Assembly: GCF_018327685.1 (NCBI RefSeq)
Contig: NZ_BNEL01000001.1
Span: 3,410,001 to 3,474,000, forward strand
Origin: Streptomyces sp. TS71-3
Lineage (GTDB): Bacteria > Actinomycetota > Actinomycetes > Streptomycetales > Streptomycetaceae
DNA: 64,000 nucleotides
Reading direction: 5' to 3'
Every line of letters starts with the position of its first letter. Position 1 is the stretch's first letter. The translations under genes were made by a program, and so were the position numbers. Under the pieces are notes generated by a model. It saw only the letters and a list, made by a program, of their open reading frames with translations. It ran no database searches and was not told where the DNA came from. Shown piece by piece: positions 1-64,000 of the stretch.

Positions 1-245
1 GCCTGGTTCCGACCCCGGAGGAGGCCGAGGCGTACGAGTTCAGTCCCGTCGAGCGTGAGTTCATCGACGGCTGGAACGCCAACGTGGTCCACGGCACCCC
101 CGACGAGGTGCGGGCCGGCCTCGACGACCTCCAGAAGCGCACCGGCGCCGACGAGCTGATGATCACGGCCAACGCCCACAGCGGCGATCTGCGGGTGCGC
201 TCCTACGAGCTGATCGCCGACGCCTACGGGCTGCCGCAGGAGTGA
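1..245 (+). CDS. LLM-class flavin-dependent monooxygenase, C-terminal part
   Basis: Only the last 80 residues are in the window; the gene begins to the left. The visible piece has the C-terminal signature of luciferase-like (bacterial luciferase alpha/MsnO8-type) oxidoreductases: a stretch setting out which molecules pass the substrate gate (VHGTPDEVRAGLDDL), then DELMITANAHSGDLRVRSYELIADAYGL, which forms the last beta strand and helix of the TIM barrel. Members use reduced FMN and O2 on unknown organic substrates. The stop is TGA at 243-245. No terminator hairpin is evident before the convergent c-di-GMP gene. Substrate cannot be inferred. Confidence 0.8.
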   Translation, partial: LVPTPEEAEAYEFSPVEREFIDGWNANVVHGTPDEVRAGLDDLQKRTGADELMITANAHSGDLRVRSYELIADAYGLPQE

Positions 246-325
246 GCCCCGCCCCGGGCGTGGTGCCGGGCGAGCCCTGCCCCGGAAGTGGTGCGGGGCG
301 AGCCCTGCCCCGGGCGTTCGGGGCG

Positions 326-2734
326 TCACGCCCGTAGGCACGCTCCCGCCGTCAGCATTCCGGAGATGTGGTCCGGGGCCACCGGCCGCGAGTACAGCCA
401 GCCCTGGGCCATGTCGCAGCCGATGCGGCGCAGCCGGTCCGCCTGGCGCGGGGTCTCCACGCACTCGGCGGTCACGGAGAGGCCGAGCCGGTGCGCGAGC
501 TGCACCAGGGCCTCCACGATCACCTCGTCGGCCGGGTTCGGGTGCGCACCGTCGTCGTACCGGAACCCGTGCACGAAGGAGCCGTCCAGCTTCAGCACCG
601 AGACCGGCAGCCTGCTGAGGTAGGCCAGGTTGGAGTAGCCGGTGCCGAAGTCGTCGATGGCGATCCGCACGCCCATGTCGCTGAGCGCCTGGAGGGCCTG
701 GAGCGGGCGTCCCGCGGAGCCCATCACCGCGGACTCGGTCAGTTCGAGCTGGAGCAGCCGGGGGGCGAGGCCGGTCTCGGCGAGGATCTCGGCGACGTCG
801 GCCACCAGGTCGGAGTCCCAGACCTGGCGCACGGCGACGTTCACGCTCACGTAGACCGGTGGCACGTCCGGGTGGTCGAGCTGCCAGCGGCGGGCCTGGC
901 GGCACGCCGTGCGCAGCACCCAGCGGCCGAGCTGCACGATCGAGCCGTCCTCTTCGGCCAGTCCGATGAACCGATTCGGCGTCAAGGGCCCGAATTGCGG
1001 GTGCTGCCAGCGCACCAGCGCCTCCACGCCGTGCAGCGCGCCGTTCTCCAGGCCCACCAGCGGCTGGTAGTCCAGGATGAACTCGCCCCGCTCGACGGCG
1101 GCCCTGAGCGTCGAGGACAGCGCCTGGCGGGTCATGCGGTGGGCGTTGCGCTCCGGGTCGAAGAGCGTCCAGCGGCCCTTGCCGTCGGCCTTCGCCCAGT
1201 ACAGCGTGGTGTCCGCGGCCTGCATCAGGCCGGTGGCCGTGGTGCCCGCCATGCGGCGCTCGACCACGCCGATCGAGGCGGAGATCGTGAGGCGCTGCCC
1301 GGCCAGGTCGAAGGGCTCCTGGAGGGCCCGCAGCACCGACTCGGCGAGGTCCGCGACCTGGTCCGTGCCGGTCGAGTCCTCCACGAGCAGGGCGAACTCG
1401 TCGCCGCCCAGCCTGGCCACCAGGGGGGTGCCGGCGCGGCCCGACCCCGCCTGGTCCGCGCAGCGCGTCAGCCGCTCCGCCACGGCCGCGAGCAGCCGGT
1501 CGCCTACCCGGTGGCCGAGCGTGTCGTTGATCGCCTTGAAGCCGTCGAGGTCGAGGAAGCACAGCCCGATCCGGCCGGTGCCGCCGTCCCCGTAGGCGTT
1601 GATGAGCGAGGAGGAGCCGGACGCGCAGGAGGCGGTGCGGGCGGCGCCGGCCGAACCGGGTGTACCGGCCGCACCGGCTTCTTGGGGATCGCTGTCGTAC
1701 CTGTCGAACCCGCCCGGTTCGAGGGCGTTGGTCAGCCGTTCGAAGAACAGGGTGCGGTTGGCGAGCCGGGTCACCGGGTCGTGCATCTGGAGGTGCCGCA
1801 GCCGGGCCTGGAGCTCGCGGCGGGCGCTGATGTCCAGGACGGACAGCAGCACCGCGCCCCCGGTCTCGTCCGCCGTCTCGCCGGGCGGCAGCGGCACGAC
1901 CGTCACCTGGCCCCAGAGCGAGTGCCCTGCGGGGTGCTTCAGGCGCCGGGTGCAGCGCAGCTTGGTGCCCCGGCCGTGCAGGACCTCGCAGTACGCCTGC
2001 CAGGTCCGGGCGTCGGAGGCGAGGTTCAGCAGGTCCGCGGCGACCCGGCCGGTGGGGGCGGTGCGGCCGGCGCCGAAGATCCGCGTGAAGGCGGTGTTCG
2101 CGTGCACCACGATGCCCCTGCCGTCGACGACGGCCAGCGCGACGGGCGCGGCGTCGAAGGCGGCCAGGTGCACGGCGGGCGTGAGCCGGCCGACGGGCAC
2201 GAGCGGCACGGGGGCGGGTGCGAGCGGGACGGCGGGCACGTGCCGGCCGCGGTCGCCGTCCGGCGTGTCGAGGACCGCCCTCGGCATCTGGGTGGGAGGC
2301 GCCGGGTGGGCGCCCGCGGGGCCGGTGGGCGCCGGGGTCCTGGGTTCCGGCGCGGTGGCGGCCGGGCCGCGGTCGGGGAGCGCGGGCGCGGGGGTGGGCG
2401 CCGGTGCGAGGGGTCCCGTGGCGAAGGGCGTCGAGGCGAGGGGAGCGGGCGCCGCGGAGGCCGGGGGAGGTGGCCCGCCGTCGGTGGGGCGGGCCCCCGG
2501 ACTTCGGGGCTCCGTGTCACGCGGCTCCTGGCCCTCGCCGGTGTCCGCACCGCTGCGGGGCGCGGCTCCGCGGGCGCCCGGAGGGGCGCCGGCCCCCGGA
2601 CCGACGCCCGGGCCCCGCGCATGACGCTCCGTGACGGGCCGGGGGGCGAGGTTGGCCGGAGGGGCCGGTCCTTCGGGCGTTCCGCTCACCGCTTGCTCCC
2701 GCAGTGCAGTCGTTGTGCAGTCGATGTCGTACAC
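326..2734 (-). CDS. PAS-GGDEF-EAL bifunctional c-di-GMP enzyme
   Basis: Cytoplasmic c-di-GMP synthase/phosphodiesterase of about 802 residues. Residues 1-180 are Pro/Ala-rich and probably disordered. A PAS sensor follows at about 185-305, a GGDEF cyclase at about 310-530 (GGDEF at 443-447) and an EAL phosphodiesterase at about 535-795 (VEALVRW, DDFGTGYSN, AECVE). Active-site motifs of both domains look intact. The inhibitory I-site (RxxD five residues before GGDEF) is absent: the equivalent residues are AGTP. A low-complexity insert of about 45 residues lies early in the GGDEF domain. No membrane segments are seen, so it resembles RmdA-type rather than membrane-bound Streptomyces enzymes. GTG start at 2734 with GGGGGAG just upstream; a long hairpin abuts that ribosome binding site. 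Confidence 0.9.
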   Translation of the reverse strand: MYDIDCTTTALREQAVSGTPEGPAPPANLAPRPVTERHARGPGVGPGAGAPPGARGAAPRSGADTGEGQEPRDTEPRSPGARPTDGGPPPPASAAPAPLASTPFATGPLAPAPTPAPALPDRGPAATAPEPRTPAPTGPAGAHPAPPTQMPRAVLDTPDGDRGRHVPAVPLAPAPVPLVPVGRLTPAVHLAAFDAAPVALAVVDGRGIVVHANTAFTRIFGAGRTAPTGRVAADLLNLASDARTWQAYCEVLHGRGTKLRCTRRLKHPAGHSLWGQVTVVPLPPGETADETGGAVLLSVLDISARRELQARLRHLQMHDPVTRLANRTLFFERLTNALEPGGFDRYDSDPQEAGAAGTPGSAGAARTASCASGSSSLINAYGDGGTGRIGLCFLDLDGFKAINDTLGHRVGDRLLAAVAERLTRCADQAGSGRAGTPLVARLGGDEFALLVEDSTGTDQVADLAESVLRALQEPFDLAGQRLTISASIGVVERRMAGTTATGLMQAADTTLYWAKADGKGRWTLFDPERNAHRMTRQALSSTLRAAVERGEFILDYQPLVGLENGALHGVEALVRWQHPQFGPLTPNRFIGLAEEDGSIVQLGRWVLRTACRQARRWQLDHPDVPPVYVSVNVAVRQVWDSDLVADVAEILAETGLAPRLLQLELTESAVMGSAGRPLQALQALSDMGVRIAIDDFGTGYSNLAYLSRLPVSVLKLDGSFVHGFRYDDGAHPNPADEVIVEALVQLAHRLGLSVTAECVETPRQADRLRRIGCDMAQGWLYSRPVAPDHISGMLTAGACLRA

Positions 2735-3176
2735 GTCTCCCCCCGGGGTTTCCCCAATGCCCTTTCAGGCAGTGGGGAAACCCCGGGCCCGGGAGGCGTG
2801 CTCCCAGGTGCTTCTCCCGCTCGTTGGGCCTCGCGGCGGGCGGGGACGGGCGGTCGGGTGGGCCGCTCCGGCCAGCTCCGCGCAGGAAAGTGTGCCGATC
2901 ATAGAGCGCTGCCCGAGGCGTATCCAGCCACGGTCCAGCCAGGCGTGCCCCGTGCGATCCGGAACGGTTCATCGTCAGTTCATCGCCAGATCGTTTCCGT
3001 CCGGTCCTGCACCATCTCCGGTTTGGCTTTTAGCGGGCATCGACCGGCTGTGACGTTCCGTGAGTGGCAAAAGAGTCATTCTTTGCTCACCCGGCTGGTC
3101 CCGGCCAACAGGACAAAATCTGACGAACGCCACCACGCTGGGTGCGGAGTCTCCCCTTCCGCGCCCGGAGGTAGTC
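2735..3176. promoter_or_regulatory. Divergent promoter region of the c-di-GMP enzyme and the M6 protease
   Basis: A 442-base gap between two divergent genes that must hold both promoters. Besides the inverted repeat at 2742-2787, the stretch 2895-3130 is relatively AT-rich for this genome (for example gtgccgatcatagagcg, and gttcatcgtcagttcatcg with a repeated gttcatcg-like word), consistent with promoters. No consensus -35/-10 pair could be assigned with confidence, and no additional gene was recognised. Confidence 0.45.
2742..2787. repeat. Long inverted repeat at the c-di-GMP gene ribosome binding site
   Basis: Arms of 20 bases (2742-2761 and 2768-2787) pair with one A/G mismatch around a 6-base loop (CTTTCA). 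The core TCCCCAATGCC/GGCAGTGGGGA matches the palindromic repeats at 19833-19859 and 54577-54606, so this is one member of a dispersed family. On the minus-strand transcript the 3' arm runs into the GGGGGAG Shine-Dalgarno sequence, so it could restrict ribosome access. Confidence 0.75.
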
Positions 3177-4958
3177 GTGCCGCCACCACTCCGTCCCCAG
3201 GAGATGGCCGAGCCGTTCCACGGGTCCGGGGAGCCGGCCGCCGGCGCCGTGGGCGTGCTGCCCGGCAGGGCCGGATGGTGGCCCGACCGGTCCGTGGAGC
3301 CGTTCGCGCTGGGCGGCGGCGGCAGCCGGGACGACGGCGGCCGCGGGGGCGGCGGCAGCGGCGGGGGCGGCGGCGACGAGGAACCGCACGGCGAGCGCCG
3401 GCTGCGCACCACCGGTGCCGCCTTCACCGCGCTGACCGCGCTGGCCGCCACCTCGCTGGTCGCGGGGCCCGCGATCGCCGGCCGTCAGCCGACACCGTGC
3501 GCCCTGGAGCGCACCCGCGCGCACCACTCGGAAGGGCTCGACACCTGGAACGCCGCCTATCCGCGCCCGCGCCGGAAGCTCGACGCCGTGCTGGTCTTCC
3601 TCTCCTTCCCGGACGCCCGCCCGCAGACCACGCCGGCCGAGCTGTTCGCCGACTACTTCCCCGCCACCAGCGATTTCTACGAGCGCGCGTCCTACGGCAG
3701 CTTCGGCCTGCGCCCGCATCCGAGGCGCACGTGGATCAGGATGCCGCGCCCCTCCACGGCGTACCGGATACGGCGCGACTGGGACGCCGAGCACCGTACG
3801 GAGTACCTCAGGGACGCGGTCGCCGCCGCGGATCCCCATGTCGACTTCGGGAAGTACGACCTTGTCTACTTCGTGGCCGACCCCGATGCACCCGGCGTTG
3901 ATTCCGACGCGACGAAGGTGGTCAATTTCGACCGGCCTTTCACGGTTGACGGTACGAACCTAAGACGCATCGTGACCGTCTTCGAGCGGCATCCGCCGGA
4001 CAGGAATGTACTGGCGCACGAGACGGGACATGTCTTCGATCTGCCCGACCTCTACCACCGTCCTTCGGACGGCAAGGGTGACTGGGACACGTACGTAGGT
4101 GACTGGGACGTCATGGGCAGCCAGTTCGGTCTTGCGCCGGACTTCTTCGCCTGGCACAAGTGGAAGCTCGGCTGGCTCGACCCGCGCCAGGTGGTCTGCG
4201 TGGACGGCGGGGACAGCAGCCGGATCGCCCTGGAGCCGCTGTCCGCGCCGCCGGAGCGCCCCGCCGACCGGTTGGCGGCGGGGGCGCCTCCCGTGCCGGG
4301 CGGCACAGGGGCGCATGGCGGCGCGGCGGGGGCGCGTACGCCCGGTGGCGTGGTGTCGGCGCGCGGGGCGGGGGGTGCGGACGGCTCCGGTGGCTCCGGC
4401 GGGGCTGGTGCGGACGGGTCCGGTGTGCACGAGGGCCTTGCGGCGGGCGGCGGCGGTTCGGGGCCGGGCCAGGGCCGGAGGGCGGCCGGTGCGGAGGGCA
4501 GCGGGGGCGCGGACGGCGGCGGGGGCGCGGACGGCGGGCACGGTGACAGTGCGGACGGCAAGGGTCCCGGCGGAGAGGGCGCGGGCGGCAAGAGGGACGC
4601 CGGCTGGGGCGGGGGCGTGCGTTCTGCCCGGCTCGTGGTGGTGCGCACCAGCCGTACCAGCGCGATCGCCTTCGAGGCCCGCAGCGCGACGGGCAACGAC
4701 CGGTCGACGTGCACCCAGGGCGTGCTGGTGTACAGGGTGCGCAGCTCGACGGAGTCCGGGGGAGGGCCGGTGGAGGTGATCGACGCGCACCCGGCCACCG
4801 CGGCCTGCTGGGGCGCCTCCGTCTATCCGCCGCTCGCGGACGCGCCGGTCCGCTCGGGCGAGCACTTCCGCGTGCCGGACGGCCATGTCCGCATCGACCT
4901 GGAGGTCGGGCCACGGACCCCGTCGGGCGGCTGGCAGGTGAAGGTGACCACCGGGTGA
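3177..4958 (+). CDS. Secreted or membrane-anchored M6-type metalloprotease
   Basis: Zinc metallopeptidase of about 593 residues. The catalytic HExxH is LAHETGHVFDLPDLYH near residues 280-293, matching the immune-inhibitor-A-like M6 family domain found in actinobacteria. A Gly-rich N-terminus (about 40-65) precedes a hydrophobic segment (AAFTALTALAATSLVAGPAIAG, in two parts here) that can serve as signal peptide or anchor; an N-terminal cytoplasmic tail of about 75 residues is unusual. A long Gly/Ala/Asp-rich insert (DNA about 4290-4615) splits the region after the catalytic domain. The GTG start at 3177 was chosen for its GGAGG five bases upstream; an ATG at 3204 is the alternative. It ends before a strong bidirectional terminator. 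Confidence 0.8.
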   Translation: MPPPLRPQEMAEPFHGSGEPAAGAVGVLPGRAGWWPDRSVEPFALGGGGSRDDGGRGGGGSGGGGGDEEPHGERRLRTTGAAFTALTALAATSLVAGPAIAGRQPTPCALERTRAHHSEGLDTWNAAYPRPRRKLDAVLVFLSFPDARPQTTPAELFADYFPATSDFYERASYGSFGLRPHPRRTWIRMPRPSTAYRIRRDWDAEHRTEYLRDAVAAADPHVDFGKYDLVYFVADPDAPGVDSDATKVVNFDRPFTVDGTNLRRIVTVFERHPPDRNVLAHETGHVFDLPDLYHRPSDGKGDWDTYVGDWDVMGSQFGLAPDFFAWHKWKLGWLDPRQVVCVDGGDSSRIALEPLSAPPERPADRLAAGAPPVPGGTGAHGGAAGARTPGGVVSARGAGGADGSGGSGGAGADGSGVHEGLAAGGGGSGPGQGRRAAGAEGSGGADGGGGADGGHGDSADGKGPGGEGAGGKRDAGWGGGVRSARLVVVRTSRTSAIAFEARSATGNDRSTCTQGVLVYRVRSSTESGGGPVEVIDAHPATAACWGASVYPPLADAPVRSGEHFRVPDGHVRIDLEVGPRTPSGGWQVKVTTG

Positions 4959-5011
4959 GGGGCGCTGGGGACACACGGGACCGACCCTGACCACGGGGCG
5001 TGAGCGCCCAC

Positions 5012-5050
5012 GTGAAAGGGCCCCTCGCTCGCTGCGAGGGGCCCTTTCAC
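5012..5050. terminator. Bidirectional terminator between the M6 protease and tRNA-Lys
   Basis: Perfect inverted repeat with 17-base arms (5012-5028 and 5034-5050) and a 5-base loop. It reads AAAGGGCCCCTCGC before the loop and its complement after, so U-tract-like bases flank the stem on both strands. It sits where the plus-strand protease and the minus-strand tRNA transcripts converge. Confidence 0.9.
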
Positions 5051-5056
5051 CGTCTG

Positions 5057-5130
5057 TGCGCCGCCAGGGACTCGAACCCCGGACCCGCTGATTAAGAGTC
5101 AGCTGCTCTAACCAACTGAGCTAGCGGCGC
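5057..5130 (-). tRNA. tRNA-Lys (anticodon CTT)
   Basis: A 74-base cloverleaf on the minus strand. The acceptor stem GCGCCGC pairs with GCGGCGC, the D-arm is GCTCAGTTGGTTAGAGC, the anticodon loop is CTCTTAA with CTT, and the T-arm is CCGGGGTTCGAGTCCCTGG. The CCA end is not encoded. The last 10 bases of the upstream same-strand CDS (stop at 5121-5123) overlap its 5' end. Confidence 0.98.
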
Positions 5131-6161
5131 CTGCTGACGTCGTAGACCCTAGCACCCAGGTCGGCGGGAGGAAAAATCGATATGCGGACCGCGTCGTCGT
5201 CCTCGGCGCGCGCCGCGCGGGCGCAGGCCCAGAGCAGCACATCGGGGCCCGGAAGCCAGGGCTGCCTGGTCAGCGGGGCGATCAGCCAGCGCGGCCCGTA
5301 GCCGGCCCCCGGGGTAAGCGGTGGCACGGTCACCGCGTCGCCGGGGCCGTGGCAGAGCAGCGGCGGCACGGCGGAGCGCCCGCACCGGCCGACCGCGCCC
5401 CACTCCTCCCAGCGCAGCAGCGAGGGCAGCCGGTGGGCGGTGCCGGGAGCGGCGAACAACAGCGTCCGGCCACGGTGCGTGGCGACGGGCCCCGGGCCCG
5501 GCCCCTCGGCCAGGAGCCGGTCCAGCAGGCGGCAGCCGAACGCAGCGGGGACGCTCACCACGTCGAAGGACGTGCCGCAGGGCAGGACGAGGGAGGCGGT
5601 GGGGGAGGCGCTCCAGCGGGCGAGGGTGGTGCGGGGATACGTTCCTGCGGAGACGAGCCAGGAGGCTCCCTCGTGGGTGATCTCGGTGGGGTTCGGGGGT
5701 GCGGGGGCGTTCGGACCGGCTGGGTGGTGCGCACGGCGTGACTCGTGCGCACGGCGTGACTCGTGCGGACGGCGTGGCTGGTCCGGACGGCGCGGCTCGT
5801 GCGGGGGGCGTGCCTCGTCCGGGCCGGGTGCCTCATGCGGACGGTCTGGCTCGCCGGGGCCGCTTGACTCGTCCGGGCCGTCTGGCTCGCCTGGACCGCC
5901 TGGCTCGTCCGGACTGGCTGGCTCGTCTGGCTCGTCTGGATCGTCTTGGCGGTGGCCCTGGCGGGCGCCCTGATGGTGGTCCTGGAGGCTTGGGTCGTCC
6001 GGATCGTCGGGGTCGTCCGGGCCGGTCGGCGCCTCCGGGCCGCTCGGGGCGTCGTCGACCGTGGTCTCGGCGGGGTGGGGGCGGGCCTCTTGGGGTCTGC
6101 CGGGTGCGTTCGTGTGCCTTCCGGGAGTGGGTGCGTGCCGTGGGCTGCTCATGGCGCTCAT
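5121..6161 (-). CDS. Bifunctional DNA primase/polymerase-like protein with charged Pro-rich N-terminus
   Basis: About 346 residues. The first half is low complexity, with repeated PDDPDD, PDEP, GPGEP and RRAHESRRAH units. The second half, from ASWLVSAGTYPRTTLARW to the end, resembles the short actinobacterial proteins annotated as bifunctional primase/polymerase N-terminal domain: it has the PCGTSFDVVSVPAAFG and PRWLIAPL stretches, but I cannot identify a complete catalytic DxD set, so activity is doubtful. Start ATG 6161 has AAGG six bases upstream; upstream in-frame starts lie in repeat DNA. Its TAG stop is inside the tRNA-Lys gene, so the mRNA must cover the tRNA or end within it. Confidence 0.65.
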   Translation of the reverse strand: MSAMSSPRHAPTPGRHTNAPGRPQEARPHPAETTVDDAPSGPEAPTGPDDPDDPDDPSLQDHHQGARQGHRQDDPDEPDEPASPDEPGGPGEPDGPDESSGPGEPDRPHEAPGPDEARPPHEPRRPDQPRRPHESRRAHESRRAHHPAGPNAPAPPNPTEITHEGASWLVSAGTYPRTTLARWSASPTASLVLPCGTSFDVVSVPAAFGCRLLDRLLAEGPGPGPVATHRGRTLLFAAPGTAHRLPSLLRWEEWGAVGRCGRSAVPPLLCHGPGDAVTVPPLTPGAGYGPRWLIAPLTRQPWLPGPDVLLWACARAARAEDDDAVRISIFPPADLGARVYDVSRRR

Positions 6162-6882
6162 GTCTACCTTGCGTGAGCGGGCGGTTCCTGTGAGTTCCGC
6201 GAACTGGGGACAGGGGGGAGGTGCGGGGAGTATTCTCCGCGCGGGCATATGCCGGTCGCCCGTGCGGCGGCACTCCCGTTTGGGGGATCCTTTTTCGCGA
6301 CCGGCACTCCGCCTGCGGCGAGGCTTCGCCTGCGGCGGGCTCCGGGCGGAGTGTCTTGCTGGTGTCGGGTTCGGCTTCCGGTGGCCCGTGGCCGGGTTTG
6401 CGCAGTTCCCCGCGCCCCTTTTCGGGGCTGCCCCTTGCGCTTTCGTTCTTCAGTCCTGTCCGTCGTGGCTGGTCGCGCAGTTCCCCGCGCCCCTGTCGGG
6501 GCGCTGCCGCTTGCGGCTTGCTTCTTTGCTCTCCGTTGATTTCGGCTGGTCGCGCAGTTCCCCGCGCCCCCGTCGGGGCGCTGCCCCTTGCGGTTTCGTT
6601 CTCCGCTCTCCGCCGGTTCGGGCTGGTCGCGCCCCCGCGGCGGAGCCGCACATCAGCACAGCCCTGCGCCCCAAAGGGGCGCGGGGAACTGCGCGAGCAA
6701 CCAAGGTCGATCCGCAGGTGGCGGCCGGTCCCAGCCCCCCGCGGCGATGCCCCGCTTCAAGGGGGCCGAAGGCCCCGAGAAGCCGCCGCCGAGAAGCCTC
6801 CCCCGTTTGGCACGCCCGATCCCGGTTACCCCCGGAGCGGCGTGCCGAAATCGGGTGGCCCGAGCCCGGGGCGAGGACTTGG
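6162..6882. other. Repeat-rich intergenic gap
   Basis: About 720 bases with no recognisable gene. It holds four copies of a 19-base repeat at 6400-6418, 6475-6493, 6552-6570 (all plus) and 6676-6694 (minus), each followed by a GCCCC/GGGGC hairpin. Open frames through this region translate to repetitive Arg/Pro-rich sequence and are not supported as genes. Promoters of the divergent primase-like and GNAT genes must lie here. Confidence 0.7.
6400..6694. repeat. Cluster of four GCGCAGTTCCCCGCGCCCC repeats
   Basis: Copies at 6400-6418, 6475-6493, 6552-6570 (plus) and 6676-6694 (minus), about 75 bases apart. Each 19-base core ends in GCGCCCC, which pairs with GGGGCGC or GGGGC after a 3-5-base loop. 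Further copies occur at 19993, 60812-61074, 62456 and 62534. Confidence 0.85.
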
Positions 6883-7533
6883 ATGGTGGGCATGGACGGC
6901 ATGGACCTCGATGTGCAGCTTGACCTGGACCTCGATCTGGAGATCGGCGACGGCCTGCGGCTGCGCGTGCTGGCGAAGGACGACGCGGACCTGCTGGTCG
7001 AGGCCACCAGCGGGGAGTCCGCCCGGTCCCTGTGGGACGCGTACCCGGTGGGCCCGTACTCCCTGATCGACGGGAAGAAGGCGCTGGCGGCGTGGGACCC
7101 GGACGAGGGCGGACAGTTCTCCGTGGGGGTCATGGACGGGAACCGGCTGCTCGGCGCGGTCGGGCTGATGCCGGACGGGCCCGGCAGCGTCGAGCTCGCC
7201 TACTGGGTGCGACCGGAACAGCGCGGCCGCGGAATCGCCTCGCGAGCCGTCGGGGCCACCACGCACTGGGGTCACACGCGTCTCGCCGTGCCCCGCATCT
7301 GGCTGGAGATCCGCCCCGACAACGAGCCGTCCCTCCGCCTGGCCCGCCGCCTCGGCTACCGGCTGGAGTCGCGGATGCCCCGGCACTGCCGCGACCACGT
7401 CCATGCTGATCCCGCCAGGGACACCTGGCACGACTGCCTGATCTGGGTGCACACGGCCACCGGGCGGCCGCCCGAGAGGGGAGCGCCGACCGCGCGCGCT
7501 CAGCACGGGAGGCCGCCTGCCGCGGGCGCTTAG
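6883..7533 (+). CDS. GNAT-family N-acetyltransferase
   Basis: A 216-residue GCN5-related acetyltransferase of the RimJ/RimL type. The acetyl-CoA pyrophosphate-binding loop is RPEQRGRGIASRAVG (consensus Q/RxxGxG/A), and LEIRPDNEPSLRLARRLGYRLE is the typical motif B with the Asn and the terminal GY/GF. The N-terminal start is repetitive (Leu/Asp alternation). ATG 6883 is chosen for GAGG eight bases upstream; ATG 6892 and 6901 are possible. The substrate, a protein N-terminus or a small molecule, is unknown. The C-terminal 25 residues are low complexity. Confidence 0.85.
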   Translation: MVGMDGMDLDVQLDLDLDLEIGDGLRLRVLAKDDADLLVEATSGESARSLWDAYPVGPYSLIDGKKALAAWDPDEGGQFSVGVMDGNRLLGAVGLMPDGPGSVELAYWVRPEQRGRGIASRAVGATTHWGHTRLAVPRIWLEIRPDNEPSLRLARRLGYRLESRMPRHCRDHVHADPARDTWHDCLIWVHTATGRPPERGAPTARAQHGRPPAAGA

Positions 7534-7740
7534 TGCGAGAGGCCCCCGGCCACCCAGCACGCCGACCGCTCACTCACCGGGTCCCGGCGGCGGGCCGCGA
7601 GGCGGCGGCCGAACTGCCCCTGTCCAGCCCCGGATTCCACGACGTACGGCCCACGGGACCGCCCCAGGGTGCCCCGGCCCGCTCCGGCCGCCTCAACCCC
7701 CGACCGATCACGGAACGTTTCTCCGCAACCCCGCCGCGAA

Positions 7741-8091
7741 TCACCCCAGATCGTCCGGGCCCCGCATCAACTCGCGGCCGAACTCGATCATCTTCTTCGC
7801 GTAGTCCTCGGTCCAGCCCGCGCGCTCGCCGATCACCTCGGGGGTGAGCCGGTCGAAGCGGCGCGGGTCGGCGAGCTGGGCCGCCGCCATGGCCTGGTAC
7901 TCCATGGCACGGTCGGTGGCCGCGCGGAACGCGTGGGTCAGCTCCGTGGAGCGGGACAGCAGCTCCCTGGGGTCCTCTATCGACTCCAGGTCGAAGAAGT
8001 GCTCCGGGTCCGCCGTCGCGGCGGCGGGCTCGAAGATCAGCGGAGCGGGGCGCAGACGGGGCGCGCTACGGGGCCGCTCGGGCTCCGCCAT
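7741..8091 (-). CDS. Conserved hypothetical protein, 116 residues
   Basis: Not recognised beyond being a small acidic/helical protein. It has a Pro/Arg-rich start, then PEHFFDLESIEDPRELLSRS and a helical C-terminal half (ERAGWTEDYAKKMIEFGRELM). No membrane segment, cysteines or catalytic motifs are seen. The start ATG 8091 is well supported by GAGGAGGAG upstream. It follows the beta-mannosidase gene by 70 bases on the same strand, so it may be the last cistron of that operon or have its own promoter. Confidence 0.7.
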   Translation of the reverse strand: MAEPERPRSAPRLRPAPLIFEPAAATADPEHFFDLESIEDPRELLSRSTELTHAFRAATDRAMEYQAMAAAQLADPRRFDRLTPEVIGERAGWTEDYAKKMIEFGRELMRGPDDLG

Positions 8092-8161
8092 GGGTCTCCT
8101 CCTCTTTCGGCTTACCTCGGTTCCGCCTCCATTGTCCCGCGCCCCGCAAGTACCTGCCGCC

Positions 8162-10648
8162 TCAGCTCTCCAGGTCGCCCACCGAGCGCAGCACGGGGGC
8201 CCGGCCGAGGGCCGCCGGGTCGTGGAGTTCCGCTCCCGTGACCCGGAACTCGGCCCGCTCGCCGGGCAGCAGCGTGACCAGCGCCTCGTCGACCTCTGCC
8301 GCGGGGTCGAGGCGGTCCGGGAACAGCGCGAGGTCCCGCAGGACCGTGTGCGCCTCCACCTCCACGGTGTAGGCGGGGACGGGGGCGGAGGCGGAGGCCG
8401 TGGGGTCCTGACCCGGGCCCGGCTCCGCTCGCGTCACGCGCACCGAGTACTCCGGCTTCGGCCACGCCACCCGGGTGTCCTCCGCGAAGAACTCGACGGC
8501 GCGGGTGTCGCCGGCGGTGAGGACCAGGAGTTCCCCGGCGGGGTCGCCCGCGGCGGTCAGCGCCTGGGGCAGGGCGAGGCGTTGCACGGTGCGGGGGGCG
8601 GCCTGGAGCTGGAAGGTCTCGGCGGCGAGTTCGCTGCCGTCCAGGGTCCGCCGGCTCGCGTGGAGCACGCCCTCCCAGGGGGACGCGCTGTCGTTGACGG
8701 CGTGCACGGCGCCGTCGCGGACGACCAGGAGGCGGTCCGCGTACGCCCGGCGCAGCGCGTACCACAACGGCTTGCGGCGGCCGTCGCCGTCGACGGCGGA
8801 CCAGGAGATCACCGGCCAGCAGTCGTTGAGCTGCCAGACGATGGTGCCCATGGTGTGCGGCATGTGGGAGCGGAAGTGGCGGACGCCGAACTCGACGGCC
8901 CGCGCCTGGTTGAGCTGCGTCAGCCAGTGCCAGTCGTCGAACGCGTCCTTCCCCGGCTTCGGAAGGTGGTCGCCGAGGCCGCGCAGCAGCTTGCCCTGCC
9001 CGTCCTCCGCTTTCTGATGGTGCGCCAGCACGGCAGAGTCGGGGGTGAGCTCCCCGCTGATCGCGCGGCGCAACGTGGCGTACGCGGGCGGGCCCTGGAA
9101 GCCGAACTCAGCGACGAAGCGGGGTGCCGAGTCCGCGTAGTGGGTGTAGTCCACCCGGTTCCAGACCTTCCAGGAGTGGACGGTGCCGTGCTCCGGGTCG
9201 TTCGGCGGCAGCTCGGGCGAACCGGAGTAGGGGGTGCCGGGCCAGTAGGGCCGGGTCGGGTCCAGCTCGGCGACCAGCGACGGCAGCAGCTCGTGGTAGT
9301 AGCCGGCGCCCCAGGTCGCGCCGTCCAGCGGCTCCTGCCAGCCCCAGTCCGCGTAGCCCTCCAGGTTCTCGTTGTTGCCGCACCACAGGACGAGCGACGG
9401 GTGCGGGGCGAGGCGCACGATCTGCTCGCGCGCCTCGGCCGCCACCTCGTCGTGCAGCGGCTGCTCCTCGGGGTAGGCGGCGCAGGCGAACGGGAAGTCC
9501 TGCCAGACGATCAGGCCCTTCTCGTCGGCGAGTTCGTAGAAGTCGTCGCTCTCGTAGAGGCCGCCGCCCCAGACCCGCAGGAGGTTGACGCCGGCGGCGA
9601 CGGCCTGGTCGAAGCGTTCGGCGAGCCATGCGCGGGTGAGGCGGGCGGGGAAGCAGTCCTCGGGGATCCAGTTGACGCCGCGGACGAAGAGTTCCTCGCC
9701 GTTGACGGAGATGCGGAACGCGTCCTCCTGAAGGGCGACCGCCCGGAAGCCGGTGCGGGTGCGCCAGGTCTGGCCGGCGAGCTCGATCGTCACCTCGTAG
9801 AGCGGCTGGTCGCCGCGGCCTCGGGGCCACCACAGCTTTGCCCCGGGAACCGGGAAGCGGACCTCGCTGCGGTCCAGGCCCGCGGGGACCGGCAGCAGCG
9901 TCCGGGTGCCGGCCACCTCGACCACGGCCTCCACGACGTCGTCCGCCGTGAGGTCACTGGCGGCGCCGGAGCGCTCCACGCCGAGGGCCACGCCCATCCG
10001 CGGCACGCCGGTCTCCGCGTCGACATCGGCGAGCAGCCGCACCGACGCGATCCGCACCCCGCTCCAGGACTCCAGCGCCACCGGGCGCCAGATGCCCGAC
10101 GTGACCAGCGTGGGCCCCCAGTCCCAGCCGAAGTTGCAGGCCATCTTGCGGATGAACTGGTACGGCTCCTCGTACGCGCCCGGGCGGTCGCCGAGCTGGT
10201 CGCGCAGCGCCTCGGCGTACGTGTACGGGGCGGTGAAGCGGACCTCCAGCATGTTGGCGCCCTCGCGCAGCAGCCCTTCCACGGCGAAGCGGTGGCCCCG
10301 GTGCTGGTTGGCGGTGCTGCCGACCTCGGTGCCGTTGAGGACGACCGTGGCGACGGTGTCCAGGCCCTCGAAGACCAGGTCGCTGCGCTCGAAGCCGTCG
10401 TCGCTCCAGTCGAAGGCGGTGCGGTAGCTCCAGTCGGTGCGGCCGATCCAGGTCAGGCGGGTCTCGTTGTCGTCGAGGTACGGGTCGTCGATGAGGCCGG
10501 CGGTGAGCAGGTCGGTGTGCACGCAGCCGGGCACGGTCGCCGGCACGCCCTCGTCCGGTAGCGCTACGGGCACGTCCGCGGCGGTGTGCAGCGTCCAGCC
10601 GTCGTGCAGCGTGACGCGGCGGTGTCCGGGGCGGTGGGCTGTTCTCAC
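8162..10648 (-). CDS. GH2 beta-mannosidase
   Basis: Intracellular exo-beta-mannosidase of 828 residues that removes terminal beta-mannose from manno-oligosaccharides. The N-terminal sugar-binding and immunoglobulin-like domains precede the TIM barrel. The acid/base Glu is in LWCGNNENLEGY (near 424) and the nucleophile Glu in FVAEFGFQG (near 513), both typical of the beta-mannosidase branch of GH2. YQFIRKMACNFGWDWGP is another hallmark of that branch. No signal peptide is seen. GTG start 10648 has AAGGA seven bases upstream. It lies 90 bases after the ABC ATPase gene on the same strand, so it is probably the last enzyme of the importer operon. Confidence 0.92.
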   Translation of the reverse strand: MRTAHRPGHRRVTLHDGWTLHTAADVPVALPDEGVPATVPGCVHTDLLTAGLIDDPYLDDNETRLTWIGRTDWSYRTAFDWSDDGFERSDLVFEGLDTVATVVLNGTEVGSTANQHRGHRFAVEGLLREGANMLEVRFTAPYTYAEALRDQLGDRPGAYEEPYQFIRKMACNFGWDWGPTLVTSGIWRPVALESWSGVRIASVRLLADVDAETGVPRMGVALGVERSGAASDLTADDVVEAVVEVAGTRTLLPVPAGLDRSEVRFPVPGAKLWWPRGRGDQPLYEVTIELAGQTWRTRTGFRAVALQEDAFRISVNGEELFVRGVNWIPEDCFPARLTRAWLAERFDQAVAAGVNLLRVWGGGLYESDDFYELADEKGLIVWQDFPFACAAYPEEQPLHDEVAAEAREQIVRLAPHPSLVLWCGNNENLEGYADWGWQEPLDGATWGAGYYHELLPSLVAELDPTRPYWPGTPYSGSPELPPNDPEHGTVHSWKVWNRVDYTHYADSAPRFVAEFGFQGPPAYATLRRAISGELTPDSAVLAHHQKAEDGQGKLLRGLGDHLPKPGKDAFDDWHWLTQLNQARAVEFGVRHFRSHMPHTMGTIVWQLNDCWPVISWSAVDGDGRRKPLWYALRRAYADRLLVVRDGAVHAVNDSASPWEGVLHASRRTLDGSELAAETFQLQAAPRTVQRLALPQALTAAGDPAGELLVLTAGDTRAVEFFAEDTRVAWPKPEYSVRVTRAEPGPGQDPTASASAPVPAYTVEVEAHTVLRDLALFPDRLDPAAEVDEALVTLLPGERAEFRVTGAELHDPAALGRAPVLRSVGDLES

Positions 10649-10738
10649 GCGGGGTCCTTCCGCTTTCGGGGGACGTGGGGTGTTCTCACGAGTTTCGGGG
10701 GACGAGGGGTGTTGTCACGAGGGGTGCTTCCGCCGGCG

Positions 10739-11710
10739 TCACGCGGATGCCCTTCCGCAGTCCGGGAGCTGCGCACACGCGGCGAAGTGCCCCGGCTCGG
10801 TCTCCCGCAGCTCGCCGTCCGTGCCGTGCCGGCCGTCCGCGGCCCGACTGCCGTCCGTGCGGCGACCGCCGTCCCTGCCGCTACCGCCGTCCGCGCCCTG
10901 CCCGCCTGCCGCGTGGAAGGCGCACTCCCGCAGCGGTTCCGGTTCGGTCCACGGGAGGTTCAGCCGGGGCACGGAGGCCAGCAGGGTGCGGGTGTAGGGG
11001 TGCTGGGGGTTGCCGAACACCTTCTGGGTGTCGCCGCGCTCGACGACCCGGCCGCGGCGCAGGACGACGGTCCGCTCGGCGAGGTAGGTGCCCAGGGAGA
11101 GGTCGTGGGTGATGTAGAGGACGCCGAGACCGCGTTCCTTGAGGTCCGCGAGGAGGTTCAGCACGTCGATCCGGGTGGAGGCGTCCAGCATGCTGGTGAT
11201 CTCGTCGGCGACGAGGAACGTCAGGTCGAGCAGCAGGGCGCGGGCGATCAGCAGCCGCTGCAACTGCCCTCCGCTGAGCTGGTGCGGGTACCTGCCCAGC
11301 ACCGCCCCGGGGTCGAGGCGGACGTCGCGCACGGCCCGTTCCACCCGTTCGCGCCACTCGCCGGCCGGCACCCGCGGGTGGTAGGCCTGCCTGATCAGGG
11401 AGAAGACCCGGTCGGCCTTGAAGACGGGGTTGTAGCAGCTGAACGGATCCTGGAAGACGCCCTGGACATGCCGGTAGTACTCCTTGCCTGCCGTGACGGG
11501 CCTGCCGTCGAGGGTGAGGGTGCCCCCGCTGACGGAGGTCAGGCCCAGGATCATCCGGCCGATGGTGGACTTCCCGCTGCCGCTCTCGCCGATCAGCGAG
11601 ACGACCTCGCCGGGCTCGGCGTCGAAGCTGACCCGGTCGACGGCGGTGACGCGGCCGCCGCCGAGGCTGCCCGTCCGGTAGGTCTTGGTGACACGGTCGA
11701 GGGTCAGCAT
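10739..11710 (-). CDS. Opp/Dpp-type ABC transporter ATPase (DppF-like)
   Basis: A 323-residue ATPase of an oligopeptide/oligosaccharide importer. Walker A is GESGSGKST, the signature is LSGGQLQRL and Walker B is LTFLVADEIT. The C-terminal Opp region is present but carries a Gly/Asp/Arg-rich insert of about 40 residues between CAFHAAGG and RETEPGHFAAC, encoded by a degenerate GCCGTCCG-type repeat near 10800-10910. The start ATG overlaps the TGA of the partner ATPase by one base, with GGAAGG upstream. It pairs with the second ATPase to form the motor. Confidence 0.92.
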   Translation of the reverse strand: MLTLDRVTKTYRTGSLGGGRVTAVDRVSFDAEPGEVVSLIGESGSGKSTIGRMILGLTSVSGGTLTLDGRPVTAGKEYYRHVQGVFQDPFSCYNPVFKADRVFSLIRQAYHPRVPAGEWRERVERAVRDVRLDPGAVLGRYPHQLSGGQLQRLLIARALLLDLTFLVADEITSMLDASTRIDVLNLLADLKERGLGVLYITHDLSLGTYLAERTVVLRRGRVVERGDTQKVFGNPQHPYTRTLLASVPRLNLPWTEPEPLRECAFHAAGGQGADGGSGRDGGRRTDGSRAADGRHGTDGELRETEPGHFAACAQLPDCGRASA

Positions 11711-12702
11711 CAGGCCTTCCAGCACGCGACGTGGTGGCGGGGGGCGATCTCGACGGACGGCGGCTGCTCGGCGCAGCCGGCGTCGGCGAGCGGGCAGCGG
11801 TCACGGAAGCGGCAGCCCGTCAGGGCTGGGACCGCAGGTCCTCCATCAGGGGCGGTGGTCGGGTGACGGGCGGGCGGGCGGAGGAGGGACGGCGGGCTGC
11901 CCTCGATGCCGGTCAGCCTGCGCTCGGCGTGCCGGACGCCGACCTCCGGCAGCGATCCCAGCAGCAGCTTGGTGTACGGGTGGCGGGGCTCGGTGGTGAG
12001 CACCTTCGACGGGGCCTTCTCGGCGAGCCGGCCCGCGTACATGACCATGATGGAGTCGGCGATGTGGGACGTCAGCGCCAGGTCGTGGGTGATGAACATC
12101 ATGCTGTCCACCAGGCCCCTGTCCCGCAGGCCCACCAGCGCACGCGCCACCGCCTGCTGCGTGGAGACGTCCAGCGCCGAGGTGATCTCGTCGGCTATCA
12201 GCAGCGCCGGGTCGAGCAGGGTCGAGATCACCATGACGACGCGCTGCTTCATGCCGCCGGACAGCTCGATGGGGTAGCGGTCCAGCACCTCGGGCGCGAG
12301 GCCGACCAGGCCGAGGCGGCGGTGCAGTTCGGCGGTGTCGGCCGGCACGCCGCGGGAGGCGAGCAGCTCGCGGATCATCCGCCCGATCCTGCGGGTCGGG
12401 TTGAGCGCGCTCATCGAGTACTGCGGCACCAGCGAGACCTGGTGGAACCGGAACGCGTTCATCGCCCGGTCGTCGGAGATCGGCAGCTCGGTGCCGTTCA
12501 GCAGGGCCGTGCCGCCGACGTGCCTCATCCGGCCGTCGAGGCGGATCAGCGACTTGCCGAGGGTCGTCTTGCCACAGCCCGATTCTCCGGCGAGGCCCAG
12601 GATCTCGCCGTCCGGGATGTCGAACGTGACGCCGTCGAGGGCCTGGACGTCGCCGCGCAGGGTGCGGTAGTGGACCCTGAGGTCCGTGACGGTGAGGCTC
12701 AT
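11710..12702 (-). CDS. Opp/Dpp-type ABC transporter ATPase (DppD-like)
   Basis: A 330-residue ATPase with Walker A GESGCGKTT, signature LSGGMKQRV, Walker B ALLIADEIT and the switch His in MFITHDLAL. The C-terminal oligopeptide-transport extension holds CRFRDRCPLADAGC, the cysteine-rich motif that binds an Fe-S cluster in DppD-type ATPases. The ATG at 12702 overlaps the permease stop as ATGA, so translation is coupled. Confidence 0.93.
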   Translation of the reverse strand: MSLTVTDLRVHYRTLRGDVQALDGVTFDIPDGEILGLAGESGCGKTTLGKSLIRLDGRMRHVGGTALLNGTELPISDDRAMNAFRFHQVSLVPQYSMSALNPTRRIGRMIRELLASRGVPADTAELHRRLGLVGLAPEVLDRYPIELSGGMKQRVVMVISTLLDPALLIADEITSALDVSTQQAVARALVGLRDRGLVDSMMFITHDLALTSHIADSIMVMYAGRLAEKAPSKVLTTEPRHPYTKLLLGSLPEVGVRHAERRLTGIEGSPPSLLRPPARHPTTAPDGGPAVPALTGCRFRDRCPLADAGCAEQPPSVEIAPRHHVACWKA

Positions 12703-13595
12703 GAATCCCTCAGCTTCGGGTTGAAGACCTCGTCCAGGCCGACGTTGGCGACGTACAGCGCCCCCACGATCGCCGTGATGCCGGCGCCCGGCGGCAGGAA
12801 CCACCACCACATGCCGAGCTGGAGCGCGCTCCACTGCTGGGAGCTCTGCAACATCAGGCCCAGCGAGACGCCGTCCGTCGGGCCGAGCCCGATGAAGTCC
12901 AGCGAGGACGCGATCAGCACCGAGCCGCCGAACAGCAGGATGAACATCATGAACAGGTAGGAGCTCATGTTCGGCGCGATCTCGCGGAAGATGATCCGCC
13001 AGGTCCCGCTGCCGCTGAGCCGGGCCAGGTCCACGAAGTCCCGGGCGCGCAGCGAGAACGTCTGCGCGCGGATGGCGCGCGCCGCCCACGGCCAGGACGT
13101 GACGCCGATGAAGACGCCCTGGACGGGGACGCTCCGCACCCCCAGGTAGGCGTTGATGATCAGCAGCACCGCGAGGGTGGGGATCACCAGCACGATGTTG
13201 GTGAGCATGTTCAGTACCTCGTCGGTGAGGCCGCCGCGGTAGCCGGCCAGGAAGCCGACCAGCATCGCGATGACCGCGGCGATCCCGCCGCCGATCACGC
13301 CCACCAGGAACGTGGACCTGAGGCCGTGGACGAACTGCGCGAACACGTCCTGCCCGAAGGTGGTCGTGCCGAACCAGTAGTCCCCGCTGGGCGCCGCGGC
13401 CTGCGGGCCCACGTATTCGTTCGGGTTGCCGTCCAGCAGCATCGGCCCGATCAGGCCGAGGAGCAGCAGGACGAGCACCACGGCGAAGCCGGCGAGCAGC
13501 TTGGGGTTGCGCCGCGCGTAGTGCAGGGTCTCCCGGCCGGGGGTGAGCTGGTCGACGGCGTCGGTCGTGACGGTCGCTTCCGGCAGCGCGCTCAT
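12699..13595 (-). CDS. Opp/Dpp-type ABC transporter permease (DppC-like)
   Basis: A 298-residue inner-membrane permease with six predicted segments, starting with LLAGFAVVLVLLLLGLIGPML. The EAA loop contacting the ATPase is ARDFVDLARLSGSGTWRIIF. The sequence DYWFGTTTFGQDVF is the usual DppC periplasmic motif (FGTDxxGRD). It overlaps both neighbours by four bases (ATGA), showing a single translationally coupled operon. Confidence 0.93.
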   Translation of the reverse strand: MSALPEATVTTDAVDQLTPGRETLHYARRNPKLLAGFAVVLVLLLLGLIGPMLLDGNPNEYVGPQAAAPSGDYWFGTTTFGQDVFAQFVHGLRSTFLVGVIGGGIAAVIAMLVGFLAGYRGGLTDEVLNMLTNIVLVIPTLAVLLIINAYLGVRSVPVQGVFIGVTSWPWAARAIRAQTFSLRARDFVDLARLSGSGTWRIIFREIAPNMSSYLFMMFILLFGGSVLIASSLDFIGLGPTDGVSLGLMLQSSQQWSALQLGMWWWFLPPGAGITAIVGALYVANVGLDEVFNPKLRDS

Positions 13596-14587
13596 GCCTG
13601 CCCTCCCGCCATGCCGCTGCGGGTGCGCGGGTCGACGACGACGTAGACGAGGTCGATCACGAAGTTGGCGATCAGCACACCGATCACGATGAACAGGAAC
13701 GTGCCCTGGAGCAGGAAGAAGTCCTGGTTCTGGATGGCCGCCAGGATCAGGCTGCCGAGGCCCGGGTACGAGAAGACGATCTCGGTGACCAGTGCCCCGG
13801 CCACCAGCACGCCCAGTTGCAGCGCGAGCCCGGTGATCTGCGGCAGCACCGCGTTGCGGAAGGCGTACCTGCGGATCAGCCGCTGGGGCGCGCCGAGCGC
13901 CGAGAGGTAGGACGCGTAGTCGGACTCCAGCTCGTAGATGATCATGTTCCGCATGCCGATCGCCCAGCCGCCGAGCGCCACCAGGAAGAGCGAGAGGAAC
14001 GGCAGGAACCAGTGGTAGAGGACGTCGCCGATGAAGGCGCCGCTCCAGCTCGGCGTGATCGACAGGCTGTAGCCGCCGGAGATCGGGAACAGCTTGGCCG
14101 TGAAGCCCAGCGCCCACGCGAGGATCACCGAGATCCACATGTACGGCATCGCGGTGAGCAGGTAGCCGGCGGGCAGCACGGTGTTGTCGAGCACCTTGCG
14201 GCGTGCGGCGAGCGCGCCGAGCCAGTTGCCGGCGATCCAGCTCAGCAGGATTGCCGGGACCATCAGGCCCAGCGTGTACGGCAGCGCGCCGAGGATCACC
14301 TCGCTGACGGGCTTCGGGAACACCCAGATGGACAGGCCGAAGTCGCCGTGGAACAGCGACGACCAGAAGTGCAGGTACTGCTGCCAGACGGGCTGGTCGA
14401 AGCCGAACAGCTTGGTGTAGTAGGAGCGCATCGCCTCCACGGCCTCGGGCTGCGAGACCCGGGCGCGGGCGAGCATGGCGGCGACCGGATCGCCCGGCAT
14501 GAAGCGCGGGATCATCCAGTTGACGGTGACGGCCACAACGAAGGTGAGGCCGTAGACCAGCAGCTTGCGGGCGAAGTAGTGGCGCAC
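13592..14587 (-). CDS. Opp/Dpp-type ABC transporter permease (DppB-like)
   Basis: A 331-residue permease that pairs with the DppC-like protein. The N-terminal segment (YGLTFVVAVTVNWMIPRFMPGDP) is the family signature, followed by five more hydrophobic segments. The EAA loop is SDYASYLSALGAPQRLIRRYAFRN in two parts. GTG start 14587 has GGGAGAG five bases upstream. It is separated from the binding-protein gene by 135 bases, which could hold an attenuating hairpin that raises the level of the binding protein over the membrane components. Confidence 0.92.
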   Translation of the reverse strand: MRHYFARKLLVYGLTFVVAVTVNWMIPRFMPGDPVAAMLARARVSQPEAVEAMRSYYTKLFGFDQPVWQQYLHFWSSLFHGDFGLSIWVFPKPVSEVILGALPYTLGLMVPAILLSWIAGNWLGALAARRKVLDNTVLPAGYLLTAMPYMWISVILAWALGFTAKLFPISGGYSLSITPSWSGAFIGDVLYHWFLPFLSLFLVALGGWAIGMRNMIIYELESDYASYLSALGAPQRLIRRYAFRNAVLPQITGLALQLGVLVAGALVTEIVFSYPGLGSLILAAIQNQDFFLLQGTFLFIVIGVLIANFVIDLVYVVVDPRTRSGMAGGQA

Positions 14588-14722
14588 GGGGGCTCTCCCG
14601 GAGGTCGGGGGATGCGGGGTGGGAGGTGGCAGGGGCCGGCGGGCGGTGGCGCGGGGAACCGGCCGCTGCCGAAGGGCGGGCCGGCCGGTTCCTCCCCGCT
14701 CACCTGGCGGGCACCGGCCCGC

Positions 14723-16450
14723 TCACTTGGCGGGCTTCAGCGTGGTGAGCGTGTCGAAGCCGCCCATCTCCATCCAGTTGCGCCACATCGCGGGGGCGGT
14801 GTGCGGGGCGCCGGCCTTGTCCGAGGGCCAGCCGGACCACGCGCCGGTGTTCGACTGCGCCCAGAGCGCGTTGTACCAGAGCGGGATGACCGGCAGCTCC
14901 TTGAGCTGGATGTCCTGGATCCTGGAGATGACCTTCTGCATGCCGGCGGTGTCGTCCGTCCTGACGCCGCCGAGCTGCTGGACGAGGTCCCAGGCCTGGT
15001 CGTTCTCGTACCGGCCGAAGTTGACCGTGTTCTGCACCTTCTGGATCGGCTGCTCGAAGATGTACTGGTAGTACGTCCACGGGGTGTTCGACAGCTGGCG
15101 CTGGTTGTCCAGGATCAGGTCGAAGTCGCCCTTGCCGCGCTGCTCCTGGAGCGCGTTCTGGTCCGGGAAGCCGGGTGCGATCTTGATGCCGGCGTCCTTG
15201 GCGCCGGCGGCGATGACCTTGGACGCCTCCATCCAGTCCGTCCAGCCGCTCGGCACCTCCAGCTTGAGGCTGATCTTCGAGCCGTCCTTGTTCTCCACGA
15301 AGCCGTCGCCGTCGCGGTCCTTGTAGCCGGCGGCGGCCAGCGTCTTCCTGGCCTTTGCCGGGTCGAAGGAGAAGCCCTCCTTGGCGACCACGCCCTTGTC
15401 GACGAACTTCGACCACTGCGGCAGCAGGCCCGTCGGGTTCGCGGCCTGCACCAGCTGCCCGTACACGCCCTTGACGATCTTGGGGGTGTCGACCGAGTCC
15501 GCGAGCGCCTTGCGGAACGCCGGGTCGTTCATCGGCTTCTTGGTGGTGTTCGGCACCATCCAGGTGGTGTTCGCCGGAAGCATGTACGGCGGCTTGTCGT
15601 AGTACGAGACCACCTTGTGGGCCTTCACCATGGAGGAGGCGCCCGGCAGGAAGTTGTTGCTCAGGTCGAGCTGGCCCTGCGTGAGCTGGCCGACGACGAC
15701 CTCGTTGCTGGGGTTGGAGACGTCGACGATGTACTTGGGCGCGGGCTTCTTGCCGAGGATCTTCACGCCCCACCAGTCGTCGCGGCGCTCCCACACCACC
15801 CTGTCCTGGCTGTGGCTCTTCAGCTTGTACGCGCCCGTGGCCACCGGGTTGTCGTTGACGCCGTTCAGGACGTCCTTCTCCGAACGCGTGCCCCAGATGT
15901 GCTTCGGCACGATCGGGATGCCGTAGAGGTTGAAGTCCCACTCCTGGTAGTGCGCCTGCTTGAAGGTGAAGCGGACGGTGGTGGCGTCCACCGCCTTCGC
16001 GCCGGACAGCCAGCTCCACATGGTGTGCAGCGGGGACGCCTCGTACTTGCTGATCCCGTACGAGTAGACGACGTCGTCGGCGGTCAGCGGCTTGCCGTCC
16101 GACCAGGTGATGCCGGAGCGCAGCTTCAGCTCGTACGTCTTGTCGTCCGTCCAGGTGCCGGACTGGGCCAGCCAGGGCGTGAGCTTGCCCTGGTTGGGGT
16201 CGAAGTGGAAGAGCGTCTCGTAGGCGAGCCCCTTGCTGCCGGTCGCGAAGTCCCAGTCACGCACGGGGTTGAAGTTGGCGGGCGGCCCCCACTGGGTGCC
16301 GGTGGTGTAGAGCGTCTCGTTCCGCGGCAGCGAACCCGCGGCGCCGCCCTGGGCGCCGCCTCCTCCGGCGGTGCCGCCGCCCGTGCAGGCGGTGGCGGCG
16401 AGTCCGATCACGATCAGAGCGGCGGTCGTCCCCCGCACCCGGATACCCAT
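14723..16450 (-). CDS. Family-5 extracellular solute-binding lipoprotein
   Basis: A 575-residue substrate-binding lipoprotein. The signal peptide ends in LAATAC, a lipobox with Cys22, followed by a Gly-rich tether. The mature protein matches SBP family 5 (LTPWLAQSGTW, LRSGITWSDGKPLTADDVVYS). DRDGDGFVENKDG resembles a DxDxDG calcium-binding loop. The family was named for peptides, but close relatives beside glycosidases bind beta-linked oligosaccharides; with a beta-mannosidase in the operon, manno-oligosaccharides are the likely ligand (inference). The ATG has GAGGG upstream. This is the first gene of the operon. Confidence 0.9.
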   Translation of the reverse strand: MGIRVRGTTAALIVIGLAATACTGGGTAGGGGAQGGAAGSLPRNETLYTTGTQWGPPANFNPVRDWDFATGSKGLAYETLFHFDPNQGKLTPWLAQSGTWTDDKTYELKLRSGITWSDGKPLTADDVVYSYGISKYEASPLHTMWSWLSGAKAVDATTVRFTFKQAHYQEWDFNLYGIPIVPKHIWGTRSEKDVLNGVNDNPVATGAYKLKSHSQDRVVWERRDDWWGVKILGKKPAPKYIVDVSNPSNEVVVGQLTQGQLDLSNNFLPGASSMVKAHKVVSYYDKPPYMLPANTTWMVPNTTKKPMNDPAFRKALADSVDTPKIVKGVYGQLVQAANPTGLLPQWSKFVDKGVVAKEGFSFDPAKARKTLAAAGYKDRDGDGFVENKDGSKISLKLEVPSGWTDWMEASKVIAAGAKDAGIKIAPGFPDQNALQEQRGKGDFDLILDNQRQLSNTPWTYYQYIFEQPIQKVQNTVNFGRYENDQAWDLVQQLGGVRTDDTAGMQKVISRIQDIQLKELPVIPLWYNALWAQSNTGAWSGWPSDKAGAPHTAPAMWRNWMEMGGFDTLTTLKPAK

Positions 16451-16490
16451 CGTCCCTCACTTTCCCCGCACGTCCCTGAGCGGAGCCACT

Positions 16491-16503
16491 GAACCGGGTA
16501 AGT
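16491..16503 (+). promoter_or_regulatory. Probable LacI operator, copy 1 (GAACCGGGTAAGT)
   Basis: This 13-base word recurs at 16653-16665 with one difference (GAACCGGTTAAGT). The two copies sit at opposite ends of the divergent promoter region, one 41 bases before the binding-protein start and one 22 bases before the LacI start. That placement suggests the adjacent LacI protein binds both, repressing the operon and itself. Confidence 0.5.
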
Positions 16504-16511
16504 GCCGCGAA

Positions 16512-16538
16512 ACTATGACTGGTTGAGGCGGGTGTCAA
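16512..16538 (-). promoter_or_regulatory. Candidate promoter of the importer/beta-mannosidase operon
   Basis: On the minus strand a perfect -35 TTGACA (complement of 16533-16538) is followed after 15 bases by CATAGT (complement of 16512-16517). The spacing is short, so the -10 assignment is tentative. A LacI-type operator lies just downstream (16491-16503) and a CebR-like box just upstream (16546-16559). Confidence 0.5.
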
Positions 16539-16545
16539 TACGGCG

Positions 16546-16559
16546 GGGGAGCGCTCCCA
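16546..16559. promoter_or_regulatory. CebR-like box upstream of the beta-mannosidase operon
   Basis: GGGGAGCGCTCCCA differs from the CebR consensus TGGGAGCGCTCCCA by the first base only. It lies just upstream of the TTGACA -35 candidate, about 96 bases before the binding-protein start. CebR itself is encoded at 61323-62378 in this window. Other LacI-family proteins can bind similar GC-centred palindromes. Confidence 0.5.
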
Positions 16560-16652
16560 TTCCAGGAATGAAGCCGACCTTGGGGAGAACGGCGGGACAT
16601 GGGAGGACTCGGGGGGAGGAAGCGACGTGGCTAAGATGACGGCCAGGATAAC

Positions 16653-16665
16653 GAACCGGTTAAGT
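16653..16665 (+). promoter_or_regulatory. Probable LacI operator, copy 2 (GAACCGGTTAAGT)
   Basis: Second copy of the 13-base word described at 16491-16503. Its core AACCGGTT is a perfect 8-base palindrome, as expected of a LacI-family site. It is 22 bases before the LacI start codon, fitting autoregulation. Confidence 0.55.
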
Positions 16666-16686
16666 CACGCCCTTAAGTGAGGTCGC

Positions 16687-17742
16687 ATGGCCAAGCAGCG
16701 CCCGACGATCGCGGACATCGCGCGCCGCGCAGGCGTGTCCAAGGGCGCGGTGTCGTACGCGCTCAACGATCGCCCGGGGGTCTCGCCGGCCACCCGCGCC
16801 ACCATCAAGGCGATCGCCGAGGAGATCGGCTGGCAGCCCAACAGCGCGGCTCGGGCGCTCACCCACGCGCGCGTGGACACCGTCGGCCTCGCCCTGTGCC
16901 GCTCGGCGCACATGCTCGGCGTCGAACCGTTCTTCATGGAGCTGATCAGCGGCGTCGAGAGCGAACTCGCGGCGCGGGGCTGCGCGCTGCTGCTCCAGGT
17001 CGTGCCCGACCCCGGCCAAGAACTGGAGCTGTACCGCAGGTGGTGGGGCGAGCGCCGGGTGGACGGCGCCTTCCTCGTGGACCTGCGGCACGCCGACCCG
17101 CGGATCCCCGGGGTCGCCGAACTGGGCATGCCGGCGGTCGTCATCGGCCACCCCGGGGCGGCGGGGCCGCTGCCCGCGGTCTGGTCCGACGACGCGGCCG
17201 CGGTCCGCGAGACGGTCACCTACCTGGCGGCGCTCGGCCACCGCTCCGTGGCCCGGGTCGCCGGCCTGCCCGACCTCGTGCACACCCGCCTGCGGGACGC
17301 CGCCTACCGCGCGCTCTGCGGCGAACTGGGCCTGGACGAGCCCCTGGTGATCCACACCGACTACACCGGCGAGGAGGGCGCCCACGCCACCCGCCGCCTG
17401 ATCAGCGGCCCGCGCCGGCCCACGGCGGTGATCTACGACAACGACATCATGGCCGTCGCGGGCCTCTCCGTCGCCCAGGAAATGGGCCTCGACGTCCCCC
17501 GGAACCTCTCCCTCGTCGCCTGGGACGACTCCCAGCTCTCCCGCGTGGTCCGCCCCCCGCTCACGGCACTCGGCCGCGACATCCCCGCGTACGGCGCACT
17601 GGCCGCCCGCACCCTGCTCGACCTGATAGCGCACGGCGAGACGACGGCGCACGCGGCCACGGGCCGGGCCCCGGCGTACGAGGACAGGGCGGCACGGTTG
17701 ATCCCGCGGGGGAGCACGGGGGCGGTGGGGCGGGGGTCGTAG
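16687..17742 (+). CDS. LacI-family transcriptional regulator of the importer/beta-mannosidase operon
   Basis: A 351-residue repressor. The N-terminal helix-turn-helix is PTIADIARRAGVSKGAVSYALNDRPGVS (in two parts) with hinge helix NSAARALTHARVDTVGLAL, followed by the periplasmic-binding-protein-like sensor (AVIYDNDIMAVAGLSVAQEMG, NLSLVAWDDSQLSRVVRPPLTALG). The gene is divergent from the ABC importer and beta-mannosidase operon, so a mannose-containing oligosaccharide is the likely inducer (inference). ATG 16687 has GAGG four bases upstream. The last 20 residues are low complexity. Confidence 0.92.
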   Translation: MAKQRPTIADIARRAGVSKGAVSYALNDRPGVSPATRATIKAIAEEIGWQPNSAARALTHARVDTVGLALCRSAHMLGVEPFFMELISGVESELAARGCALLLQVVPDPGQELELYRRWWGERRVDGAFLVDLRHADPRIPGVAELGMPAVVIGHPGAAGPLPAVWSDDAAAVRETVTYLAALGHRSVARVAGLPDLVHTRLRDAAYRALCGELGLDEPLVIHTDYTGEEGAHATRRLISGPRRPTAVIYDNDIMAVAGLSVAQEMGLDVPRNLSLVAWDDSQLSRVVRPPLTALGRDIPAYGALAARTLLDLIAHGETTAHAATGRAPAYEDRAARLIPRGSTGAVGRGS

Positions 17743-18034
17743 GGGGCGTGCCCCGTTGGGGCGTGTTCGAGAGGTGCGTGGGACGGGGCGTAGCCATTCG
17801 CCGAGGGGGGAGGGCGGCGGTGTGAGGGCTCGCTTCGTAGCGGACGACGAGCAGGGCATGCCACTCGTCATCGGCAAGGTTTCATGCCGCCCCTCTGCGG
17901 CACGAGGCCTGCGGGATCCAGGTGTCGGTCCGGTCGCCGACATCCGTACTGGAGGCCGCATCACGCCACGGGCTGCACTCTCCCGCCGACGCCGTCCCGT
18001 AACAGGGGCTCCGCGGGTGCCTTTTCGAAGCGGC

Positions 18035-18625
18035 CTAGTTGCACGCGCGCAACGCCTGCGAGAGCGCGTCAACGGTCACGTCCACCACGGCCATCAGCTG
18101 TGCCGGGCTGGTCCCGGCTCTGCTCATGACAGCGAGGGACTGGTTCACGGCCGCCGCGTGTACAGCGAAGGCCTCGGCGTCCTGGTCGGTCATGCGGCCG
18201 GCCTTCAGCGCGGCGCGCAGGCGCAGCCGCTGGAAGCCGAGCGCCTGCCTGGTCTGCGCCGCGACAGCAGGGCTCAGCACCGGAATCGCCATGGCCGACT
18301 GGGCGATCAGGCATCCATCGGGCAGTTCGGGATCGGCGATGCGTTCAAGGGTGACGTCGAAGAACGCGCGGACGGCTGCAAGGGGTTCGGAAGCCGCACA
18401 CGAGAGGGCGGCTTCGTACTTGCCGCCGTAGCGCACGGCGTAGCGATCCAGGCAGCGCAGGAACAGCGTGTCCTTGTCGCCGAGCGAGGAGTAGATCGAG
18501 CTGCGATTCAGGCCGGTTGCCCGGGACAGGTCGTCGACCGAGGTGTCGGCGTAGCCGGCGCGCCAGAACTGGATCATCGCGGCGTCGAGCGCCGTGTCCA
18601 TGTCGAACTGCTTCCTGCCTGCCAC
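18035..18625 (-). CDS. TetR/AcrR-family regulator
   Basis: A 196-residue repressor with the N-terminal helix-turn-helix FDMDTALDAAMIQFWRAGY then TSVDDLSRATGLNRSSIYSSLGDKDTLF, and a TetR_C-type all-helical ligand domain (LAAVRAFFDVTLERIADPELPDGCLIAQSAMA, in two parts). The Cys in DGCLIA is typical of the YcdC/AcrR-like branch. GTG 18625 is preferred because AGGGAAG lies eight bases upstream and the length is then normal; ATG 18670 is an alternative that would begin next to the operator. It is divergent from the alpha/beta hydrolase gene, its probable target. Confidence 0.88.
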   Translation of the reverse strand: MAGRKQFDMDTALDAAMIQFWRAGYADTSVDDLSRATGLNRSSIYSSLGDKDTLFLRCLDRYAVRYGGKYEAALSCAASEPLAAVRAFFDVTLERIADPELPDGCLIAQSAMAIPVLSPAVAAQTRQALGFQRLRLRAALKAGRMTDQDAEAFAVHAAAVNQSLAVMSRAGTSPAQLMAVVDVTVDALSQALRACN

Positions 18626-18673
18626 GTGGCACTTCCCTGCGGGTGTGTCGGTGTTGCGGATGCTGCCCATCCT

Positions 18674-18697
18674 ATCTTGAACTGATTGGTTCAAGAT
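18674..18697. promoter_or_regulatory. Probable TetR operator
   Basis: A perfect palindrome with 9-base arms, ATCTTGAAC and GTTCAAGAT, around TGATTG. It lies in the divergent space between the TetR gene and the hydrolase gene, 49 bases from the preferred TetR start. Symmetry, arm length and location fit a TetR dimer site. The sequence contains TTGAAC, which could serve as a -35 element for the plus-strand transcript. Confidence 0.75.
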
Positions 18698-18867
18698 GTG
18701 CTAGCCTTCGGGCATGATCGCGACCGGGCGTCCCCCGGCGCGAACAGACAGCGCGGCAGGCGCACCACGCAACCCGCCCGCCGCCGTAGTCACCTGCATC
18801 GCACCTGCGGGACTGGCCCTCGGGCGAACCGCCGGACCCGCACACCCCAACACCGATGGTGGCTCCC

Positions 18868-19782
18868 ATGACCGTCTCCGAAAGCAACCCCGTCCGCGAC
18901 CTGCCCCTGCACGACCTGGCCGGATTCACCCATCGCTGGGTCGACGCGGACGGCATCCGCCTTCACGCCGTGGAAGGCGGCCGACCGGCCGGCCCGGCTG
19001 TCGTCCTGCTCGCCGGGTTCCCGCAAACCTGGCGGGCCTGGCGAAAGGTCATGCCCAGCCTCGCCGGCCGGTTCCGCGTCATCGCGATCGACCTGCCGGG
19101 CCAGGGCCACTCCGAGCGCCCGGAGCGCAGCTACGACACCCACACGGTCGCCGCCCACGTCCACGCCGCCGTGAAGTCACTCGGAGTGCCGGCCTACTGG
19201 CTGGCCGCCCACGACATCGGCGCCTGGGTGGCCTTCTCCCTCGCCCTCACCTGCGAAAGGCGACTGCGCGGGGTCGCTCTGCTCGACGCCGGAATCCCCG
19301 GCATCACCCTCCCGGAAGCGATTCCCACCGACCCGGCCCGTGCGTGGAAGACCTGGCATTTCGCGTTCCACCTCGTGCCCGACCTGCCCGAGACCCTGCT
19401 CGCCGGCCGCGAACGGGAGTACGTCGGCTGGTTCCTGAAGGCGAAGGCTCTCGCTCCCGGCACGTTCGAGGACGCGGACCTCGACCACTACGCAGCGGCC
19501 CTCGCCGCCGACGGCGGCCTCCGCGCCTCCCTTGCCTACTACCGAGACGCCGCCGAGTCGGCGCGCAGGAACCACCAGGCGCTCAGCGGGCGGCATCTGA
19601 CCGTGCCCATCCTCGGAATATCCAGCAGCCACGGCTCCATCCCGGACATGGCGGCCTCCATCAGCCCGTGGGCCGACAACACCACCGGAGTCATCGTGCC
19701 GGGCGCCGGGCACTTCATCCCCGATGAGCAGCCCGAAGCCGTCGCCGCCGCGATAGCCGACTTCATCGCCGGCGGCGACTGA
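18868..19782 (+). CDS. Alpha/beta-hydrolase, epoxide-hydrolase-like
   Basis: About 304 residues. The oxyanion motif is LLAGFPQTWRAW, the nucleophile elbow is LAAHDIGAWVA with Asp rather than Ser, and the catalytic His is in PGAGHFIPDEQPE. An Asp nucleophile points to epoxide hydrolase or haloalkane/fluoroacetate dehalogenase chemistry rather than esterase. No signal peptide is seen. ATG 18868 gives MTVSESNP; ATG 18856 is also in frame, and neither has a strong ribosome binding site. The leader from the operator to the start is about 170 bases. Likely repressed by the divergent TetR protein. Confidence 0.85.
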   Translation: MTVSESNPVRDLPLHDLAGFTHRWVDADGIRLHAVEGGRPAGPAVVLLAGFPQTWRAWRKVMPSLAGRFRVIAIDLPGQGHSERPERSYDTHTVAAHVHAAVKSLGVPAYWLAAHDIGAWVAFSLALTCERRLRGVALLDAGIPGITLPEAIPTDPARAWKTWHFAFHLVPDLPETLLAGREREYVGWFLKAKALAPGTFEDADLDHYAAALAADGGLRASLAYYRDAAESARRNHQALSGRHLTVPILGISSSHGSIPDMAASISPWADNTTGVIVPGAGHFIPDEQPEAVAAAIADFIAGGD

Positions 19783-20502
19783 CGCCGCCAGGCCCTGTCG
19801 TCAAACACCCGTCTGCCGCGCGGCGTCATGCACTCCCCACTGCCTGACGGGCGTGGGAGGTCCCCCCACTCGCCGCGCCGGGCGTAAGCCCGAGTACATC
19901 CAGTACGAGGGGTGGCGATCCACCGGCCGGTTGTTCCGCGGCGGGTTGCCGGGATCCGGTAGGTGAGGTGTTGGGGTGGCCGTGCTCCGTCAGGGGCGCG
20001 GGGAACTGCACGACGAGCCACGACGGACGAATCGTGACCCACCGCCCCCGCCCCGCCCCCGCGGCGAGCCGCCGAGCCCAGGCGCCCGGGACCCGGGACG
20101 GGCCGGGAGGGTCTGGGCAAGGGTGGGGTTTTCCTCACCCCAGGTGTGCGGTGCACCTCATGGCCCAGGGCCCCCGGAAAAGCCAAGATCGAGGGACAGG
20201 TGATCGGCGCGACCAACGGCCGTGGACGGGCCCGGTGCGGCCCGAACACGACTGAGCCGACGAGCCGACGAGACGACGACGGTCGACAAGCAGACGAACG
20301 CAGAAGAGCCGTGCGCGAACACCCCCAGCGAAACGCGTCCGGGACGACCCCGCGGACCCCGCCCACTTCTCCCGCCCGGGGACCATCGCCGTCCGGCCTG
20401 CCCAGGCGCCCAGGTACTCCGGCCCGGTCGCGCTGCTCACCGGCGGGGCGAAACCCTGATGGTCGACAAGCCCCAATGACGTGGTGCGCGACAGTCGGAC
20501 TG
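19783..20502. other. Non-coding gap with degenerate repeats
   Basis: About 720 bases without a recognisable gene. It contains a member of the CTCCC-type palindrome family (19833-19859) and one minus-strand copy of the 19-base GCGCAGTTCCCC repeat lacking its last base pair (19993-20010). At 19793 the word GGCCCTGTCGTCAAAC resembles terminal repeats of some Streptomyces insertion sequences, but no transposase follows. Long frames on the minus strand give only low-complexity translations. Confidence 0.6.
19833..19859. repeat. Palindromic repeat of the CTCCCACGCCC family
   Basis: The plus strand reads CTCCCCACTGCC, TGAC, GGGCGTGGGAG. Its complement matches the chitinase-embedded copy at 54577-54606 except in the loop. 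It is imperfect as a hairpin: the outer CTCCC/GGGAG pairs and the inner GCC/GGC pairs are separated by a small bulge. Confidence 0.7.
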
Positions 20503-20955
20503 CTAGTCGCCGGCGCGAAGGTCGGTGACGAGGCGGAATCGTTGCAGAACAGCCGGCGTGGCATCGTCCACGGTGAACTCGGGGTCGTCCAACTCCGCTC
20601 GCATCTCGTCGCTGTGCCAGAACCGCTCGTGGCCGGCCCGCCACTCGGCCACGCTGGTGTCTCCTTCCCCCTCGTCCACCACATGAGGGAGATCCACCTG
20701 CGCCAGCGGGACCACGCGCACGCCGGTCACCTCGATGACGGCGACAGGTCGGTCGTCCGAGTCGATGACCACCGAACGGCTCCCGACTTCCGGCAGGGCT
20801 TCCCCCTCATGCTCGTAGGCGAGGAGGAGCCCTGTCGTGGAGGTCTTGGAACCGTCGAGGATCGCTGCGACGAGCTGGTCGCGCAGGGCGCCGGGGAAGG
20901 CGAACTCGATCCTGGGCAACGAAGCGCGGTTCGGCGAGGCCGCATCGGTCGTCAT
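20503..20955 (-). CDS. ASCH-domain protein
   Basis: A 150-residue ASCH-fold protein (related to PUA domains and thought to bind RNA or modified bases). The sequence EFAFPGALRDQLVAAILDGSKTSTTG contains the conserved GxKTxTxR/G motif (GSKTSTTG), and VIDSDDRPVAVIEVTGVRVVPLAQV is the barrel core. The C-terminal ERFWHSDEM is typical of the ASCH subgroup near YqfB. ATG 20955 has no convincing ribosome binding site. Some ASCH proteins are RNases or amidohydrolases on N4-acetylcytidine; the function here is not determinable. Confidence 0.85.
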   Translation of the reverse strand: MTTDAASPNRASLPRIEFAFPGALRDQLVAAILDGSKTSTTGLLLAYEHEGEALPEVGSRSVVIDSDDRPVAVIEVTGVRVVPLAQVDLPHVVDEGEGDTSVAEWRAGHERFWHSDEMRAELDDPEFTVDDATPAVLQRFRLVTDLRAGD

Positions 20956-21025
20956 GCGGTCACATTGATGGCTCCCTGGCCTGAAGTCCAGGGGTTTCGG
21001 CCTGGTCGTGTACGTGCCCGCAGCC

Positions 21026-21772
21026 TCACATCCGGGATTTCAGCACGTCGACCTCGCAGCCCGGTGCGGACGGGTCGAAGCCGTGGTCGACCAGCCAGCG
21101 AACCCCCAGCAGGCTTCGCAACGACCACCACGCGCGGATCACGGCGCGGTCGACGTCGGTGCCGTAACCGGCGATGACGTCATCGAGGTTTTCCTCGTGT
21201 CCGAGGGTCAGGGTGGCGAGGTCGAACAGGGCGTCACCCGGGCCCGCCTCGGACCAGTCGATGATGCCGGTGACCTCGTCGCCGTCCATGAAAACGTGCT
21301 CGGCCTGAAGGTCGCCGTGCGTGAACGCCGGAGTCCACGGCCGGATCGCGGCCTCGGCGACCTGGCGGTTGCGGGTGACCAGGCCGGCGGGCAGGACACC
21401 CTTTGTCACGAGCAGCTCGCACTCGCGGTCGAGTTCCGCCGCCAGCTCGTCGGGACCCCGGCGGCGCCGGCCGGTCCAGGGCGGCAACGGCGCCTCGTGC
21501 AACCGCCGGATGGCGGCGCCCGCCGCGGCCCACGCCGACGGAGACGCGGTCGACGGCTCACCGAGACGGCCGAGCGCCGTCCCCGGGACGGCGGCGATCG
21601 CGAGCACGGGCGGCTTGCGCCACAGGACCTCCGGAGTCGGGACCGGCACCAGGGCCATCGCCTCGACCTCGACGTCGATGCGCGCCTGATCGGCGTCCAC
21701 CTTCAAGAACACGTCGCCGACGCGCAGGGTCGCACGCTCGGAATGGGCGACGACGACATTGACCTCATCCAT
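21026..21772 (-). CDS. APH-family phosphotransferase
   Basis: A 248-residue aminoglycoside-phosphotransferase-like kinase. The catalytic loop is FTHGDLQAEHVFMDG, in which the usual metal-binding Asn is His (HGDLxxxH), a known variation; the DxD metal motif is GIIDWSEAGPGDALFDLA. The N-lobe is short (FLKVDADQARIDVEVEAM with the ATP-binding Lys). The substrate may be a small molecule rather than a drug, since these genes are common in Streptomyces. ATG 21772 lies 165 bases after the kinase-gene stop. Confidence 0.85.
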   Translation of the reverse strand: MDEVNVVVAHSERATLRVGDVFLKVDADQARIDVEVEAMALVPVPTPEVLWRKPPVLAIAAVPGTALGRLGEPSTASPSAWAAAGAAIRRLHEAPLPPWTGRRRRGPDELAAELDRECELLVTKGVLPAGLVTRNRQVAEAAIRPWTPAFTHGDLQAEHVFMDGDEVTGIIDWSEAGPGDALFDLATLTLGHEENLDDVIAGYGTDVDRAVIRAWWSLRSLLGVRWLVDHGFDPSAPGCEVDVLKSRM

Positions 21773-21936
21773 GGGCGACCAGTGTCCCTGGGACGGTCGC
21801 CGATGTCGCCGGGGTTTTCGCGTGCGATGACGCCGCTGACCGCGTCCCTCCTCCCACCTCCCGCCACCCGGCGGTCTCGTGCACGGCACCAACCTGACCA
21901 GGTCAGGCCCGCCGGCCACGTCAGGAGTCAGGACCC

Positions 21937-24900
21937 CTAAGGAAGCCTCAGGGAGCGCCGGATGCTCTTTCTGAGGATTGTGGCTCCCACCAGTTCCGAG
22001 ACCTCCAGCACCTCGGTTCCGATGGCCAGCGGAATGCTCTGATCGTTCGGAGTCCGCTTCAGCCACCGCCTCCAGTTCCCGACGAGCTGGTAGAAGGAGG
22101 CCCGCGCGTCCAGGGCTTCCCCTGCGTGGGCGAGCAATCGGGTCAGGGCAGAGAGGGAGACGACGAGGCCGGGGAGCCGGTGCTGATTGTCGGGAGCCAT
22201 GTTCTCGTACTGGGAGAGCAGGTCCCGGACGGAGGCCATGTCCTGCTGGAGGCGAGCGGGGTTCACCGGTTCGAGGGGGTACTCCAGTCCCGGGAGATAC
22301 GTCGCATGGGTGCTCGCGGCGAACTCGCTGTGCATCGTCCGGAACCACTTCTCGGTCTCGTCCCGTCGCTTTGCCCGGCGGAGGAACAGGTAATGGTTGT
22401 GCATGAGCGGGGAGAGGCGTGCTGCCCGGTAGGGATCCGCGACGTTTCGGCAGTGCCGGATGGCCTCTTCGTTGACCTCGACGGCGTCGTCCAGCCGTCG
22501 CAGCTCTCCCAGCCAGTAGGCGTGTCGTTGGAGAGCTGCGATCAGCTCGTGGCGGCCCGCCTCCGGGGTGACGTCGGTGATGTGCCGCCGGATTCCCAGG
22601 GCCCGTTCACCGGCCTCGACCGCTGCCTCGATCCTCCCGGCCGCGGCGTGTTCCCTCGCCAGGCTGGAGAGGACCACCGCCTGATAGGGCTTCGCGTCGC
22701 CCGGCCTGAGCTGCCGGGGATCCGCGGTGCGGGCGGCCCGCGCCAGACGCCGAAGCTCACTGCGGACGCTCTCCTCACGCAGGCCGCCGTACCCCAAGGC
22801 GGTCAGCTTGCGCCACAGGAGTTCGACGTCCCGATCGGTCCAGACCTCGCCGGCGTCCTCCGCTGGGGCAGTCTTCTCCGCCCGGCCGGTCCTCTCCGCC
22901 CGGCCGGTCTTCTCCGCCCGGCCGGTCCTCTCCGCCCGGCCGGTCTTCTCCGAGCGGCCGGTCCGCTCCCGGCGTCCGGCCTCCTGGGACCGGGAAGGCC
23001 GGCCGGGACCGCCCGGCAGCGTCGCGTTCCGCTGCTCGGCGCATCGGGCGAGGAAGACCTCAAGATAGGGCTCGATCTCGCTCATCCAGGACTCCGGATC
23101 CCGCGCGGCGAGGTCCCAGTCGAGTTCCCAGACCCGCATGGTGGCGTCGGTGGCGCCGGACACGGCGCGGTTCCCGTCCGGGGTGAGGCTCAGTGCCCAG
23201 ACCGAGTTGGTGTGCCCGGTGAGCGTGCGCAAGCAGCGGCCGGTCGACAGGTCCCAGACGCGGACGGCTCCGTCCGCGCCGGCGGACAGCGCATGGCGGT
23301 CGTCGCCGGTGATGGTCAGCGCATAGACGTCGTCGGTGTGCCCGGTGAGCGTGCGCGTGCACGCGCCGGTGAGCAGATCCCAGACGCGGAGAGGGCCGTC
23401 GTGGTCGGCGGTCACGAGATAGCGGCCGTCGCCGGTGGCGCAACCCAGCCTGACGGAGCCCGAACCGCTGTTGAGGACGCGTGCGCACGATCCGGTCGAC
23501 AGGTCCCAGAGCAGGAGGGCACCGTCGTTGTGCGTGGTCACGACATGCCGCCCGTCGGCGGTCAGGCACAGGACGCTCCCCGAGGGGAAGTTCCCCGCGC
23601 CGTAGGAGATGGAGAAGGTGATCTCGCACTGGCCCGTGACCAGATTCCACACCCGCACGTTTCGATCGCGGTCGCTGGAGACCACGCGCTGACCGTCCGG
23701 CATCGCGTGGATCAGCTCGATACTGGCCGGCTGCTCCCACGTGTGGCGAAGCTCCCAGGATCGGGTGTCCCACACGCAGATGATCTTGAAAAGTGAGGCC
23801 ACCATGTGCGAGCCGTCGGGTGTGAGGCAGAGCGACCGGATGACGGTCGGTTCACTGTTCAACTCCCTGACCGGGCGCCGGCTTGAGAGGTCCCAGAGCT
23901 GCACTTTCCCGTCGTGGCTGCTGGACACGGCGTACGCGCCGTCAGTGGTGAGTCCCACCGCGTCCACGGATTCCAGGAAGCCCGTGAACACCGCCGTGGG
24001 ACGGACCGTCCGCAGGCCGGTGCGCGCACAGTGGTCGTAGAGCTGGTGCCAGGCGTCGACGACGTGCGAGGCGCGCTCGTATCCGGGCTTCTGCCGGGCT
24101 TCCCGGAGAAGGGAGAGGGCGCTGGGGATGTCGCCTTCGGCCTTCGCGTCGAGCGCCCGTTCGACGAGGAGGGCCACCTCCGCCTGCGCTTCCAGGAGGT
24201 CCCCGGAGGAGCGGGGGCGCGAGACCTGGAACGAGGCGGGGACGGCGGCGCGCCATTCCGTGCCGTGCACATCCCCGGACGCGGAGATGTGCAGGACCCG
24301 ACGGCCGCCGGGCTCCAGCCCCGCCGACCTCGCTGCGATGGTGCGGACGCACCGCCCCGTGGCCAGCTCCCACACCCGGGCCGCGTGGTCACGGGTGATC
24401 GCGTGCTCCCCGTCGGCTGTCGCGTACACGGAGCTCAGCGAGCTGCCGTGGGCGAGCGGGGCCCGGACCTGGCGGCCGGTGGCCAGGTCCCACACGCGCA
24501 CCGTGGTGTCGATGCTCCCCGACAGGGAGTAGCGTCCGTCCGGGGTCGTGCAGAGCGACGTCACGCTGTTGGTGTGGCCGGCCAGGACGTGGCGGACGCG
24601 CCCGGTCGCGTAGTCCCAGACCCAGATCAGCCCGCCGCGTGAGCACAGGATGAGGCGGCGGTCGGCGGTGACGCACAGCTCGGCCCCGGCGGCCCCGGCG
24701 AAGCCGAAGGGAACGTAGTCGTCCGGGAGCGCCGGCGCGTCGTCGTAGTCGATCGCGATCACCCGCAGGCAGGCACCGGTTTCCAGGTCCCACTCGCGTA
24801 CGGTGTCGTCCGCCGCGGAGGACAGCACGGTGCGGCGGCCGGGGACGGGGCAGACCGAGAAGACGGATTCGTTGTTCCTGCGCTCGTTCATGACGTGGCC

Positions 24901-26601
24901 CTTGAGGACACGGACACAGCGTCCGGTCGGCACGTCCCAGACGCGGACCGTCCCGTCGCCGCTCGCGGTCAGTGCCTGGCGCCCGTCCGGGGTCAGGGCG
25001 ACGCCGTAGACGGTTTCGCCATGGCCCGCGAGCGTGCACAGCTCTCTGCCGGTGGGGAGCTCCCAGACCGTCACGGGGTTCTGCCCGCCGTCCGCAGCCT
25101 CGGGATCACGGCTGTGCCACCAGGCATGACGGCTGTCCGCGGTCAGTTCCACCGGACTGCCGGTCTCGATGTGGCCGATGAGGTCACCGTGGCCGGTGGC
25201 GTCGCTCTGGCCGATGGGACCACTGGCGCGCCCGCCGGACCCGCGCACCGTGGCGAGCCCCCGTCGAAGGTCCTCTATCTCCGATATCTCCGATATCTCC
25301 GGCGTCTTCGACGGAGGCCGGGACTCCCCGGGCCCCTCGATCAGCGCGGCGGCGGACTCGGCGTCGCCGCGTTCGAGGTGGACGCGGGCGAGCAGGGGAC
25401 GGACGCGGCTGGGGGCGCCGCTGTTCTCGCCCACGGCCTGAAGCTCGTTGAGCAACTCCTCGTCGGTCCTGGCGCCGGAGCGCCACTGGAGCAGCCCGTG
25501 GTTGTAGGCCACCTCGGGGTGCTGCGGGTCGGCGACGGCGGCCTCCTGGAGGAGGACCACCGCCTCGTCGCCCCGGTCGAGGTCCAGGAGCGAGAGGGCC
25601 CGGTTGTTCAGCTCGTCGGCACGCAGTTCGCCTGGGTGCGGCAACGACCGCGGGTAGGGGTCGTCGGCGATGGCGGTGTACAGGGCGGTCAGCTCGCCGA
25701 CGACCTGGGCCATGTCGGGTCGTGTCGCGGGGTCGGTGCGAAGGCACCGTGCCAGCAGGTCGTCCAGGGCCGCCGACACCTCGACCCCTGCCGCCCTGGT
25801 GCGGAACCCGTCGGCGCGGAGCGCGGCGAGCACGGCGCCCGCGGCGGGCCCCGCGCCCCAGGTGATGCCGCCCACGATCATTTCGAGGAGGCTCACGGCG
25901 AAGCTCCACACGTCGCTGCGCCGGCCCACCGCGGAGCGCGTGTACTGCTCGGGGGAGGCGTACGCCCGCGTCATGCCTCCGTAGGACACCCTCAGGGTGT
26001 GGTCACCGTCCGCCGGGATCTCGTCGTACGTTCCGCTCGCGGCATCGGGGACGACGGGCGCCTGGGCGCGCGCCAGCCCGAAGTCGGTGATCTTCACGCT
26101 CCCCGCGCTGTCGAGCAGGATGTTGGCGGGCTTGACGTCCTGGTGGACCACGCCCTGGTCATGGGCGTGGATCAGGCCCCAGGCGGTCTGGATCGCGATG
26201 TCCAGCACGCGGGCCATCACCTCCCGGGGCGCGCCCAGGTAGAGGCGGCCGTCGGCGATCCAGTGCGCCAGGCTTCCCGCGTCCAGGTACTCGACGAAGA
26301 TCCGGGGGACCCCGTCCAGCGTGCGCAGGTAGTGGCAGGTGCACACGTGCGGGTGCGGGCCGAACCCCACCCACGTCTCGGCCTCCCGGATGAACCGCTC
26401 GCGGGCGGCGCCGTCGCGCATCCTGGGCCCGAGCGGCGACTTGACGGCGAGGTCGGTGTCCCAGCCCAGGTGCCTGACCCGGTAGACGACACCCATGCCG
26501 CCCTCGCCCAGGACGGCACGCACCTCGTACGTGTCGGCGATGCGGTCGCCGATGCGCCAGGTCCCCGCCTCTCCCGCCGCCGGCCGTTCAGCTACTGGCA
26601 C
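21937..26601 (-). CDS. Ser/Thr protein kinase with TPR and two WD40 propellers
   Basis: A 1554-residue cytoplasmic Hanks-type kinase. The kinase domain (about 20-290) has the P-loop LGEGGMGVVYRV, the Lys in LAVKSP, HQDVKPANILL as catalytic loop and DFGLAR. TPR-like helices follow (about 320-420). Residues 500-790 and 880-1160 carry two arrays of WD40 repeats with repeated VWDLATGR and LAGH/LTGH words; a helical linker separates them. Residues about 1193-1245 are a GRAE(R/K)T repeat from an 18-base minisatellite (22870-22970). The C-terminal 300 residues are TPR-like. GTG 26601 overlaps the 3' end of the P-loop ATPase gene by 14 bases, so the two are coupled. No membrane anchor is present. The partner and stimulus are unknown. 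Confidence 0.9.
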   Translation of the reverse strand: MPVAERPAAGEAGTWRIGDRIADTYEVRAVLGEGGMGVVYRVRHLGWDTDLAVKSPLGPRMRDGAARERFIREAETWVGFGPHPHVCTCHYLRTLDGVPRIFVEYLDAGSLAHWIADGRLYLGAPREVMARVLDIAIQTAWGLIHAHDQGVVHQDVKPANILLDSAGSVKITDFGLARAQAPVVPDAASGTYDEIPADGDHTLRVSYGGMTRAYASPEQYTRSAVGRRSDVWSFAVSLLEMIVGGITWGAGPAAGAVLAALRADGFRTRAAGVEVSAALDDLLARCLRTDPATRPDMAQVVGELTALYTAIADDPYPRSLPHPGELRADELNNRALSLLDLDRGDEAVVLLQEAAVADPQHPEVAYNHGLLQWRSGARTDEELLNELQAVGENSGAPSRVRPLLARVHLERGDAESAAALIEGPGESRPPSKTPEISEISEIEDLRRGLATVRGSGGRASGPIGQSDATGHGDLIGHIETGSPVELTADSRHAWWHSRDPEAADGGQNPVTVWELPTGRELCTLAGHGETVYGVALTPDGRQALTASGDGTVRVWDVPTGRCVRVLKGHVMNERRNNESVFSVCPVPGRRTVLSSAADDTVREWDLETGACLRVIAIDYDDAPALPDDYVPFGFAGAAGAELCVTADRRLILCSRGGLIWVWDYATGRVRHVLAGHTNSVTSLCTTPDGRYSLSGSIDTTVRVWDLATGRQVRAPLAHGSSLSSVYATADGEHAITRDHAARVWELATGRCVRTIAARSAGLEPGGRRVLHISASGDVHGTEWRAAVPASFQVSRPRSSGDLLEAQAEVALLVERALDAKAEGDIPSALSLLREARQKPGYERASHVVDAWHQLYDHCARTGLRTVRPTAVFTGFLESVDAVGLTTDGAYAVSSSHDGKVQLWDLSSRRPVRELNSEPTVIRSLCLTPDGSHMVASLFKIICVWDTRSWELRHTWEQPASIELIHAMPDGQRVVSSDRDRNVRVWNLVTGQCEITFSISYGAGNFPSGSVLCLTADGRHVVTTHNDGALLLWDLSTGSCARVLNSGSGSVRLGCATGDGRYLVTADHDGPLRVWDLLTGACTRTLTGHTDDVYALTITGDDRHALSAGADGAVRVWDLSTGRCLRTLTGHTNSVWALSLTPDGNRAVSGATDATMRVWELDWDLAARDPESWMSEIEPYLEVFLARCAEQRNATLPGGPGRPSRSQEAGRRERTGRSEKTGRAERTGRAEKTGRAERTGRAEKTAPAEDAGEVWTDRDVELLWRKLTALGYGGLREESVRSELRRLARAARTADPRQLRPGDAKPYQAVVLSSLAREHAAAGRIEAAVEAGERALGIRRHITDVTPEAGRHELIAALQRHAYWLGELRRLDDAVEVNEEAIRHCRNVADPYRAARLSPLMHNHYLFLRRAKRRDETEKWFRTMHSEFAASTHATYLPGLEYPLEPVNPARLQQDMASVRDLLSQYENMAPDNQHRLPGLVVSLSALTRLLAHAGEALDARASFYQLVGNWRRWLKRTPNDQSIPLAIGTEVLEVSELVGATILRKSIRRSLRLP

Positions 26602-28540
26602 CGGAGCCCCCCGAAGACCCTCCGGCGGCGGCCGTCAGCCGCCGCGCCTCGTCCGCGATCCCGGCGCTCACGCTGTCCGCGCCGGCCATGCCGTGCAATC
26701 CGCTCGCCCTGATCTGCGCCGCCAGGGCTCCGAGATAGGTCGCGGCCGCGATGACGTGGTCACCGACGTTGATCTCGCGGCCTTCGTCCAGGGCGTCCGA
26801 CGCCTTCCGCGCGTCGCGCACGATCCGGCTCACCTGGGTGGTGATCTCCTGCCGCGTCTGACCGGGGATGTCCACCGCGCGGCCGATACGGTCGAGGATC
26901 GTCCGGCAGGAGCGCGACAGGTCCTGGAGCAGGCGGTGCTCACGGCCGGCGCCGGGCGACCTGAACGTGGAGTTGAGGACGTATCCCCCGGCGACCCTCG
27001 CCTCGATCGCGCCCAGGACCAGAGGGGTGTACGCGTGGATGTCCACCGCGCTCGTCGCGCCCAGCGCCTCCCGGAAGCACGGGTGGACGTGGAACTCCGA
27101 CTCGTACGGCTGCACGGCCAGGTCGGGGCCTCCCGCGTAGACCACGTCGTTACCGCGCCGGACGCCTATGAAACCGACCGAGTAGAGGGTGTCGACGACA
27201 CCGGGCAGCGTGATCGAGTGCGCGTATGCCGGAAACTGGTTGTGCAGCGTGGTCGCCGTCTGTTCCAGGCGGCTGGCGAGAACGTTCCGCATGACGATGT
27301 ACCCCGTGTTCTGGAAGAGCGGGAAAAGACGCTCCAGGTAGGGGTAGGCAACCAGGTATTCCTGGGACAGGTCCCGGAGCTTCCACTCCGAGAACTGCCG
27401 GGCCGCCGCGACCACGTCCGCCTCGCGTATCCGGTCGTGGCCGTTCTGCACGGCGGTGTCACGCGACAGGTTGAGGTACTGGATGACGTCGCGGGGCCTC
27501 GGGAGCACGCGCCGCAGCAGGAACTCCGTGGTCGGCTCGCCTGCGATCAGGGCGGGAAACAGCTCGGTCCACAACTGGTCGGAGGTCAGCGAGGTGCCGA
27601 CCGACGCGCGTGCCCTGGTGAGCGCCAGTTCCATGAGGGAGTCGTCCGACCAGCCGAGGCGCAGCTCGTCGCCCCGGAACTTGTCGCCGTCCGGGAACGA
27701 GAGGGAGTCGTAGATGTCGGAGCGGAGGAAGACGAGGCAGTGCATCGCGCCGCGGTAGCGGGCCGTGATGTGCTTGGCGGCCAGCAGCAGACCGATGATC
27801 ATCGAGTGGGCGTCCGGCTCGGCCGACCACACCTGTTCGAGCTGGTCGACCAGCAGGAGCAGCGGCTGCTGCCGGTCCGCCCAGTCCAGTTCGGCGAAGG
27901 CGTCGGCGACGCCCTGCTCGACGACTTCGAGCTGGCGGATCGCCTGGGCGCCCTCGGACGGTGCGAGGCTCATCTCCACGCCCGTCCTGATCCCGAACGC
28001 TTCGAGGGAGAGCGACGTCGTCTGGAGCCCGCGGACCATCCCCGCGAGCCGGCCGCCGAGGTCCTGGTTCGACAGCTCGCCGTTGGCCTTCAGGAAGCGC
28101 CGCAGCACCCGGATCGTCCTGTGGTTCCGGAGCCTGCCGGGTGCCCTGGTGGCGTGCGTGACGAGGTGGCGGGCGGCGTGAACCGCGCATATGTAGCGCC
28201 AGACGAGGGATCTGGCGGTGTCGCCCGTGAGGCCCTGAAGCTCGAAGCGGCGCAGCTCGTTGCCCACCGCGTCGTCGGGGGTGATGAGGATCGTGCCTTC
28301 GGGGCCCTCCGGCTGCGTGCCTCGCGGCTGCGTCCCCCGCGTCCCCCGCGCCGCGATCTGCATACAGATCGCGCTCTTTCCGGACCCCTTTCTTCCGATG
28401 ATGAGCATTTTCCTTCCGGATACCGTCGCCTCATAGGCCACGGTCCGAATGAAGCTCTCACGCAGAAGCCCGCCGGCGATGTCCCGCTCGGCGTCCTCGT
28501 ACCCGAAATTCAACCGCTGGAGAGCGGAGGACTCGGCCAA
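26588..28540 (-). CDS. Large P-loop ATPase (Sll1717/STAND-like) paired with the WD40 kinase
   Basis: About 650 residues. RKMLIIGRKGSGKSAICMQ holds Walker A, and QQPLLLLVDQLEQVW is Walker B with the extra acidic residue usual in STAND/KAP-like ATPases; CLVFLRSDIYDSL is a sensor-1-like Arg motif. LNFGYEDAERDI before the P-loop fits the Sll1717-type P-loop ATPases. The C-terminal half (helical, then SSGGSGASS) has no known domain. The TTG at 28540 is preferred for GGGAG seven bases upstream; GTG 28612 and 28603 would add 21-24 residues without a ribosome binding site. The overlap with the kinase gene argues for one functional unit. The architecture resembles bacterial conflict systems (inference). 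Confidence 0.75.
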   Translation of the reverse strand: MAESSALQRLNFGYEDAERDIAGGLLRESFIRTVAYEATVSGRKMLIIGRKGSGKSAICMQIAARGTRGTQPRGTQPEGPEGTILITPDDAVGNELRRFELQGLTGDTARSLVWRYICAVHAARHLVTHATRAPGRLRNHRTIRVLRRFLKANGELSNQDLGGRLAGMVRGLQTTSLSLEAFGIRTGVEMSLAPSEGAQAIRQLEVVEQGVADAFAELDWADRQQPLLLLVDQLEQVWSAEPDAHSMIIGLLLAAKHITARYRGAMHCLVFLRSDIYDSLSFPDGDKFRGDELRLGWSDDSLMELALTRARASVGTSLTSDQLWTELFPALIAGEPTTEFLLRRVLPRPRDVIQYLNLSRDTAVQNGHDRIREADVVAAARQFSEWKLRDLSQEYLVAYPYLERLFPLFQNTGYIVMRNVLASRLEQTATTLHNQFPAYAHSITLPGVVDTLYSVGFIGVRRGNDVVYAGGPDLAVQPYESEFHVHPCFREALGATSAVDIHAYTPLVLGAIEARVAGGYVLNSTFRSPGAGREHRLLQDLSRSCRTILDRIGRAVDIPGQTRQEITTQVSRIVRDARKASDALDEGREINVGDHVIAAATYLGALAAQIRASGLHGMAGADSVSAGIADEARRLTAAAGGSSGGSGASS

Positions 28541-28681
28541 TGACGTACTCCCGCCCCTGGTGATCTCCGGGCAACTCCGTATGGCCCCGGGTTTCGCCGT
28601 CACAGTATGCACGGCTGCGGGTGCGGGGCGTTGCGGTATTCGGGTGGGCGGTGGCGGTGTCCGTGGTCGTCGACTCCGCGT

Positions 28682-29257
28682 CTACGGGTTCGGCTTCTCG
28701 CCCTTCGCCAGCATCGCCACGTACTTCTCGATCCGGCGCGCCCGGGTCTCGTCCTTCTTGGCTTCCTGTATCCGGTACAGGATCGAGTAGCGGTTCTGCC
28801 CGTCCAGCGTCTCGAAGAACGCCGCCGCGGCCGGGTCTGCGGTCAGGGCCGCCGAGAGGTCGTCCGGCACCGTGGCCGTCCTCGCGCTGTCGTAGGCCGC
28901 GTCCCAGCGGCCGTCGGCCCTGGCGCGGTCGATCTCGGCCTGCCCCGGCGGGCGCATCCGGCCCTGCTCGGTGAGGGCGCCGACCTTGTCCCGGTTGATC
29001 TTGGACCACCTGCTGTTCGGCTTGCGCGGGGAGAACCGCTGGAGCCACCACTGGTCGTCGAACCTGGCCTTCTGGCCGTCGATCCAGCCGTAGCAGAGTG
29101 CCACGTCGAGCGCCTGGGGGTAGTCCAGCGCGACGATTCCGGGGCTCTTCTTGCGAAGCTTGAGCCAGATGCCGGGCGAGACGGCGTGGTTCTCGCCGAG
29201 CCATGCCTCGAATGCCTCGGCGGATTCGAATACGACGATCTCCATGTTCTGGGCCAT
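28682..29257 (-). CDS. YdeI/OmpD-associated-family protein
   Basis: About 191 residues of the YdeI family, a small cytosolic protein of unclear biochemical role, linked to stress and polymyxin resistance in enterobacteria. Conserved motifs are SPGIWLKLRKKSPG, YPQALDVALCYGWIDGQ and RFSPRKPNSRWSKINRDKV. The C-terminal AKKDETRARRIEKYV is the family tail. ATG 29257 is weakly supported; ATG 29245 is an alternative. It lies 141 bases upstream of the P-loop ATPase on the same strand and may share transcription with it. Confidence 0.88.
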   Translation of the reverse strand: MAQNMEIVVFESAEAFEAWLGENHAVSPGIWLKLRKKSPGIVALDYPQALDVALCYGWIDGQKARFDDQWWLQRFSPRKPNSRWSKINRDKVGALTEQGRMRPPGQAEIDRARADGRWDAAYDSARTATVPDDLSAALTADPAAAAFFETLDGQNRYSILYRIQEAKKDETRARRIEKYVAMLAKGEKPNP

Positions 29258-29293
29258 CCCAGCAGCAAACCACACCCAACGTTCGCCATGACG

Positions 29294-29334
29294 CGTTCGG
29301 GCACGGCCCCGGATTCCGGAGCCGTGCCCGAACG
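29294..29334. terminator. Intrinsic terminator downstream of the LLM monooxygenase
   Basis: A perfect inverted repeat with 14-base arms (29294-29307 CGTTCGGGCACGGC and 29321-29334) around a 13-base loop, just past the stop of the minus-strand monooxygenase gene and before the YdeI gene. Confidence 0.8.
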
Positions 29335-29410
29335 AAAGTCTCCGGGCCGTCGGTGGTCCTCAGCCGCTCGCAGTCGCCAGCCGTTCGTGTTCCCTAGCCG
29401 TCCGTGGTCC

Positions 29411-30442
29411 CTAGCCTTCCGTGGTCCGGAACGCGGGGATGACCTCGCGTCCGAACCGGCGTATGCACGCCAGCTCCTCCTCGTGGCCGGGCCCGTTCGC
29501 CATACGGAACGTCATGATCAGGTACGCGGGGTCGATCGCCTCCTGGAACGCGCGGACCGAAGCGATGCAGTCGTCGGGGCTGCCGACTATCAGGCGGTCG
29601 CGCCGATGGCGGTCGAACGTGAAGTCCTCCTCCTTCGTCACGCCCTCAAGGAACGGCTCCCGTTCCGCCACCCACCGGGGGACCTTCTCGAAGTAGAACC
29701 AGTGGTCGGCGCGGACGTGCGGCCACCACACGCGCTCGACCTCCTCCAGCGAGTCGCCCACCCAGGCATCGCGCAGGAGGTTGACCGCGAGCTTGTCCGA
29801 GGTGCCGTACTCCTCGCCCGCGGCGCGATACAGCTCCGTCCAGTAGCGCATGACCTCGATGTTGTGCAGCGGATCGGTCGGCCACGGGGCGCCGAAGCGC
29901 GCCGCACGCCGCACACCGGGTTCGGACATCGCGCCCACCCACAGCTCGGGGCTCACCGGCTTCGGCGTGATACGGCCCTTGACGTCGAAGTGCTTGCCGT
30001 GGAAGTCGAGCTCCTCGCCCGCCCACGCGCGCTGCACGATCTCGATGCCCTCCTCGAACCGCGACACCTGGCGCCTCGCGTCGAGCCCGAACAGCTCGAA
30101 CTCCGACGGGAAGTTGCCCAGGCCGACACCGAGGCGCAGGCGCCCGTTGGACAGGATGTCGACCATCGCGCCGTGCTCGGCGACGTGGACCGGATGCTCG
30201 AAGGGGAGCAGGTGGATCGTGGTGCCTATGTCGACCCGCTCGGTGATCGCCGCCAGCGCGCCGAGCGCCGCCCACGGGGAGGGCGGATAGCCGTCCGGCA
30301 TCATGTGGTGCTCGGGCACGAACAGCCCGTCGAACCCGGACTCCTCGGCCACGCGGGCGGCCGTGAGGATCTCCTGCCAACGCTGCACGATGCCCTCGGC
30401 GTTGGGCGGGTCCTGGGGACGGAACAGGATGCCGAACTTCAT
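29411..30442 (-). CDS. LLM-class flavin-dependent monooxygenase
   Basis: A 343-residue luciferase-like TIM barrel that uses FMNH2 or F420H2. Features are MKFGILFRPQ at the start, GFDGLFVPEHHMMPDGYPPSPW, RVDIGTTIHLLPFEHPVHVAEHGAMVD (in parts), NGRLRLGVGLGNFPSEFELFG and the C-terminal VGSPDDCIASVRAFQEA gate. The ATG at 30442 has GGAAGG upstream. The TnpB element begins about 20 bases upstream of the ribosome binding site, so the original promoter may have been displaced. Substrate unknown. Confidence 0.92.
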   Translation of the reverse strand: MKFGILFRPQDPPNAEGIVQRWQEILTAARVAEESGFDGLFVPEHHMMPDGYPPSPWAALGALAAITERVDIGTTIHLLPFEHPVHVAEHGAMVDILSNGRLRLGVGLGNFPSEFELFGLDARRQVSRFEEGIEIVQRAWAGEELDFHGKHFDVKGRITPKPVSPELWVGAMSEPGVRRAARFGAPWPTDPLHNIEVMRYWTELYRAAGEEYGTSDKLAVNLLRDAWVGDSLEEVERVWWPHVRADHWFYFEKVPRWVAEREPFLEGVTKEEDFTFDRHRRDRLIVGSPDDCIASVRAFQEAIDPAYLIMTFRMANGPGHEEELACIRRFGREVIPAFRTTEG

Positions 30443-30600
30443 GCGGTCTTTCCTTCCTGGATACCCCCGCCTTCAGGCGGGAGAGGAAACGAAGCTCCTG
30501 AGCAGGGCAGGGAAAGCCGGTTCGCCGCCAGGGCGGACCGGCGTGCACCATCCACCGGCCGACACCCGATACTCACAGGAAAATTGATATGATGTGAGGC

Positions 30601-31809
30601 GTGACGAGGCAGGTCAAGCGGGCTTTCAAGTACCGCTTTTACCCCACGGATGAGCAGGCAGCCGAGCTGTCGCGCACGTTCGGCTGCGTCCGCCTCGTCT
30701 ACAACAAGGCGCTGGAGGACCGCACGCGGGCCTGGTACGGCCAGCAGCGCCGGATCTCCTACGTGCAGTCCTCGGCCGCACTGACGGTGTGGAAGAAGAC
30801 CGAGGAACTGGCCTTCCTGACAGAGGTATCCTCCGTCCCGCTCCAGCAGGCCCTGCGCCACCTTCAGACGGCGTTCGCGAACTTCTTCGCCAAGCGCGCC
30901 AAGTACCCGCGCTTCAAGTCGCGGAAGAGGTCCCGTGCGTCGGCCGAGTACACCCGAAGCGCCTTCACGTGGCGCGACGGGCAACTGACGCTGGCGAAGA
31001 TGACCGAGCCGCTGGACATCCGCTGGTCGCGTCCGCTGCCCGAGGGCACGGTGCCGACCACGGCGACCGTTTCCCGCGACGCGGCGGGACGCTGGTTCGT
31101 ATCCTTGCTGTGCGAGGACACCATCGCCCCGACCCCCGCCACCACGAGCGCGGTCGGTCTGGACGCCGGTATCACCTCCCTGGTGACATTGTCCACCGGG
31201 GAGAAGATCACCAACCCTCGACATGAGCGCCGCGACCGCGCCCGCCTGGCCCGTGCGCAGCGGGAAATGTCGCGGAAGGCGAAAGGCTCGGCGAACCGGG
31301 AAAAAGCCCGCCGCAAGCTCGCTCGCACCCACGCGCGCATCGCCGACCGGCGCCGCGACTTCCTGCACAAGCTGTCGACTCGACTCGCCTGCGAGAACCA
31401 AACAGTCGTGATCGAGGACCTGACCGTGCGCAACCTGCTGAAGAACGGCCGCCTCGCGCGGGCCATCTCGGACGCGGCCTGGACGGAACTGCGCTCCATG
31501 CTGGAGTACAAATGCGCCTGGTACGGGCGCGAACTCGTCGTGATCGACCGCTGGTTCCCCTCCAGCAAGCTGTGCGGGGCCTGCGGCACGGTCGCGGCGA
31601 AGATGCCGCTGAACGTCCGTGAGTGGACGTGCGACTGCGGCACCACGCACGATCGCGACGTGAACGCCGCGAAGAACATTCTGGCCGCCGGGCTGGCGGC
31701 GTCTGCCTGTGGAGACGGTGTAAGACCTCAACGGGAGTCCTCCCGGACGGGGCGGTCGTCGGTGAAGCAGGAACCCCAGCGGGCGACCGCTGGAATCCCC
31801 CGCCTTTAG
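30601..31809 (+). CDS. tnpB: TnpB RNA-guided nuclease
   Basis: A 402-residue RuvC-fold nuclease ancestral to Cas12. The N-terminal helix-turn-helix region is FKYRFYPTDEQAAELSRTFG. The RuvC residues are D188 (GLDAGI), E272 (VIEDL) and D353 (HDRDVNAAKN), and the zinc ribbon is CGAC...CDC, all intact. In this family TnpB cuts DNA guided by an omega-RNA that ends at the element's right end. Here the right-end hairpin is split by an insertion that begins at the last base of the TAG stop, so the protein is intact but its guide-RNA gene is broken. GTG 30601 has GTGAGG upstream. Confidence 0.95.
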   Translation: MTRQVKRAFKYRFYPTDEQAAELSRTFGCVRLVYNKALEDRTRAWYGQQRRISYVQSSAALTVWKKTEELAFLTEVSSVPLQQALRHLQTAFANFFAKRAKYPRFKSRKRSRASAEYTRSAFTWRDGQLTLAKMTEPLDIRWSRPLPEGTVPTTATVSRDAAGRWFVSLLCEDTIAPTPATTSAVGLDAGITSLVTLSTGEKITNPRHERRDRARLARAQREMSRKAKGSANREKARRKLARTHARIADRRRDFLHKLSTRLACENQTVVIEDLTVRNLLKNGRLARAISDAAWTELRSMLEYKCAWYGRELVVIDRWFPSSKLCGACGTVAAKMPLNVREWTCDCGTTHDRDVNAAKNILAAGLAASACGDGVRPQRESSRTGRSSVKQEPQRATAGIPRL

Positions 31810-33601
31810 GACTTCGTTGGGAAATCCGTGATTCGGGCGGGGTGGAGTCGTTGATCTTCCTGTTGCAGTGCTTGCAGGAGGGTGGGGCTGGTGTCGTTGG
31901 AGCCGCGGGCGGTGGGCGGGGTGCCGGAGTTGACCGCGAGGGTGGTGCGGGCGGCGTTCCCGAAGGGAACGCTGGCCGTTCGGGTTCGGGAGGTGCTGGG
32001 GCCGGTGTTCGAGGATGAGGCCTTCGCGGCGGCGTTCCCCCGGCGTGGCCGCCCGGCAGTGTCGCCCGGCGCGCTGGCGCTGGTGTCGGTGTTGCAATAC
32101 GCCGAGGGCTTGTCGGACCGGCAGGCAGCCGACCAGGTCAGGGCGAGGATGGACTGGAAGTTCCTGCTCGGCCTCCATCTGGATGATCCGGGGTTCGACT
32201 TCACCGTCCTGGGAGACTTCCGCTCCCGTCTGCTCGCCCATGGCCTTGAGGAACAGCTCCTGGACACGGTGCTGGAGCGCCTGTCGCAGGCTGGGCTGTT
32301 GCGCGCGGGCGGGCGCCAGCGCACCGACTCCACGCATGTGCTGGCCTCGGTGAGGTCGCTGAACCGGATGGAGTTCGTCGGCGAGACCCTGCGGGCGGCT
32401 TTGGAAGCCCTGGCCGCAGCAGTACCAGACTGGCTCGCCCCGTTGATCGATGCGTCCTGGGCGGAACGCTACGGAGCCAAGATCGACAGCTACCGGTTCC
32501 CGAAAGGCGAGAACGTCCGCCAGGAGTGGGCCGAGCAGGTCGGCAGGGACGGCTTCACCATCCTGGAGGCCGTCGGTCATTCCACCGGCCTGCCCTGGCT
32601 GCGGGAGGTCCCGGCAGTAAAGACCCTTCGCCATGCCTGGGAGCAGCAATATCACCGGGACGGACAGGAGGTGTGCTGGCGGGAGGGCAAGGACCTCCCG
32701 CCGGGCAGAAAGCGCCTGGCCTCCCCCTACGACCCCGACGCGCGTTACGGCGTCAAGCGCGGCTCGGGCTGGACCGGGTTCAAGACGCACCTGACCGAGA
32801 CCTGCGAACCCGATGCGCTTCACGTGATCACCAATGTGGAGACGACCAGCGCGAACGTCGATGACGCCGAGATGACTCAGGTCATCCATCAGCACCTGGG
32901 TAAGCGCCAGTTGCTGCCGGACGAGCACATCGTGGACGCCGGCTACGTCACCGCGGCCCACATCCTGACAGCCCGCGACGACCACAACATCACCCTGCTC
33001 GGCCCGGTCGGCGCCGATACCCACCACACCAAGCGCGGTGACGGCGACCAGAGCCCGGACCTGACCCAGGCCGCCTTCCACGTGGACTGGGACGCGAAGC
33101 AGGTCACCTGCCCCGTAGGAGCGGTCAGCGTCACATGGTCCGACCAGCGCAAACCCAGCGGCACCCCCATCACCCGGGTCCACTTCACGCGCGAGGACTG
33201 CGATCCTTGTCCGCTGCGGTCCCGCTGCACCAAGGCCACGAACGGGAAGTACGGCCGGAGCCTGACACTCCTGCCCCGTGACCAGCAGGAAGTCCTGGCC
33301 CAGCAGCGGGCCGAGCAGCGGACCGAGGAATGGAAGGCCCGCTACGACATCCGCGCCGGCGTCGAAGGCACAATCTCCCAGGCCGCCCGCCGCACCCGCC
33401 TCCGGCGCACGCCCTACCACGGCCAGCCCAAGACCCATCTCGCGAACCTCCTCTCGGCCGCCGCCATCAACCTCATCCGCCTCGACGCCTGGACCACCGG
33501 CCTCCAGCCAGGAGGAACCCACACCTCCCACCTCGCCCGACTCGCCCTCGCCGCATGACCAGACCGATACGCCCCCGTCTGCAGATTTCCCAACGAAGTC
33601 C
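31809..33601 (+). mobile_element. IS1182-family insertion sequence
   Basis: Inverted repeats are 18 bases: GGACTTCGTTGGGAAATC at the left and its exact complement at the right. The element is about 1.79 kb with one transposase. The target is the loop TTTA of the TnpB-element hairpin, duplicated at 31805-31808 and 33602-33605; because G/C flank it, a 6-base duplication CTTTAG with 17-base repeats is equally consistent. Confidence 0.85.
31891..33558 (+). CDS. IS1182-family transposase
   Basis: A 555-residue DDE transposase. The N-terminal domain (VSPGALALVSVLQYAEGLSDRQAADQVRARMDWKFLLGL, in parts) is the IS1182-type DUF772 region. Catalytic acids are in RTDSTHV, HIVDAGYVT and IRAGVEGTISQ; a cysteine cluster CDPCPLRSRC lies before the last of them. 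The reading frame is intact, so the element may still be active. The GTG at 31891 is preferred since GGAGG is nine bases upstream; GTG 31882 touches that site. Confidence 0.92.
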   Translation: MSLEPRAVGGVPELTARVVRAAFPKGTLAVRVREVLGPVFEDEAFAAAFPRRGRPAVSPGALALVSVLQYAEGLSDRQAADQVRARMDWKFLLGLHLDDPGFDFTVLGDFRSRLLAHGLEEQLLDTVLERLSQAGLLRAGGRQRTDSTHVLASVRSLNRMEFVGETLRAALEALAAAVPDWLAPLIDASWAERYGAKIDSYRFPKGENVRQEWAEQVGRDGFTILEAVGHSTGLPWLREVPAVKTLRHAWEQQYHRDGQEVCWREGKDLPPGRKRLASPYDPDARYGVKRGSGWTGFKTHLTETCEPDALHVITNVETTSANVDDAEMTQVIHQHLGKRQLLPDEHIVDAGYVTAAHILTARDDHNITLLGPVGADTHHTKRGDGDQSPDLTQAAFHVDWDAKQVTCPVGAVSVTWSDQRKPSGTPITRVHFTREDCDPCPLRSRCTKATNGKYGRSLTLLPRDQQEVLAQQRAEQRTEEWKARYDIRAGVEGTISQAARRTRLRRTPYHGQPKTHLANLLSAAAINLIRLDAWTTGLQPGGTHTSHLARLALAA

Positions 33602-33743
33602 TTTAGGCGGGAGAGGAAGTCAAGACCGCGTGTCCTCTCCTCCTGGGGTGACCTCGTTCCGGTTCCCAGGGGGCACTATCGGCCAAACGTGCGGTGGGTG
33701 TCGGGCGGCCGCCCGACACCCACCACTCAGTCGTCCGTAACGG

Positions 33744-34007
33744 CTATCGCGTGGTGAAGTCGACGAACTCGGTCCAGGCGGCGGCGTTCACCGTCAGGCC
33801 GGGCCGGGTTATCTCCTTGGAGTCCCGAATGTGGATGGCGTGGGGGCAGGTGGCTATCTCGACGCATTCGCCCCCGTCACCGGCGCTGTGGCTGGACTTG
33901 TGCCACTCCAACGCGACCTCGACGCACTGCCCGCCGTCTCCTGCGCTGTAACTACTTGTGAACCAGGACAGTTCGCTGCTCTTGTACCTGGAACGCTTGA
34001 CGTTCAT
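33744..34007 (-). CDS. DUF397 protein with duplicated core motif
   Basis: An 87-residue DUF397 protein, the small partner of XRE/DUF5753 regulators in Streptomyces (WhiJ and AbaA loci). The usual SSYSxGDGGxCVEVA core occurs twice, SSYSAGDGGQCVEVA and SSHSAGDGGECVEIA, followed by one IRDSKEITRPGL and the terminal WTEFVDF. The ATG overlaps the XRE stop by four bases (ATGA). A toxin-antitoxin-like or regulator-modulating role has been suggested for such pairs. Confidence 0.9.
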   Translation of the reverse strand: MNVKRSRYKSSELSWFTSSYSAGDGGQCVEVALEWHKSSHSAGDGGECVEIATCPHAIHIRDSKEITRPGLTVNAAAWTEFVDFTTR

Positions 34008-34861
34008 CCCTCTCCCAGCAGTTTCTCAATCAGGGCCAACGACTCGTGCGGAGTGAGCGCCTGCGCCCGTAGCGTCCCGTAAGTGGCTTCCAGCTCCCTC
34101 ACCCTGGTGCGCTCGGTGTGCAGCCGACTGTCACTCTGTACCTCGGTGTAGGCGATCCGGCGCCCGTCCTTCGTTTCCATCAGGGTGAAGGGACCCGCAA
34201 GGCCTGCATGTTCACCTTGCCGCATCGGCATCACCTGAATGTCAACGTTACGCGCTTGCCCGACCAGGATGACCTGCTCCAATTGCCCTCGCCAGACGTG
34301 TTCGCCACCGATCCGGCGGTGTAGCACGGCCTCCTCGATGACAAAACTCAGGTGTGGAAGGGGTTGCCGAGTGAAGATCGCCTGCCTCTCCAGACGGGCC
34401 GCGAGGCGCTGTCCGATGATTTCCTCTTCCAGAAGGGGCCGCCACATCCGGAAGACCGCCCGTCCATACTCCTCTGTCTGTAACAACCCGGGCACTGCCT
34501 GTGTCGCGTACACATGTAGCTCAACCGCCTTCGACTCCAACTGCGCCGCATCCTGGAAGAACGGCGGGTACTGCGCCCGCGCAACCTCCTCCTTCATCTC
34601 CAGCAGGACGCCGCCCGCGTCAAGGATCTCGTCCGCCTGGTCGATGAACCGCGGCGGCGGAATCCGCCGCCCCTGCTCGAACGCGGCGATCGTCGACACC
34701 GAGTAGCCGACCATCCGCCCGAACTCGGGCCGTTCCAGGCCCGCCCGCAGCCGGCACCGTTTCAACTGCCGTCCGAAGACCCGCAGCAGCCCCGAGTTGG
34801 CCTCCGGCTCCGCCCCATCCGGCACATCCGCGGCGTCCGCCGCCTCATTCGCTTCGCTCAT
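34004..34861 (-). CDS. XRE/DUF5753 regulator (WhiJ-like), 1
   Basis: A 285-residue regulator with a disordered acidic N-terminal 30 residues, a helix-turn-helix (LERPEFGRMVGYSVSTIAAFEQGRRIPPP) and DUF5753 (EVARAQYPPFFQDAAQLESKAVELHVYATQAVPGLLQTEEYGRAVF, in parts, then VIEEAVLHRRIGG). In the WhiJ model this domain binds the DUF397 partner or a ligand. ATG 34861 has GGAGG nine bases upstream; it is divergent from an anti-sigma-like ATPase gene, the usual arrangement of abaA-like loci. Confidence 0.9.
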   Translation of the reverse strand: MSEANEAADAADVPDGAEPEANSGLLRVFGRQLKRCRLRAGLERPEFGRMVGYSVSTIAAFEQGRRIPPPRFIDQADEILDAGGVLLEMKEEVARAQYPPFFQDAAQLESKAVELHVYATQAVPGLLQTEEYGRAVFRMWRPLLEEEIIGQRLAARLERQAIFTRQPLPHLSFVIEEAVLHRRIGGEHVWRGQLEQVILVGQARNVDIQVMPMRQGEHAGLAGPFTLMETKDGRRIAYTEVQSDSRLHTERTRVRELEATYGTLRAQALTPHESLALIEKLLGEG

Positions 34862-35008
34862 CCCCGCACCACCTCCACCGCCCAACGCGCCCCCGCGCCG
34901 GGTCGTCACGCACCGCCCCGCTTACACGCGCACAGGACCACACACAGCAACTGGCCGTGTGCGCGCCGTGTCTCGCCACGTTAGATCCGGCGCGGAAGCG
35001 TGAACCAC

Positions 35009-35464
35009 ATGAACAGCGAGAATTCCCCCGCACCGGTGGGCACCACCGACCACTCCGCCCTCCGTGAGTTCGCGATGCGGTTCACGTCGTCGCGGCGTGG
35101 CGCGCGGCTCGCCCGCCGTCTCGTCTCGCACCGGCTCGATTCCTGGGGCCACCCCTACGACAGTCGTGCCAACGAGACGTTGACGCTGATCACTGCGGAG
35201 CTGGCCGCCAACGCCGTGCGGCACGGGCACGTGCCGGGCCGGGACTTCCACGTTCGGCTGACCGGGGTGGGCCCGGTCCTCCGGGTCGACGTCACCGACA
35301 CCCGCACCGAACGCGTGCCACCGCTCTCCTCCCAGGAGCCGCCGGGCGACGCCGAAGCGGGGCGGGGCCTGCTCATCGTGAGCTTGCTGGCGACCCGCTG
35401 GGGGGTCGCACCGCGTGAGAGCGCGCCCGGCAAGACGGTGTGGGCGGAGTTGCACCTGCGGTGA
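35009..35464 (+). CDS. Anti-sigma-factor-like GHKL ATPase
   Basis: A 151-residue HATPase_c_2 protein of the RsbW/SpoIIAB family. The N-box is ELAANAVRHG, and ADRGLLIVSLL is seen as AGRGLLIVSLLA in the G2 region; the D of the G1 box is in VDVTDT. Such proteins act as anti-sigma or anti-anti-sigma kinases, and in abaA-type loci they sit beside XRE/DUF397 pairs as here. ATG 35009 has GGAAG upstream at ten bases; GTG 35000 is adjacent to it. It shares a divergent promoter region with the XRE gene. Confidence 0.88.
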   Translation: MNSENSPAPVGTTDHSALREFAMRFTSSRRGARLARRLVSHRLDSWGHPYDSRANETLTLITAELAANAVRHGHVPGRDFHVRLTGVGPVLRVDVTDTRTERVPPLSSQEPPGDAEAGRGLLIVSLLATRWGVAPRESAPGKTVWAELHLR

Positions 35465-35597
35465 GCAATCGGAGCCGGACGAGGTTGTAGCCTTACGGTG
35501 CAATTTGCTTTCCGGAACGGGTGTGTCCGTACGTTGGCCGCCTGTCGGTCGGGACGGGTTCCGCACGCCACCGACAAGCCGACAAGGGAGACGGACG

Positions 35598-36041
35598 ATG
35601 CCAGTGCCAGTGGGCTACGAGGTGGAGCAGCAGATCAGGCTGACTCTGCACCGGTACTGCGAAACGATCGACACCGCGGACTTCGAGGGGTTTGCGGCGC
35701 TGTTCGAGCGGGGCCGCTGGTTCATGGTGTCGGAGCCCGGATCACAGCCGGTTCGTGACTGGCTGGACGAGCGCATCGTGCTCTACGACGGGCACAGCTA
35801 CACCAGGCACGAGATCTCGAATCTGAGTGTCCGCCCCACCGACTCTCCGGACGAGGCGGTCTTCAACTGCTACGTCACCATCTGGCAGGACCTTCCGGGA
35901 CAGCCGCCGAACCTGCTGGCCCACGCTCAGTTCGACGGCTCGTTCGAACGGTCCGGGGATACCTGGTGGTGGTCCACGCACGGTATGACGGTGCAGTACG
36001 CCGGCGACCTGAGCGGACACATCAAGGGTGGTCTCGGGTGA
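35598..36041 (+). CDS. NTF2/SnoaL-like-fold protein
   Basis: A 147-residue cone-fold protein. Family features are the N-terminal helix EQQIRLTLHRYCETIDTADFEGFAALFERG in parts, then RWFM, VLYDGHSYTRHEISNLSV and FDGSFERSGDTWWWSTHGMTV. These proteins range from polyketide cyclases to dehydratases and ring hydroxylase small subunits. SD GGGAG is seven bases upstream of ATG 35598. The gene is 133 bases after the ATPase gene and convergent with the DUF397 cluster, so a link to either is uncertain. Confidence 0.85.
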   Translation: MPVPVGYEVEQQIRLTLHRYCETIDTADFEGFAALFERGRWFMVSEPGSQPVRDWLDERIVLYDGHSYTRHEISNLSVRPTDSPDEAVFNCYVTIWQDLPGQPPNLLAHAQFDGSFERSGDTWWWSTHGMTVQYAGDLSGHIKGGLG

Positions 36042-36046
36042 CGCGG

Positions 36047-36514
36047 CTACGCGACCGGGCAGGGCAGTTCGGGCTGGGAGTGGTTCGGGGAGCAGGTCAC
36101 CATGGCCAGGGACAGGTACGTGGGGCGTTCGAGGTAGAAGCCGTACGACACATCGGCGCAGGAGTGCAGCCGTTCGGCGGCAGCGCTCGCCAACCGGGCC
36201 AGACGGGACGTGTCCCGGTCCCTCTCCGACGCGAACCGGGGGGCGTACTCGGCCAGCCGCTCATGGAGCCATGACGCCGCTTGCTTCGCGTCGTCCGAGG
36301 TGGCGCGGACGAGGGAACGGGGCTTGATGAGCCAGTAGGCCGTCTCCAGGGGCGGCAGGTCGGGGGTCGGGAACTCCTCGGCCACCTCGCGGTAGCGCTG
36401 GATCAGCTCGGGCTTGGCTCCCGCCGGGGGCGGCTCGGGATGCGGGGGCCGGCGTAGGGCCTCGTTGTCGAAGCGGTTTTTCGGACCGGTCCAGAGATAG
36501 CCGTGGTGGTGCAC
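36047..36514 (-). CDS. Hypothetical protein, about 155 residues
   Basis: Not recognised. It begins with a His-rich stretch (HHHGYLWTGPKNRF), has a central helical part (KPELIQRYREVAEEFPTPDLPPL, then WLIKPRSLVRATSDDAKQAASWLHERLAEYAPRFASERD in parts) and a C-terminal AERLHSCADVSYGFYLERPTYLSL with MVTCSPNHSQPELPC. GTG 36514 is chosen for GGGAA seven bases upstream; frames further upstream are low complexity. It is the last of six minus-strand genes of the DUF397/XRE/DUF6879 cluster. Confidence 0.55.
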   Translation of the reverse strand: MHHHGYLWTGPKNRFDNEALRRPPHPEPPPAGAKPELIQRYREVAEEFPTPDLPPLETAYWLIKPRSLVRATSDDAKQAASWLHERLAEYAPRFASERDRDTSRLARLASAAAERLHSCADVSYGFYLERPTYLSLAMVTCSPNHSQPELPCPVA

Positions 36515-36584
36515 GAGTCGTTCCCGTTCGAGAGGTGCCGGCCGGGCACGGTGGACCAGGCCCGGCCGGCGGTGGGGGGGAGGA

Positions 36585-36809
36585 TCAGACGTGGAGGCCG
36601 AAGCGCGCCGGGTCGATCCCGGCGGCGTCCAGCTCCTCCGTGGTGAACCGCAGCGGTTCGGTGTCCGGCCGCTTGCTGTCACCCAGGGCCCAGGCGTCGT
36701 CGCCGATCCGGGCGAGGGTCACGCACCCTTCGGTGCAGGGGCCGCCGCACGCCTTGACGAACGAGGCCCCGTTGATGTCGAGCGCGTACAGGTCGGTTCC
36801 GTTCAGCAT
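36585..36809 (-). CDS. DUF397-like small protein
   Basis: A 74-residue protein. NGASFVKACGGPCTEGCVTLARIGDDAWALGDSKRPDTEPLRFT (in parts) follows the DUF397 plan, but the usual GGNCVEVA is replaced by CGGPCTEGCVTLA with three cysteines. ATG 36809 has GGAAGG seven bases upstream. It lies 75 bases before the 155-residue gene on the same strand. Confidence 0.75.
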   Translation of the reverse strand: MLNGTDLYALDINGASFVKACGGPCTEGCVTLARIGDDAWALGDSKRPDTEPLRFTTEELDAAGIDPARFGLHV

Positions 36810-36941
36810 CACTGCGCCTTCCTGCTCAACTGATCGCGGCCACGGCCGGCCGCCGCCGCCCGTTCGGGCGGGAGTCCATGGGAGGGGCCGGGCGCCCCGG
36901 GCAGCTCGGTGCTGAGTGCGCGGGGGGCGTGGTTCCCGGTC

Positions 36942-37136
36942 TCAGGCGTGGGCCTGGTCCTGATGCCGCTTGAGTGCCACGTTCGTGTCAGAAACGGCGC
37001 TGTAGTCACCTCTGGAGCGGGCGTTCTGCCGCCGCGCACAGATCCCGAGGCACGCACCGCACCCCGGCACCGCTTTCGGTTCCGGGGGCCGTTCGGTAAG
37101 ACAATATTCTTTCGGCATCCGTGCATCCGCCGCCAT
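36942..37136 (-). CDS. Small conserved protein with CxxC motif, about 64 residues
   Basis: The sequence PGCGACLGICARRQNARSRGDYSAVSDTNVALKRHQ resembles small proteins encoded beside XRE/DUF397 pairs in Streptomyces (a CxxC followed by a DYSAxSDxNVxLxRH motif). Function is unknown. Two ATGs in tandem at 37139 and 37136 follow GGGAGG; the second has the better spacing. Confidence 0.6.
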   Translation of the reverse strand: MAADARMPKEYCLTERPPEPKAVPGCGACLGICARRQNARSRGDYSAVSDTNVALKRHQDQAHA

Positions 37137-37223
37137 CATTCCTCCCTGGCTTTATGACACGACCAATGATTCACCGGGAGGCAGGCGGAGGCGAGGATTA
37201 TTCGCGTTGCGGACTAAAGTTCA

Positions 37224-38054
37224 TCAGCGGTAGTTGTCCGCCCAGAGCCGGAGCAGGACCCTTGCGTCATCATCGAAGTGAGCATGCTGCTCGAACAGGG
37301 AGAAAACGGCGAGATGTTCGGAGACGTCGCGTGCGTCCCGGAAGACCATGCGGCCGGTGAAGTTCTCCACTGTCGCCAGCCGATCGTCATAGATCGTGAA
37401 CGTGTTCATGGGACCACGTGGCAGGACCGTCCCGGTCGGAATGACGCCGATACGGAGGTTCGGCAGACGGGACAGTGATATCAGCCGGTCGATCTGCGTG
37501 ATCATGCCCGAGGGCGGAATGATCGCCCACCTTGCCGCCTGTTCGGTGAGCAGGAACGTAAAATGCTTCGCCCTGTCGTGCAGGACCGTTTGCTGCTCCA
37601 GTTTGCGTGCGATGGTCCTCGCGGGGTCACCTGGGGTATGGGCAAGACCGGCCAGCATGTATGCGGGGGTGGCCAACAGCCCGGTAATCATGGCGGGCAG
37701 GAAGTACCGGAACTCTGCGGACTCGGCCTCCAGCGCGGCCAGTTCAGTCTGCCGCTTCTCCATCCCCCGACGCCAAGAGGAACGCTTCCCCTGCCATTCC
37801 GTATTGGCGATCCGCGCGAGGGTTGTGATCTCCGTAACCGTGTCCGCAGTGGCGTCGAGCGCCCGGAGGATGCGCTCGACGTCCACGAGGCTCGGCGTCT
37901 TCCTGCCGGTCTCGAACCTACTGATCTGGCTTTGAGACATATTGCAGCGGCGAGCGAGCCGGTCTCCGGTCAGACCGGCTCGCGTCCGCAACTCTCGGAG
38001 TTTCTGTGCCAGGTCGTTCCTTGACCGGCCCATCTGCTCGGGCTCAAATGTCAC
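37224..38054 (-). CDS. XRE/DUF5753 regulator (WhiJ-like), 2
   Basis: A 276-residue regulator. The helix-turn-helix is LRTRAGLTGDRLARRCNMSQSQISRFETGRKTPS (in parts) and DUF5753 spans RYFLPAMITGLLATPAYMLAGLAHTPGD to the C-terminus with FLLTEQAARWAIIPPSGM. The GTG at 38054 overlaps the DUF6879 stop as GTGA; ATG 38033 would remove seven residues. It is translationally coupled to DUF6879, forming the second regulator module of this cluster. Confidence 0.9.
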   Translation of the reverse strand: MTFEPEQMGRSRNDLAQKLRELRTRAGLTGDRLARRCNMSQSQISRFETGRKTPSLVDVERILRALDATADTVTEITTLARIANTEWQGKRSSWRRGMEKRQTELAALEAESAEFRYFLPAMITGLLATPAYMLAGLAHTPGDPARTIARKLEQQTVLHDRAKHFTFLLTEQAARWAIIPPSGMITQIDRLISLSRLPNLRIGVIPTGTVLPRGPMNTFTIYDDRLATVENFTGRMVFRDARDVSEHLAVFSLFEQHAHFDDDARVLLRLWADNYR

Positions 38055-38572
38055 TCGAAGGCTTTCACGTACTCTGTAAACGGCACTGAGTGTGCCAGGG
38101 CGATGCGCTGCCACTCCAGGTACGGGGCGAGGTCGGTGGCGATCAGCTCCCGGTTGATCTGTGTTCCGTCCGGACGGTAGTTCAGGTGCACCACCCGCGC
38201 TTCGTCGAACATCCACCAATCGGTTCCCGAAAGGGGAAGCCCATGGTCGTTCCCGGTGACATCCAGAACGCGAATGTCCTCTCCCGCCGCTATGTTGTCC
38301 GGAATTCCCCAAGTGAATTGGTACCGTTGGTAGTCCGTCAACGGCCGGCGAACAACCCTCACCCGACCGATGGTGCGCCCCGATGCCACATAGCCCCGCA
38401 CGCGTTCATGCCATCGCGCGTTGTGGTTCGCGGGCTTCGGGTCCCCCTGAAGGAAGCGGGCGACGTTCTCCGCTTCGTTGGGCATGGTGTACGTGGGTTG
38501 TGCCTCGAAGCGCCATGCGTGGTGTTCGTACGCGTCGAAGATCTTCCGCCACTCCTCACCATCCAAGAGCAC
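38051..38572 (-). CDS. DUF6879-family protein
   Basis: A 173-residue protein of the actinobacterial DUF6879 family, regularly found before XRE/DUF5753 genes. Recognisable are LLDGEEWRKIFDAYEHHAWRFE and RRPLTDYQRYQFTWGIPDNIAAGEDIRVLDV (in parts), then DWWMFDEARVVHLNY. Function is unknown. GTG 38572 has GGGAGG seven bases upstream and overlaps the preceding small gene by 17 bases. Confidence 0.88.
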   Translation of the reverse strand: MLLDGEEWRKIFDAYEHHAWRFEAQPTYTMPNEAENVARFLQGDPKPANHNARWHERVRGYVASGRTIGRVRVVRRPLTDYQRYQFTWGIPDNIAAGEDIRVLDVTGNDHGLPLSGTDWWMFDEARVVHLNYRPDGTQINRELIATDLAPYLEWQRIALAHSVPFTEYVKAFE

Positions 38573-38771
38573 GCACTGCCTCCCTGAGTACAGCTTCCGG
38601 AATCTCCACCAGGGCCTCCCCTTCGGGCGGGGCGAAGGCGTCGGATGCGTTGCCCTGTACCACGATGGAGCCGCTTGCCGTGCGGTAGACATTCGGGCAG
38701 TCGTCGTCATCGCAATCGGGTCCGTTGACCCTGCCGGAGCCGCGTGAGTCCGTCGCGCGCCATGCCGTCAC
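38556..38771 (-). CDS. Small hypothetical protein, 71 residues
   Basis: The N-terminal part is Arg/Ser-rich, followed by CDDDDCPNVYRTASGSIVVQG and an acidic helix. It overlaps DUF6879 by 17 bases on the same strand, supporting a real coupled gene. The GTG at 38771 follows AGAAGG with no spacer, so the true start may lie further down. The motif CPNVYRTxxGxIVVQG occurs in small proteins partnering DUF6879 genes (from memory). Confidence 0.65.
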   Translation of the reverse strand: MTAWRATDSRGSGRVNGPDCDDDDCPNVYRTASGSIVVQGNASDAFAPPEGEALVEIPEAVLREAVRALGW

Positions 38772-38967
38772 CCTTCTCTTCGGCCCCGGTCGGGGCTCTC
38801 GCGGACGACGCTACGGACAGCAGCTTTCTCCGTCCACGCCGACTCCGGGATATTCCTGAACCGGCATAAAGATCACCCAGGCCCTGGCCGGCCGCCAACG
38901 CCCCGGGGTACATGCCGCCCCGGAAACCCCTGGACACGTGATCCCCGGCGTCGCAAAGATATTCCGC

Positions 38968-40191
38968 ATGATGCATGGCTATGAATCCGTGAGTGTGGAC
39001 GAGGGGCCGGAACCGCCCGAGTGGCCCCGCGAGTTCCGGGCCCACACCGGGCACGGCGGGCTCAGGGAGCGCGGGGACGACATCTCGGTCGTCGTCTCGG
39101 ACCGGCCGTCGACCAGCGCGGCGATGTTCACCAAGAGCCACTTCGCCGGGCCCGCCGTGGTGTTGAGCAGGGCGAACGCCGCGGGGCGGGCGATGCGCGC
39201 CGTGGTGACCCTCGCGCAGAACGCCAACGTCGCCACCGGGCGGCAGGGCGCCGAGCACGCCGCCGAGGTCGTCGGACGGGTCGCCGCGCTCACCGGCGTG
39301 CCCCAGGGTGAGGTGCTGATCGGCAGCACCGGCGTCATCGGCCGCCCCCTGCCGATGGCCGACATCCGGGCCCACTTCGACGAGGCCGCCGCCCTGGGCA
39401 CCGCGGCGTTCGGGGCGGCTCCGCCGGACGTGGCGCGCGCGATGATGACCACCGACACGCGCCCGAAGACCGCCGTGCGCACCGTCGGCCGGGCCCGCCT
39501 CGTCGGTGTCGCCAAGGGCGTCGGCATGCTGGAGCCGAACATGGCCACGATGCTGGCCTACGTCCTCACCGACGCCGCCGTGCCGGCCGACGCCCTGGAC
39601 GCGGCGCTCCGTGCGGCCGTCGACACCAGCTTCCACTGCCTCAGCGTGGACACCGACACCTCCACCTCCGACACGGTCGCCGTCATCGCGAACGGCGCGG
39701 CCGGACCCGTGGACACCCCCGAGTTAGCGGCGGCGCTCGCCGATCTCTGCCTGGACCTCACCCGGCAACTCGCCCGGGACGGAGAGGGCGCCACCAAGCT
39801 GCTCCGCGTCACCGTCGGCGGAGCCCTGAACCCGGCCCAGGCGCGGCGGATCGCCAAGAGCGTGCTGAACTCCCCGCTGGTCAAGACCGCGGTGCACGGC
39901 GCCGACCCCAACTGGGGCAGGGTCGTCATGGCCGTCGGCAAGAACACCGAGCACCCGGACGACGCCGCCATCCGCCCCGGCCTCGTCACCGTCGGGTTCG
40001 GAGACGTCGAGGTGTACCCGCGGGAGCCGGGCCCTGACACCCTCGCCCGGCTCGCCGACGCCATGCGGCCCCCCGAGGACGGCAGCGTGGACATCACCGT
40101 CACCCTCGGCCTGGGGCCTGCCGCGGCGATGGTCTACGGCTGCGACCTGTCCGCGGAGTACGTCCGCGTCAACGCGGATTACACGACGTAG
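38968..40191 (+). CDS. ArgJ-like ornithine/glutamate N-acetyltransferase
   Basis: A 407-residue member of the ArgJ (OAT) family of autoprocessed N-terminal-nucleophile enzymes. The cleavage and nucleophile motif is KGVGMLEPNMATMLAYVLTDA, where the Thr after Ala becomes the catalytic residue. VDTDTSTSDTVAVIANGAAG and VGGALNPAQARRIAKSVLNSPLVKTAVHGADPNWGR (in parts) are also typical. No other arginine gene is nearby, so it is probably a paralogue used in a secondary or salvage pathway, as with the OAT of clavulanic acid clusters. The start is uncertain; ATG 38968 has a weak ribosome binding site. Confidence 0.85.
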   Translation: MMHGYESVSVDEGPEPPEWPREFRAHTGHGGLRERGDDISVVVSDRPSTSAAMFTKSHFAGPAVVLSRANAAGRAMRAVVTLAQNANVATGRQGAEHAAEVVGRVAALTGVPQGEVLIGSTGVIGRPLPMADIRAHFDEAAALGTAAFGAAPPDVARAMMTTDTRPKTAVRTVGRARLVGVAKGVGMLEPNMATMLAYVLTDAAVPADALDAALRAAVDTSFHCLSVDTDTSTSDTVAVIANGAAGPVDTPELAAALADLCLDLTRQLARDGEGATKLLRVTVGGALNPAQARRIAKSVLNSPLVKTAVHGADPNWGRVVMAVGKNTEHPDDAAIRPGLVTVGFGDVEVYPREPGPDTLARLADAMRPPEDGSVDITVTLGLGPAAAMVYGCDLSAEYVRVNADYTT

Positions 40192-40333
40192 GGCCGGCGG
40201 GTGCTGTTGCCGGGCCGTGCCCCGTCGCACACGGGCCACGCCCTTGACCTTGACCTTGGGGCAGGGGACAGGATCCCGGCATGGTTGCTGACCCGGTGGG
40301 GCCGCTCCGTCCGGCACGAAGGGGCGGCAGACC

Positions 40334-41851
40334 CTAGCGCGCCGCCACCCGGTGTTCCGCCAGGTGCGACAGCACCGCGTGGTTCGCCTCCCAGCCGTCC
40401 GGGAACTTGATGGTGACGCCGAGCTGCACCGGTTCCATGGACGGGTGGTCGTCCAGCAGCTCCGCGACGCCCGCCCGGCACACCACGACGCAGGCGTGCC
40501 GGTGGCGCGAGGCCAGCACGCACAGGCGGCCCGTCTCCAGGTGGAACGCCGTGGCGTCCGGGCGGCCGGAGAGCGGGTGCAGGACCACCGTGACGTCGTA
40601 CTCGCGGCCTTGCAGGCGGTTGGCCGTGTCCGCGACGACGTCCGTGATGCCGAGCGCGGCGAGCGCCGACCGCACGGCCGCCGCCTGGTCGCGGTGCGCG
40701 GTGCCCACGGCGATGCGGTCCGCGGTCAGCGGCAGCGGGTCCGGCGCCCGTTCGGAACGTGCCGTTCCGCCGCGCTCCAGCAGCCGGCGGACCACCTGGG
40801 CGACCGCGTGCACCGCCTCGGGGTCCGTGCGGGGGGTGTGCCGGGCGGGGAGTTCCAGCAGGCCCCAGCCCGACGCCGCGGCCTCGTCGATCACGCGGTC
40901 CGCGCCGGAGCCGTCCGACGCCACGGCGAAGCGCAGCGCACGCTCTCCGTGCCCGGTGCCGCTGCGGAACGGCGTGTACGGGTAGAAGGCCGCCGAGACC
41001 AGCGGCGCCGCGGACGCCGGCAGGCGCCACGACACCGGCAGGCGGTGCTGCGGCAGGCCGGGGTTGTGCGCGAGCAGTGTCGACACGGCGCTCGCCGACG
41101 GGTCGTAGGACAGCCCGGCCCACTGGTCGGAGCCGACGATCGCGAACGGGTCGAGCTGGCCCGGGTCGCCCACGAACAGCGCCCGCTCGAAGAGGCCCGC
41201 CACGGCCAGCAGCCCGTCCGAGCGCATCTGGTACGCCTCGTCCACGATCGCGTGCCCCCACTGCTCGACGCCCTTGACGTGCGCCCACTTCGCGGCCGTC
41301 GACAGGACGACGTCGAGCCCGGCGAGGTCGGCCGCCTTCGCGGCGGTGCGCACCTGGGGGAGGTCGTCGAGCGCCTTGTCGTAGGCGTCGGCGTCACTGC
41401 TGTGCAGCCGGCCCACCGGCAGGTCGGGGGCCTTCTCGGCGATCCGCAGCACCAGGTCGTCGACCTGGGCGTTCGTCTGCGCCACCACCATCAGCGGGTG
41501 GCCCGCCGCGGCCAGTTCCAGCGCGGCGCGCACCACCAGCGTGGACTTGCCGGCGCCCGGCGGGGAGTCGACGACCACGCCGCGCGCGGTGCCGTGCAGG
41601 GTGTCGTGCAGGATCGCCTGCGTAGCGCGGGCCGCGAGGACGCCGGGGGCCGCGGCGGTGTCCGCCGGGCTGCCGGGGGAGGCATCCGCGGGGTTCCCGA
41701 GCGGGTCGGCGACGGCGGACGGGGCGCCGGTGTGCGCGGCGCCGGTGTGCGAACCGCCTGTGTGTGGGCCGCCGGCCGCCGCGGGCGTGCCGCCGGGCGC
41801 GGGGCCGGCGGCGAGCGCGGGCGGCGCGGGGGAGGGCTCGGGCAGTGTCAC
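40334..41851 (-). CDS. SF1 helicase motor (DNA2/Upf1-like)
   Basis: A 505-residue SF1B-type ATPase. Walker A is SPPGAGKST, motif Ia is VVAQTNAQVDDLV, Walker B is AIVDEAYQMR, motif III is FVGDPGQLDPF, motif V is TANRLQGREYDVTVV and motif VI is LASRHRHACVVV. The first 70 residues are Pro/Ala-rich and disordered. GTG 41851 overlaps the preceding stop as GTGA, with GGAGG seven bases upstream, so it is coupled to the middle gene of a three-gene operon with a Cas4-like nuclease. Confidence 0.9.
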   Translation of the reverse strand: MTLPEPSPAPPALAAGPAPGGTPAAAGGPHTGGSHTGAAHTGAPSAVADPLGNPADASPGSPADTAAAPGVLAARATQAILHDTLHGTARGVVVDSPPGAGKSTLVVRAALELAAAGHPLMVVAQTNAQVDDLVLRIAEKAPDLPVGRLHSSDADAYDKALDDLPQVRTAAKAADLAGLDVVLSTAAKWAHVKGVEQWGHAIVDEAYQMRSDGLLAVAGLFERALFVGDPGQLDPFAIVGSDQWAGLSYDPSASAVSTLLAHNPGLPQHRLPVSWRLPASAAPLVSAAFYPYTPFRSGTGHGERALRFAVASDGSGADRVIDEAAASGWGLLELPARHTPRTDPEAVHAVAQVVRRLLERGGTARSERAPDPLPLTADRIAVGTAHRDQAAAVRSALAALGITDVVADTANRLQGREYDVTVVLHPLSGRPDATAFHLETGRLCVLASRHRHACVVVCRAGVAELLDDHPSMEPVQLGVTIKFPDGWEANHAVLSHLAEHRVAAR

Positions 41852-43578
41852 AGGATGTCCTCCGGGGTGACCGGGTCCGGTTGCTCCGCGGCCTCGCCCG
41901 GCGGGCCGCCGTGCGTCCACGGGGTCTCCTCCGGGTCGGGCAGCTTGGGGCCGCCGCGCTGGTCGTGCTCGAAGAGCGTGAACAGGACGCGGTCGCCCTT
42001 CTCCGGCACGGTGCCCGGCTCGGGCTCCCGGCCGCGTCCCATCTTGTCGGTGATGCGCAGGACGACGACGAGCCCGTCGCCGACCGGCACCGCCTCGGCG
42101 CCCGCCTGGCCGTCGGGGCCGTCGGGACCGGCGGTCCCGGAGCGTTCGGCATCCCCGGCGCCGGCGGCTCCCGCCATCCGGTCCGCGCCGTCCACCAGGC
42201 CGGCGCCTTCCGCGCCCTCGCCGGCGACCTCCACGACCTCCGCCGTCTGCGGCCGGCCGGCCAGGGAGCGGTGGACCTTGCCGGGGACGGTGAGCCGGGG
42301 GCGGTCGTCCGTGCGGACGGTCACCAGCGGGCGCGGGCTGGGCCGCTTGCCCTCGCTGTGGGTCATGACGACGTCCGTCACCTCGCCCGCGAAGGCCTCG
42401 CCGGACAGCCGCCGGCCGGCCATCACCAGCGGGTCGTCCAGCGCCTCCTGGGCGTCCAGGCGGCCCTGCTCGCGCTCGCGGGCGGCCAGCTTGTTCGCCG
42501 CGGTCACGGCGTCGTCGCGGCGCGGCTGCGGGGGTTCACCCGCCAGTACGCGGTCCCGGTGGCTCGTGAACGACCAGCGGTCGCGCGTCCAGCGGTCCGC
42601 GACGTGCGCTCCCTCCGGCAGCCTGCACAGCAGGTCGAGGCCGCGCCAGACGGCGTCCCAGGTGGGGCGGGTGCGGCTGTCGACGAGGGCCCGGATCGCG
42701 TACTCGGCCGCGGTGACCCCGCCCAGCCGCTCGTCCGCCGCGAGGCCGTCCTCCGCGGCGGACAGCGCGGTGCGCGCCCGGTCGTAGCGCTCGACGGCCG
42801 GGGCGAGCAGCCTGTTGTCGAACGCCGGGTCGGTGGCGGGGCCCGCGGGCGGGCAGAGCAACTGGCCCTCGTGGTCCCTGCCCAGCTCCGCGCGGTGCGC
42901 CGCCTCGGCACCCGAGGTGCCCGGCGGCGCCTCCAGCCAGGCCAGCAGCGCGCCCAGGTGCTGGTCCTCCAGGCTGGACTGGCCCGTCGCCCAGTGCCGG
43001 GCGAGCACGTCCGTCATGGCCAGCAGCAGCGCCGAGCCGGGCACCCGCGCCCGCTCGCCGAAGTGCGTCAGCCACCGGCCGAGCAGCGGCACCGCGGGCG
43101 GCGCCGGATACGGCGACTCGGGATCGGTCTCCGCGGTGCGCCGAAAGCGCATGGAGCGGCCCAGCAGCCGTACGAAGGAGACGCCCGCGCGGTTCGGCAC
43201 GACGATCTGCGGGGCGTCGGCGCACAGCTCCGCCTCCGTCTTGACGCGCTTGCCGGTCTCCGGGTCGGTCTCGTTCCGCTCGACCAGCTCCACCGCGTCC
43301 GCGAAGGAGTCGAGGTACGGCAGGACGATCTCGGCGAGCTCCGCGAGGAAGGCGAAGCGCAGGTCGCGGTCGCGGGGCTGGGGCACCACGAGCAGCCGCG
43401 GGGAGGTGCGCTCGGTGCCGACCAGCGCGCCGAGCGGGGCGCCCGCCTCGCCCGCGGTGGTGAGCGGCACGAACACCAGGGGACGGCCCGAGACATGGCG
43501 GTGCCGCACGGTGGCGAGCGGCTGGGCCCGGCCGCTCGCCATCGCCTCAAGACGGGCCAGGTCCGCGATCAGCGACAT
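41848..43578 (-). CDS. Unknown 576-residue protein between the nuclease and helicase genes
   Basis: Not recognised. It begins MSLIADLARLEAMASGRAQPLATVRHR (in parts), contains a helical N-terminal half with LGRSMRFRR, WLTHFGERARVPGSALLLAM and RTRPTWDAVWRGLDLLCRLP, and a C-terminal beta-rich half (FAGEVTDVVMTHSEGKRPSPRPLVTVRTDDRPRLTVPGKVHRS in parts). The last part, GDGLVVVLRITDKMGRG, then KGDRVLFTLFEHD, could be OB- or barrel-like. It overlaps both neighbours, so it is probably a third subunit, perhaps a linker between nuclease and motor. Confidence 0.8.
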   Translation of the reverse strand: MSLIADLARLEAMASGRAQPLATVRHRHVSGRPLVFVPLTTAGEAGAPLGALVGTERTSPRLLVVPQPRDRDLRFAFLAELAEIVLPYLDSFADAVELVERNETDPETGKRVKTEAELCADAPQIVVPNRAGVSFVRLLGRSMRFRRTAETDPESPYPAPPAVPLLGRWLTHFGERARVPGSALLLAMTDVLARHWATGQSSLEDQHLGALLAWLEAPPGTSGAEAAHRAELGRDHEGQLLCPPAGPATDPAFDNRLLAPAVERYDRARTALSAAEDGLAADERLGGVTAAEYAIRALVDSRTRPTWDAVWRGLDLLCRLPEGAHVADRWTRDRWSFTSHRDRVLAGEPPQPRRDDAVTAANKLAAREREQGRLDAQEALDDPLVMAGRRLSGEAFAGEVTDVVMTHSEGKRPSPRPLVTVRTDDRPRLTVPGKVHRSLAGRPQTAEVVEVAGEGAEGAGLVDGADRMAGAAGAGDAERSGTAGPDGPDGQAGAEAVPVGDGLVVVLRITDKMGRGREPEPGTVPEKGDRVLFTLFEHDQRGGPKLPDPEETPWTHGGPPGEAAEQPDPVTPEDIL

Positions 43579-44966
43579 GCGCCGGCCTCCAGCGCCTCGG
43601 CCCTGAGCGCGGCGGCGCGGCGCAGGGCCGACACCGCGGGATCGGCCGGGTCGCCGGACTCCCCGCGGGCCGCCGCGAGGACCGCCTCGACGGTGCTGAG
43701 GCCGCCGAGATCGCCGCGCACCGAGCGGCCCAGCGTCGTCACCGCGCTCTCGGCGCGCGCCCGGGAGCGGCAGTGGAAGGCCATCTCGCACGTGGACAGG
43801 CACTCGGGCGCGTACGCCGAGGGCACCGACTCGACGGAGGAGTACAGCTCGTTCGGCGGGAGGGAGACGTCGAAGCTCGCGTCCTCGGGCAGGGTCGCCG
43901 CGATGTCCTCGACGCGGGTGAGCCGGGCGAGCTGCCGCCGGGTGACCGCGAGCTGCTTGCGGACGTCGACCGGGGCGGCCGTCGGCAGGTTGGAGAAGTC
44001 CTTCGGGCAGACCAGCAGCACGCGGTGCCGGACCCGGGGCACCGGGTGCAGCCGCTGGGCGAGGCGCTCCAGGGCCAGCACGTACACCGCCGCCTGCCGG
44101 GCCGCCGCGCCCACCTTCTCCGGCTCCGCCGAACCGTCGATCATCGGGAACGACTTGATCTCGACGACGCTCCAGCTCCCGTCCGGGTGCACCACGAGGG
44201 CGTCGGGCTCCAGGAACGCGGGCGTGCCGGCGACATCGAGGGTGAGCATGGGGTGGTCGAGCAGCGTCCAGGCGGGCGGGGGGCCGGGCTCGCCGGGCAG
44301 GGAGCCGTCGCTTGGGTCCGCACCGGGTACGGCGTCGCTGCCCCGGTCCGCGCCGGGTACGGAGCCGTCGCCCTGGCCGGCGCTGGGTACGGAGCCGTCG
44401 CCACGGTCCTCGCCCGGTACCGAGCCGTCGCCCCGGTCCGCGCCGGGCTGGGAGCCGTCGACCGCGTCCTTGTCCGGCTCCTCGTCTGCTTCCTCGGCGC
44501 CGGATGCCGTCCTCGACTCCTTGAGCACCAGGGCCGTGCGGGCCGCGCGGCCCTCGGGGCCGCCTGCCGTGAGGTCGGGGACGCGGACCGTCGCGGCCGT
44601 GGGCGGCTCGGCCGCCGGGTCGAGATGGCGGTGGACGAGGCGGAGCAGTTCCTCGCCGCCGTCCTTCTTCACCCGCGACTCGAAGGCGTGCCCCCGGATG
44701 AAGGCGAACTGCGACTGGCCGAAGCCCGACGGTGCGCCCAGCGCGTGCGCCAGCGCGGCCTTGTCCACTCCCGCGCCGTCCAGTAGGGCGCGCCGTCTGC
44801 ACCCCGGGTTGCTGGCGAGGGCCGCCAGCCTCCGGGCGTCCAGAGGGAGAGGGGCGGCCGTGGGGCCGCGCAGCTCAGCGAGCCGGTGCCGCAGCGCCGT
44901 CCCCCGCGTCGGCGGGGCGGGTGCTCGGCTCGGCACGCTGCTTGCGCGGTCGGGGAATTCGCTCAC
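43569..44966 (-). CDS. PD-(D/E)XK nuclease with probable Fe-S cluster (Cas4/RecB-like)
   Basis: About 465 residues. FLEPDALVVHPDGSWSVVEIKSF has the Asp-x-ExK nuclease motif. NPGCRRRALL supplies one N-terminal Cys, and PECLSTCEMAFHCRSR three C-terminal ones (CxxxCxxxxxC), the layout of the 4Fe-4S clusters of Cas4 and AddB. A disordered segment before the catalytic core is a five-fold GDGSVPG(A/E)DR repeat from a 30-base minisatellite (44290-44480). The start is uncertain: the gene overlaps the PAP2 gene by 92 bases with GTG 44966, more with GTG 45005. It is the first gene of a three-gene operon ending in a helicase. Confidence 0.75.
   Translation of the reverse strand: MSEFPDRASSVPSRAPAPPTRGTALRHRLAELRGPTAAPLPLDARRLAALASNPGCRRRALLDGAGVDKAALAHALGAPSGFGQSQFAFIRGHAFESRVKKDGGEELLRLVHRHLDPAAEPPTAATVRVPDLTAGGPEGRAARTALVLKESRTASGAEEADEEPDKDAVDGSQPGADRGDGSVPGEDRGDGSVPSAGQGDGSVPGADRGSDAVPGADPSDGSLPGEPGPPPAWTLLDHPMLTLDVAGTPAFLEPDALVVHPDGSWSVVEIKSFPMIDGSAEPEKVGAAARQAAVYVLALERLAQRLHPVPRVRHRVLLVCPKDFSNLPTAAPVDVRKQLAVTRRQLARLTRVEDIAATLPEDASFDVSLPPNELYSSVESVPSAYAPECLSTCEMAFHCRSRARAESAVTTLGRSVRGDLGGLSTVEAVLAAARGESGDPADPAVSALRRAAALRAEALEAGACR
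44290..44480. repeat. 30-base in-frame minisatellite in the nuclease gene
   Basis: About six units related to gtaCGGAGCCGTCGCCCCGG occur every 30 bases within the coding sequence, giving ten-residue GDGSVPGADR repeats. The frame is kept throughout. Copy number is likely variable between strains. Confidence 0.75.
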
Positions 44967-45885
44967 CCGCCGAAGTCTGGCACTCGTCACCGACAATCGC
45001 GGCACCCCGGGCGGGTACCGCCCGTCCGGGAGCGGCCGGCGTCCCCGCGGGAGCGGCCGCCGTCCCCGCGAACGCGGCCTGCGTCCAGGCCGTCAGCGCC
45101 GGTGCGAGGCGCCCCGTGAGCCGGGCCCGCGCGGTGTCGGCCAGCCGCAGGGCGGGCCGGCTGAGCAGCAGCCCGGCGGCCATCACGGCGACGCCCGCGA
45201 CGGCGTCGAGGAGGTAGTGGTTGGCGGTGCCGACCACGACGATCGTGGTGATCAGCGGGTAGCCGACCGCGGCGACCCTGGTGAGCGGCGAGCGGCCGTG
45301 GCGCCACAGCATCAGCCCGCACCACAGCGCCCAGCCGACGTGCAGGCTCGGCATCGCCGCGTACTGGTTGGTCATCCCGCCGAGGCCGCGCGGCGCGCTG
45401 GCGTCGCCGCCCCACCAGCCGTAGGAGCTGTACTCGGCCATGGTGTCGATGAACCCGTTCGCCGGCGGCAGCAGCCGGGGCGGGCAGGTCGGCAGCAGCG
45501 CGAAGCCGACGAGGCCGACGAACGTGGACAGCAGCAGCCAGGTGCGGCTGATGCGGTACTGGTCGGGGCGGGTGCGGAAGAGCCAGACGACTATCGCGGG
45601 CGTGACGAGGTAGTGCAGCGACGCGTACCAGAAGTCCGAGGGCAGGCCGATCGCCAGGTGGTGCGCGAAGAGGCGGTTCAGCGGCCCTTCCACGTCGAGG
45701 TGGAGGACCCTCTCCAGGTGCAGGATCGTCAGCCCGTGCCGGGTCGGGACGGCCGCACCGCTGCGGGCGAGCAGCCGGCCCGCGGAGTAGGTGGCGTACA
45801 CCGCCAGGATCAGAGGTAGTTCGGTCCACCAGCGGAGCCGGAAGCTAACTGTCGCACCGGTGACCGGTGCGTCCGTCTGCGGCAT
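44875..45885 (-). CDS. PAP2-superfamily membrane phosphatase
   Basis: A 336-residue membrane protein with six hydrophobic segments. The phosphatase motifs are MPSLHVGWALW (C2) and ANHYLLDAVAGVAVM (C3), while C1 is weak in LLPTCPPRLLP. Of the PAP2_3 type related to inositol phosphorylceramide synthases, it probably hydrolyses a lipid phosphate on the outer face. A cytoplasmic low-complexity tail of about 70 residues follows. ATG 45885 has GGGAG ten bases upstream. Its 3' end overlaps the nuclease gene. Confidence 0.88.
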   Translation of the reverse strand: MPQTDAPVTGATVSFRLRWWTELPLILAVYATYSAGRLLARSGAAVPTRHGLTILHLERVLHLDVEGPLNRLFAHHLAIGLPSDFWYASLHYLVTPAIVVWLFRTRPDQYRISRTWLLLSTFVGLVGFALLPTCPPRLLPPANGFIDTMAEYSSYGWWGGDASAPRGLGGMTNQYAAMPSLHVGWALWCGLMLWRHGRSPLTRVAAVGYPLITTIVVVGTANHYLLDAVAGVAVMAAGLLLSRPALRLADTARARLTGRLAPALTAWTQAAFAGTAAAPAGTPAAPGRAVPARGAAIVGDECQTSAGERIPRPRKQRAEPSTRPADAGDGAAAPAR

Positions 45886-46844
45886 CCGAGTGGTCTCCCT
45901 ACTTCCGTTTTCGCGGCCTCGCGCCGGCCGAGCGTGACCGCTCACCACCGCCCCGAAGGCCGCGCCCATTTTATGCCGTATGTGATCGTGCGCCGCGGGC
46001 CGCCCCCCTGATCGTCATAGACGCAGTCGCCATGGGCCGGGTTGCCTCCTCGGGAGGGGTGCGGGCAGACGCTCGGCGGGGGGTTTCTGTCCGGGGAAAT
46101 CCGCCTAATGAGGTACCTCGTCTCACCTTCCGTGCTCATCAGGTTCACCGCGGATTGGCGTTTCATTCGGCGGTGGTTCGCGGACGCCGGGCCGTCCGCG
46201 GGGGCCAGACGGCGTTTCGGCCATCCTCCAGGCGGCTCGGGGGTGTTGTCGGAGAGGCTTCGGGGTGTCCCGGGTGGGGATCAGGGGTGTCCTGGTCGGG
46301 TCGGTGGAGTGACGCCGTCCGGTCCCCCGTGTTTCGTGGAGGGGGTGCCGGGGTGTCCTCGGCGCGGGTGGCGGCGTGGGGGCGTGGCGCCGGGTGGTGG
46401 CGCGGGGTGGTGGCGCGGGGTGGTGGCCGGGGTCGGCCGCGGGTCGGGGGCCGTTCACCTGGGGATGCGCCTGGGGGTGCTCCGGGTGGGGAGCGTCTGG
46501 CGGTATCTCGGTGTGCGGTGGGGGCGCTTCGGCTGCTTTTCGCGCCCCAGGGGGTGCGCTGTAGCGCGGGGGCGGGGCCGGGGACGGCGGGGGTCCGAGG
46601 GGAGAGCGGCACGGGGTTGCGCACGCAGAGTTACCATCGTGTACGCAGAGTTGTGAATATGAACGGCCTATCCCACCCCTGGTCAGGGCGTACGGCACCG
46701 GCCCATGCACCCGGATCGGGCCGTAGCCCGGGAGGACGGGCCGCGTTGAGCCCTGCGGCTGGTCCAGGGAGCGGACGGCCTGCGTCCCGTGAACCCCCGA
46801 ATGCGATCGAGGAGGACCGTGGTGTGTGGAAGAGGAGGACCGTC
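45886..46844. other. Long G-rich non-coding gap
   Basis: About 960 bases. From 46160 to 46600 the plus strand is extremely G-rich, with GGTGGTGGCGCGGGG-type short tandem repeats and runs of four or more G that could form G-quadruplexes. Long frames here are Pro/Arg-rich or Gly-rich and not convincing. The promoter of the downstream gene is probably near 46620-46670. Confidence 0.6.
46623..46652 (+). promoter_or_regulatory. Direct repeat ACGCAGAGTT, 20-base period
   Basis: ACGCAGAGTT occurs at 46623-46632 and 46643-46652, exactly 20 bases apart, which puts both on the same face of the helix. It lies in the only AT-richer stretch of this gap and just upstream of TGAATATGAAC. A dimeric regulator that binds direct repeats is a candidate. 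Confidence 0.5.
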
Positions 46845-47249
46845 GTGAAGGTGCTGGAGCACTGTCCGGGGGCGCGCCCGGTGGCCGTGGAGGTCCGCGG
46901 CGACCTCTGCGACCTGGTCACCGTCCCGGCCCGGCAGGGCCTTGAGGCCGTCGACATCCTGCGCCGCGCCGCGGCGCGCGCGGTCGGCCCCGTGCTGCAC
47001 GACGGCGCCTGCGACACCCTCGGATTCCTGGTGCCGCCCGGTACGGCGGCCGCCTGGGACCTGCCGGGCAGCGCCTGCACCCAGACCCGGGGCGACGTCC
47101 CCGGACCGGCGGGCGCCCCGCCGATCGACGGCGAGGGCGGATGGCTCCTGCCGCCCGGGGACACCGGGCGGCTGACCGATCCCACGGTGCTGCGGGCCGC
47201 GCTCGGAGTGGCGGCACGGCTGATCGCGGCGGCGGACAACTGCCGTTGA
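46845..47249 (+). CDS. Conserved hypothetical protein, 134 residues
   Basis: Not assigned to a function. KVLEHCPGARPVAVEVRGDLCDLVTVPARQGLEAVDILRR (in parts) and WDLPGSACTQTRG are distinctive, and three or four cysteines are scattered. GTG 46845 has GAGGAGG six bases upstream; GTG 46824 has a second GGAGGA eight bases upstream, so two initiation sites are possible. It is 206 bases before the spermidine-synthase-like gene on the same strand. Confidence 0.65.
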   Translation: MKVLEHCPGARPVAVEVRGDLCDLVTVPARQGLEAVDILRRAAARAVGPVLHDGACDTLGFLVPPGTAAAWDLPGSACTQTRGDVPGPAGAPPIDGEGGWLLPPGDTGRLTDPTVLRAALGVAARLIAAADNCR

Positions 47250-47455
47250 CGGGACGCTGCGGTTGAGCGGACCGCTGCCGTGCAGCGGACTGCCCCCGTC
47301 GAGCGGCCTTCCGCCGGTGGGCGGCCAACCGCCGTTGAGGCCGCCACCGCCCCTACCGCCACCGCCGTCGGGGCCCGCGGACCGGGCGCGCACCGCCCCG
47401 CGGGGCGTGGGCAACCCGCGCCCGCACCCCGAGCCGCGCCGCTCATAATGGCCGG

Positions 47456-48382
47456 ATGGCAAAGGGCAAGGGGCGCCGGGCGGAGGGCGGCGCGCGAGGG
47501 GAGCGCGGAGAGCGCGGGGAGCGGGCGGGGCGGCGCCGGATCGGGGACGCCGTGGTCCGCGCCGAGGTCGGCGGCGGCACCGCCGAGCTGATGCCCGACC
47601 CGGACCGGCCGCGGGCCCGGACCCTGCTCCTGGACGGCGCCCCGCAGTCGCACGTGGACCTCGACGATCCGGCGTACCTCGACTTCGCCTACCAGCGCAG
47701 GCTCGGGCACCTCATCGACCTGGCGGCCCCGCCCGGCCGGCCCGTGCGCGCCCTGCACCTCGGCGGCGGGGCCTTCACGCTCGCCCGCTACACCGCCGCC
47801 ACCCGGCCCCGTTCCACCCAGCAGGTCGTCGAGCACGACGCGGCGCTCGTCGACTTCGTCCGCCGCGAACTGCCGCTGGACCCCGCCGCACGCATCCGCG
47901 TGCGCTGCGCGGACGCCCGCGCCGCGCTGTCCCGCTTCCCCGACGGCTGGGCCGACCTGGTGATCACTGACGTGTTCGGCGGGGCACGCACCCCCGCCCA
48001 CCTCACCAGCACCGAGTTCGTCGCCGAGGTCCACCGGGTCCTCGCGGCCGGCGGCCACTACGCGGCGAACCTCGCGGACGGCCCCCCGCTCACCCATCTG
48101 CGCGCCCAGGTCGCGACCGCGGCCACGCGGTTCGCCGAGCTGGCGCTGATCGCCGACCCGGCCGTGCTGCGCGGCAGGCGCTTCGGCAACGCCGTGCTCG
48201 TGGCCTGCGACCATCCCCTGCCGCTGGCCGAGCTCACCCGCCGCTGCGCCGCGGACCCGGGGCACGGCCGCGTCGAACACGGCCGGGCCCTCACCGACTT
48301 CACCGCCGGGGCACCGCCCGTCACCGACGCCACCGCGGCGGACTCACCGGCCCCGCCACCGGGGGCGTTCGGCGCGGGGTGA
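47456..48382 (+). CDS. Spermidine-synthase-like methyltransferase-fold protein
   Basis: A 308-residue Rossmann-fold protein. PVRALHLGGGAFTLARY is the S-adenosyl-type glycine motif, QQVVEHDAALVDFVRREL carries the acidic residue after strand 2, and DGWADLVITDVFGGARTPAHLTSTEF is the post-II region of spermidine synthases. QSHVDLDDPAYLDFAYQRRLGHLIDL matches the tetramerisation segment. The aminopropyltransferase gate is not complete, so this may be an orphan member. An N-terminal Arg/Gly-rich tail of about 30 residues is low complexity. Confidence 0.85.
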   Translation: MAKGKGRRAEGGARGERGERGERAGRRRIGDAVVRAEVGGGTAELMPDPDRPRARTLLLDGAPQSHVDLDDPAYLDFAYQRRLGHLIDLAAPPGRPVRALHLGGGAFTLARYTAATRPRSTQQVVEHDAALVDFVRRELPLDPAARIRVRCADARAALSRFPDGWADLVITDVFGGARTPAHLTSTEFVAEVHRVLAAGGHYAANLADGPPLTHLRAQVATAATRFAELALIADPAVLRGRRFGNAVLVACDHPLPLAELTRRCAADPGHGRVEHGRALTDFTAGAPPVTDATAADSPAPPPGAFGAG

Positions 48383-48859
48383 GATGGCCGCCGGTACTCG
48401 GGCGCCGGCCGGGCCGACGTCGCGCTGTCCCGTCCGGCTGAGCAGCCGCGGCGGGTTCCGTGCCGAGGGAAGCAGCGGTAGGGCGTGGTGCGGCCCACGC
48501 CGGCTGCCGTCGCGCGTCGACATGCCGGCACTCCCGGCCTGCCGGGCGGGAACCGCTGCGGCGGCATCGAGGATGGCGGCCGCGGCATGAAGGTGCAGGC
48601 TCGCATTTCTTGTCATTAACCGGACCATAATGGCCCACCGGCGAATGGTACGGTCATGTTCCATAACGGTTCATCAGTATTCCGAACCATCATGTCGTCC
48701 GGTGTGAGGGTGGGGCACGTCGGTCGAATTCAGGCTGGCCTGAATGAGGCGGAGGTCTCCCGCGCCCGCGGGGGCCCGCGGCGATCGCCGCCATCCGGCA
48801 GCCACATCAGGTGAGCGGTCTGGCGACTCGGGTGGTTCTTTTCCCTGGAAGGTTGAGAA
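48383..48859. promoter_or_regulatory. Gap before the MFS gene
   Basis: Besides the TetR relic, the stretch 48600-48700 is AT-richer, with ATGGTAC, GGTTC/GAACC arms (48668-48672 and 48684-48688) and a CCATAATGG word (48624-48632). These could be the promoter and operator of the pump gene. No -10/-35 pair was assigned. Confidence 0.4.
48455..48616 (-). pseudogene. TetR regulator remnant
   Basis: From ATG 48616 the minus strand reads AAAAILDAAAAVPARQAGSAGMSTRD, the start of a TetR domain; the rest of the helix-turn-helix, AAGVGRTTPYRCFPRHG, continues in another frame. A frameshift or small deletion lies at the MSTRD codons (about 48500). Nothing beyond that resembles a TetR ligand domain, so this is a truncated, frameshifted relic. 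It is divergent from the MFS pump gene, the classic place for its repressor. Confidence 0.7.
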
Positions 48860-50341
48860 GTGGCCACATCACAACAGAGCGAGAGCAGACCTCCGCTCGA
48901 CAAGTCCCGCGACGGGCTCGATCGCGGGGTTCTCCTCGTGGCCGGCGTGATCGTTCTCGGCGGGATCATGTCGATCCTCGACATCACGGTGGTGTCGGTC
49001 GGGCTGGAGACGTTCCAGAAGGAGTTCAGAGCGACCTCCGCCCAGGTGGCCTGGACGATGACCGGCTACACGCTGGCTCTGGCCAGCGTCATCCCGCTCA
49101 CCGGCTGGGCCGCCGACAGGTTCGGCACCAAACGGCTCTACCTGCTCGCGATCACCCTGTTCGCCGCCGGCTCCGCGCTGTGCGCCGCCGCCACCTCTCT
49201 TGAGATGCTCGTCGCGTTCCGGGTCGTCCAGGGCCTCGGCGGCGGCATGCTGATGCCGCTCGGCATGACGATCCTGACGCGGGCCGCCGGCCCCGAGAGA
49301 GTCGGCCGGGTGATGGCCGTACTCGGTATCCCCATGCTGCTCGGCCCGATCTTCGGCCCCATTCTCGGCGGCTGGCTGATCGACGTCGCCTCATGGCACT
49401 GGATCTTCCTGATCAACGTGCCGATCGGCGTGATCGCGTTGGTCTACGCGGCGAAAGTCCTGCCCAAGGACCGGGTGGAGCCTTCGGAGACCTTCGACTG
49501 GCTGGGAATGGTGATGCTCTCGCCGGGACTGGCGACATTCCTGTACGGCGTTTCGACCATCCCCGAGACCGGCACCGTCTGGGACGCCGAGGTGCTCGTG
49601 CCCGCGGTCATCGGCCTCGTCCTGATCGCGGCGTTCGTGCCGTGGGCCCTGCACCGGCGCAACATCCATCCGCTGGTCGACCTGCGCCTGCTCCTCAACC
49701 GGGACATGAGCATCTCGGTGATCGCGATGTCGCTGTTCGCCGTCGCCTTCTTCGGCGCCAGCCTGCTGTTCCCGCTCTACTTCCAGCAGGTGCGCGGCGA
49801 GTCGGCGCTCGACTCCGGGCTCCTCCTCGCCCCGCAGGGCATAGGAGCGATGATCACCATGCCGATCGCCGGGATGCTCGCCGACAGGATAGGCCCCGGC
49901 AAGATCGTGATGACCGGCATCGCCGTGATCACCGTGGGCATGGGCATGTTCACACAACTGACCGCCGAGACCTCCTACACCTACGTCATCACCGCACTCT
50001 TCGTGATGGGCCTCGGCATGGGCGCCGCCATGATGCCGATCATGGCATCGGCGCTGGCCACCCTGAAGGACCACAACGTCGCCCGGGGCTCGACACTGAT
50101 GAACATCGTCCAGCAGGTGGCGGCCTCGATCGGCACCGCCCTGTTCTCGGTGCTCCTCACGAACGGCCTCAAGGACATCACCGCGACCTCTCCCGTCCAG
50201 GTACGCGACGAGATGGGTGACGCGTTCGCCGGGGTGTTCCTCGTGGCGGCCGTCCTCATCGCGGTCTGCCTGGTCCCCGCCGCCCTGCTGCCCCGCAGGA
50301 AGGCCAAGGCCGCCGACCCCACGGTGATGGTGGGCCACTGA
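48860..50341 (+). CDS. EmrB/QacA-type MFS efflux pump
   Basis: A 493-residue, 14-segment DHA2-family drug:proton antiporter. The motifs are DITVVSVGLETFQKEF after segment 1, GWAADRFGTKRLYL (motif A), RVVQGLGGGMLMPLGM (motif B), VLGIPMLLGPIFGPILGGWLI (motif C, in parts) and TLMNIVQQVAASIGTALF late. GTG 48860 has GGAAGG seven bases upstream. The upstream divergent TetR gene is decayed, so the pump may be constitutive or under another regulator. Confidence 0.93.
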   Translation: MATSQQSESRPPLDKSRDGLDRGVLLVAGVIVLGGIMSILDITVVSVGLETFQKEFRATSAQVAWTMTGYTLALASVIPLTGWAADRFGTKRLYLLAITLFAAGSALCAAATSLEMLVAFRVVQGLGGGMLMPLGMTILTRAAGPERVGRVMAVLGIPMLLGPIFGPILGGWLIDVASWHWIFLINVPIGVIALVYAAKVLPKDRVEPSETFDWLGMVMLSPGLATFLYGVSTIPETGTVWDAEVLVPAVIGLVLIAAFVPWALHRRNIHPLVDLRLLLNRDMSISVIAMSLFAVAFFGASLLFPLYFQQVRGESALDSGLLLAPQGIGAMITMPIAGMLADRIGPGKIVMTGIAVITVGMGMFTQLTAETSYTYVITALFVMGLGMGAAMMPIMASALATLKDHNVARGSTLMNIVQQVAASIGTALFSVLLTNGLKDITATSPVQVRDEMGDAFAGVFLVAAVLIAVCLVPAALLPRRKAKAADPTVMVGH

Positions 50342-50407
50342 GTTCCGGCGGCTGCCCGTCCGGGCCGGTCCGGGGTCGGGCCGGCCCGGTGCGCCCCGGC
50401 CCGCGGG

Positions 50408-50956
50408 TCAGTACGTGACGATCTGGACCTGCGGCTGGTGCCCGTTCCAGGTGCAGAACACCGACACCTCGTCGGAGTCCCTGGTGAACTCGACCCGGAT
50501 CCAGTCGGGTTCCTTCCACACCTGCATCGACCAGCCCGGATCGGGTGTCGCGGACACCAGGCTCGCGGAGGCCCGGCTGATGTCCAGCACCACCCGGCCG
50601 CCCGGGGTGTCGTAGCCCCGTACGACCCCTTCGTCGGTGTCCTCCTGGGGCGCCGACGGGCTCGGCGGGTCGCTCGGCTTCTGCTTCGGCGGGGTGCCGT
50701 GCGAGGGCGGGGGCGGCTGGGGGGAGTGGGTGCGGGGGGTGGGCGAGGGCGAGGGACGCGGGCGGTGCGTGGACGACGAGAGGGGCTCCGTGGCGTCCGG
50801 CGTCATTCCGCCGCCCGTGATGGGCACCGCGCGCGGCGGGTCGTAGGCGGTGCCGGCGAGGACCGTGTGCACACCCCACCACGAGAGCGTGACCGCAGCG
50901 CCGGTGGCGAGCGACCAAGCCAGGCCGTGGACCAGTCCCTTGAGCATCCCGGCCAT
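50408..50956 (-). CDS. Membrane-anchored conserved protein with Pro-rich linker
   Basis: A 182-residue protein. One N-terminal membrane segment (LVHGLAWSLATGAAVTLSWWGVHTVLAG in parts) is followed by a Pro/Ser/Thr-rich extracytoplasmic linker of about 60 residues and a small beta-rich C-terminal domain (GGRVVLDISRASASLVSATPDPGWSMQVWKEPDWIRVEFTR in parts). The C-terminal domain is not recognised. The gene is divergent from the response-regulator gene, so it may be the sensed or regulated partner of the two-component system. Confidence 0.8.
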   Translation of the reverse strand: MAGMLKGLVHGLAWSLATGAAVTLSWWGVHTVLAGTAYDPPRAVPITGGGMTPDATEPLSSSTHRPRPSPSPTPRTHSPQPPPPSHGTPPKQKPSDPPSPSAPQEDTDEGVVRGYDTPGGRVVLDISRASASLVSATPDPGWSMQVWKEPDWIRVEFTRDSDEVSVFCTWNGHQPQVQIVTY

Positions 50957-51097
50957 AGTGCCGCACCGGGCGCACCCCTGTCCCCGCCCGGTCCCGGGTT
51001 GTCGGGAAACCGCACCCCGCGGGGTGCGGGAGCACCCTGCCGTCTCTTGGGGCCCGAGCGGGACGGGGGACCGTTCCCATGGCGTACGGTGCCGGGC

Positions 51098-51838
51098 ATG
51101 GCTCGTGTGCTCGTGGTCGAGGACGACCCCTTCGTACGCTCGGCCCTCATCCGGCACCTCACGGAACTGCCAGGGGCAAACCCCGCACTCCGGGCCGCCG
51201 GCGCCGACCCCCACACCGTGCGCAGCGTCGGCACCGCTCTGGAAGCGCTCCGCGAGGTCGCGCACCACCAGTTCGACGTGGTCATACTCGACCTCGGGCT
51301 GCCCGACCTGGACGGCGCCGAGGCGCTGAAGATGCTGCGGGGCATCACGGACGTGCCCGTGATCATCGCCACCGCGCGCGACGACGAGACCGAGATCGTC
51401 CGGCTCCTCAACGACGGCGCCGACGACTACCTCACCAAGCCGTTCTCCGTGGAGCACCTCTCCGCCCGGATCGCCGCGGTGCTGCGACGCTCCCGCGCGA
51501 GCACCCGGACGGTGCCGCCGGACCGGGTGATCCAGGTGGGCGGGCTCCACATCGACCCGCTGCGCCGCGAGGCCGAGCTGGACGGCGCCCGGCTCGACCT
51601 GACCCGCCGCGAGTTCGACCTGCTGGCCTTCCTCGCGGGCCGCCCCGGAGTCGTCGTACCCCGCAGGGAACTGCTCGCCGCGGTGTGGCAGCAGGCCTAC
51701 GGCGACGACCAGACCATCGACGTGCACCTCTCCTGGCTGCGCAGGAAGCTCGGCGAGACGGCGGCCCGGCCGCGCTACCTGCACACCCTGCGGGGTGTCG
51801 GCGTGAAGCTGGAGCCGCCGCGGGAGGCCGCCCGATGA
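51098..51838 (+). CDS. OmpR-family response regulator
   Basis: A 246-residue regulator. The receiver domain has the acidic pair in VVEDDPF, phospho-acceptor D65 (VVILDLGLPDLDG), T in ATARDD and K in LTKPFS. The winged-helix output is RREFDLLAFLAGRPGVVVPRRELLAAVW (in parts), then TIDVHLSWLRRKLGE and RYLHTLRGVGVKL. The stop codon overlaps the histidine-kinase start by two bases, so the pair is translated together. Confidence 0.95.
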   Translation: MARVLVVEDDPFVRSALIRHLTELPGANPALRAAGADPHTVRSVGTALEALREVAHHQFDVVILDLGLPDLDGAEALKMLRGITDVPVIIATARDDETEIVRLLNDGADDYLTKPFSVEHLSARIAAVLRRSRASTRTVPPDRVIQVGGLHIDPLRREAELDGARLDLTRREFDLLAFLAGRPGVVVPRRELLAAVWQQAYGDDQTIDVHLSWLRRKLGETAARPRYLHTLRGVGVKLEPPREAAR

Positions 51839-53235
51839 GGTGGGCGCTGGTCCGGGTCTGCCTGGCCGTCACCGCGATGGTCGTCGTCGCCTTCGCCGTA
51901 CCCCTCGGTCTCGTCGTCAAGGAGATGGCGCGCGACCGGGCCATCTCCGACGCGGAACGCAGGGCCGCGGCCCTCGGCCCGACGCTCTCCATCACCCAGG
52001 ACCGCAGCGAGCTGACCCGCGCCCTCGCCGCCGCCCAGGACGGACCGGGCAACCGGATCGCCCTGCACATCCCGGCCACCGGCGGCGCCCCCGCCCTCGA
52101 CCTCGGGACCCGCCGGGCCGCCGAGGACGACCTCGCCACCACCCGCAGGCTGGGCCGGGCCTCCATCTCCGCGGTGCCCGGCGGCTCCGTGCTGCTCCAG
52201 CCCACCGCGCTCAGCTCCGGGAAGATCGCCCTGGTCGAGGTCTTCGTGCCGGAGGCCGAGATGACCAAGGGCGTGCAGCGGGCCTGGCTGGTGCTGGGTG
52301 CCGTGGGCATCGCGCTGATCGTCGGCTCCGTCGCCGTCGCCGACCGGCTCGGCATCCGGATGGTCAAGCCGGCCCGCCGCCTGGTGGGTGCCGCCCACGA
52401 ACTCGGCGAGGGACGGCTCGGGGCGCGGGTCCCCGAGGAGGGCCCCACCGAACTACGGCTCGCGGCCGTCGCGTTCAACTCCATGGCCGACCAGGTGGTG
52501 CAGCTCCTCGCCAACGAACGGGAGCTGGCGGCCGACCTGTCCCACCGGCTGCGCACCCCGCTGACCGTGCTCAGGCTCAACGCCGCCTCCCTCGGCGACG
52601 GCCCCGCGGCCGAGCAGACCCGGGCCGCCGTCGAGCAGTTGGAACGCGAGGTGGACACCATCATCGCCACGGCGCGCGCCGCCAAGCCGCAGACCGCGGC
52701 CCCAGGGCCCGGGGCCGGGTGCGACGCCGCCGAGGTGATCCGGGAGAGGATGGGCTTCTGGTCGGCGCTCGCCGAGGACGAGGGGCGCACGGTGCGGGTG
52801 GCGGGCGTGGAGCGTCCGGTACGCATCCCCGTGGCGCGCGCCGACCTCGCCGCCGCGCTCGACGCACTGCTCGGCAACGTCTTCCGGCACACCCCGGAGG
52901 GCACCGCCTTCTCGGTGGACGTCCACAACGGCGAGGACGCGGTGCTGGTGCTGGTCTCCGACGCGGGCCCCGGCATCCCCGACCCGCGCGCCGCGCTGGC
53001 CCGCGGCGCCAGCTCGGGGGGCGCCGGCTCGACCGGGCTCGGCCTCGACATCGTGCGCAGGCTCGCGGAGTCCACCGGGGGCGACGTACGGATCGGGCGC
53101 TCCGTGCTGGGCGGCACGGAGGTGCGGATCTGGCTCCAGCTCCGGGACCGCGGCGCCGACGGCCGCCGCGTCACCGGCCGCCTGCGGCGCGCCCACCGGG
53201 TGTCACGGCGTCCTCGCACGGCGGGGGCGTCCTGA
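51835..53235 (+). CDS. Membrane sensor histidine kinase
   Basis: A 466-residue kinase. Two membrane segments (about 5-27 and 148-168) flank an extracytoplasmic loop of about 120 residues. HAMP follows, then the H-box LSHRLRTPLTVLRL with His near 237 (here LSHRLRT rather than LSHELRT). N-box-like LLGNVFRHTPEG, DAGPGIP and GSTGLGLDIVRRLAEST (G2) are intact. The C-terminal 30 residues are Arg-rich. The partner is the adjacent response regulator; the stimulus is not evident. Confidence 0.94.
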   Translation: MRWALVRVCLAVTAMVVVAFAVPLGLVVKEMARDRAISDAERRAAALGPTLSITQDRSELTRALAAAQDGPGNRIALHIPATGGAPALDLGTRRAAEDDLATTRRLGRASISAVPGGSVLLQPTALSSGKIALVEVFVPEAEMTKGVQRAWLVLGAVGIALIVGSVAVADRLGIRMVKPARRLVGAAHELGEGRLGARVPEEGPTELRLAAVAFNSMADQVVQLLANERELAADLSHRLRTPLTVLRLNAASLGDGPAAEQTRAAVEQLEREVDTIIATARAAKPQTAAPGPGAGCDAAEVIRERMGFWSALAEDEGRTVRVAGVERPVRIPVARADLAAALDALLGNVFRHTPEGTAFSVDVHNGEDAVLVLVSDAGPGIPDPRAALARGASSGGAGSTGLGLDIVRRLAESTGGDVRIGRSVLGGTEVRIWLQLRDRGADGRRVTGRLRRAHRVSRRPRTAGAS

Positions 53236-53430
53236 GCGGGCCACGGCTCCGGCAGGGTTCAGACGTTCCCTTGCGGCAGGTTCCGCCCGCCCCCGCAGCA
53301 TCAGGCGATGAGGCCCCCTGGAAAAAGCCCTTGAATCACCCACCTGCCCGGTGGGTTGTAGCTCAGTGCCCGCCTCAGGCGTGTGGTGGGCTGAGGTCAT
53401 GCCGGCCAGGGTCCGACGGGAGCGTGAGCG

Positions 53431-53919
53431 ATGACGAACGCCCTGCTCGTCAAGATCACGCGATATGTGAGCCTTCTGGGCAGCGGGGTGGTCGCCGGGG
53501 GCGCCCTCGCCACGCTCATCCTCGAACTGGCCCTGCGCCGCCTGAGCGGGCCCGACTACGTCGAGGTCCGGCAGGCGGAGCACGACTGGTTCCCCTGGTA
53601 CATCGGCGCCACCCTCGGACCCACGTTCGTCGCCGTGGCGGTGCTGGTCCTCCTTGCGTGGAGGACCGGCAGCCCCGCGCTGCGCCCCGCGGCCGCGGCG
53701 TTCGTCCTGCTCGTGCTGGCTCTGGTGCTCTCGTTCGCGGTCAACGCGCCCATCAACCTCGCGCAGGTCGACTGGAACGCGCAGACGCCCCCGGCGGACT
53801 GGGCGGGTATCCGCGACCGCTGGCAGATCGCGCACGGCATCCGGACCGCCTTCTGCGCGATCTCGTTCGGCTTCGTCGGAGTCGCGGTCATCGACCGGCC
53901 GTTCGGACGCGCGAGCTGA
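53431..53919 (+). CDS. DUF1772 membrane protein
   Basis: A 162-residue integral membrane protein with four hydrophobic segments. VRQAEHDWFPWYIGATLGPTFV and FAVNAPINLAQVDWN, then DWAGIRDRWQIAHGIRTAF are the DUF1772 (anthrone-oxygenase-like) signature; the family includes cofactor-free oxygenases and many proteins of unknown function. ATG 53431 has GGGAG eight bases upstream. It stands alone. Confidence 0.85.
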   Translation: MTNALLVKITRYVSLLGSGVVAGGALATLILELALRRLSGPDYVEVRQAEHDWFPWYIGATLGPTFVAVAVLVLLAWRTGSPALRPAAAAFVLLVLALVLSFAVNAPINLAQVDWNAQTPPADWAGIRDRWQIAHGIRTAFCAISFGFVGVAVIDRPFGRAS

Positions 53920-54274
53920 CGCGAGGTCCCCGGCCGGATGCGGCGAAGCCGGTCCACGAGGCCCCGCGCGCTGGGACGCGCCCGTTCCCGGACCACGTCA
54001 CCGCCGGCTCACCCCCGCCCCTGCGGGCCTCCTTTAATCGACCCCGATGCCTTCCTTAAGAGCAGCCTAAGAACGCCAACTCCCGTCCGTACAATCCGAT
54101 TCGCCCGGTTCCCGGTCGCTACGGTGCTGCGCATGACCCCCCACGGGCGTCCGCCCCGGACCCCGGGGCTCCCCCTCGCCCCGGGCGTCCGGTTCGACGG
54201 GAGCGGGCGTCCCCGACCGAGTGCCGGCTTCCGCTGAACAAGGCGGGCCGCGGCACAGCTAAGGCAGGCACGTG
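53920..54274. other. Gap before the chitinase gene
   Basis: About 355 bases that must contain the chitinase promoter. An AT-richer stretch at 54040-54130 (ttaagagcagcctaagaacg and tacaatccg) is the likely promoter. I see no match to the DasR site (consensus ACTGGTCTAGACCAGT) nor a typical chitinase direct repeat. A 34-codon frame at 54134-54238 has no supporting features. Confidence 0.4.
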
Positions 54275-55351
54275 ATGACCAGCATGCACCGTCGCAGGGC
54301 CAGTTCGACGACCAAGACGATGCGGGGCTTCGTCGCCGCGGGCATGGTGGTGGGCGGCGGATTCCTCTTCTCCGCCACCGCACTCGCCACCCCCACCGCC
54401 GCGCCGGGCTCCGACGGGCAGGCGGCCGGCGGCGCGTTCGCGCCGTACGTCGACACCTCGCTCTCCCCGGCCTTCGACCTCGTGGCGACCGCGAAGGACA
54501 CCGGCGTCGACACCTTCAACCTCGCCTTCCTCACCTCGGGCGGCGGCTGCGATCCCAAGTGGGGCGGCTGGGGGTCCCTCCCACGCCCTCAAGGCAGTGG
54601 GGGAGGCGACCTGAACTCCAACGAGGTGGCCGGTCAGATCGACGACCTGCGTGCCGCGGGCGGCGACGTCCGGGTCTCCTTCGGCGGCGCCTCCGGCTCC
54701 GAGCTCGCGCTCGCCTGCTCCAGCGCCGACGAGCTCGCCGGGGCCTACGGCAAGGCGATCGACGCCTTCAAGCTCACCAAGGTCGACTTCGACATCGAGG
54801 GCTCCGCGCTGCCGAACACGGAGGCCAACACCCGCCGCGCCCAGGCCATCGCCCAGCTCCAGAAGGACCACCCCGACCTGGACGTGTCGTTCACCCTCCC
54901 GGTGATGCCCGAGGGTCTCACCCAGCCCGGCACCGACCTGCTCAAGAACGCCAAGGACAACGGTGTCAACGTCTCCGCCGTCAACATCATGGCGATGGAC
55001 TACGGCCCCTCGTACAGCGACGACATGGCGAAGTACGCCGAGCAGGCCGCCACCGCCGCCCAGGGGCAGATCAAGGACGCGCTCGGGGTCTCCGACAGCG
55101 AGGCCTGGCAGAAGGTCGCGATCACCCCGATGATCGGCGTCAACGACGTCAACACCGAGAAGTTCACCGTCGACAACGCCACCGAGCTGGTGAAGTTCGC
55201 CCAGGAGAAGGGCGCGGGCTGGCTCTCCATGTGGTCCGCCACCCGTGACAAGCCGTGCGACGGCGGCTCGTCCGGCAGTGCCCAGCCCACCTGCTCCTCG
55301 ATCGACCAGGACGCCCTCGCGTTCACGAAGGCCTTCGGCGCCTACAAGTGA
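54275..55351 (+). CDS. Secreted GH18 chitinase
   Basis: A 358-residue exported chitinase. The signal peptide (GFVAAGMVVGGGFLFSATALATPT in parts) is followed directly by a GH18 barrel. The catalytic motif is VDFDIEG near residues 171-177 (DxxDxDxE type), with VSFGGASGSELA and MAMDYGP. No chitin-binding domain is present. The segment SLPRPQGSGGG (near 101-111) is encoded by a dispersed palindromic repeat (54577-54606) read in frame. ATG 54275 is preferred over GTG 54272. Four cysteines could form disulfides. Confidence 0.93.
   Translation: MTSMHRRRASSTTKTMRGFVAAGMVVGGGFLFSATALATPTAAPGSDGQAAGGAFAPYVDTSLSPAFDLVATAKDTGVDTFNLAFLTSGGGCDPKWGGWGSLPRPQGSGGGDLNSNEVAGQIDDLRAAGGDVRVSFGGASGSELALACSSADELAGAYGKAIDAFKLTKVDFDIEGSALPNTEANTRRAQAIAQLQKDHPDLDVSFTLPVMPEGLTQPGTDLLKNAKDNGVNVSAVNIMAMDYGPSYSDDMAKYAEQAATAAQGQIKDALGVSDSEAWQKVAITPMIGVNDVNTEKFTVDNATELVKFAQEKGAGWLSMWSATRDKPCDGGSSGSAQPTCSSIDQDALAFTKAFGAYK
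54577..54606. repeat. Palindromic repeat inside the chitinase coding sequence
   Basis: CCTCCCACGCC, CTCAA, GGCAGTGGGGGAGG. It matches the intergenic copy at 19833-19859 and is related to that at 2742-2787. It is in frame and adds about 11 residues between WGGWG and DLNSN. Confidence 0.75.
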
Positions 55352-55464
55352 GCCGGGCCCCGCAACCGGCTCCGTGAGGGCAACCGGCCCCTGAGGCCGA
55401 CCGATCCCGAGCCAACCGGCCCCTGAGGCCGACCGACCCCTGACCACCACCACCCCCCACAAGT

Positions 55465-55505
55465 GCGCGCCCCGGCCGGCTTCCCCCCACACGGCCGGGG
55501 CGCGC
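55465..55505. terminator. Bidirectional terminator between chitinase and bglC
   Basis: A perfect inverted repeat with 14-base arms (GCGCGCCCCGGCCG and its complement) and a 13-base loop, between convergent chitinase and beta-glucosidase genes. The gap before it carries two copies of CAACCGGCCCCTGAGGCC (about 55381-55430). Confidence 0.85.
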
Positions 55506-55514
55506 CCCCGTCCG

Positions 55515-56951
55515 TCAGCCCGTCGGGCCCGAGTGCCAGGTGAAGTCCACCGGCAGCGCACCGCCGCGTGCCAGGTCCGCGTACCACAGGGCGCTCGCCT
55601 TGGGGGTGCGGACCTGCGTGGCGTAGTCCACGTACACCGCGCCGAAGCGCTTGCCGTAGCCGTGCGCCCACTCGAAGTTGTCCATCAGGGACCAGAGGTA
55701 GTAGCCGCGGACGTCGGCCCCGTCGGCGATGGCGCGGTGCACCGCCTTCAGGTGGCCGTGCAGGTAGGCGATCCGCTCGGGGTCGTTGACCTGGCCGTCG
55801 GTCTCCGGCTTGTCGTCGTAGGCGGCGCCGTTCTCGGTGACGTACAGCTCCAGGTCCGGCCGCATCCTGCTGTAGCGCGTGATCAGGTCGTACAGCCCGG
55901 TCGGGTCGATGGCCCAGCCCATCTCGGTGCACTCGCCGGGCGGCTGGTGGAAGGTGACCTCGTCGGCGGCCGGCCACGGGGAGTGCTCGCTGACGCCGTG
56001 GTTGGTGGCGATCGGCCCGGACGGCGCGTTCGACTTCGCGGACACCAGCACCGGCGTGTAGTAGTTGAGGCCGAGCGCGTCCACCGGCTGGTGGCAGGCG
56101 GCGAGGTCGCCGTCCTCGACGAAGCTCCAGTCGGTGAGCGCGGCGGTGTCCGTGAACAGCGAGTCCGGGTAGGCGCCCCGGAGCATCGGGCCGTGGAAGA
56201 CGCCGTTCGCGAGGTTGTCCACCCGGCGCTGCGCGTCAAGGTCCGCGGGGTCGTCCGTGAGCGGCCTGATGACCTGGGAGTTGAGGCTCAACGCGATGGT
56301 GGCCCGGGCCGGCAGGATGCTCCGCAGGGCGCTGGTGGCCAGGCCGTGCGCCAGGTTGAGGTGGTGCGCGGCGCGCAGCGAGGCGGCCGGGTCGGTGCGG
56401 CCGGGGGCGTGCACGCCGGAGGAGTAGCCGAGGAAGGCGGCGCACCAGGGCTCGTTGACGGTCATCCAGCGCTCGACCCGGTCGCCGAGCGCTTCGCCGA
56501 GGATCGTGGCGTATTCGGCGAAGCGATACGCCGTCTCGCGCTCCGGCCAGCCTCCCGCGTCCTCAAGTTCCTGCGGGAGGTCCCAGTGGTAGAGCGTCAG
56601 GGCGGGTTGGATGCCGTGTTCCAGCAGCTCGTCGACGAGCCGGCGGTAGAAGTCCAGGCCGCGCTGGACCGCGGGGCCCCGGCCGGTGGGCTGCACGCGG
56701 GACCACGAGACGGAGAAGCGGTACGCCTTCAGGCCGAGGCCCGCCATCATCGCCACGTCGTCGCGGTAGCGGTGGTAGTGGTCGACGGCGACGTCGCCGT
56801 TCTCGTCGAAGGCCACCTTGCCGGGGGTATGGCTGAAGGTGTCCCAGATCGAGGGAGTGCGGCCGTCCTCCCGCACCGCTCCCTCGATCTGGTATGCGGA
56901 AGTCGCCGCCCCCCAGAGGAAGCCAGGGGGGAAGGTCAGTGATTCAGGCAT
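55515..56951 (-). CDS. bglC: GH1 beta-glucosidase BglC
   Basis: An intracellular 478-residue GH1 enzyme that hydrolyses imported cellobiose and cello-oligosaccharides to glucose. The acid/base Glu is in [10 protein letters not shown] (near 167) and the nucleophile Glu in LYVTENGAA (near 372); [17 protein letters not shown] N-terminus and [21 protein letters not shown] are family hallmarks. Its position after cebEFG and the CebR box at its start codon match the conserved Streptomyces bglC. No signal peptide is seen. It is 222 bases after cebG, with its own operator, so it can be transcribed alone. Confidence 0.95.
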
Positions 56952-56964
56952 GGAAGCGCTCCCA
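56951..56964. promoter_or_regulatory. CebR box at the bglC start
   Basis: TGGAAGCGCTCCCA matches the CebR consensus TGGGAGCGCTCCCA with one change. It overlaps the first base of the bglC start codon, so bound CebR would block transcription or elongation into bglC. Confidence 0.85.
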
Positions 56965-57173
56965 TAGTCAGGTTCGGGGAAGGGACGGAAGGGCTGGACG
57001 GGGTGGAGGTGGACGCGTACGGGACGGGGGAGGGCGGCGCCCGGCCGCCCCCGGAGGGCGGCGACGCGGTACGGGCGCCGCGGTCCGGACACCGCGTCGG
57101 CCGCCGTCCGTTCGGGCCGGGCCGGTCCCGGACCCGCTGGACGGGGCCGGCCGCGTGAGAGTGCGACGGGCTC

Positions 57174-58025
57174 TCAGCCCTTGACGGCGCCCTGCATGAT
57201 GCCGCCGACGATCTGCTTGCCGAACAGGACGAAGGCGACCAGCAGCGGCAGGGTGCCCAGCAGGGCACCCGCCATGATGACCGCCTGATCAGGGATATAC
57301 CCCGTACCGAGCTGGTTCAGGGCCACCTGAACGGTGGGATTCGCCTGGTTCAGCGCGATGATGGGCCACAGGAAGTCGTTCCAGGCCATCACGAACGTCA
57401 GCAGGCCCAGGACGGCCATCGCGGGGCGGGCCGCGGGGAACACCACGTGCCAGATGATCCGGGGGCTGCTCGCCCCGTCCACCCTGGCCGCCTCGATCAG
57501 CTCGCCCGGCAGCGCCTGTACGAGGTACTGCCGCATGAAGAACACCCCGAAGGCGCTCACCAGCGTCGGCAGGATCACCGCCTGGAGCTGGTTCGACCAG
57601 TGCAGGTCCGCCATCCACAGGTAGAGCGGCACCACCCCGAGCTGCGGCGGCACCATCATCGTGCCGATGGTGACCAGCAGGAGCGTGCTGCTGAACCTGA
57701 ACTTCAGCTTGGCGAACGCGAACCCGGCGATGGTCGAGAAGAGCACCGTGCCCACGGTGATGCTGCCCGCGACGATCACGGAGTTGACCATCGCCTTGCC
57801 GAGACCGCCCTGCTCCCAGGCCGTCGACAGGTTCTTGAACAGGTTGCCGCCGAACCACAGCGGCGGCGGGGTCTGGGCGAGCCGCTGGTCCGTCCGGGAC
57901 GCGGCGACCGCCGTCCAGATCAGCGGAAGCAGGGACACCACCGTGAACACGCTGAGCACGGTGTAGGTGACGGGACCGGCGTGCAACTGCCGGCCGGCCC
58001 GCGGGGCCAGGGCGGTGGACCTCAC
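57174..58025 (-). CDS. cebG: Cellobiose ABC permease CebG
   Basis: A 283-residue permease of the CUT1 (MalG-like) family with six segments. The EAA motif is LIEAARVDGASSPRIIWHVVFP. PLYLWMADLHWSNQLQAVILP is typical. GTG 58025 has GGAGGAG and then GAGTCCA upstream. There is no ATPase gene here; in Streptomyces the shared ATPase MsiK, encoded elsewhere, powers this importer. Confidence 0.94.
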   Translation of the reverse strand: MRSTALAPRAGRQLHAGPVTYTVLSVFTVVSLLPLIWTAVAASRTDQRLAQTPPPLWFGGNLFKNLSTAWEQGGLGKAMVNSVIVAGSITVGTVLFSTIAGFAFAKLKFRFSSTLLLVTIGTMMVPPQLGVVPLYLWMADLHWSNQLQAVILPTLVSAFGVFFMRQYLVQALPGELIEAARVDGASSPRIIWHVVFPAARPAMAVLGLLTFVMAWNDFLWPIIALNQANPTVQVALNQLGTGYIPDQAVIMAGALLGTLPLLVAFVLFGKQIVGGIMQGAVKG

Positions 58026-58152
58026 TGGACTCCTCCTCGCGGACGTCGCGGATGTCGTGGATCCCGCGGATGTCGCGGCCGGGCACCGGGCCGGCGCGCC
58101 GGGCCGCTGGGGTGGCGGGCGGAGCGGGGAGCGCGCCCCGGGACGTACCGCA

Positions 58153-59181
58153 TCAGTCTTTCCTCAGGCGTCGGGCGACCAGCATGTTGATCGCGGCGAT
58201 GATCAGCAGGATCAGGAACATCGTCCAGGCGATGGCGGACGCCTTGCCCAGATTGCCGATCACCCAGCCCTGGTCGTACATGTAGAGGCCCAGCGTCTGG
58301 AACTGGTGGTCCGCGCCGCCCTTCGACCCGGAGTTGCCGCCGAACAGCAGCGGCTCGCCGAAGAGCTGGGTGGCCCCGATGGTGGAGACGACGACCGTGA
58401 AGAGGATCGTCGGCCGGAGCATCGGGATCGTCACGTGCCGGAACTGCTCCCAGCGCGAGGCCCCGTCGATCGCCGCCGACTCGTACAGGTCCGCGGGCAC
58501 CGCCTGCATCGCCGCCAGGTAGATCAGGGCGTTGTAGCCGGTCCAGCGCCAGATCACGATCGACGACACGGCGAACTTGGAGCCCCACATCGACTCGCGC
58601 CAGTTGACGGGGTCGATGCCGGCGAAGTGCAGCAGCCAGTTGATCGCGCCGCCGTCCCACGAGTAGAGCAGCGTGAAGACGAGCGTGGCGGCGGCCACCG
58701 AGGTGGCGTAGGGGGCCAGCATGGTGACGCGCCAGAAGACGGAGCCGCGCAGCTTGTAGTTGAGCAGGTGCGCGATGCCGATGGCCATCAGCAGCTGGGG
58801 GACCGTGGAGATCACACCGATGAGGAAGGTGTTCTTCAGGGCGGTCCAGAAGAAATCGCTCTGGATGAGGTTGGTGTAGTTGTCGAGCCCCACCCAGGTC
58901 TGGCTGTCCAGGTTCGCCAGCTGCACGCTGTGCAGCGACGACCAGCCCGTGTAGATCAGCGGGAAGAGCCCGAAGGCCCCGAAGAAGAGGAAGAAGGGGG
59001 CGATGAAGGCGTACGGGCTCGCCTTCATGTCCCAGCGGTAGAGCCGGCTGCGCCACGAGGACGGCGGCTTCGGCGCGCCGCGCGGGCGCCCGGACGCGGC
59101 CGGGGCCGCGCCCCCCTTGGCAGGGGACGCGGTCTCGGCGTGCGCTGAGGTCTCAGGCGTGGTGGTGTGGGACATCGTCAC
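58153..59181 (-). CDS. cebF: Cellobiose ABC permease CebF
   Basis: A 342-residue MalF-like permease. The N-terminal cytoplasmic tail (about 45 residues) is Ala/Pro-rich. The EAA motif is DLYESAAIDGASRWEQFRHVTIP. The GTG at 59181 overlaps the cebE stop as GTGA; ATG 59175 is an alternative start. It forms the membrane pore with CebG. Confidence 0.94.
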   Translation of the reverse strand: MTMSHTTTPETSAHAETASPAKGGAAPAASGRPRGAPKPPSSWRSRLYRWDMKASPYAFIAPFFLFFGAFGLFPLIYTGWSSLHSVQLANLDSQTWVGLDNYTNLIQSDFFWTALKNTFLIGVISTVPQLLMAIGIAHLLNYKLRGSVFWRVTMLAPYATSVAAATLVFTLLYSWDGGAINWLLHFAGIDPVNWRESMWGSKFAVSSIVIWRWTGYNALIYLAAMQAVPADLYESAAIDGASRWEQFRHVTIPMLRPTILFTVVVSTIGATQLFGEPLLFGGNSGSKGGADHQFQTLGLYMYDQGWVIGNLGKASAIAWTMFLILLIIAAINMLVARRLRKD

Positions 59182-60512
59182 TCGCCCAGGACGTCCTTGA
59201 TTTCCTTCTCGGCCGCCGACCAGCCCTGCGCGGGGCTCTTGCCCTGCTGCTCGACCTGGAGCACGCCGATGTCGGCGATGGCGCTTCCGATCTGCTGGTC
59301 CTTGAGCCCGAAGGTGGCCACGGGGATGTTCTTGGCCGCGTCACCGAAGATCTGCGCGATGGGCGCGTCGTTGAAGTACGCGTTGGTGGCAGGCTGCGGC
59401 TTCAGCGAGGCGTACGCCGACGGGGTGGACGGGAAGGAGCCCTGCTTGGCGAAGACCTTCGCCTGCTGCTCGGGAGCCGTCAGCCACTGCGCGAGCTTGA
59501 TCGCCTCCGCCTTGTGCTTGCCCTGCGAGGGCACGCCCACGAACGAGCCGCCCCAGCTCGCGGAGTTGGGCGCCGCCGCCACGTCCCACTTGCCCCTGCC
59601 AGCGTCGCCGGCCTTCTCCTGGATGTAGCCGAGCATCCACGGCGGACAGGAGACGGTCGCGAACTTGCCGTTGGCGTACGCCTGGTCCCACGGCTTGTCG
59701 AACTGCTTCAGCTTCGCGGACATGTTGCTCGTGGCGACCTGCATCGAGGTGTCCCACGCCTGCTTGCGGCCCGCGCTCTTCTCGTAGTCCGGCTGGCCGT
59801 CCGCGCCGTAGTAGCGGTCCTTGGAGCCCGAGATCACGGCGTTGTAGACGCCCGCGGCGCTGTCCACGAACTTGGTGCCGGCCGGCGCCTTCTTCATGTA
59901 CTGCTTGCCGAGGTCGACGTACTTGTCCCAGTTGCCGGCCCAGAGCTTGGCCAGCTCGTCGCGGTCCGTGGGAAGACCGGCCTTCTGGAACAGGTCCTTG
60001 CGGTAGCAGACCGCCATCGGGCCGATGTCGGCGCCCAGCGCCACGAGCTTGCCGTCCTTGCTCGTGGCCTGCTGGGTCTTCCAGTCCACGAACTGGGACT
60101 TGTCGTAGCCCTTGGCCTTGCTGAGGTCCTCGAACTTGTCGGCCTGGGTCTGCGCGACCTCGGTGATGTTGGAGATCTCGATGGCCTGGACGTCGTCCGC
60201 GCCGCTGCCCGCCTGGAGGCGCGTCAGCATCTTGGGGTAGTAGACGTCGTTCCGCTCGGTGACGTTCTCCTTGATGCTGATGTCCGGATGCAGCTTCATG
60301 TACTCGTCGTAGAGACCGGCCTGCTTGTACCCGAAGACACCGAAGGTGCCCACCGTCAGCGTGATCTTGCCGTTCGAGTCGCCGCCGCCCGACGACGTGT
60401 CCGACGACCCGTCGGAAGAGTCCTCGGCGCAACCGGCCAGCAGCCCCGTCGTGAGAGCGGCGACGGCCGCGAGGGCCACCAGCCGCCGGGACCCGCGGAT
60501 GCTCGTGCGCAT
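59178..60512 (-). CDS. cebE: Cellobiose/cellotriose-binding lipoprotein CebE
   Basis: A 444-residue family-1 solute-binding lipoprotein. The signal peptide ends in LLAGC (lipobox), followed by a Ser/Asp/Gly linker. KITLTVGTFGVFGYKQAGL is the first strand of the mature protein and NAVISGSKDRYYGADGQPDY is typical of the CebE branch. ATG 60512 has AGGAGGA upstream. A perfect CebR box lies 123 bases before the start. The ligand assignment is by synteny with cebR and bglC. Confidence 0.94.
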   Translation of the reverse strand: MRTSIRGSRRLVALAAVAALTTGLLAGCAEDSSDGSSDTSSGGGDSNGKITLTVGTFGVFGYKQAGLYDEYMKLHPDISIKENVTERNDVYYPKMLTRLQAGSGADDVQAIEISNITEVAQTQADKFEDLSKAKGYDKSQFVDWKTQQATSKDGKLVALGADIGPMAVCYRKDLFQKAGLPTDRDELAKLWAGNWDKYVDLGKQYMKKAPAGTKFVDSAAGVYNAVISGSKDRYYGADGQPDYEKSAGRKQAWDTSMQVATSNMSAKLKQFDKPWDQAYANGKFATVSCPPWMLGYIQEKAGDAGRGKWDVAAAPNSASWGGSFVGVPSQGKHKAEAIKLAQWLTAPEQQAKVFAKQGSFPSTPSAYASLKPQPATNAYFNDAPIAQIFGDAAKNIPVATFGLKDQQIGSAIADIGVLQVEQQGKSPAQGWSAAEKEIKDVLGE

Positions 60513-60634
60513 TGCGTCCTCCTGTTGCCCCTGACGTGCCGACCCCCCGGGCCAACTGCACTGTTGGACAACACGATCAAACGTGCCGGCGGCGCGGGTG
60601 GGGAACGTGCGGGAGATGTATGTGCCAGGTACTG

Positions 60635-60648
60635 TGGGAGCGCTCCCA
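60635..60648. promoter_or_regulatory. CebR box upstream of cebE
   Basis: TGGGAGCGCTCCCA, an exact match to the CebR consensus; the palindrome extends perfectly to 18 bases (60633-60650). Confidence 0.95.
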
Positions 60649-60811
60649 CATGTGATGTGTTGAAGACTCGCGGCTCTGCGCGGGGGTGTCAAGAGAGCGG
60701 GGGGTTGATGTGGCGTGAGTTATCGGGCCGTTAGGTCGAGGGGCGGCCTGCGGCCTGGGTGAGCCGGGAGGGGGTGGCCGGGTGGTTCGGTGCGGGTGCG
60801 TCTTGGTTTTT

Positions 60812-61171
60812 GCGCAGTTCCCCGCGCCCCTTTTGGGGTGCTGGGTGCGGGCCCGGTGGCGGGTGGGTGGGGGTGGATGAGGGCGTGGGGGCTTGGGGCG
60901 GTGGTTCGGTGCGGGTGGGTTTCGGTTTTTTTGCGCAGTTCCCCGCGCCCCTTGAGGGGGGCTGGGGTGCGGGTTCAGTGGCGGGCGGGTGGCGGGTGGG
61001 GTGAGGCTCTGGGGGCTTGGGGGCGTGGTTCGGTGCGGGTGGGTCTCGGTTGCTCGCGCAGTTCCCCGCGCCCCTTGGGGGACGGGGTGCGGCCATGCCG
61101 ACAGGTGAGCGGGGGCTTGGGGTGGGGGGCTGGTGCGGGGGCGTTTGGGGGGCGCGAGGTTCCCTGCGCCC
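60812..61171 (+). repeat. Tandem array of GCGCAGTTCCCCGCGCCCC units before cebR
   Basis: Three exact cores and one decayed core. Spacing is 121 and 123 bases between exact copies, and the flanking GGTGGTTCGGTGCGGGTG is also repeated, so this is a short tandem duplication carrying the core. Each core is followed by a CCCC/GGGG hairpin. Confidence 0.8.
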
Positions 61172-61322
61172 CCATCGGGGTGCTTGGTGTGGGGCTTGTG
61201 GGTGGGGTGGATGAGACCGTGGGGTTGGGGTGGTGTCGGGGCGTCGGGTGGGCGTGGGGGCCGGGCGGGGGAGCCGGGCTGTTAGATTCCTGGCCGGACG
61301 GCGGTGGACAGGAGGCGGGTAG

Positions 61323-62378
61323 ATGGCGGGCCACGGAACGCGGGGCCGGAGCGGCGGGCGGCCGACTCTGGAGGAGGTCGCCGCGCGTGCCGGCGTGGGC
61401 CGCGGCACGGTCTCCCGGGTGATAAACGGCTCACCCCGGGTCAGCGAGACCACCCGGGCGGCCGTGGAGGCCGCCGTCGCCGAACTGGGCTACGTGCCGA
61501 ACACCGCGGCCCGCGCGCTGGCCGCCAACCGCACCAACGCCATCGCCCTCGTGGTCCCCGAGCCCGAGACCAGGTTCTTCGCCGAGCCGTACTTCTCCGG
61601 GATGCTGCACGGCGTCGGCGCGGAGCTGGCGGACACCGAGATGCAGCTCCTGCTGATCTTCGCGGGCAGCGCGCGCGAGCGGGAGCGGCTCGCCCAGTAC
61701 CTCGCCGCGCACCGGGTGGACGGCGTGCTGCTCGTCTCCGTGCACGCCGACGACCCGCTTCCCGACCTGCTGGCCGAGCTGGAGATCCCCACGGTGATCA
61801 GCGGCCGCAGGTCCGCCGAGGAGACCCTGCCCTCGGTCGAGGCCGACAACTTCGCCGGCGCGCGCTCCGCCGTGCAGCACCTGGTCTCCCGCGGCCGGCG
61901 CACCATCGCCCACATCGCGGGCCGTCTGGAGATCTACGGTGCCCAGTGCCGCGTCGACGGCTACCGCGCCGGCCTGGAGGAGGCCGGGCAGCACATCGAC
62001 GAGCGCCTGATCGTGCCCGGCGACTTCACGGAGGAGGGCGGCCGGCGCGCCATGGCCCAGCTCCTGGAGCACCGCCCCGACCTGGACGCCGTCTTCGCGG
62101 CCTCCGACGTGATGGCGGCCGGCGCCCGCCAGACGCTGCGCGCCATGAACCGCCGGATACCGGAGGACGTCGCCCTCATCGGCTTCGACGACTCCGCCAT
62201 CGCCCGCCACATGGAACCCCCGCTCACCAGCGTGCGGCAGCCCATCGAGGAGATGGGCCGGGCGATGATCGACGTCCTCCTCGCGGAGATCGCCGAGCGG
62301 CGGCCGCCGCAGGCGCGGGGGGCCGTGCATCGGCAGGTGCTGCTGCCCACGGAGCTGGTGGAGCGGGATTCTTCCTGA
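61323..62378 (+). CDS. cebR: Cellobiose-responsive LacI-family repressor CebR
   Basis: A 351-residue LacI repressor. The helix-turn-helix is PTLEEVAARAGVGRGTVSRVINGSPRVSE (in parts) with hinge YVPNTAARALAANRTNAIALVVPEP (in parts), then the sugar-sensing domain ending in DVALIGFDDSAIARHMEPPLTSVRQP. Divergent from cebEFG-bglC, as in other Streptomyces. Cellobiose or cellotriose is the known inducer. ATG 61323 has GGAGG upstream. In thaxtomin-producing species CebR also represses toxin genes; none are present here. Confidence 0.94.
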   Translation: MAGHGTRGRSGGRPTLEEVAARAGVGRGTVSRVINGSPRVSETTRAAVEAAVAELGYVPNTAARALAANRTNAIALVVPEPETRFFAEPYFSGMLHGVGAELADTEMQLLLIFAGSARERERLAQYLAAHRVDGVLLVSVHADDPLPDLLAELEIPTVISGRRSAEETLPSVEADNFAGARSAVQHLVSRGRRTIAHIAGRLEIYGAQCRVDGYRAGLEEAGQHIDERLIVPGDFTEEGGRRAMAQLLEHRPDLDAVFAASDVMAAGARQTLRAMNRRIPEDVALIGFDDSAIARHMEPPLTSVRQPIEEMGRAMIDVLLAEIAERRPPQARGAVHRQVLLPTELVERDSS

Positions 62379-62675
62379 GGGTGCCTGCGGCGGGCCGGGG
62401 CCGGGTTCTCTTTTGCGAGGGTTGTGGTTCGGCTGCGGGTGTGTGGGGGGCGTTTGCGCAGTTCCCCGCGCCCCTGATGGGGGTGGTTGGGGCTGGTGGT
62501 CTCGTGTTCGTCTGCCGGCCGGTCGTGGTGTTTGCGCAGTTCCCCGCGCCCCTGGTCGGGGTGGTGGGGGCTTCCGGGCTCGTGTGAATCCGCGCCAAGC
62601 ACCTCTTCGGGCCAACGGGGACGGATCCGTGGACGAACAGGCCGGCGGGCGGCCGTCGCCCTTGCCGTGCCGGTC
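62379..62675. other. Repeat-bearing gap downstream of cebR
   Basis: About 300 bases with two more plus-strand copies of the 19-base repeat at 62456-62474 and 62534-62552. No gene is seen. The hairpins following each copy could act as terminators of cebR. Confidence 0.7.
62456..62552 (+). repeat. Two GCGCAGTTCCCCGCGCCCC repeats
   Basis: Exact copies at 62456-62474 and 62534-62552, 78 bases apart, each followed by GGGG after a 4-6-base loop. Confidence 0.85.
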
Positions 62676-64000
62676 TTACCGTGTCGGCGTGCCCGTCGCC
62701 TCCGCCTGCTCGCAGGCGTTCTGCCAAGGGAATCGGTACTCCGATCCGATGCGGTACTCCCCGGGCGCCGGGACCACCAGCCGTACCCAGTCGCCCGTGG
62801 CCCGGACGCAGGCGCCGCCGTTCGCGTGGAGCCAGCGGGAGTACACGACGCGCACGGTGATGCTGCCCTTGTGGCCGGCCCTGACGGTGAGGTGCGAGGC
62901 GTCGGAGGTGACCGTGGTGGCGGCGGCGCCCGATACCAGCGGTACCGCGTCCTCGACCCGGTAGACGCTCCAGTAGGGGTCGTGCCAGACCCGGGTCAGC
63001 CAGCCGGGGTGGGACCGTACGAGGGCGGCCTCCCGTTCCGCGGGGCCGTCCGGTTGGCCGTGCGGGAGTACGACGAGGCCGACGGCCCAGTGGTCCAGCC
63101 ATGCGCGGTAGGCGGCGGTGGACGGGTCCGGACGGTAGAACAGCCGGCCGCGGACCACGTCCAGCTGGCGGTTCCAGCCGCGGGCCGTGTCCACGTGGGC
63201 CGAGAGGAGGTCGGCCTCGCGGTGGTTGCGCGCCGGCACCACCTCGACCCGGGTGCGGTCGGCCCGCAGGTGCCCCAGCTCCCGGATCACCCCGCTGGTG
63301 TGGGCGGCCCAGGGCGGCACGGTGGTGGATACGGAGATGTCGTCCTGCGTCTTCTGCGCCAGCCACAGCGACGACAGGGCGAGCGGGACGAGCAGCAGGG
63401 CGCGCCGCCGGGCGGGGGCGAGGTTCAGCAGGCAGGCGAGCAGGGCCGCGGGTGCCGCGAGTTCCGCCAGGCGTTCCACGTTGGTGCCTATCGGCGACGG
63501 AACGAGATATACGAGGACGACCCCGGCCGCGTAGACCACCGAGGCGCACCGCAACACCCGCCAGGAGCGGGGCGCGAGCAGCGCGGTCGCCAGGGCCAGG
63601 CCCGCCGGTTGCCAGATGCGGTCGGCGGGCATGGGCTGCTCGCCCTGGAACGGGAAGAGCAGCGTCGTCGTGGCGACGACCATCGACGGCGGCAACAGCA
63701 GGGGCAGTGCCCTGGACCAGTCCCGGCACAGCAGCCACGCGCCGCCCGCCACCGCCAGGAAGAGGCCCGCCACCGGGCTCGCCATCGTGGCCAGCCCCGC
63801 CCACAGCGCCGCGAGCCCGGGGCGGGCGGTGCCGCCGGCCAGCACGAGACACGCCGCCAGCGCGAACGCCGTGCCGAGGGCGAAGGTCGTCCTGCCGGAC
63901 ACGACGTCGCACCACAGGCAGACGGCGGCGAGCAGCGCGGGCCACAGGGGCCTCGCCATGCCGGTGCGCACCATGAGCAGGCCGGCCAACCAGGACGACG
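62676..64000 (-). CDS. Polytopic membrane protein, C-terminal part
   Basis: The frame is open to the window edge, so the N-terminus is missing. About 440 residues are visible: at least eight hydrophobic segments (for example TTFALGTAFALAACLVLAGG and VVYAAGVVLVYLVPSP), then a soluble domain from about residue 215 with LDHWAVGLVVLPHGQPDGP, HDPYWSVYRVEDAVPLVSG and a C-terminal beta-rich part ending WQNACEQAEATGTPTR. The layout resembles GT-C-type glycosyltransferases or their relatives in Streptomyces, but no catalytic DD/DE loop is visible in the part seen. Confidence 0.75.
   Translation of the reverse strand, partial: SSWLAGLLMVRTGMARPLWPALLAAVCLWCDVVSGRTTFALGTAFALAACLVLAGGTARPGLAALWAGLATMASPVAGLFLAVAGGAWLLCRDWSRALPLLLPPSMVVATTTLLFPFQGEQPMPADRIWQPAGLALATALLAPRSWRVLRCASVVYAAGVVLVYLVPSPIGTNVERLAELAAPAALLACLLNLAPARRRALLLVPLALSSLWLAQKTQDDISVSTTVPPWAAHTSGVIRELGHLRADRTRVEVVPARNHREADLLSAHVDTARGWNRQLDVVRGRLFYRPDPSTAAYRAWLDHWAVGLVVLPHGQPDGPAEREAALVRSHPGWLTRVWHDPYWSVYRVEDAVPLVSGAAATTVTSDASHLTVRAGHKGSITVRVVYSRWLHANGGACVRATGDWVRLVVPAPGEYRIGSEYRFPWQNACEQAEATGTPTR

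What the first reader, a model, noticed from the sequence alone, without database searches (positions are those of the whole stretch)
21937..28540. Coupled P-loop ATPase and WD40/TPR Ser/Thr kinase: candidate conflict or signalling system
Seen: two same-strand genes overlap by 14 bases. The first encodes a Sll1717/STAND-like ATPase with intact Walker motifs, the second a 1554-residue Hanks kinase with two WD40 arrays and TPR segments. Known: STAND-type ATPases and WD40/TPR modules are common in bacterial conflict systems of multicellular bacteria, and Ser/Thr kinases (for example Stk2) act as antiphage effectors. Inference: the ATPase may sense or assemble, and the kinase with its large protein-binding surface may be scaffold and effector. 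This exact pairing is not one I recognise as described.
Basis: partly seen in the sequence, partly recalled or inferred. Interest (0 to 1): 0.75.

Follow-up and report, generated by a model that had tools for sequence, protein, structure and literature searches.

The report
ATPase-kinase signalling cassette in Streptomyces
Two overlapping Streptomyces genes encode an ATP-powered switch protein and a large protein kinase; relatives show that this type of switch repeatedly travels with one or another intact kinase, which suggests a two-part signalling device of still unknown purpose.

Summary
In detail: an Sll1717-family P-loop ATPase (26588-28540, minus strand) overlaps by 14 bases a 1554-aa WD40 Ser/Thr kinase (21937-26601). 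The pairing is not chance. Of 54 Streptomyces-type relatives, 37 have a kinase domain within 5 kb (32 kinases within 2.5 kb, about 1 expected); 12 of the 37 share one site beside argS. Partner kinases form separate clades (WD40; downstream kinases; divergent kinases) plus singletons near Hsp70 or with TerD, and keep catalytic motifs. In four genomes ATPase plus WD40 kinase form a ~6 kb unit, 93-95% identical, in unrelated flanks. So the ATPase is the constant part and the kinase the exchangeable one; the window's kinase family mostly occurs without the ATPase (20 of 24 loci). Sister ATPases of Pseudonocardiales end instead in a RHIM-like amyloid motif, and three loci hold a neighbouring NB-ARC/TPR receptor with a similar N-terminus. 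Best reading: a switch ATPase controlled by a dedicated kinase (or, elsewhere, by a receptor). A conflict role is plausible but not supported by neighbours: 137 neighbour proteins gave no defence-island signal. Novelty: new variant of a known kind.

The parts
26588..28540 (-). Sll1717-family P-loop ATPase, 650 aa (TTG start; a longer GTG frame begins at 28612)
27341..28540 (-). alpha/beta P-loop (AAA+/ORC-Cdc6-like) core, residues 1-400
   Evidence: AlphaFold model pLDDT 87.5; Foldseek/VIA matches to ORC/Cdc6, TnsC, MuB, BrxC
28373..28396 (-). Walker A, GRKGSGKS, residues 49-56
27842..27862 (-). Walker B, LLLLVDQ, residues 227-233
27056..27343 (-). winged-helix-like domain, residues 400-495
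   Evidence: secondary structure of the model; the domain name is my reading
26621..26950 (-). C-terminal four-helix bundle, residues 531-640; absent from the RHIM-tailed relatives
   Evidence: generic bundle in PDB
26591..26626 (-). Ser/Gly-rich disordered tail, residues 639-650, candidate phospho-acceptor (inference)
   Evidence: tail in relatives; pLDDT under 50 from 642
26588..26601 (-). 14-base gene overlap; Shine-Dalgarno-like purine runs for the kinase lie in the ATPase tail codons
21937..26601 (-). WD40 Ser/Thr protein kinase, 1554 aa
25699..26529 (-). protein kinase domain, residues 25-301, catalytic motifs present
24367..25074 (-). first WD40 array, about residues 510-745
23119..23997 (-). 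second WD40 array, about residues 869-1161
21940..23124 (-). C-terminal region, residues 1160-1554, with one weak TPR match

Best explanation
The two genes make a two-part signalling module. The Sll1717-family ATPase is the constant switch: an ORC/Cdc6-like P-loop core with a winged-helix-like part, a helical bundle and a flexible Ser/Gly tail, expected to change its assembly state with ATP. The overlapping gene supplies a dedicated Ser/Thr kinase with intact catalytic motifs whose WD40 propellers form the sensing or docking surface. On a cue, the kinase phosphorylates the ATPase (the Ser/Gly tail or bundle is the first candidate site) and so changes its oligomeric or ATPase state; the ATPase passes the signal on. 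Other lineages drive the same ATPase with other kinases (a downstream kinase with a long C-terminal extension, a kinase made with an unknown 600-aa protein, a kinase plus Hsp70 protein, a TerD-kinase) or, in Pseudonocardiales, probably with an NB-ARC/TPR receptor through a RHIM-like amyloid motif. Shown: pairing, recurrence, intact motifs, exchange of the C-terminus. Inferred: phosphorylation, its direction and site, the output.
For: Kinase domain within 5 kb of 37 of 54 Streptomyces-type ATPases; 32 kinase domains within 2.5 kb against 1.1 expected from the density at 5-10 kb; 25 of the 37 are outside the shared argS site. Own genome: 42 such kinases in 9.79 Mb. Partner kinases form three separate, well-supported clades plus singletons, the ATPases one family. 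Every kinase row printed has HRD or HQD and DFG; a G-loop pattern was found in all but 6 of its 47 rows. Four genomes share an ATPase+kinase unit of about 6 kb at 93-95% identity without similar flanks, in 5 of 6 pairs compared, apart from one 641-bp match between L076 and L077. In L081 the ATPase is split and the neighbouring kinase lacks part of its catalytic region. The 14-base overlap suggests co-translation. L112 and L124 ATPases have a codirectional NB-ARC/TPR neighbour with a RHIM-like N-terminus, L129 a divergent one.
Against: No substrate, phosphosite or interaction was tested. 17 of 54 Streptomyces-type ATPases have no kinase within 5 kb (one, L082, at a contig end; L081 and L134 broken), among them L072-L075, which are among the closest by identity; most of the 17 keep the Ser/Gly tail, so the tail may serve something else. 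The window-type WD40 kinase lacks the ATPase in 20 of 24 loci and 3 of 3 further ones. 12 of 37 linked loci share one argS site and are not independent.
Confidence: 0.5

Rival explanations
1. Anti-phage or cell-death system: the ATPase (or kinase) is a toxic effector released by the partner on infection, in the style of NLR/STAND or kinase defence systems.
For: Rare, patchy gene: 13 of 199 genus genomes at E<=1e-30, 9 of 197 order and 1 of 396 phylum genomes at E<=1e-60, the own one counted each time. RHIM-like tails and NB-ARC/TPR neighbours in Pseudonocardiales, the layout described for bacterial amyloid signalosomes with a proposed cell-death role (PMC7889193, passages). The pair sits in unrelated flanks in four genomes.
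Against: PADLOC on 137 neighbours of 28 ATPase loci found no family matching more than one protein. No known effector domain; the bundle resembles only generic bundles. 12 of 37 linked loci sit at one fixed argS site.
Confidence: 0.3
2. Stress or developmental signalling: the pair tunes morphology or metabolism, as other Streptomyces kinases do, and has nothing to do with conflict.
For: The L019 partner kinase has a DivIVA-domain hit above cut-off (TIGR03544, 26.3 bits, cut-off 22) and a partial Scy-like match far below its cut-off (98.5 against 1040); Hsp70 and TerD partners are stress-related by family name.
Against: Patchy distribution and appearance in unrelated flanks do not fit a core function.
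Confidence: 0.3
3. The two genes are unrelated neighbours; the ATPase acts alone and kinases are near because such genes collect in accessory regions.
For: 17 of 54 ATPases lack a kinase nearby; the window's kinase family mostly lives elsewhere.
Against: 32 observed against 1.1 expected; separate kinase clades; two-gene unit with shared ends; joint decay in L081.
Confidence: 0.08

Closest known systems
NCBIfam NF047389, P-loop ATPase Sll1717 family
   Same: Window ATPase is a clear member (347 bits, cut-off 75); many relatives carry this name.
   Different: No paper in the library held names Sll1717, so kinase partners, the Ser/Gly tail and RHIM-like tails of this family were not found described there.
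WD40 Ser/Thr kinases (PkwA type)
   Same: Kinase plus WD40 repeats in one protein, known since PkwA in 1996 and reported in many bacteria (PMC5587647, passages); 1290 relatives at E<=1e-60.
   Different: Here paired and overlapping with a switch ATPase.
Bacterial amyloid signalosomes (NLR plus BELL, CHAT or TIR effector; BASS3 is the RHIM-like motif)
   Same: Relatives of the window ATPase carry a RHIM-like motif near the C-terminus; receptors with a similar N-terminus neighbour the L112, L124 and L129 ATPases.
   Different: The partner is a P-loop ATPase, not BELL, CHAT or TIR (the partners named in PMC7889193, passages); the window protein has no such motif by HMM. Membership of BASS3 itself was not tested with the published profiles.
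NTP-dependent ternary conflict systems (Kaur 2020)
   Same: Multicellular actinobacteria, NTPases, kinases and repeat proteins (PMC7159879, passages).
   Different: No vWA, MoxR or VMAP gene among the ten neighbours scanned; that paper says most of its kinase domains are disrupted, these have the motifs.
MADS defence system (MAD6 kinase, MAD8)
   Same: Kinase domain hits MAD6 models; faint MAD8 match of the ATPase (E 0.0045).
   Different: MAD6 score 104.5 against a cut-off of 460; generic kinase similarity; no companion seen among the ten neighbours scanned by Pfam.

Membership tests
Sll1717 P-loop ATPase (NF047389) | profile score above curated cut-off over the whole model | tested here: met
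   347 bits over positions 1-454, cut-off 75
STAND NTPase (nSTAND1, PF20703) | score above Pfam gathering cut-off | tested here: not met
   24.3 bits against 27.1; many relatives carry PF20703 in precomputed annotation
WD40 Ser/Thr kinase | protein kinase domain plus WD40 repeats in one chain | tested here: met
   catalytic motifs
MADS defence system | MAD6 kinase above equivalog cut-off | tested here: not met
   104.5 bits against 460
MADS defence system | companion mad genes nearby | tested here: inconclusive
   ten neighbours scanned by Pfam show transporter parts, regulators, hydrolase, ASCH, APH, OmdA, luciferase-like and transposase; genes further away not scanned
VMAP/iSTAND ternary conflict systems | vWA, MoxR or VMAP component in the locus | tested here: inconclusive
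   none among the ten neighbours scanned; genes further away not scanned
BASS amyloid signalosome | RHIM-like/BASS motif in the window ATPase | tested here: not met
   window ATPase not among hits of the RHIM-like HMM; published BASS profiles not available here
Two-gene ATPase-kinase module described here | ATPase and kinase with intact motifs adjacent more often than chance | tested here: met
Kinase-driven ATPase switch | phosphorylation of the ATPase by the partner kinase | not testable with these tools
   needs biochemistry

The most novel reading that the evidence does not exclude
Actinobacterial Sll1717-family ATPases are a common switch-effector that different upstream sensors plug into: Ser/Thr kinases of several unrelated kinds in Streptomyces, and NB-ARC/TPR receptors through RHIM-like amyloid templating in Pseudonocardiales. 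The C-terminus after the winged helix is the exchangeable input port (helical bundle plus Ser/Gly tail for kinases, RHIM-like motif for receptors), giving a kinase-driven, receptor-independent route into a machinery otherwise read as an amyloid signalosome.
Probability: 0.35. Interest if true: 0.78.

Novelty: new variant of a known kind. Interest (0 to 1): 0.55.

Why it matters
This genome alone has 42 Ser/Thr kinase domains; that most such kinases lack a known substrate is recalled, not looked up. A kinase that repeatedly travels with one ATPase family hands over a testable kinase-substrate pair. The RHIM-like tails on sister ATPases bear on a question posed in PMC7889193 (passages), whether signalling amyloids occur in bacteria outside the NLR/executor layouts searched so far, and would add a P-loop ATPase to the partners of such receptors.

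Tried and rejected
Defence island: the script listed 145 proteins within three genes of 28 ATPase loci, after leaving out kinases and ORFs under 110 or over 1300 aa; 8 were dropped to fit the size limit (seven large ones and window 21008-21940 on the plus strand, which is antisense to the APH gene; that APH gene was therefore not scanned with PADLOC), so 137 were scanned. 65 families matched, none in more than one protein, 25 shown: GajB/UvrD-like helicase, TAP-like protein, Cas12f/TnpB, Csx1, PDC-M37B, DolB, RTasHel. Rejected as support for defence. One dropped protein (L091:7452-9974) was scanned, no hit.

Ser/Gly tail as a by-product of the kinase ribosome-binding site: rejected, since it is kept where the kinase domain starts 66 bases or more downstream. 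Viral collection: one distant relative. Loci L159-L165 have the contig lengths of loci already held and were not counted; L016, L019, L020, L022 and L024-L027 were dropped on the same ground. L017, L018, L021 and L023 were checked against the 77 named loci and are distinct; the 77 were not checked among themselves (L113/L115 and L103/L104 are near-copies). The ATPase tree (59 rows) left out L018, the broken copies and short rows. Both trees are quick IQ-TREE runs without bootstrap, and both printed long-branch warnings.
Full report
What is there. The window lies in a 9.79 Mb genome whose nearest named matches are Streptomyces. Two minus-strand genes overlap by 14 bases: an ATPase at 26588-28540 and a kinase at 21937-26601. 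Codon-position G+C supports both. The ATPase matches NCBIfam NF047389, Sll1717 family, at 347 bits; STAND models match below cut-off. The kinase has one Hanks-type domain, two WD40 arrays and weak TPR matches. Neighbours scanned are an APH-type phosphotransferase, an ASCH protein, an OmdA/YdeI protein, a luciferase-like oxidoreductase, transporter and regulator genes and a DDE transposase, and an OrfB/TnpB-type transposase gene; none is a known defence companion.

Is the pairing more than chance? The ATPase was found (E<=1e-30) in 13 of 199 genomes of the genus including the own one; with the alignment at E<=1e-60 in 9 of 197 of the order and 1 of 396 of the phylum sample, the own one included each time. 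A scan of GTDB genomes gave 77 loci. With the window and four further genomes, checked as distinct from the 77, these are 82 loci. 54 are Streptomyces-type copies (700 bits or more in the profile, plus four broken copies; two Kitasatospora and one Micromonospora among them). Of these, 37 have a kinase domain of at least 100 bits within 5 kb, by the nearest one: 21 downstream on the same strand (the window at 41 bases from domain to domain, 18 within 200 bases, L111 and L093 further off), 6 downstream on the opposite strand (one of them, L105, also has a divergent upstream kinase), 10 upstream and divergent. Within 2.5 kb there are 32 kinase domains; the density at 5-10 kb predicts 1.1. The own genome has 42 such domains, one per 233 kb. 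Of the other 28 loci, 2 have a kinase (L126, L130). 12 of the 37 share one site beside arginyl- and lysyl-tRNA synthetase genes, so the Poisson value does not count independent events; 25 lie elsewhere.

Independence. The ATPase tree groups the arrangements: downstream kinases, divergent kinases, and the convergent WD40 kinases (100), with the window outside the last group (95). The kinase-domain tree puts the partners into three supported clades: a WD40 clade on a long stem, shared with WD40 kinases that have no ATPase, a divergent clade and a downstream clade (100 each); singletons beside an Hsp70 protein (L093), with TerD (L089) and others lie apart (domains). Both trees are quick ones and warn of long branches. 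So one ATPase family has met several kinase lineages. In L018, L076, L077 and L017 the ATPase and the convergent WD40 kinase form a unit of about 6 kb at 93-95% identity; in the five of six pairs compared the flanks do not match, except for one 641-bp stretch between L076 and L077; in L017 about 1.2 kb of other DNA interrupts the kinase. In L081 the ATPase is split and the kinase next to it lacks part of its catalytic region. In L080 the ATPase is followed by a 263-aa protein that matches residues 424-652 of the L087 partner kinase (67% over 229 aa), outside that kinase's catalytic domain.

The reverse test. The window-type kinase domain (E<=1e-50) was found in 23 of 199 genus genomes, 24 loci; four are beside the ATPase (own, G111, G124, G197) and in 20 no ATPase was found in the DNA held, about 20 kb each (10 kb with the kinase at the contig end in L061). 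Three more loci from 392 genus genomes at E<=1e-95 also lack it. Some of these kinases stand next to DUF7019/SAVMC3_10250 proteins (Pfam-confirmed in L052 and L065) or to a second kinase (FHA domain confirmed in L059 and L064). The kinase family is large: 1290 proteins at E<=1e-60, with four relatives aligned over 99% of the length at 52-67% identity.

The sister branch. ATPases of Lentzea and Actinokineospora (Pseudonocardiales), Solihabitans and Catenulispora lack the bundle and end in a RHIM-like stretch, for example NNVITGDVVGSAMQFGTVSGNIVFG in L112. An HMM from six such tails finds, among 18,924 ORFs of all loci, the N-terminus of an NB-ARC/TPR protein divergent from a broken ATPase in L129 (Saccharothrix) as the best non-training hit (E 8.7e-6); the NB-ARC/TPR protein ending 45 bases upstream of the L112 ATPase is similar by eye but scores E 2.6. 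L124 has a near-identical protein. The L129 ATPase tail itself was not seen. Of the 120 listed closest relatives of the L112 ATPase, 15 carry the motif at E<=0.01 (14 near the C-terminus, P0169 inside), 58 have a Ser/Gly-rich end and 47 neither by the script's rule. P0169 has about 140 further residues behind the motif, ending Gly-rich. A reversed-sequence control gave no hit below E 1.7. A motif shared by receptor N-terminus and partner C-terminus is the layout described for bacterial amyloid signalosomes, whose partners are BELL, less often CHAT or TIR (PMC7889193, passages).

Reading. The ATPase is the fixed part; what drives it is exchanged. In the window this is a WD40 kinase made from an overlapping gene. 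I consider the functional pairing well supported (about 0.85), kinase-to-ATPase direction likely (about 0.5) and a conflict role open (about 0.3). PADLOC on 137 of 145 listed neighbour proteins gave no island signal.

Literature. Sll1717 is in no paper of the library (with P-loop ATPase). The search Streptomyces, WD40, protein kinase, phage defense returned only PMC7159879. BASS3 with amyloid signaling, Actinobacteria, effector domains and ATPase (four of five) returned only PMC8195603. Passages of these two papers do not describe this pair (passages only). PMC12261475 has no occurrence of ATPase or P-loop. Further searches. The library holds open-licence papers only, and the original BASS paper (Dyrka 2020) was not read, so novelty is stated with that limit.

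Noticed in passing
L112:7180-11438, L124:7314-11572, L129:7017-10852: Sll1717-family ATPase beside an NB-ARC/TPR protein, with RHIM-like motifs at the ATPase C-terminus (L112, L124) and at the NB-ARC/TPR N-terminus (all three; weak by the strict HMM test in L112).
   Followed up: partly
window 30601-31809 and 31882-33558: An OrfB/TnpB-type gene with a Cas12f1-like TNB domain (Pfam) next to a DDE transposase.
   Followed up: partly
window 21026-21763 and 20503-20955: APH-type phosphotransferase about 170 bases downstream of the kinase gene (its start not verified), then an ASCH-domain protein; possible operon continuation.
   Followed up: no
L052, L065, L066, L070 (kinase loci): Gene of one family (DUF7019/SAVMC3_10250, Pfam-confirmed in L052 and L065) directly upstream of WD40 kinases related to the window's; another recurrent partner of unknown function.
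   Followed up: partly
L055, L057, L059, L064, L066, L069: WD40 kinase next to a second Ser/Thr kinase (FHA domain confirmed in L059 and L064): kinase-kinase pairs.
   Followed up: no
L096-L098, L101-L106, L128 (for example L096:8128-9876): A family of about 600 aa without a Pfam match above cut-off, nor NCBIfam or PADLOC match for the member tested; reads as coiled-coil start and hydrophobic segments near the end; overlaps a kinase gene divergent from the ATPase.
   Followed up: partly
L093:11949-16451: 1500-aa protein with an Hsp70 domain between ATPase and kinase genes on the same strand.
   Followed up: no
L017:5084-6248: About 1.2 kb of other DNA interrupts the WD40 kinase of an otherwise conserved ATPase-kinase unit.
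   Followed up: no
G000:C3:231465-232028: A second, distant Sll1717-type match in the own genome (36.9 bits, below cut-off).
   Followed up: no
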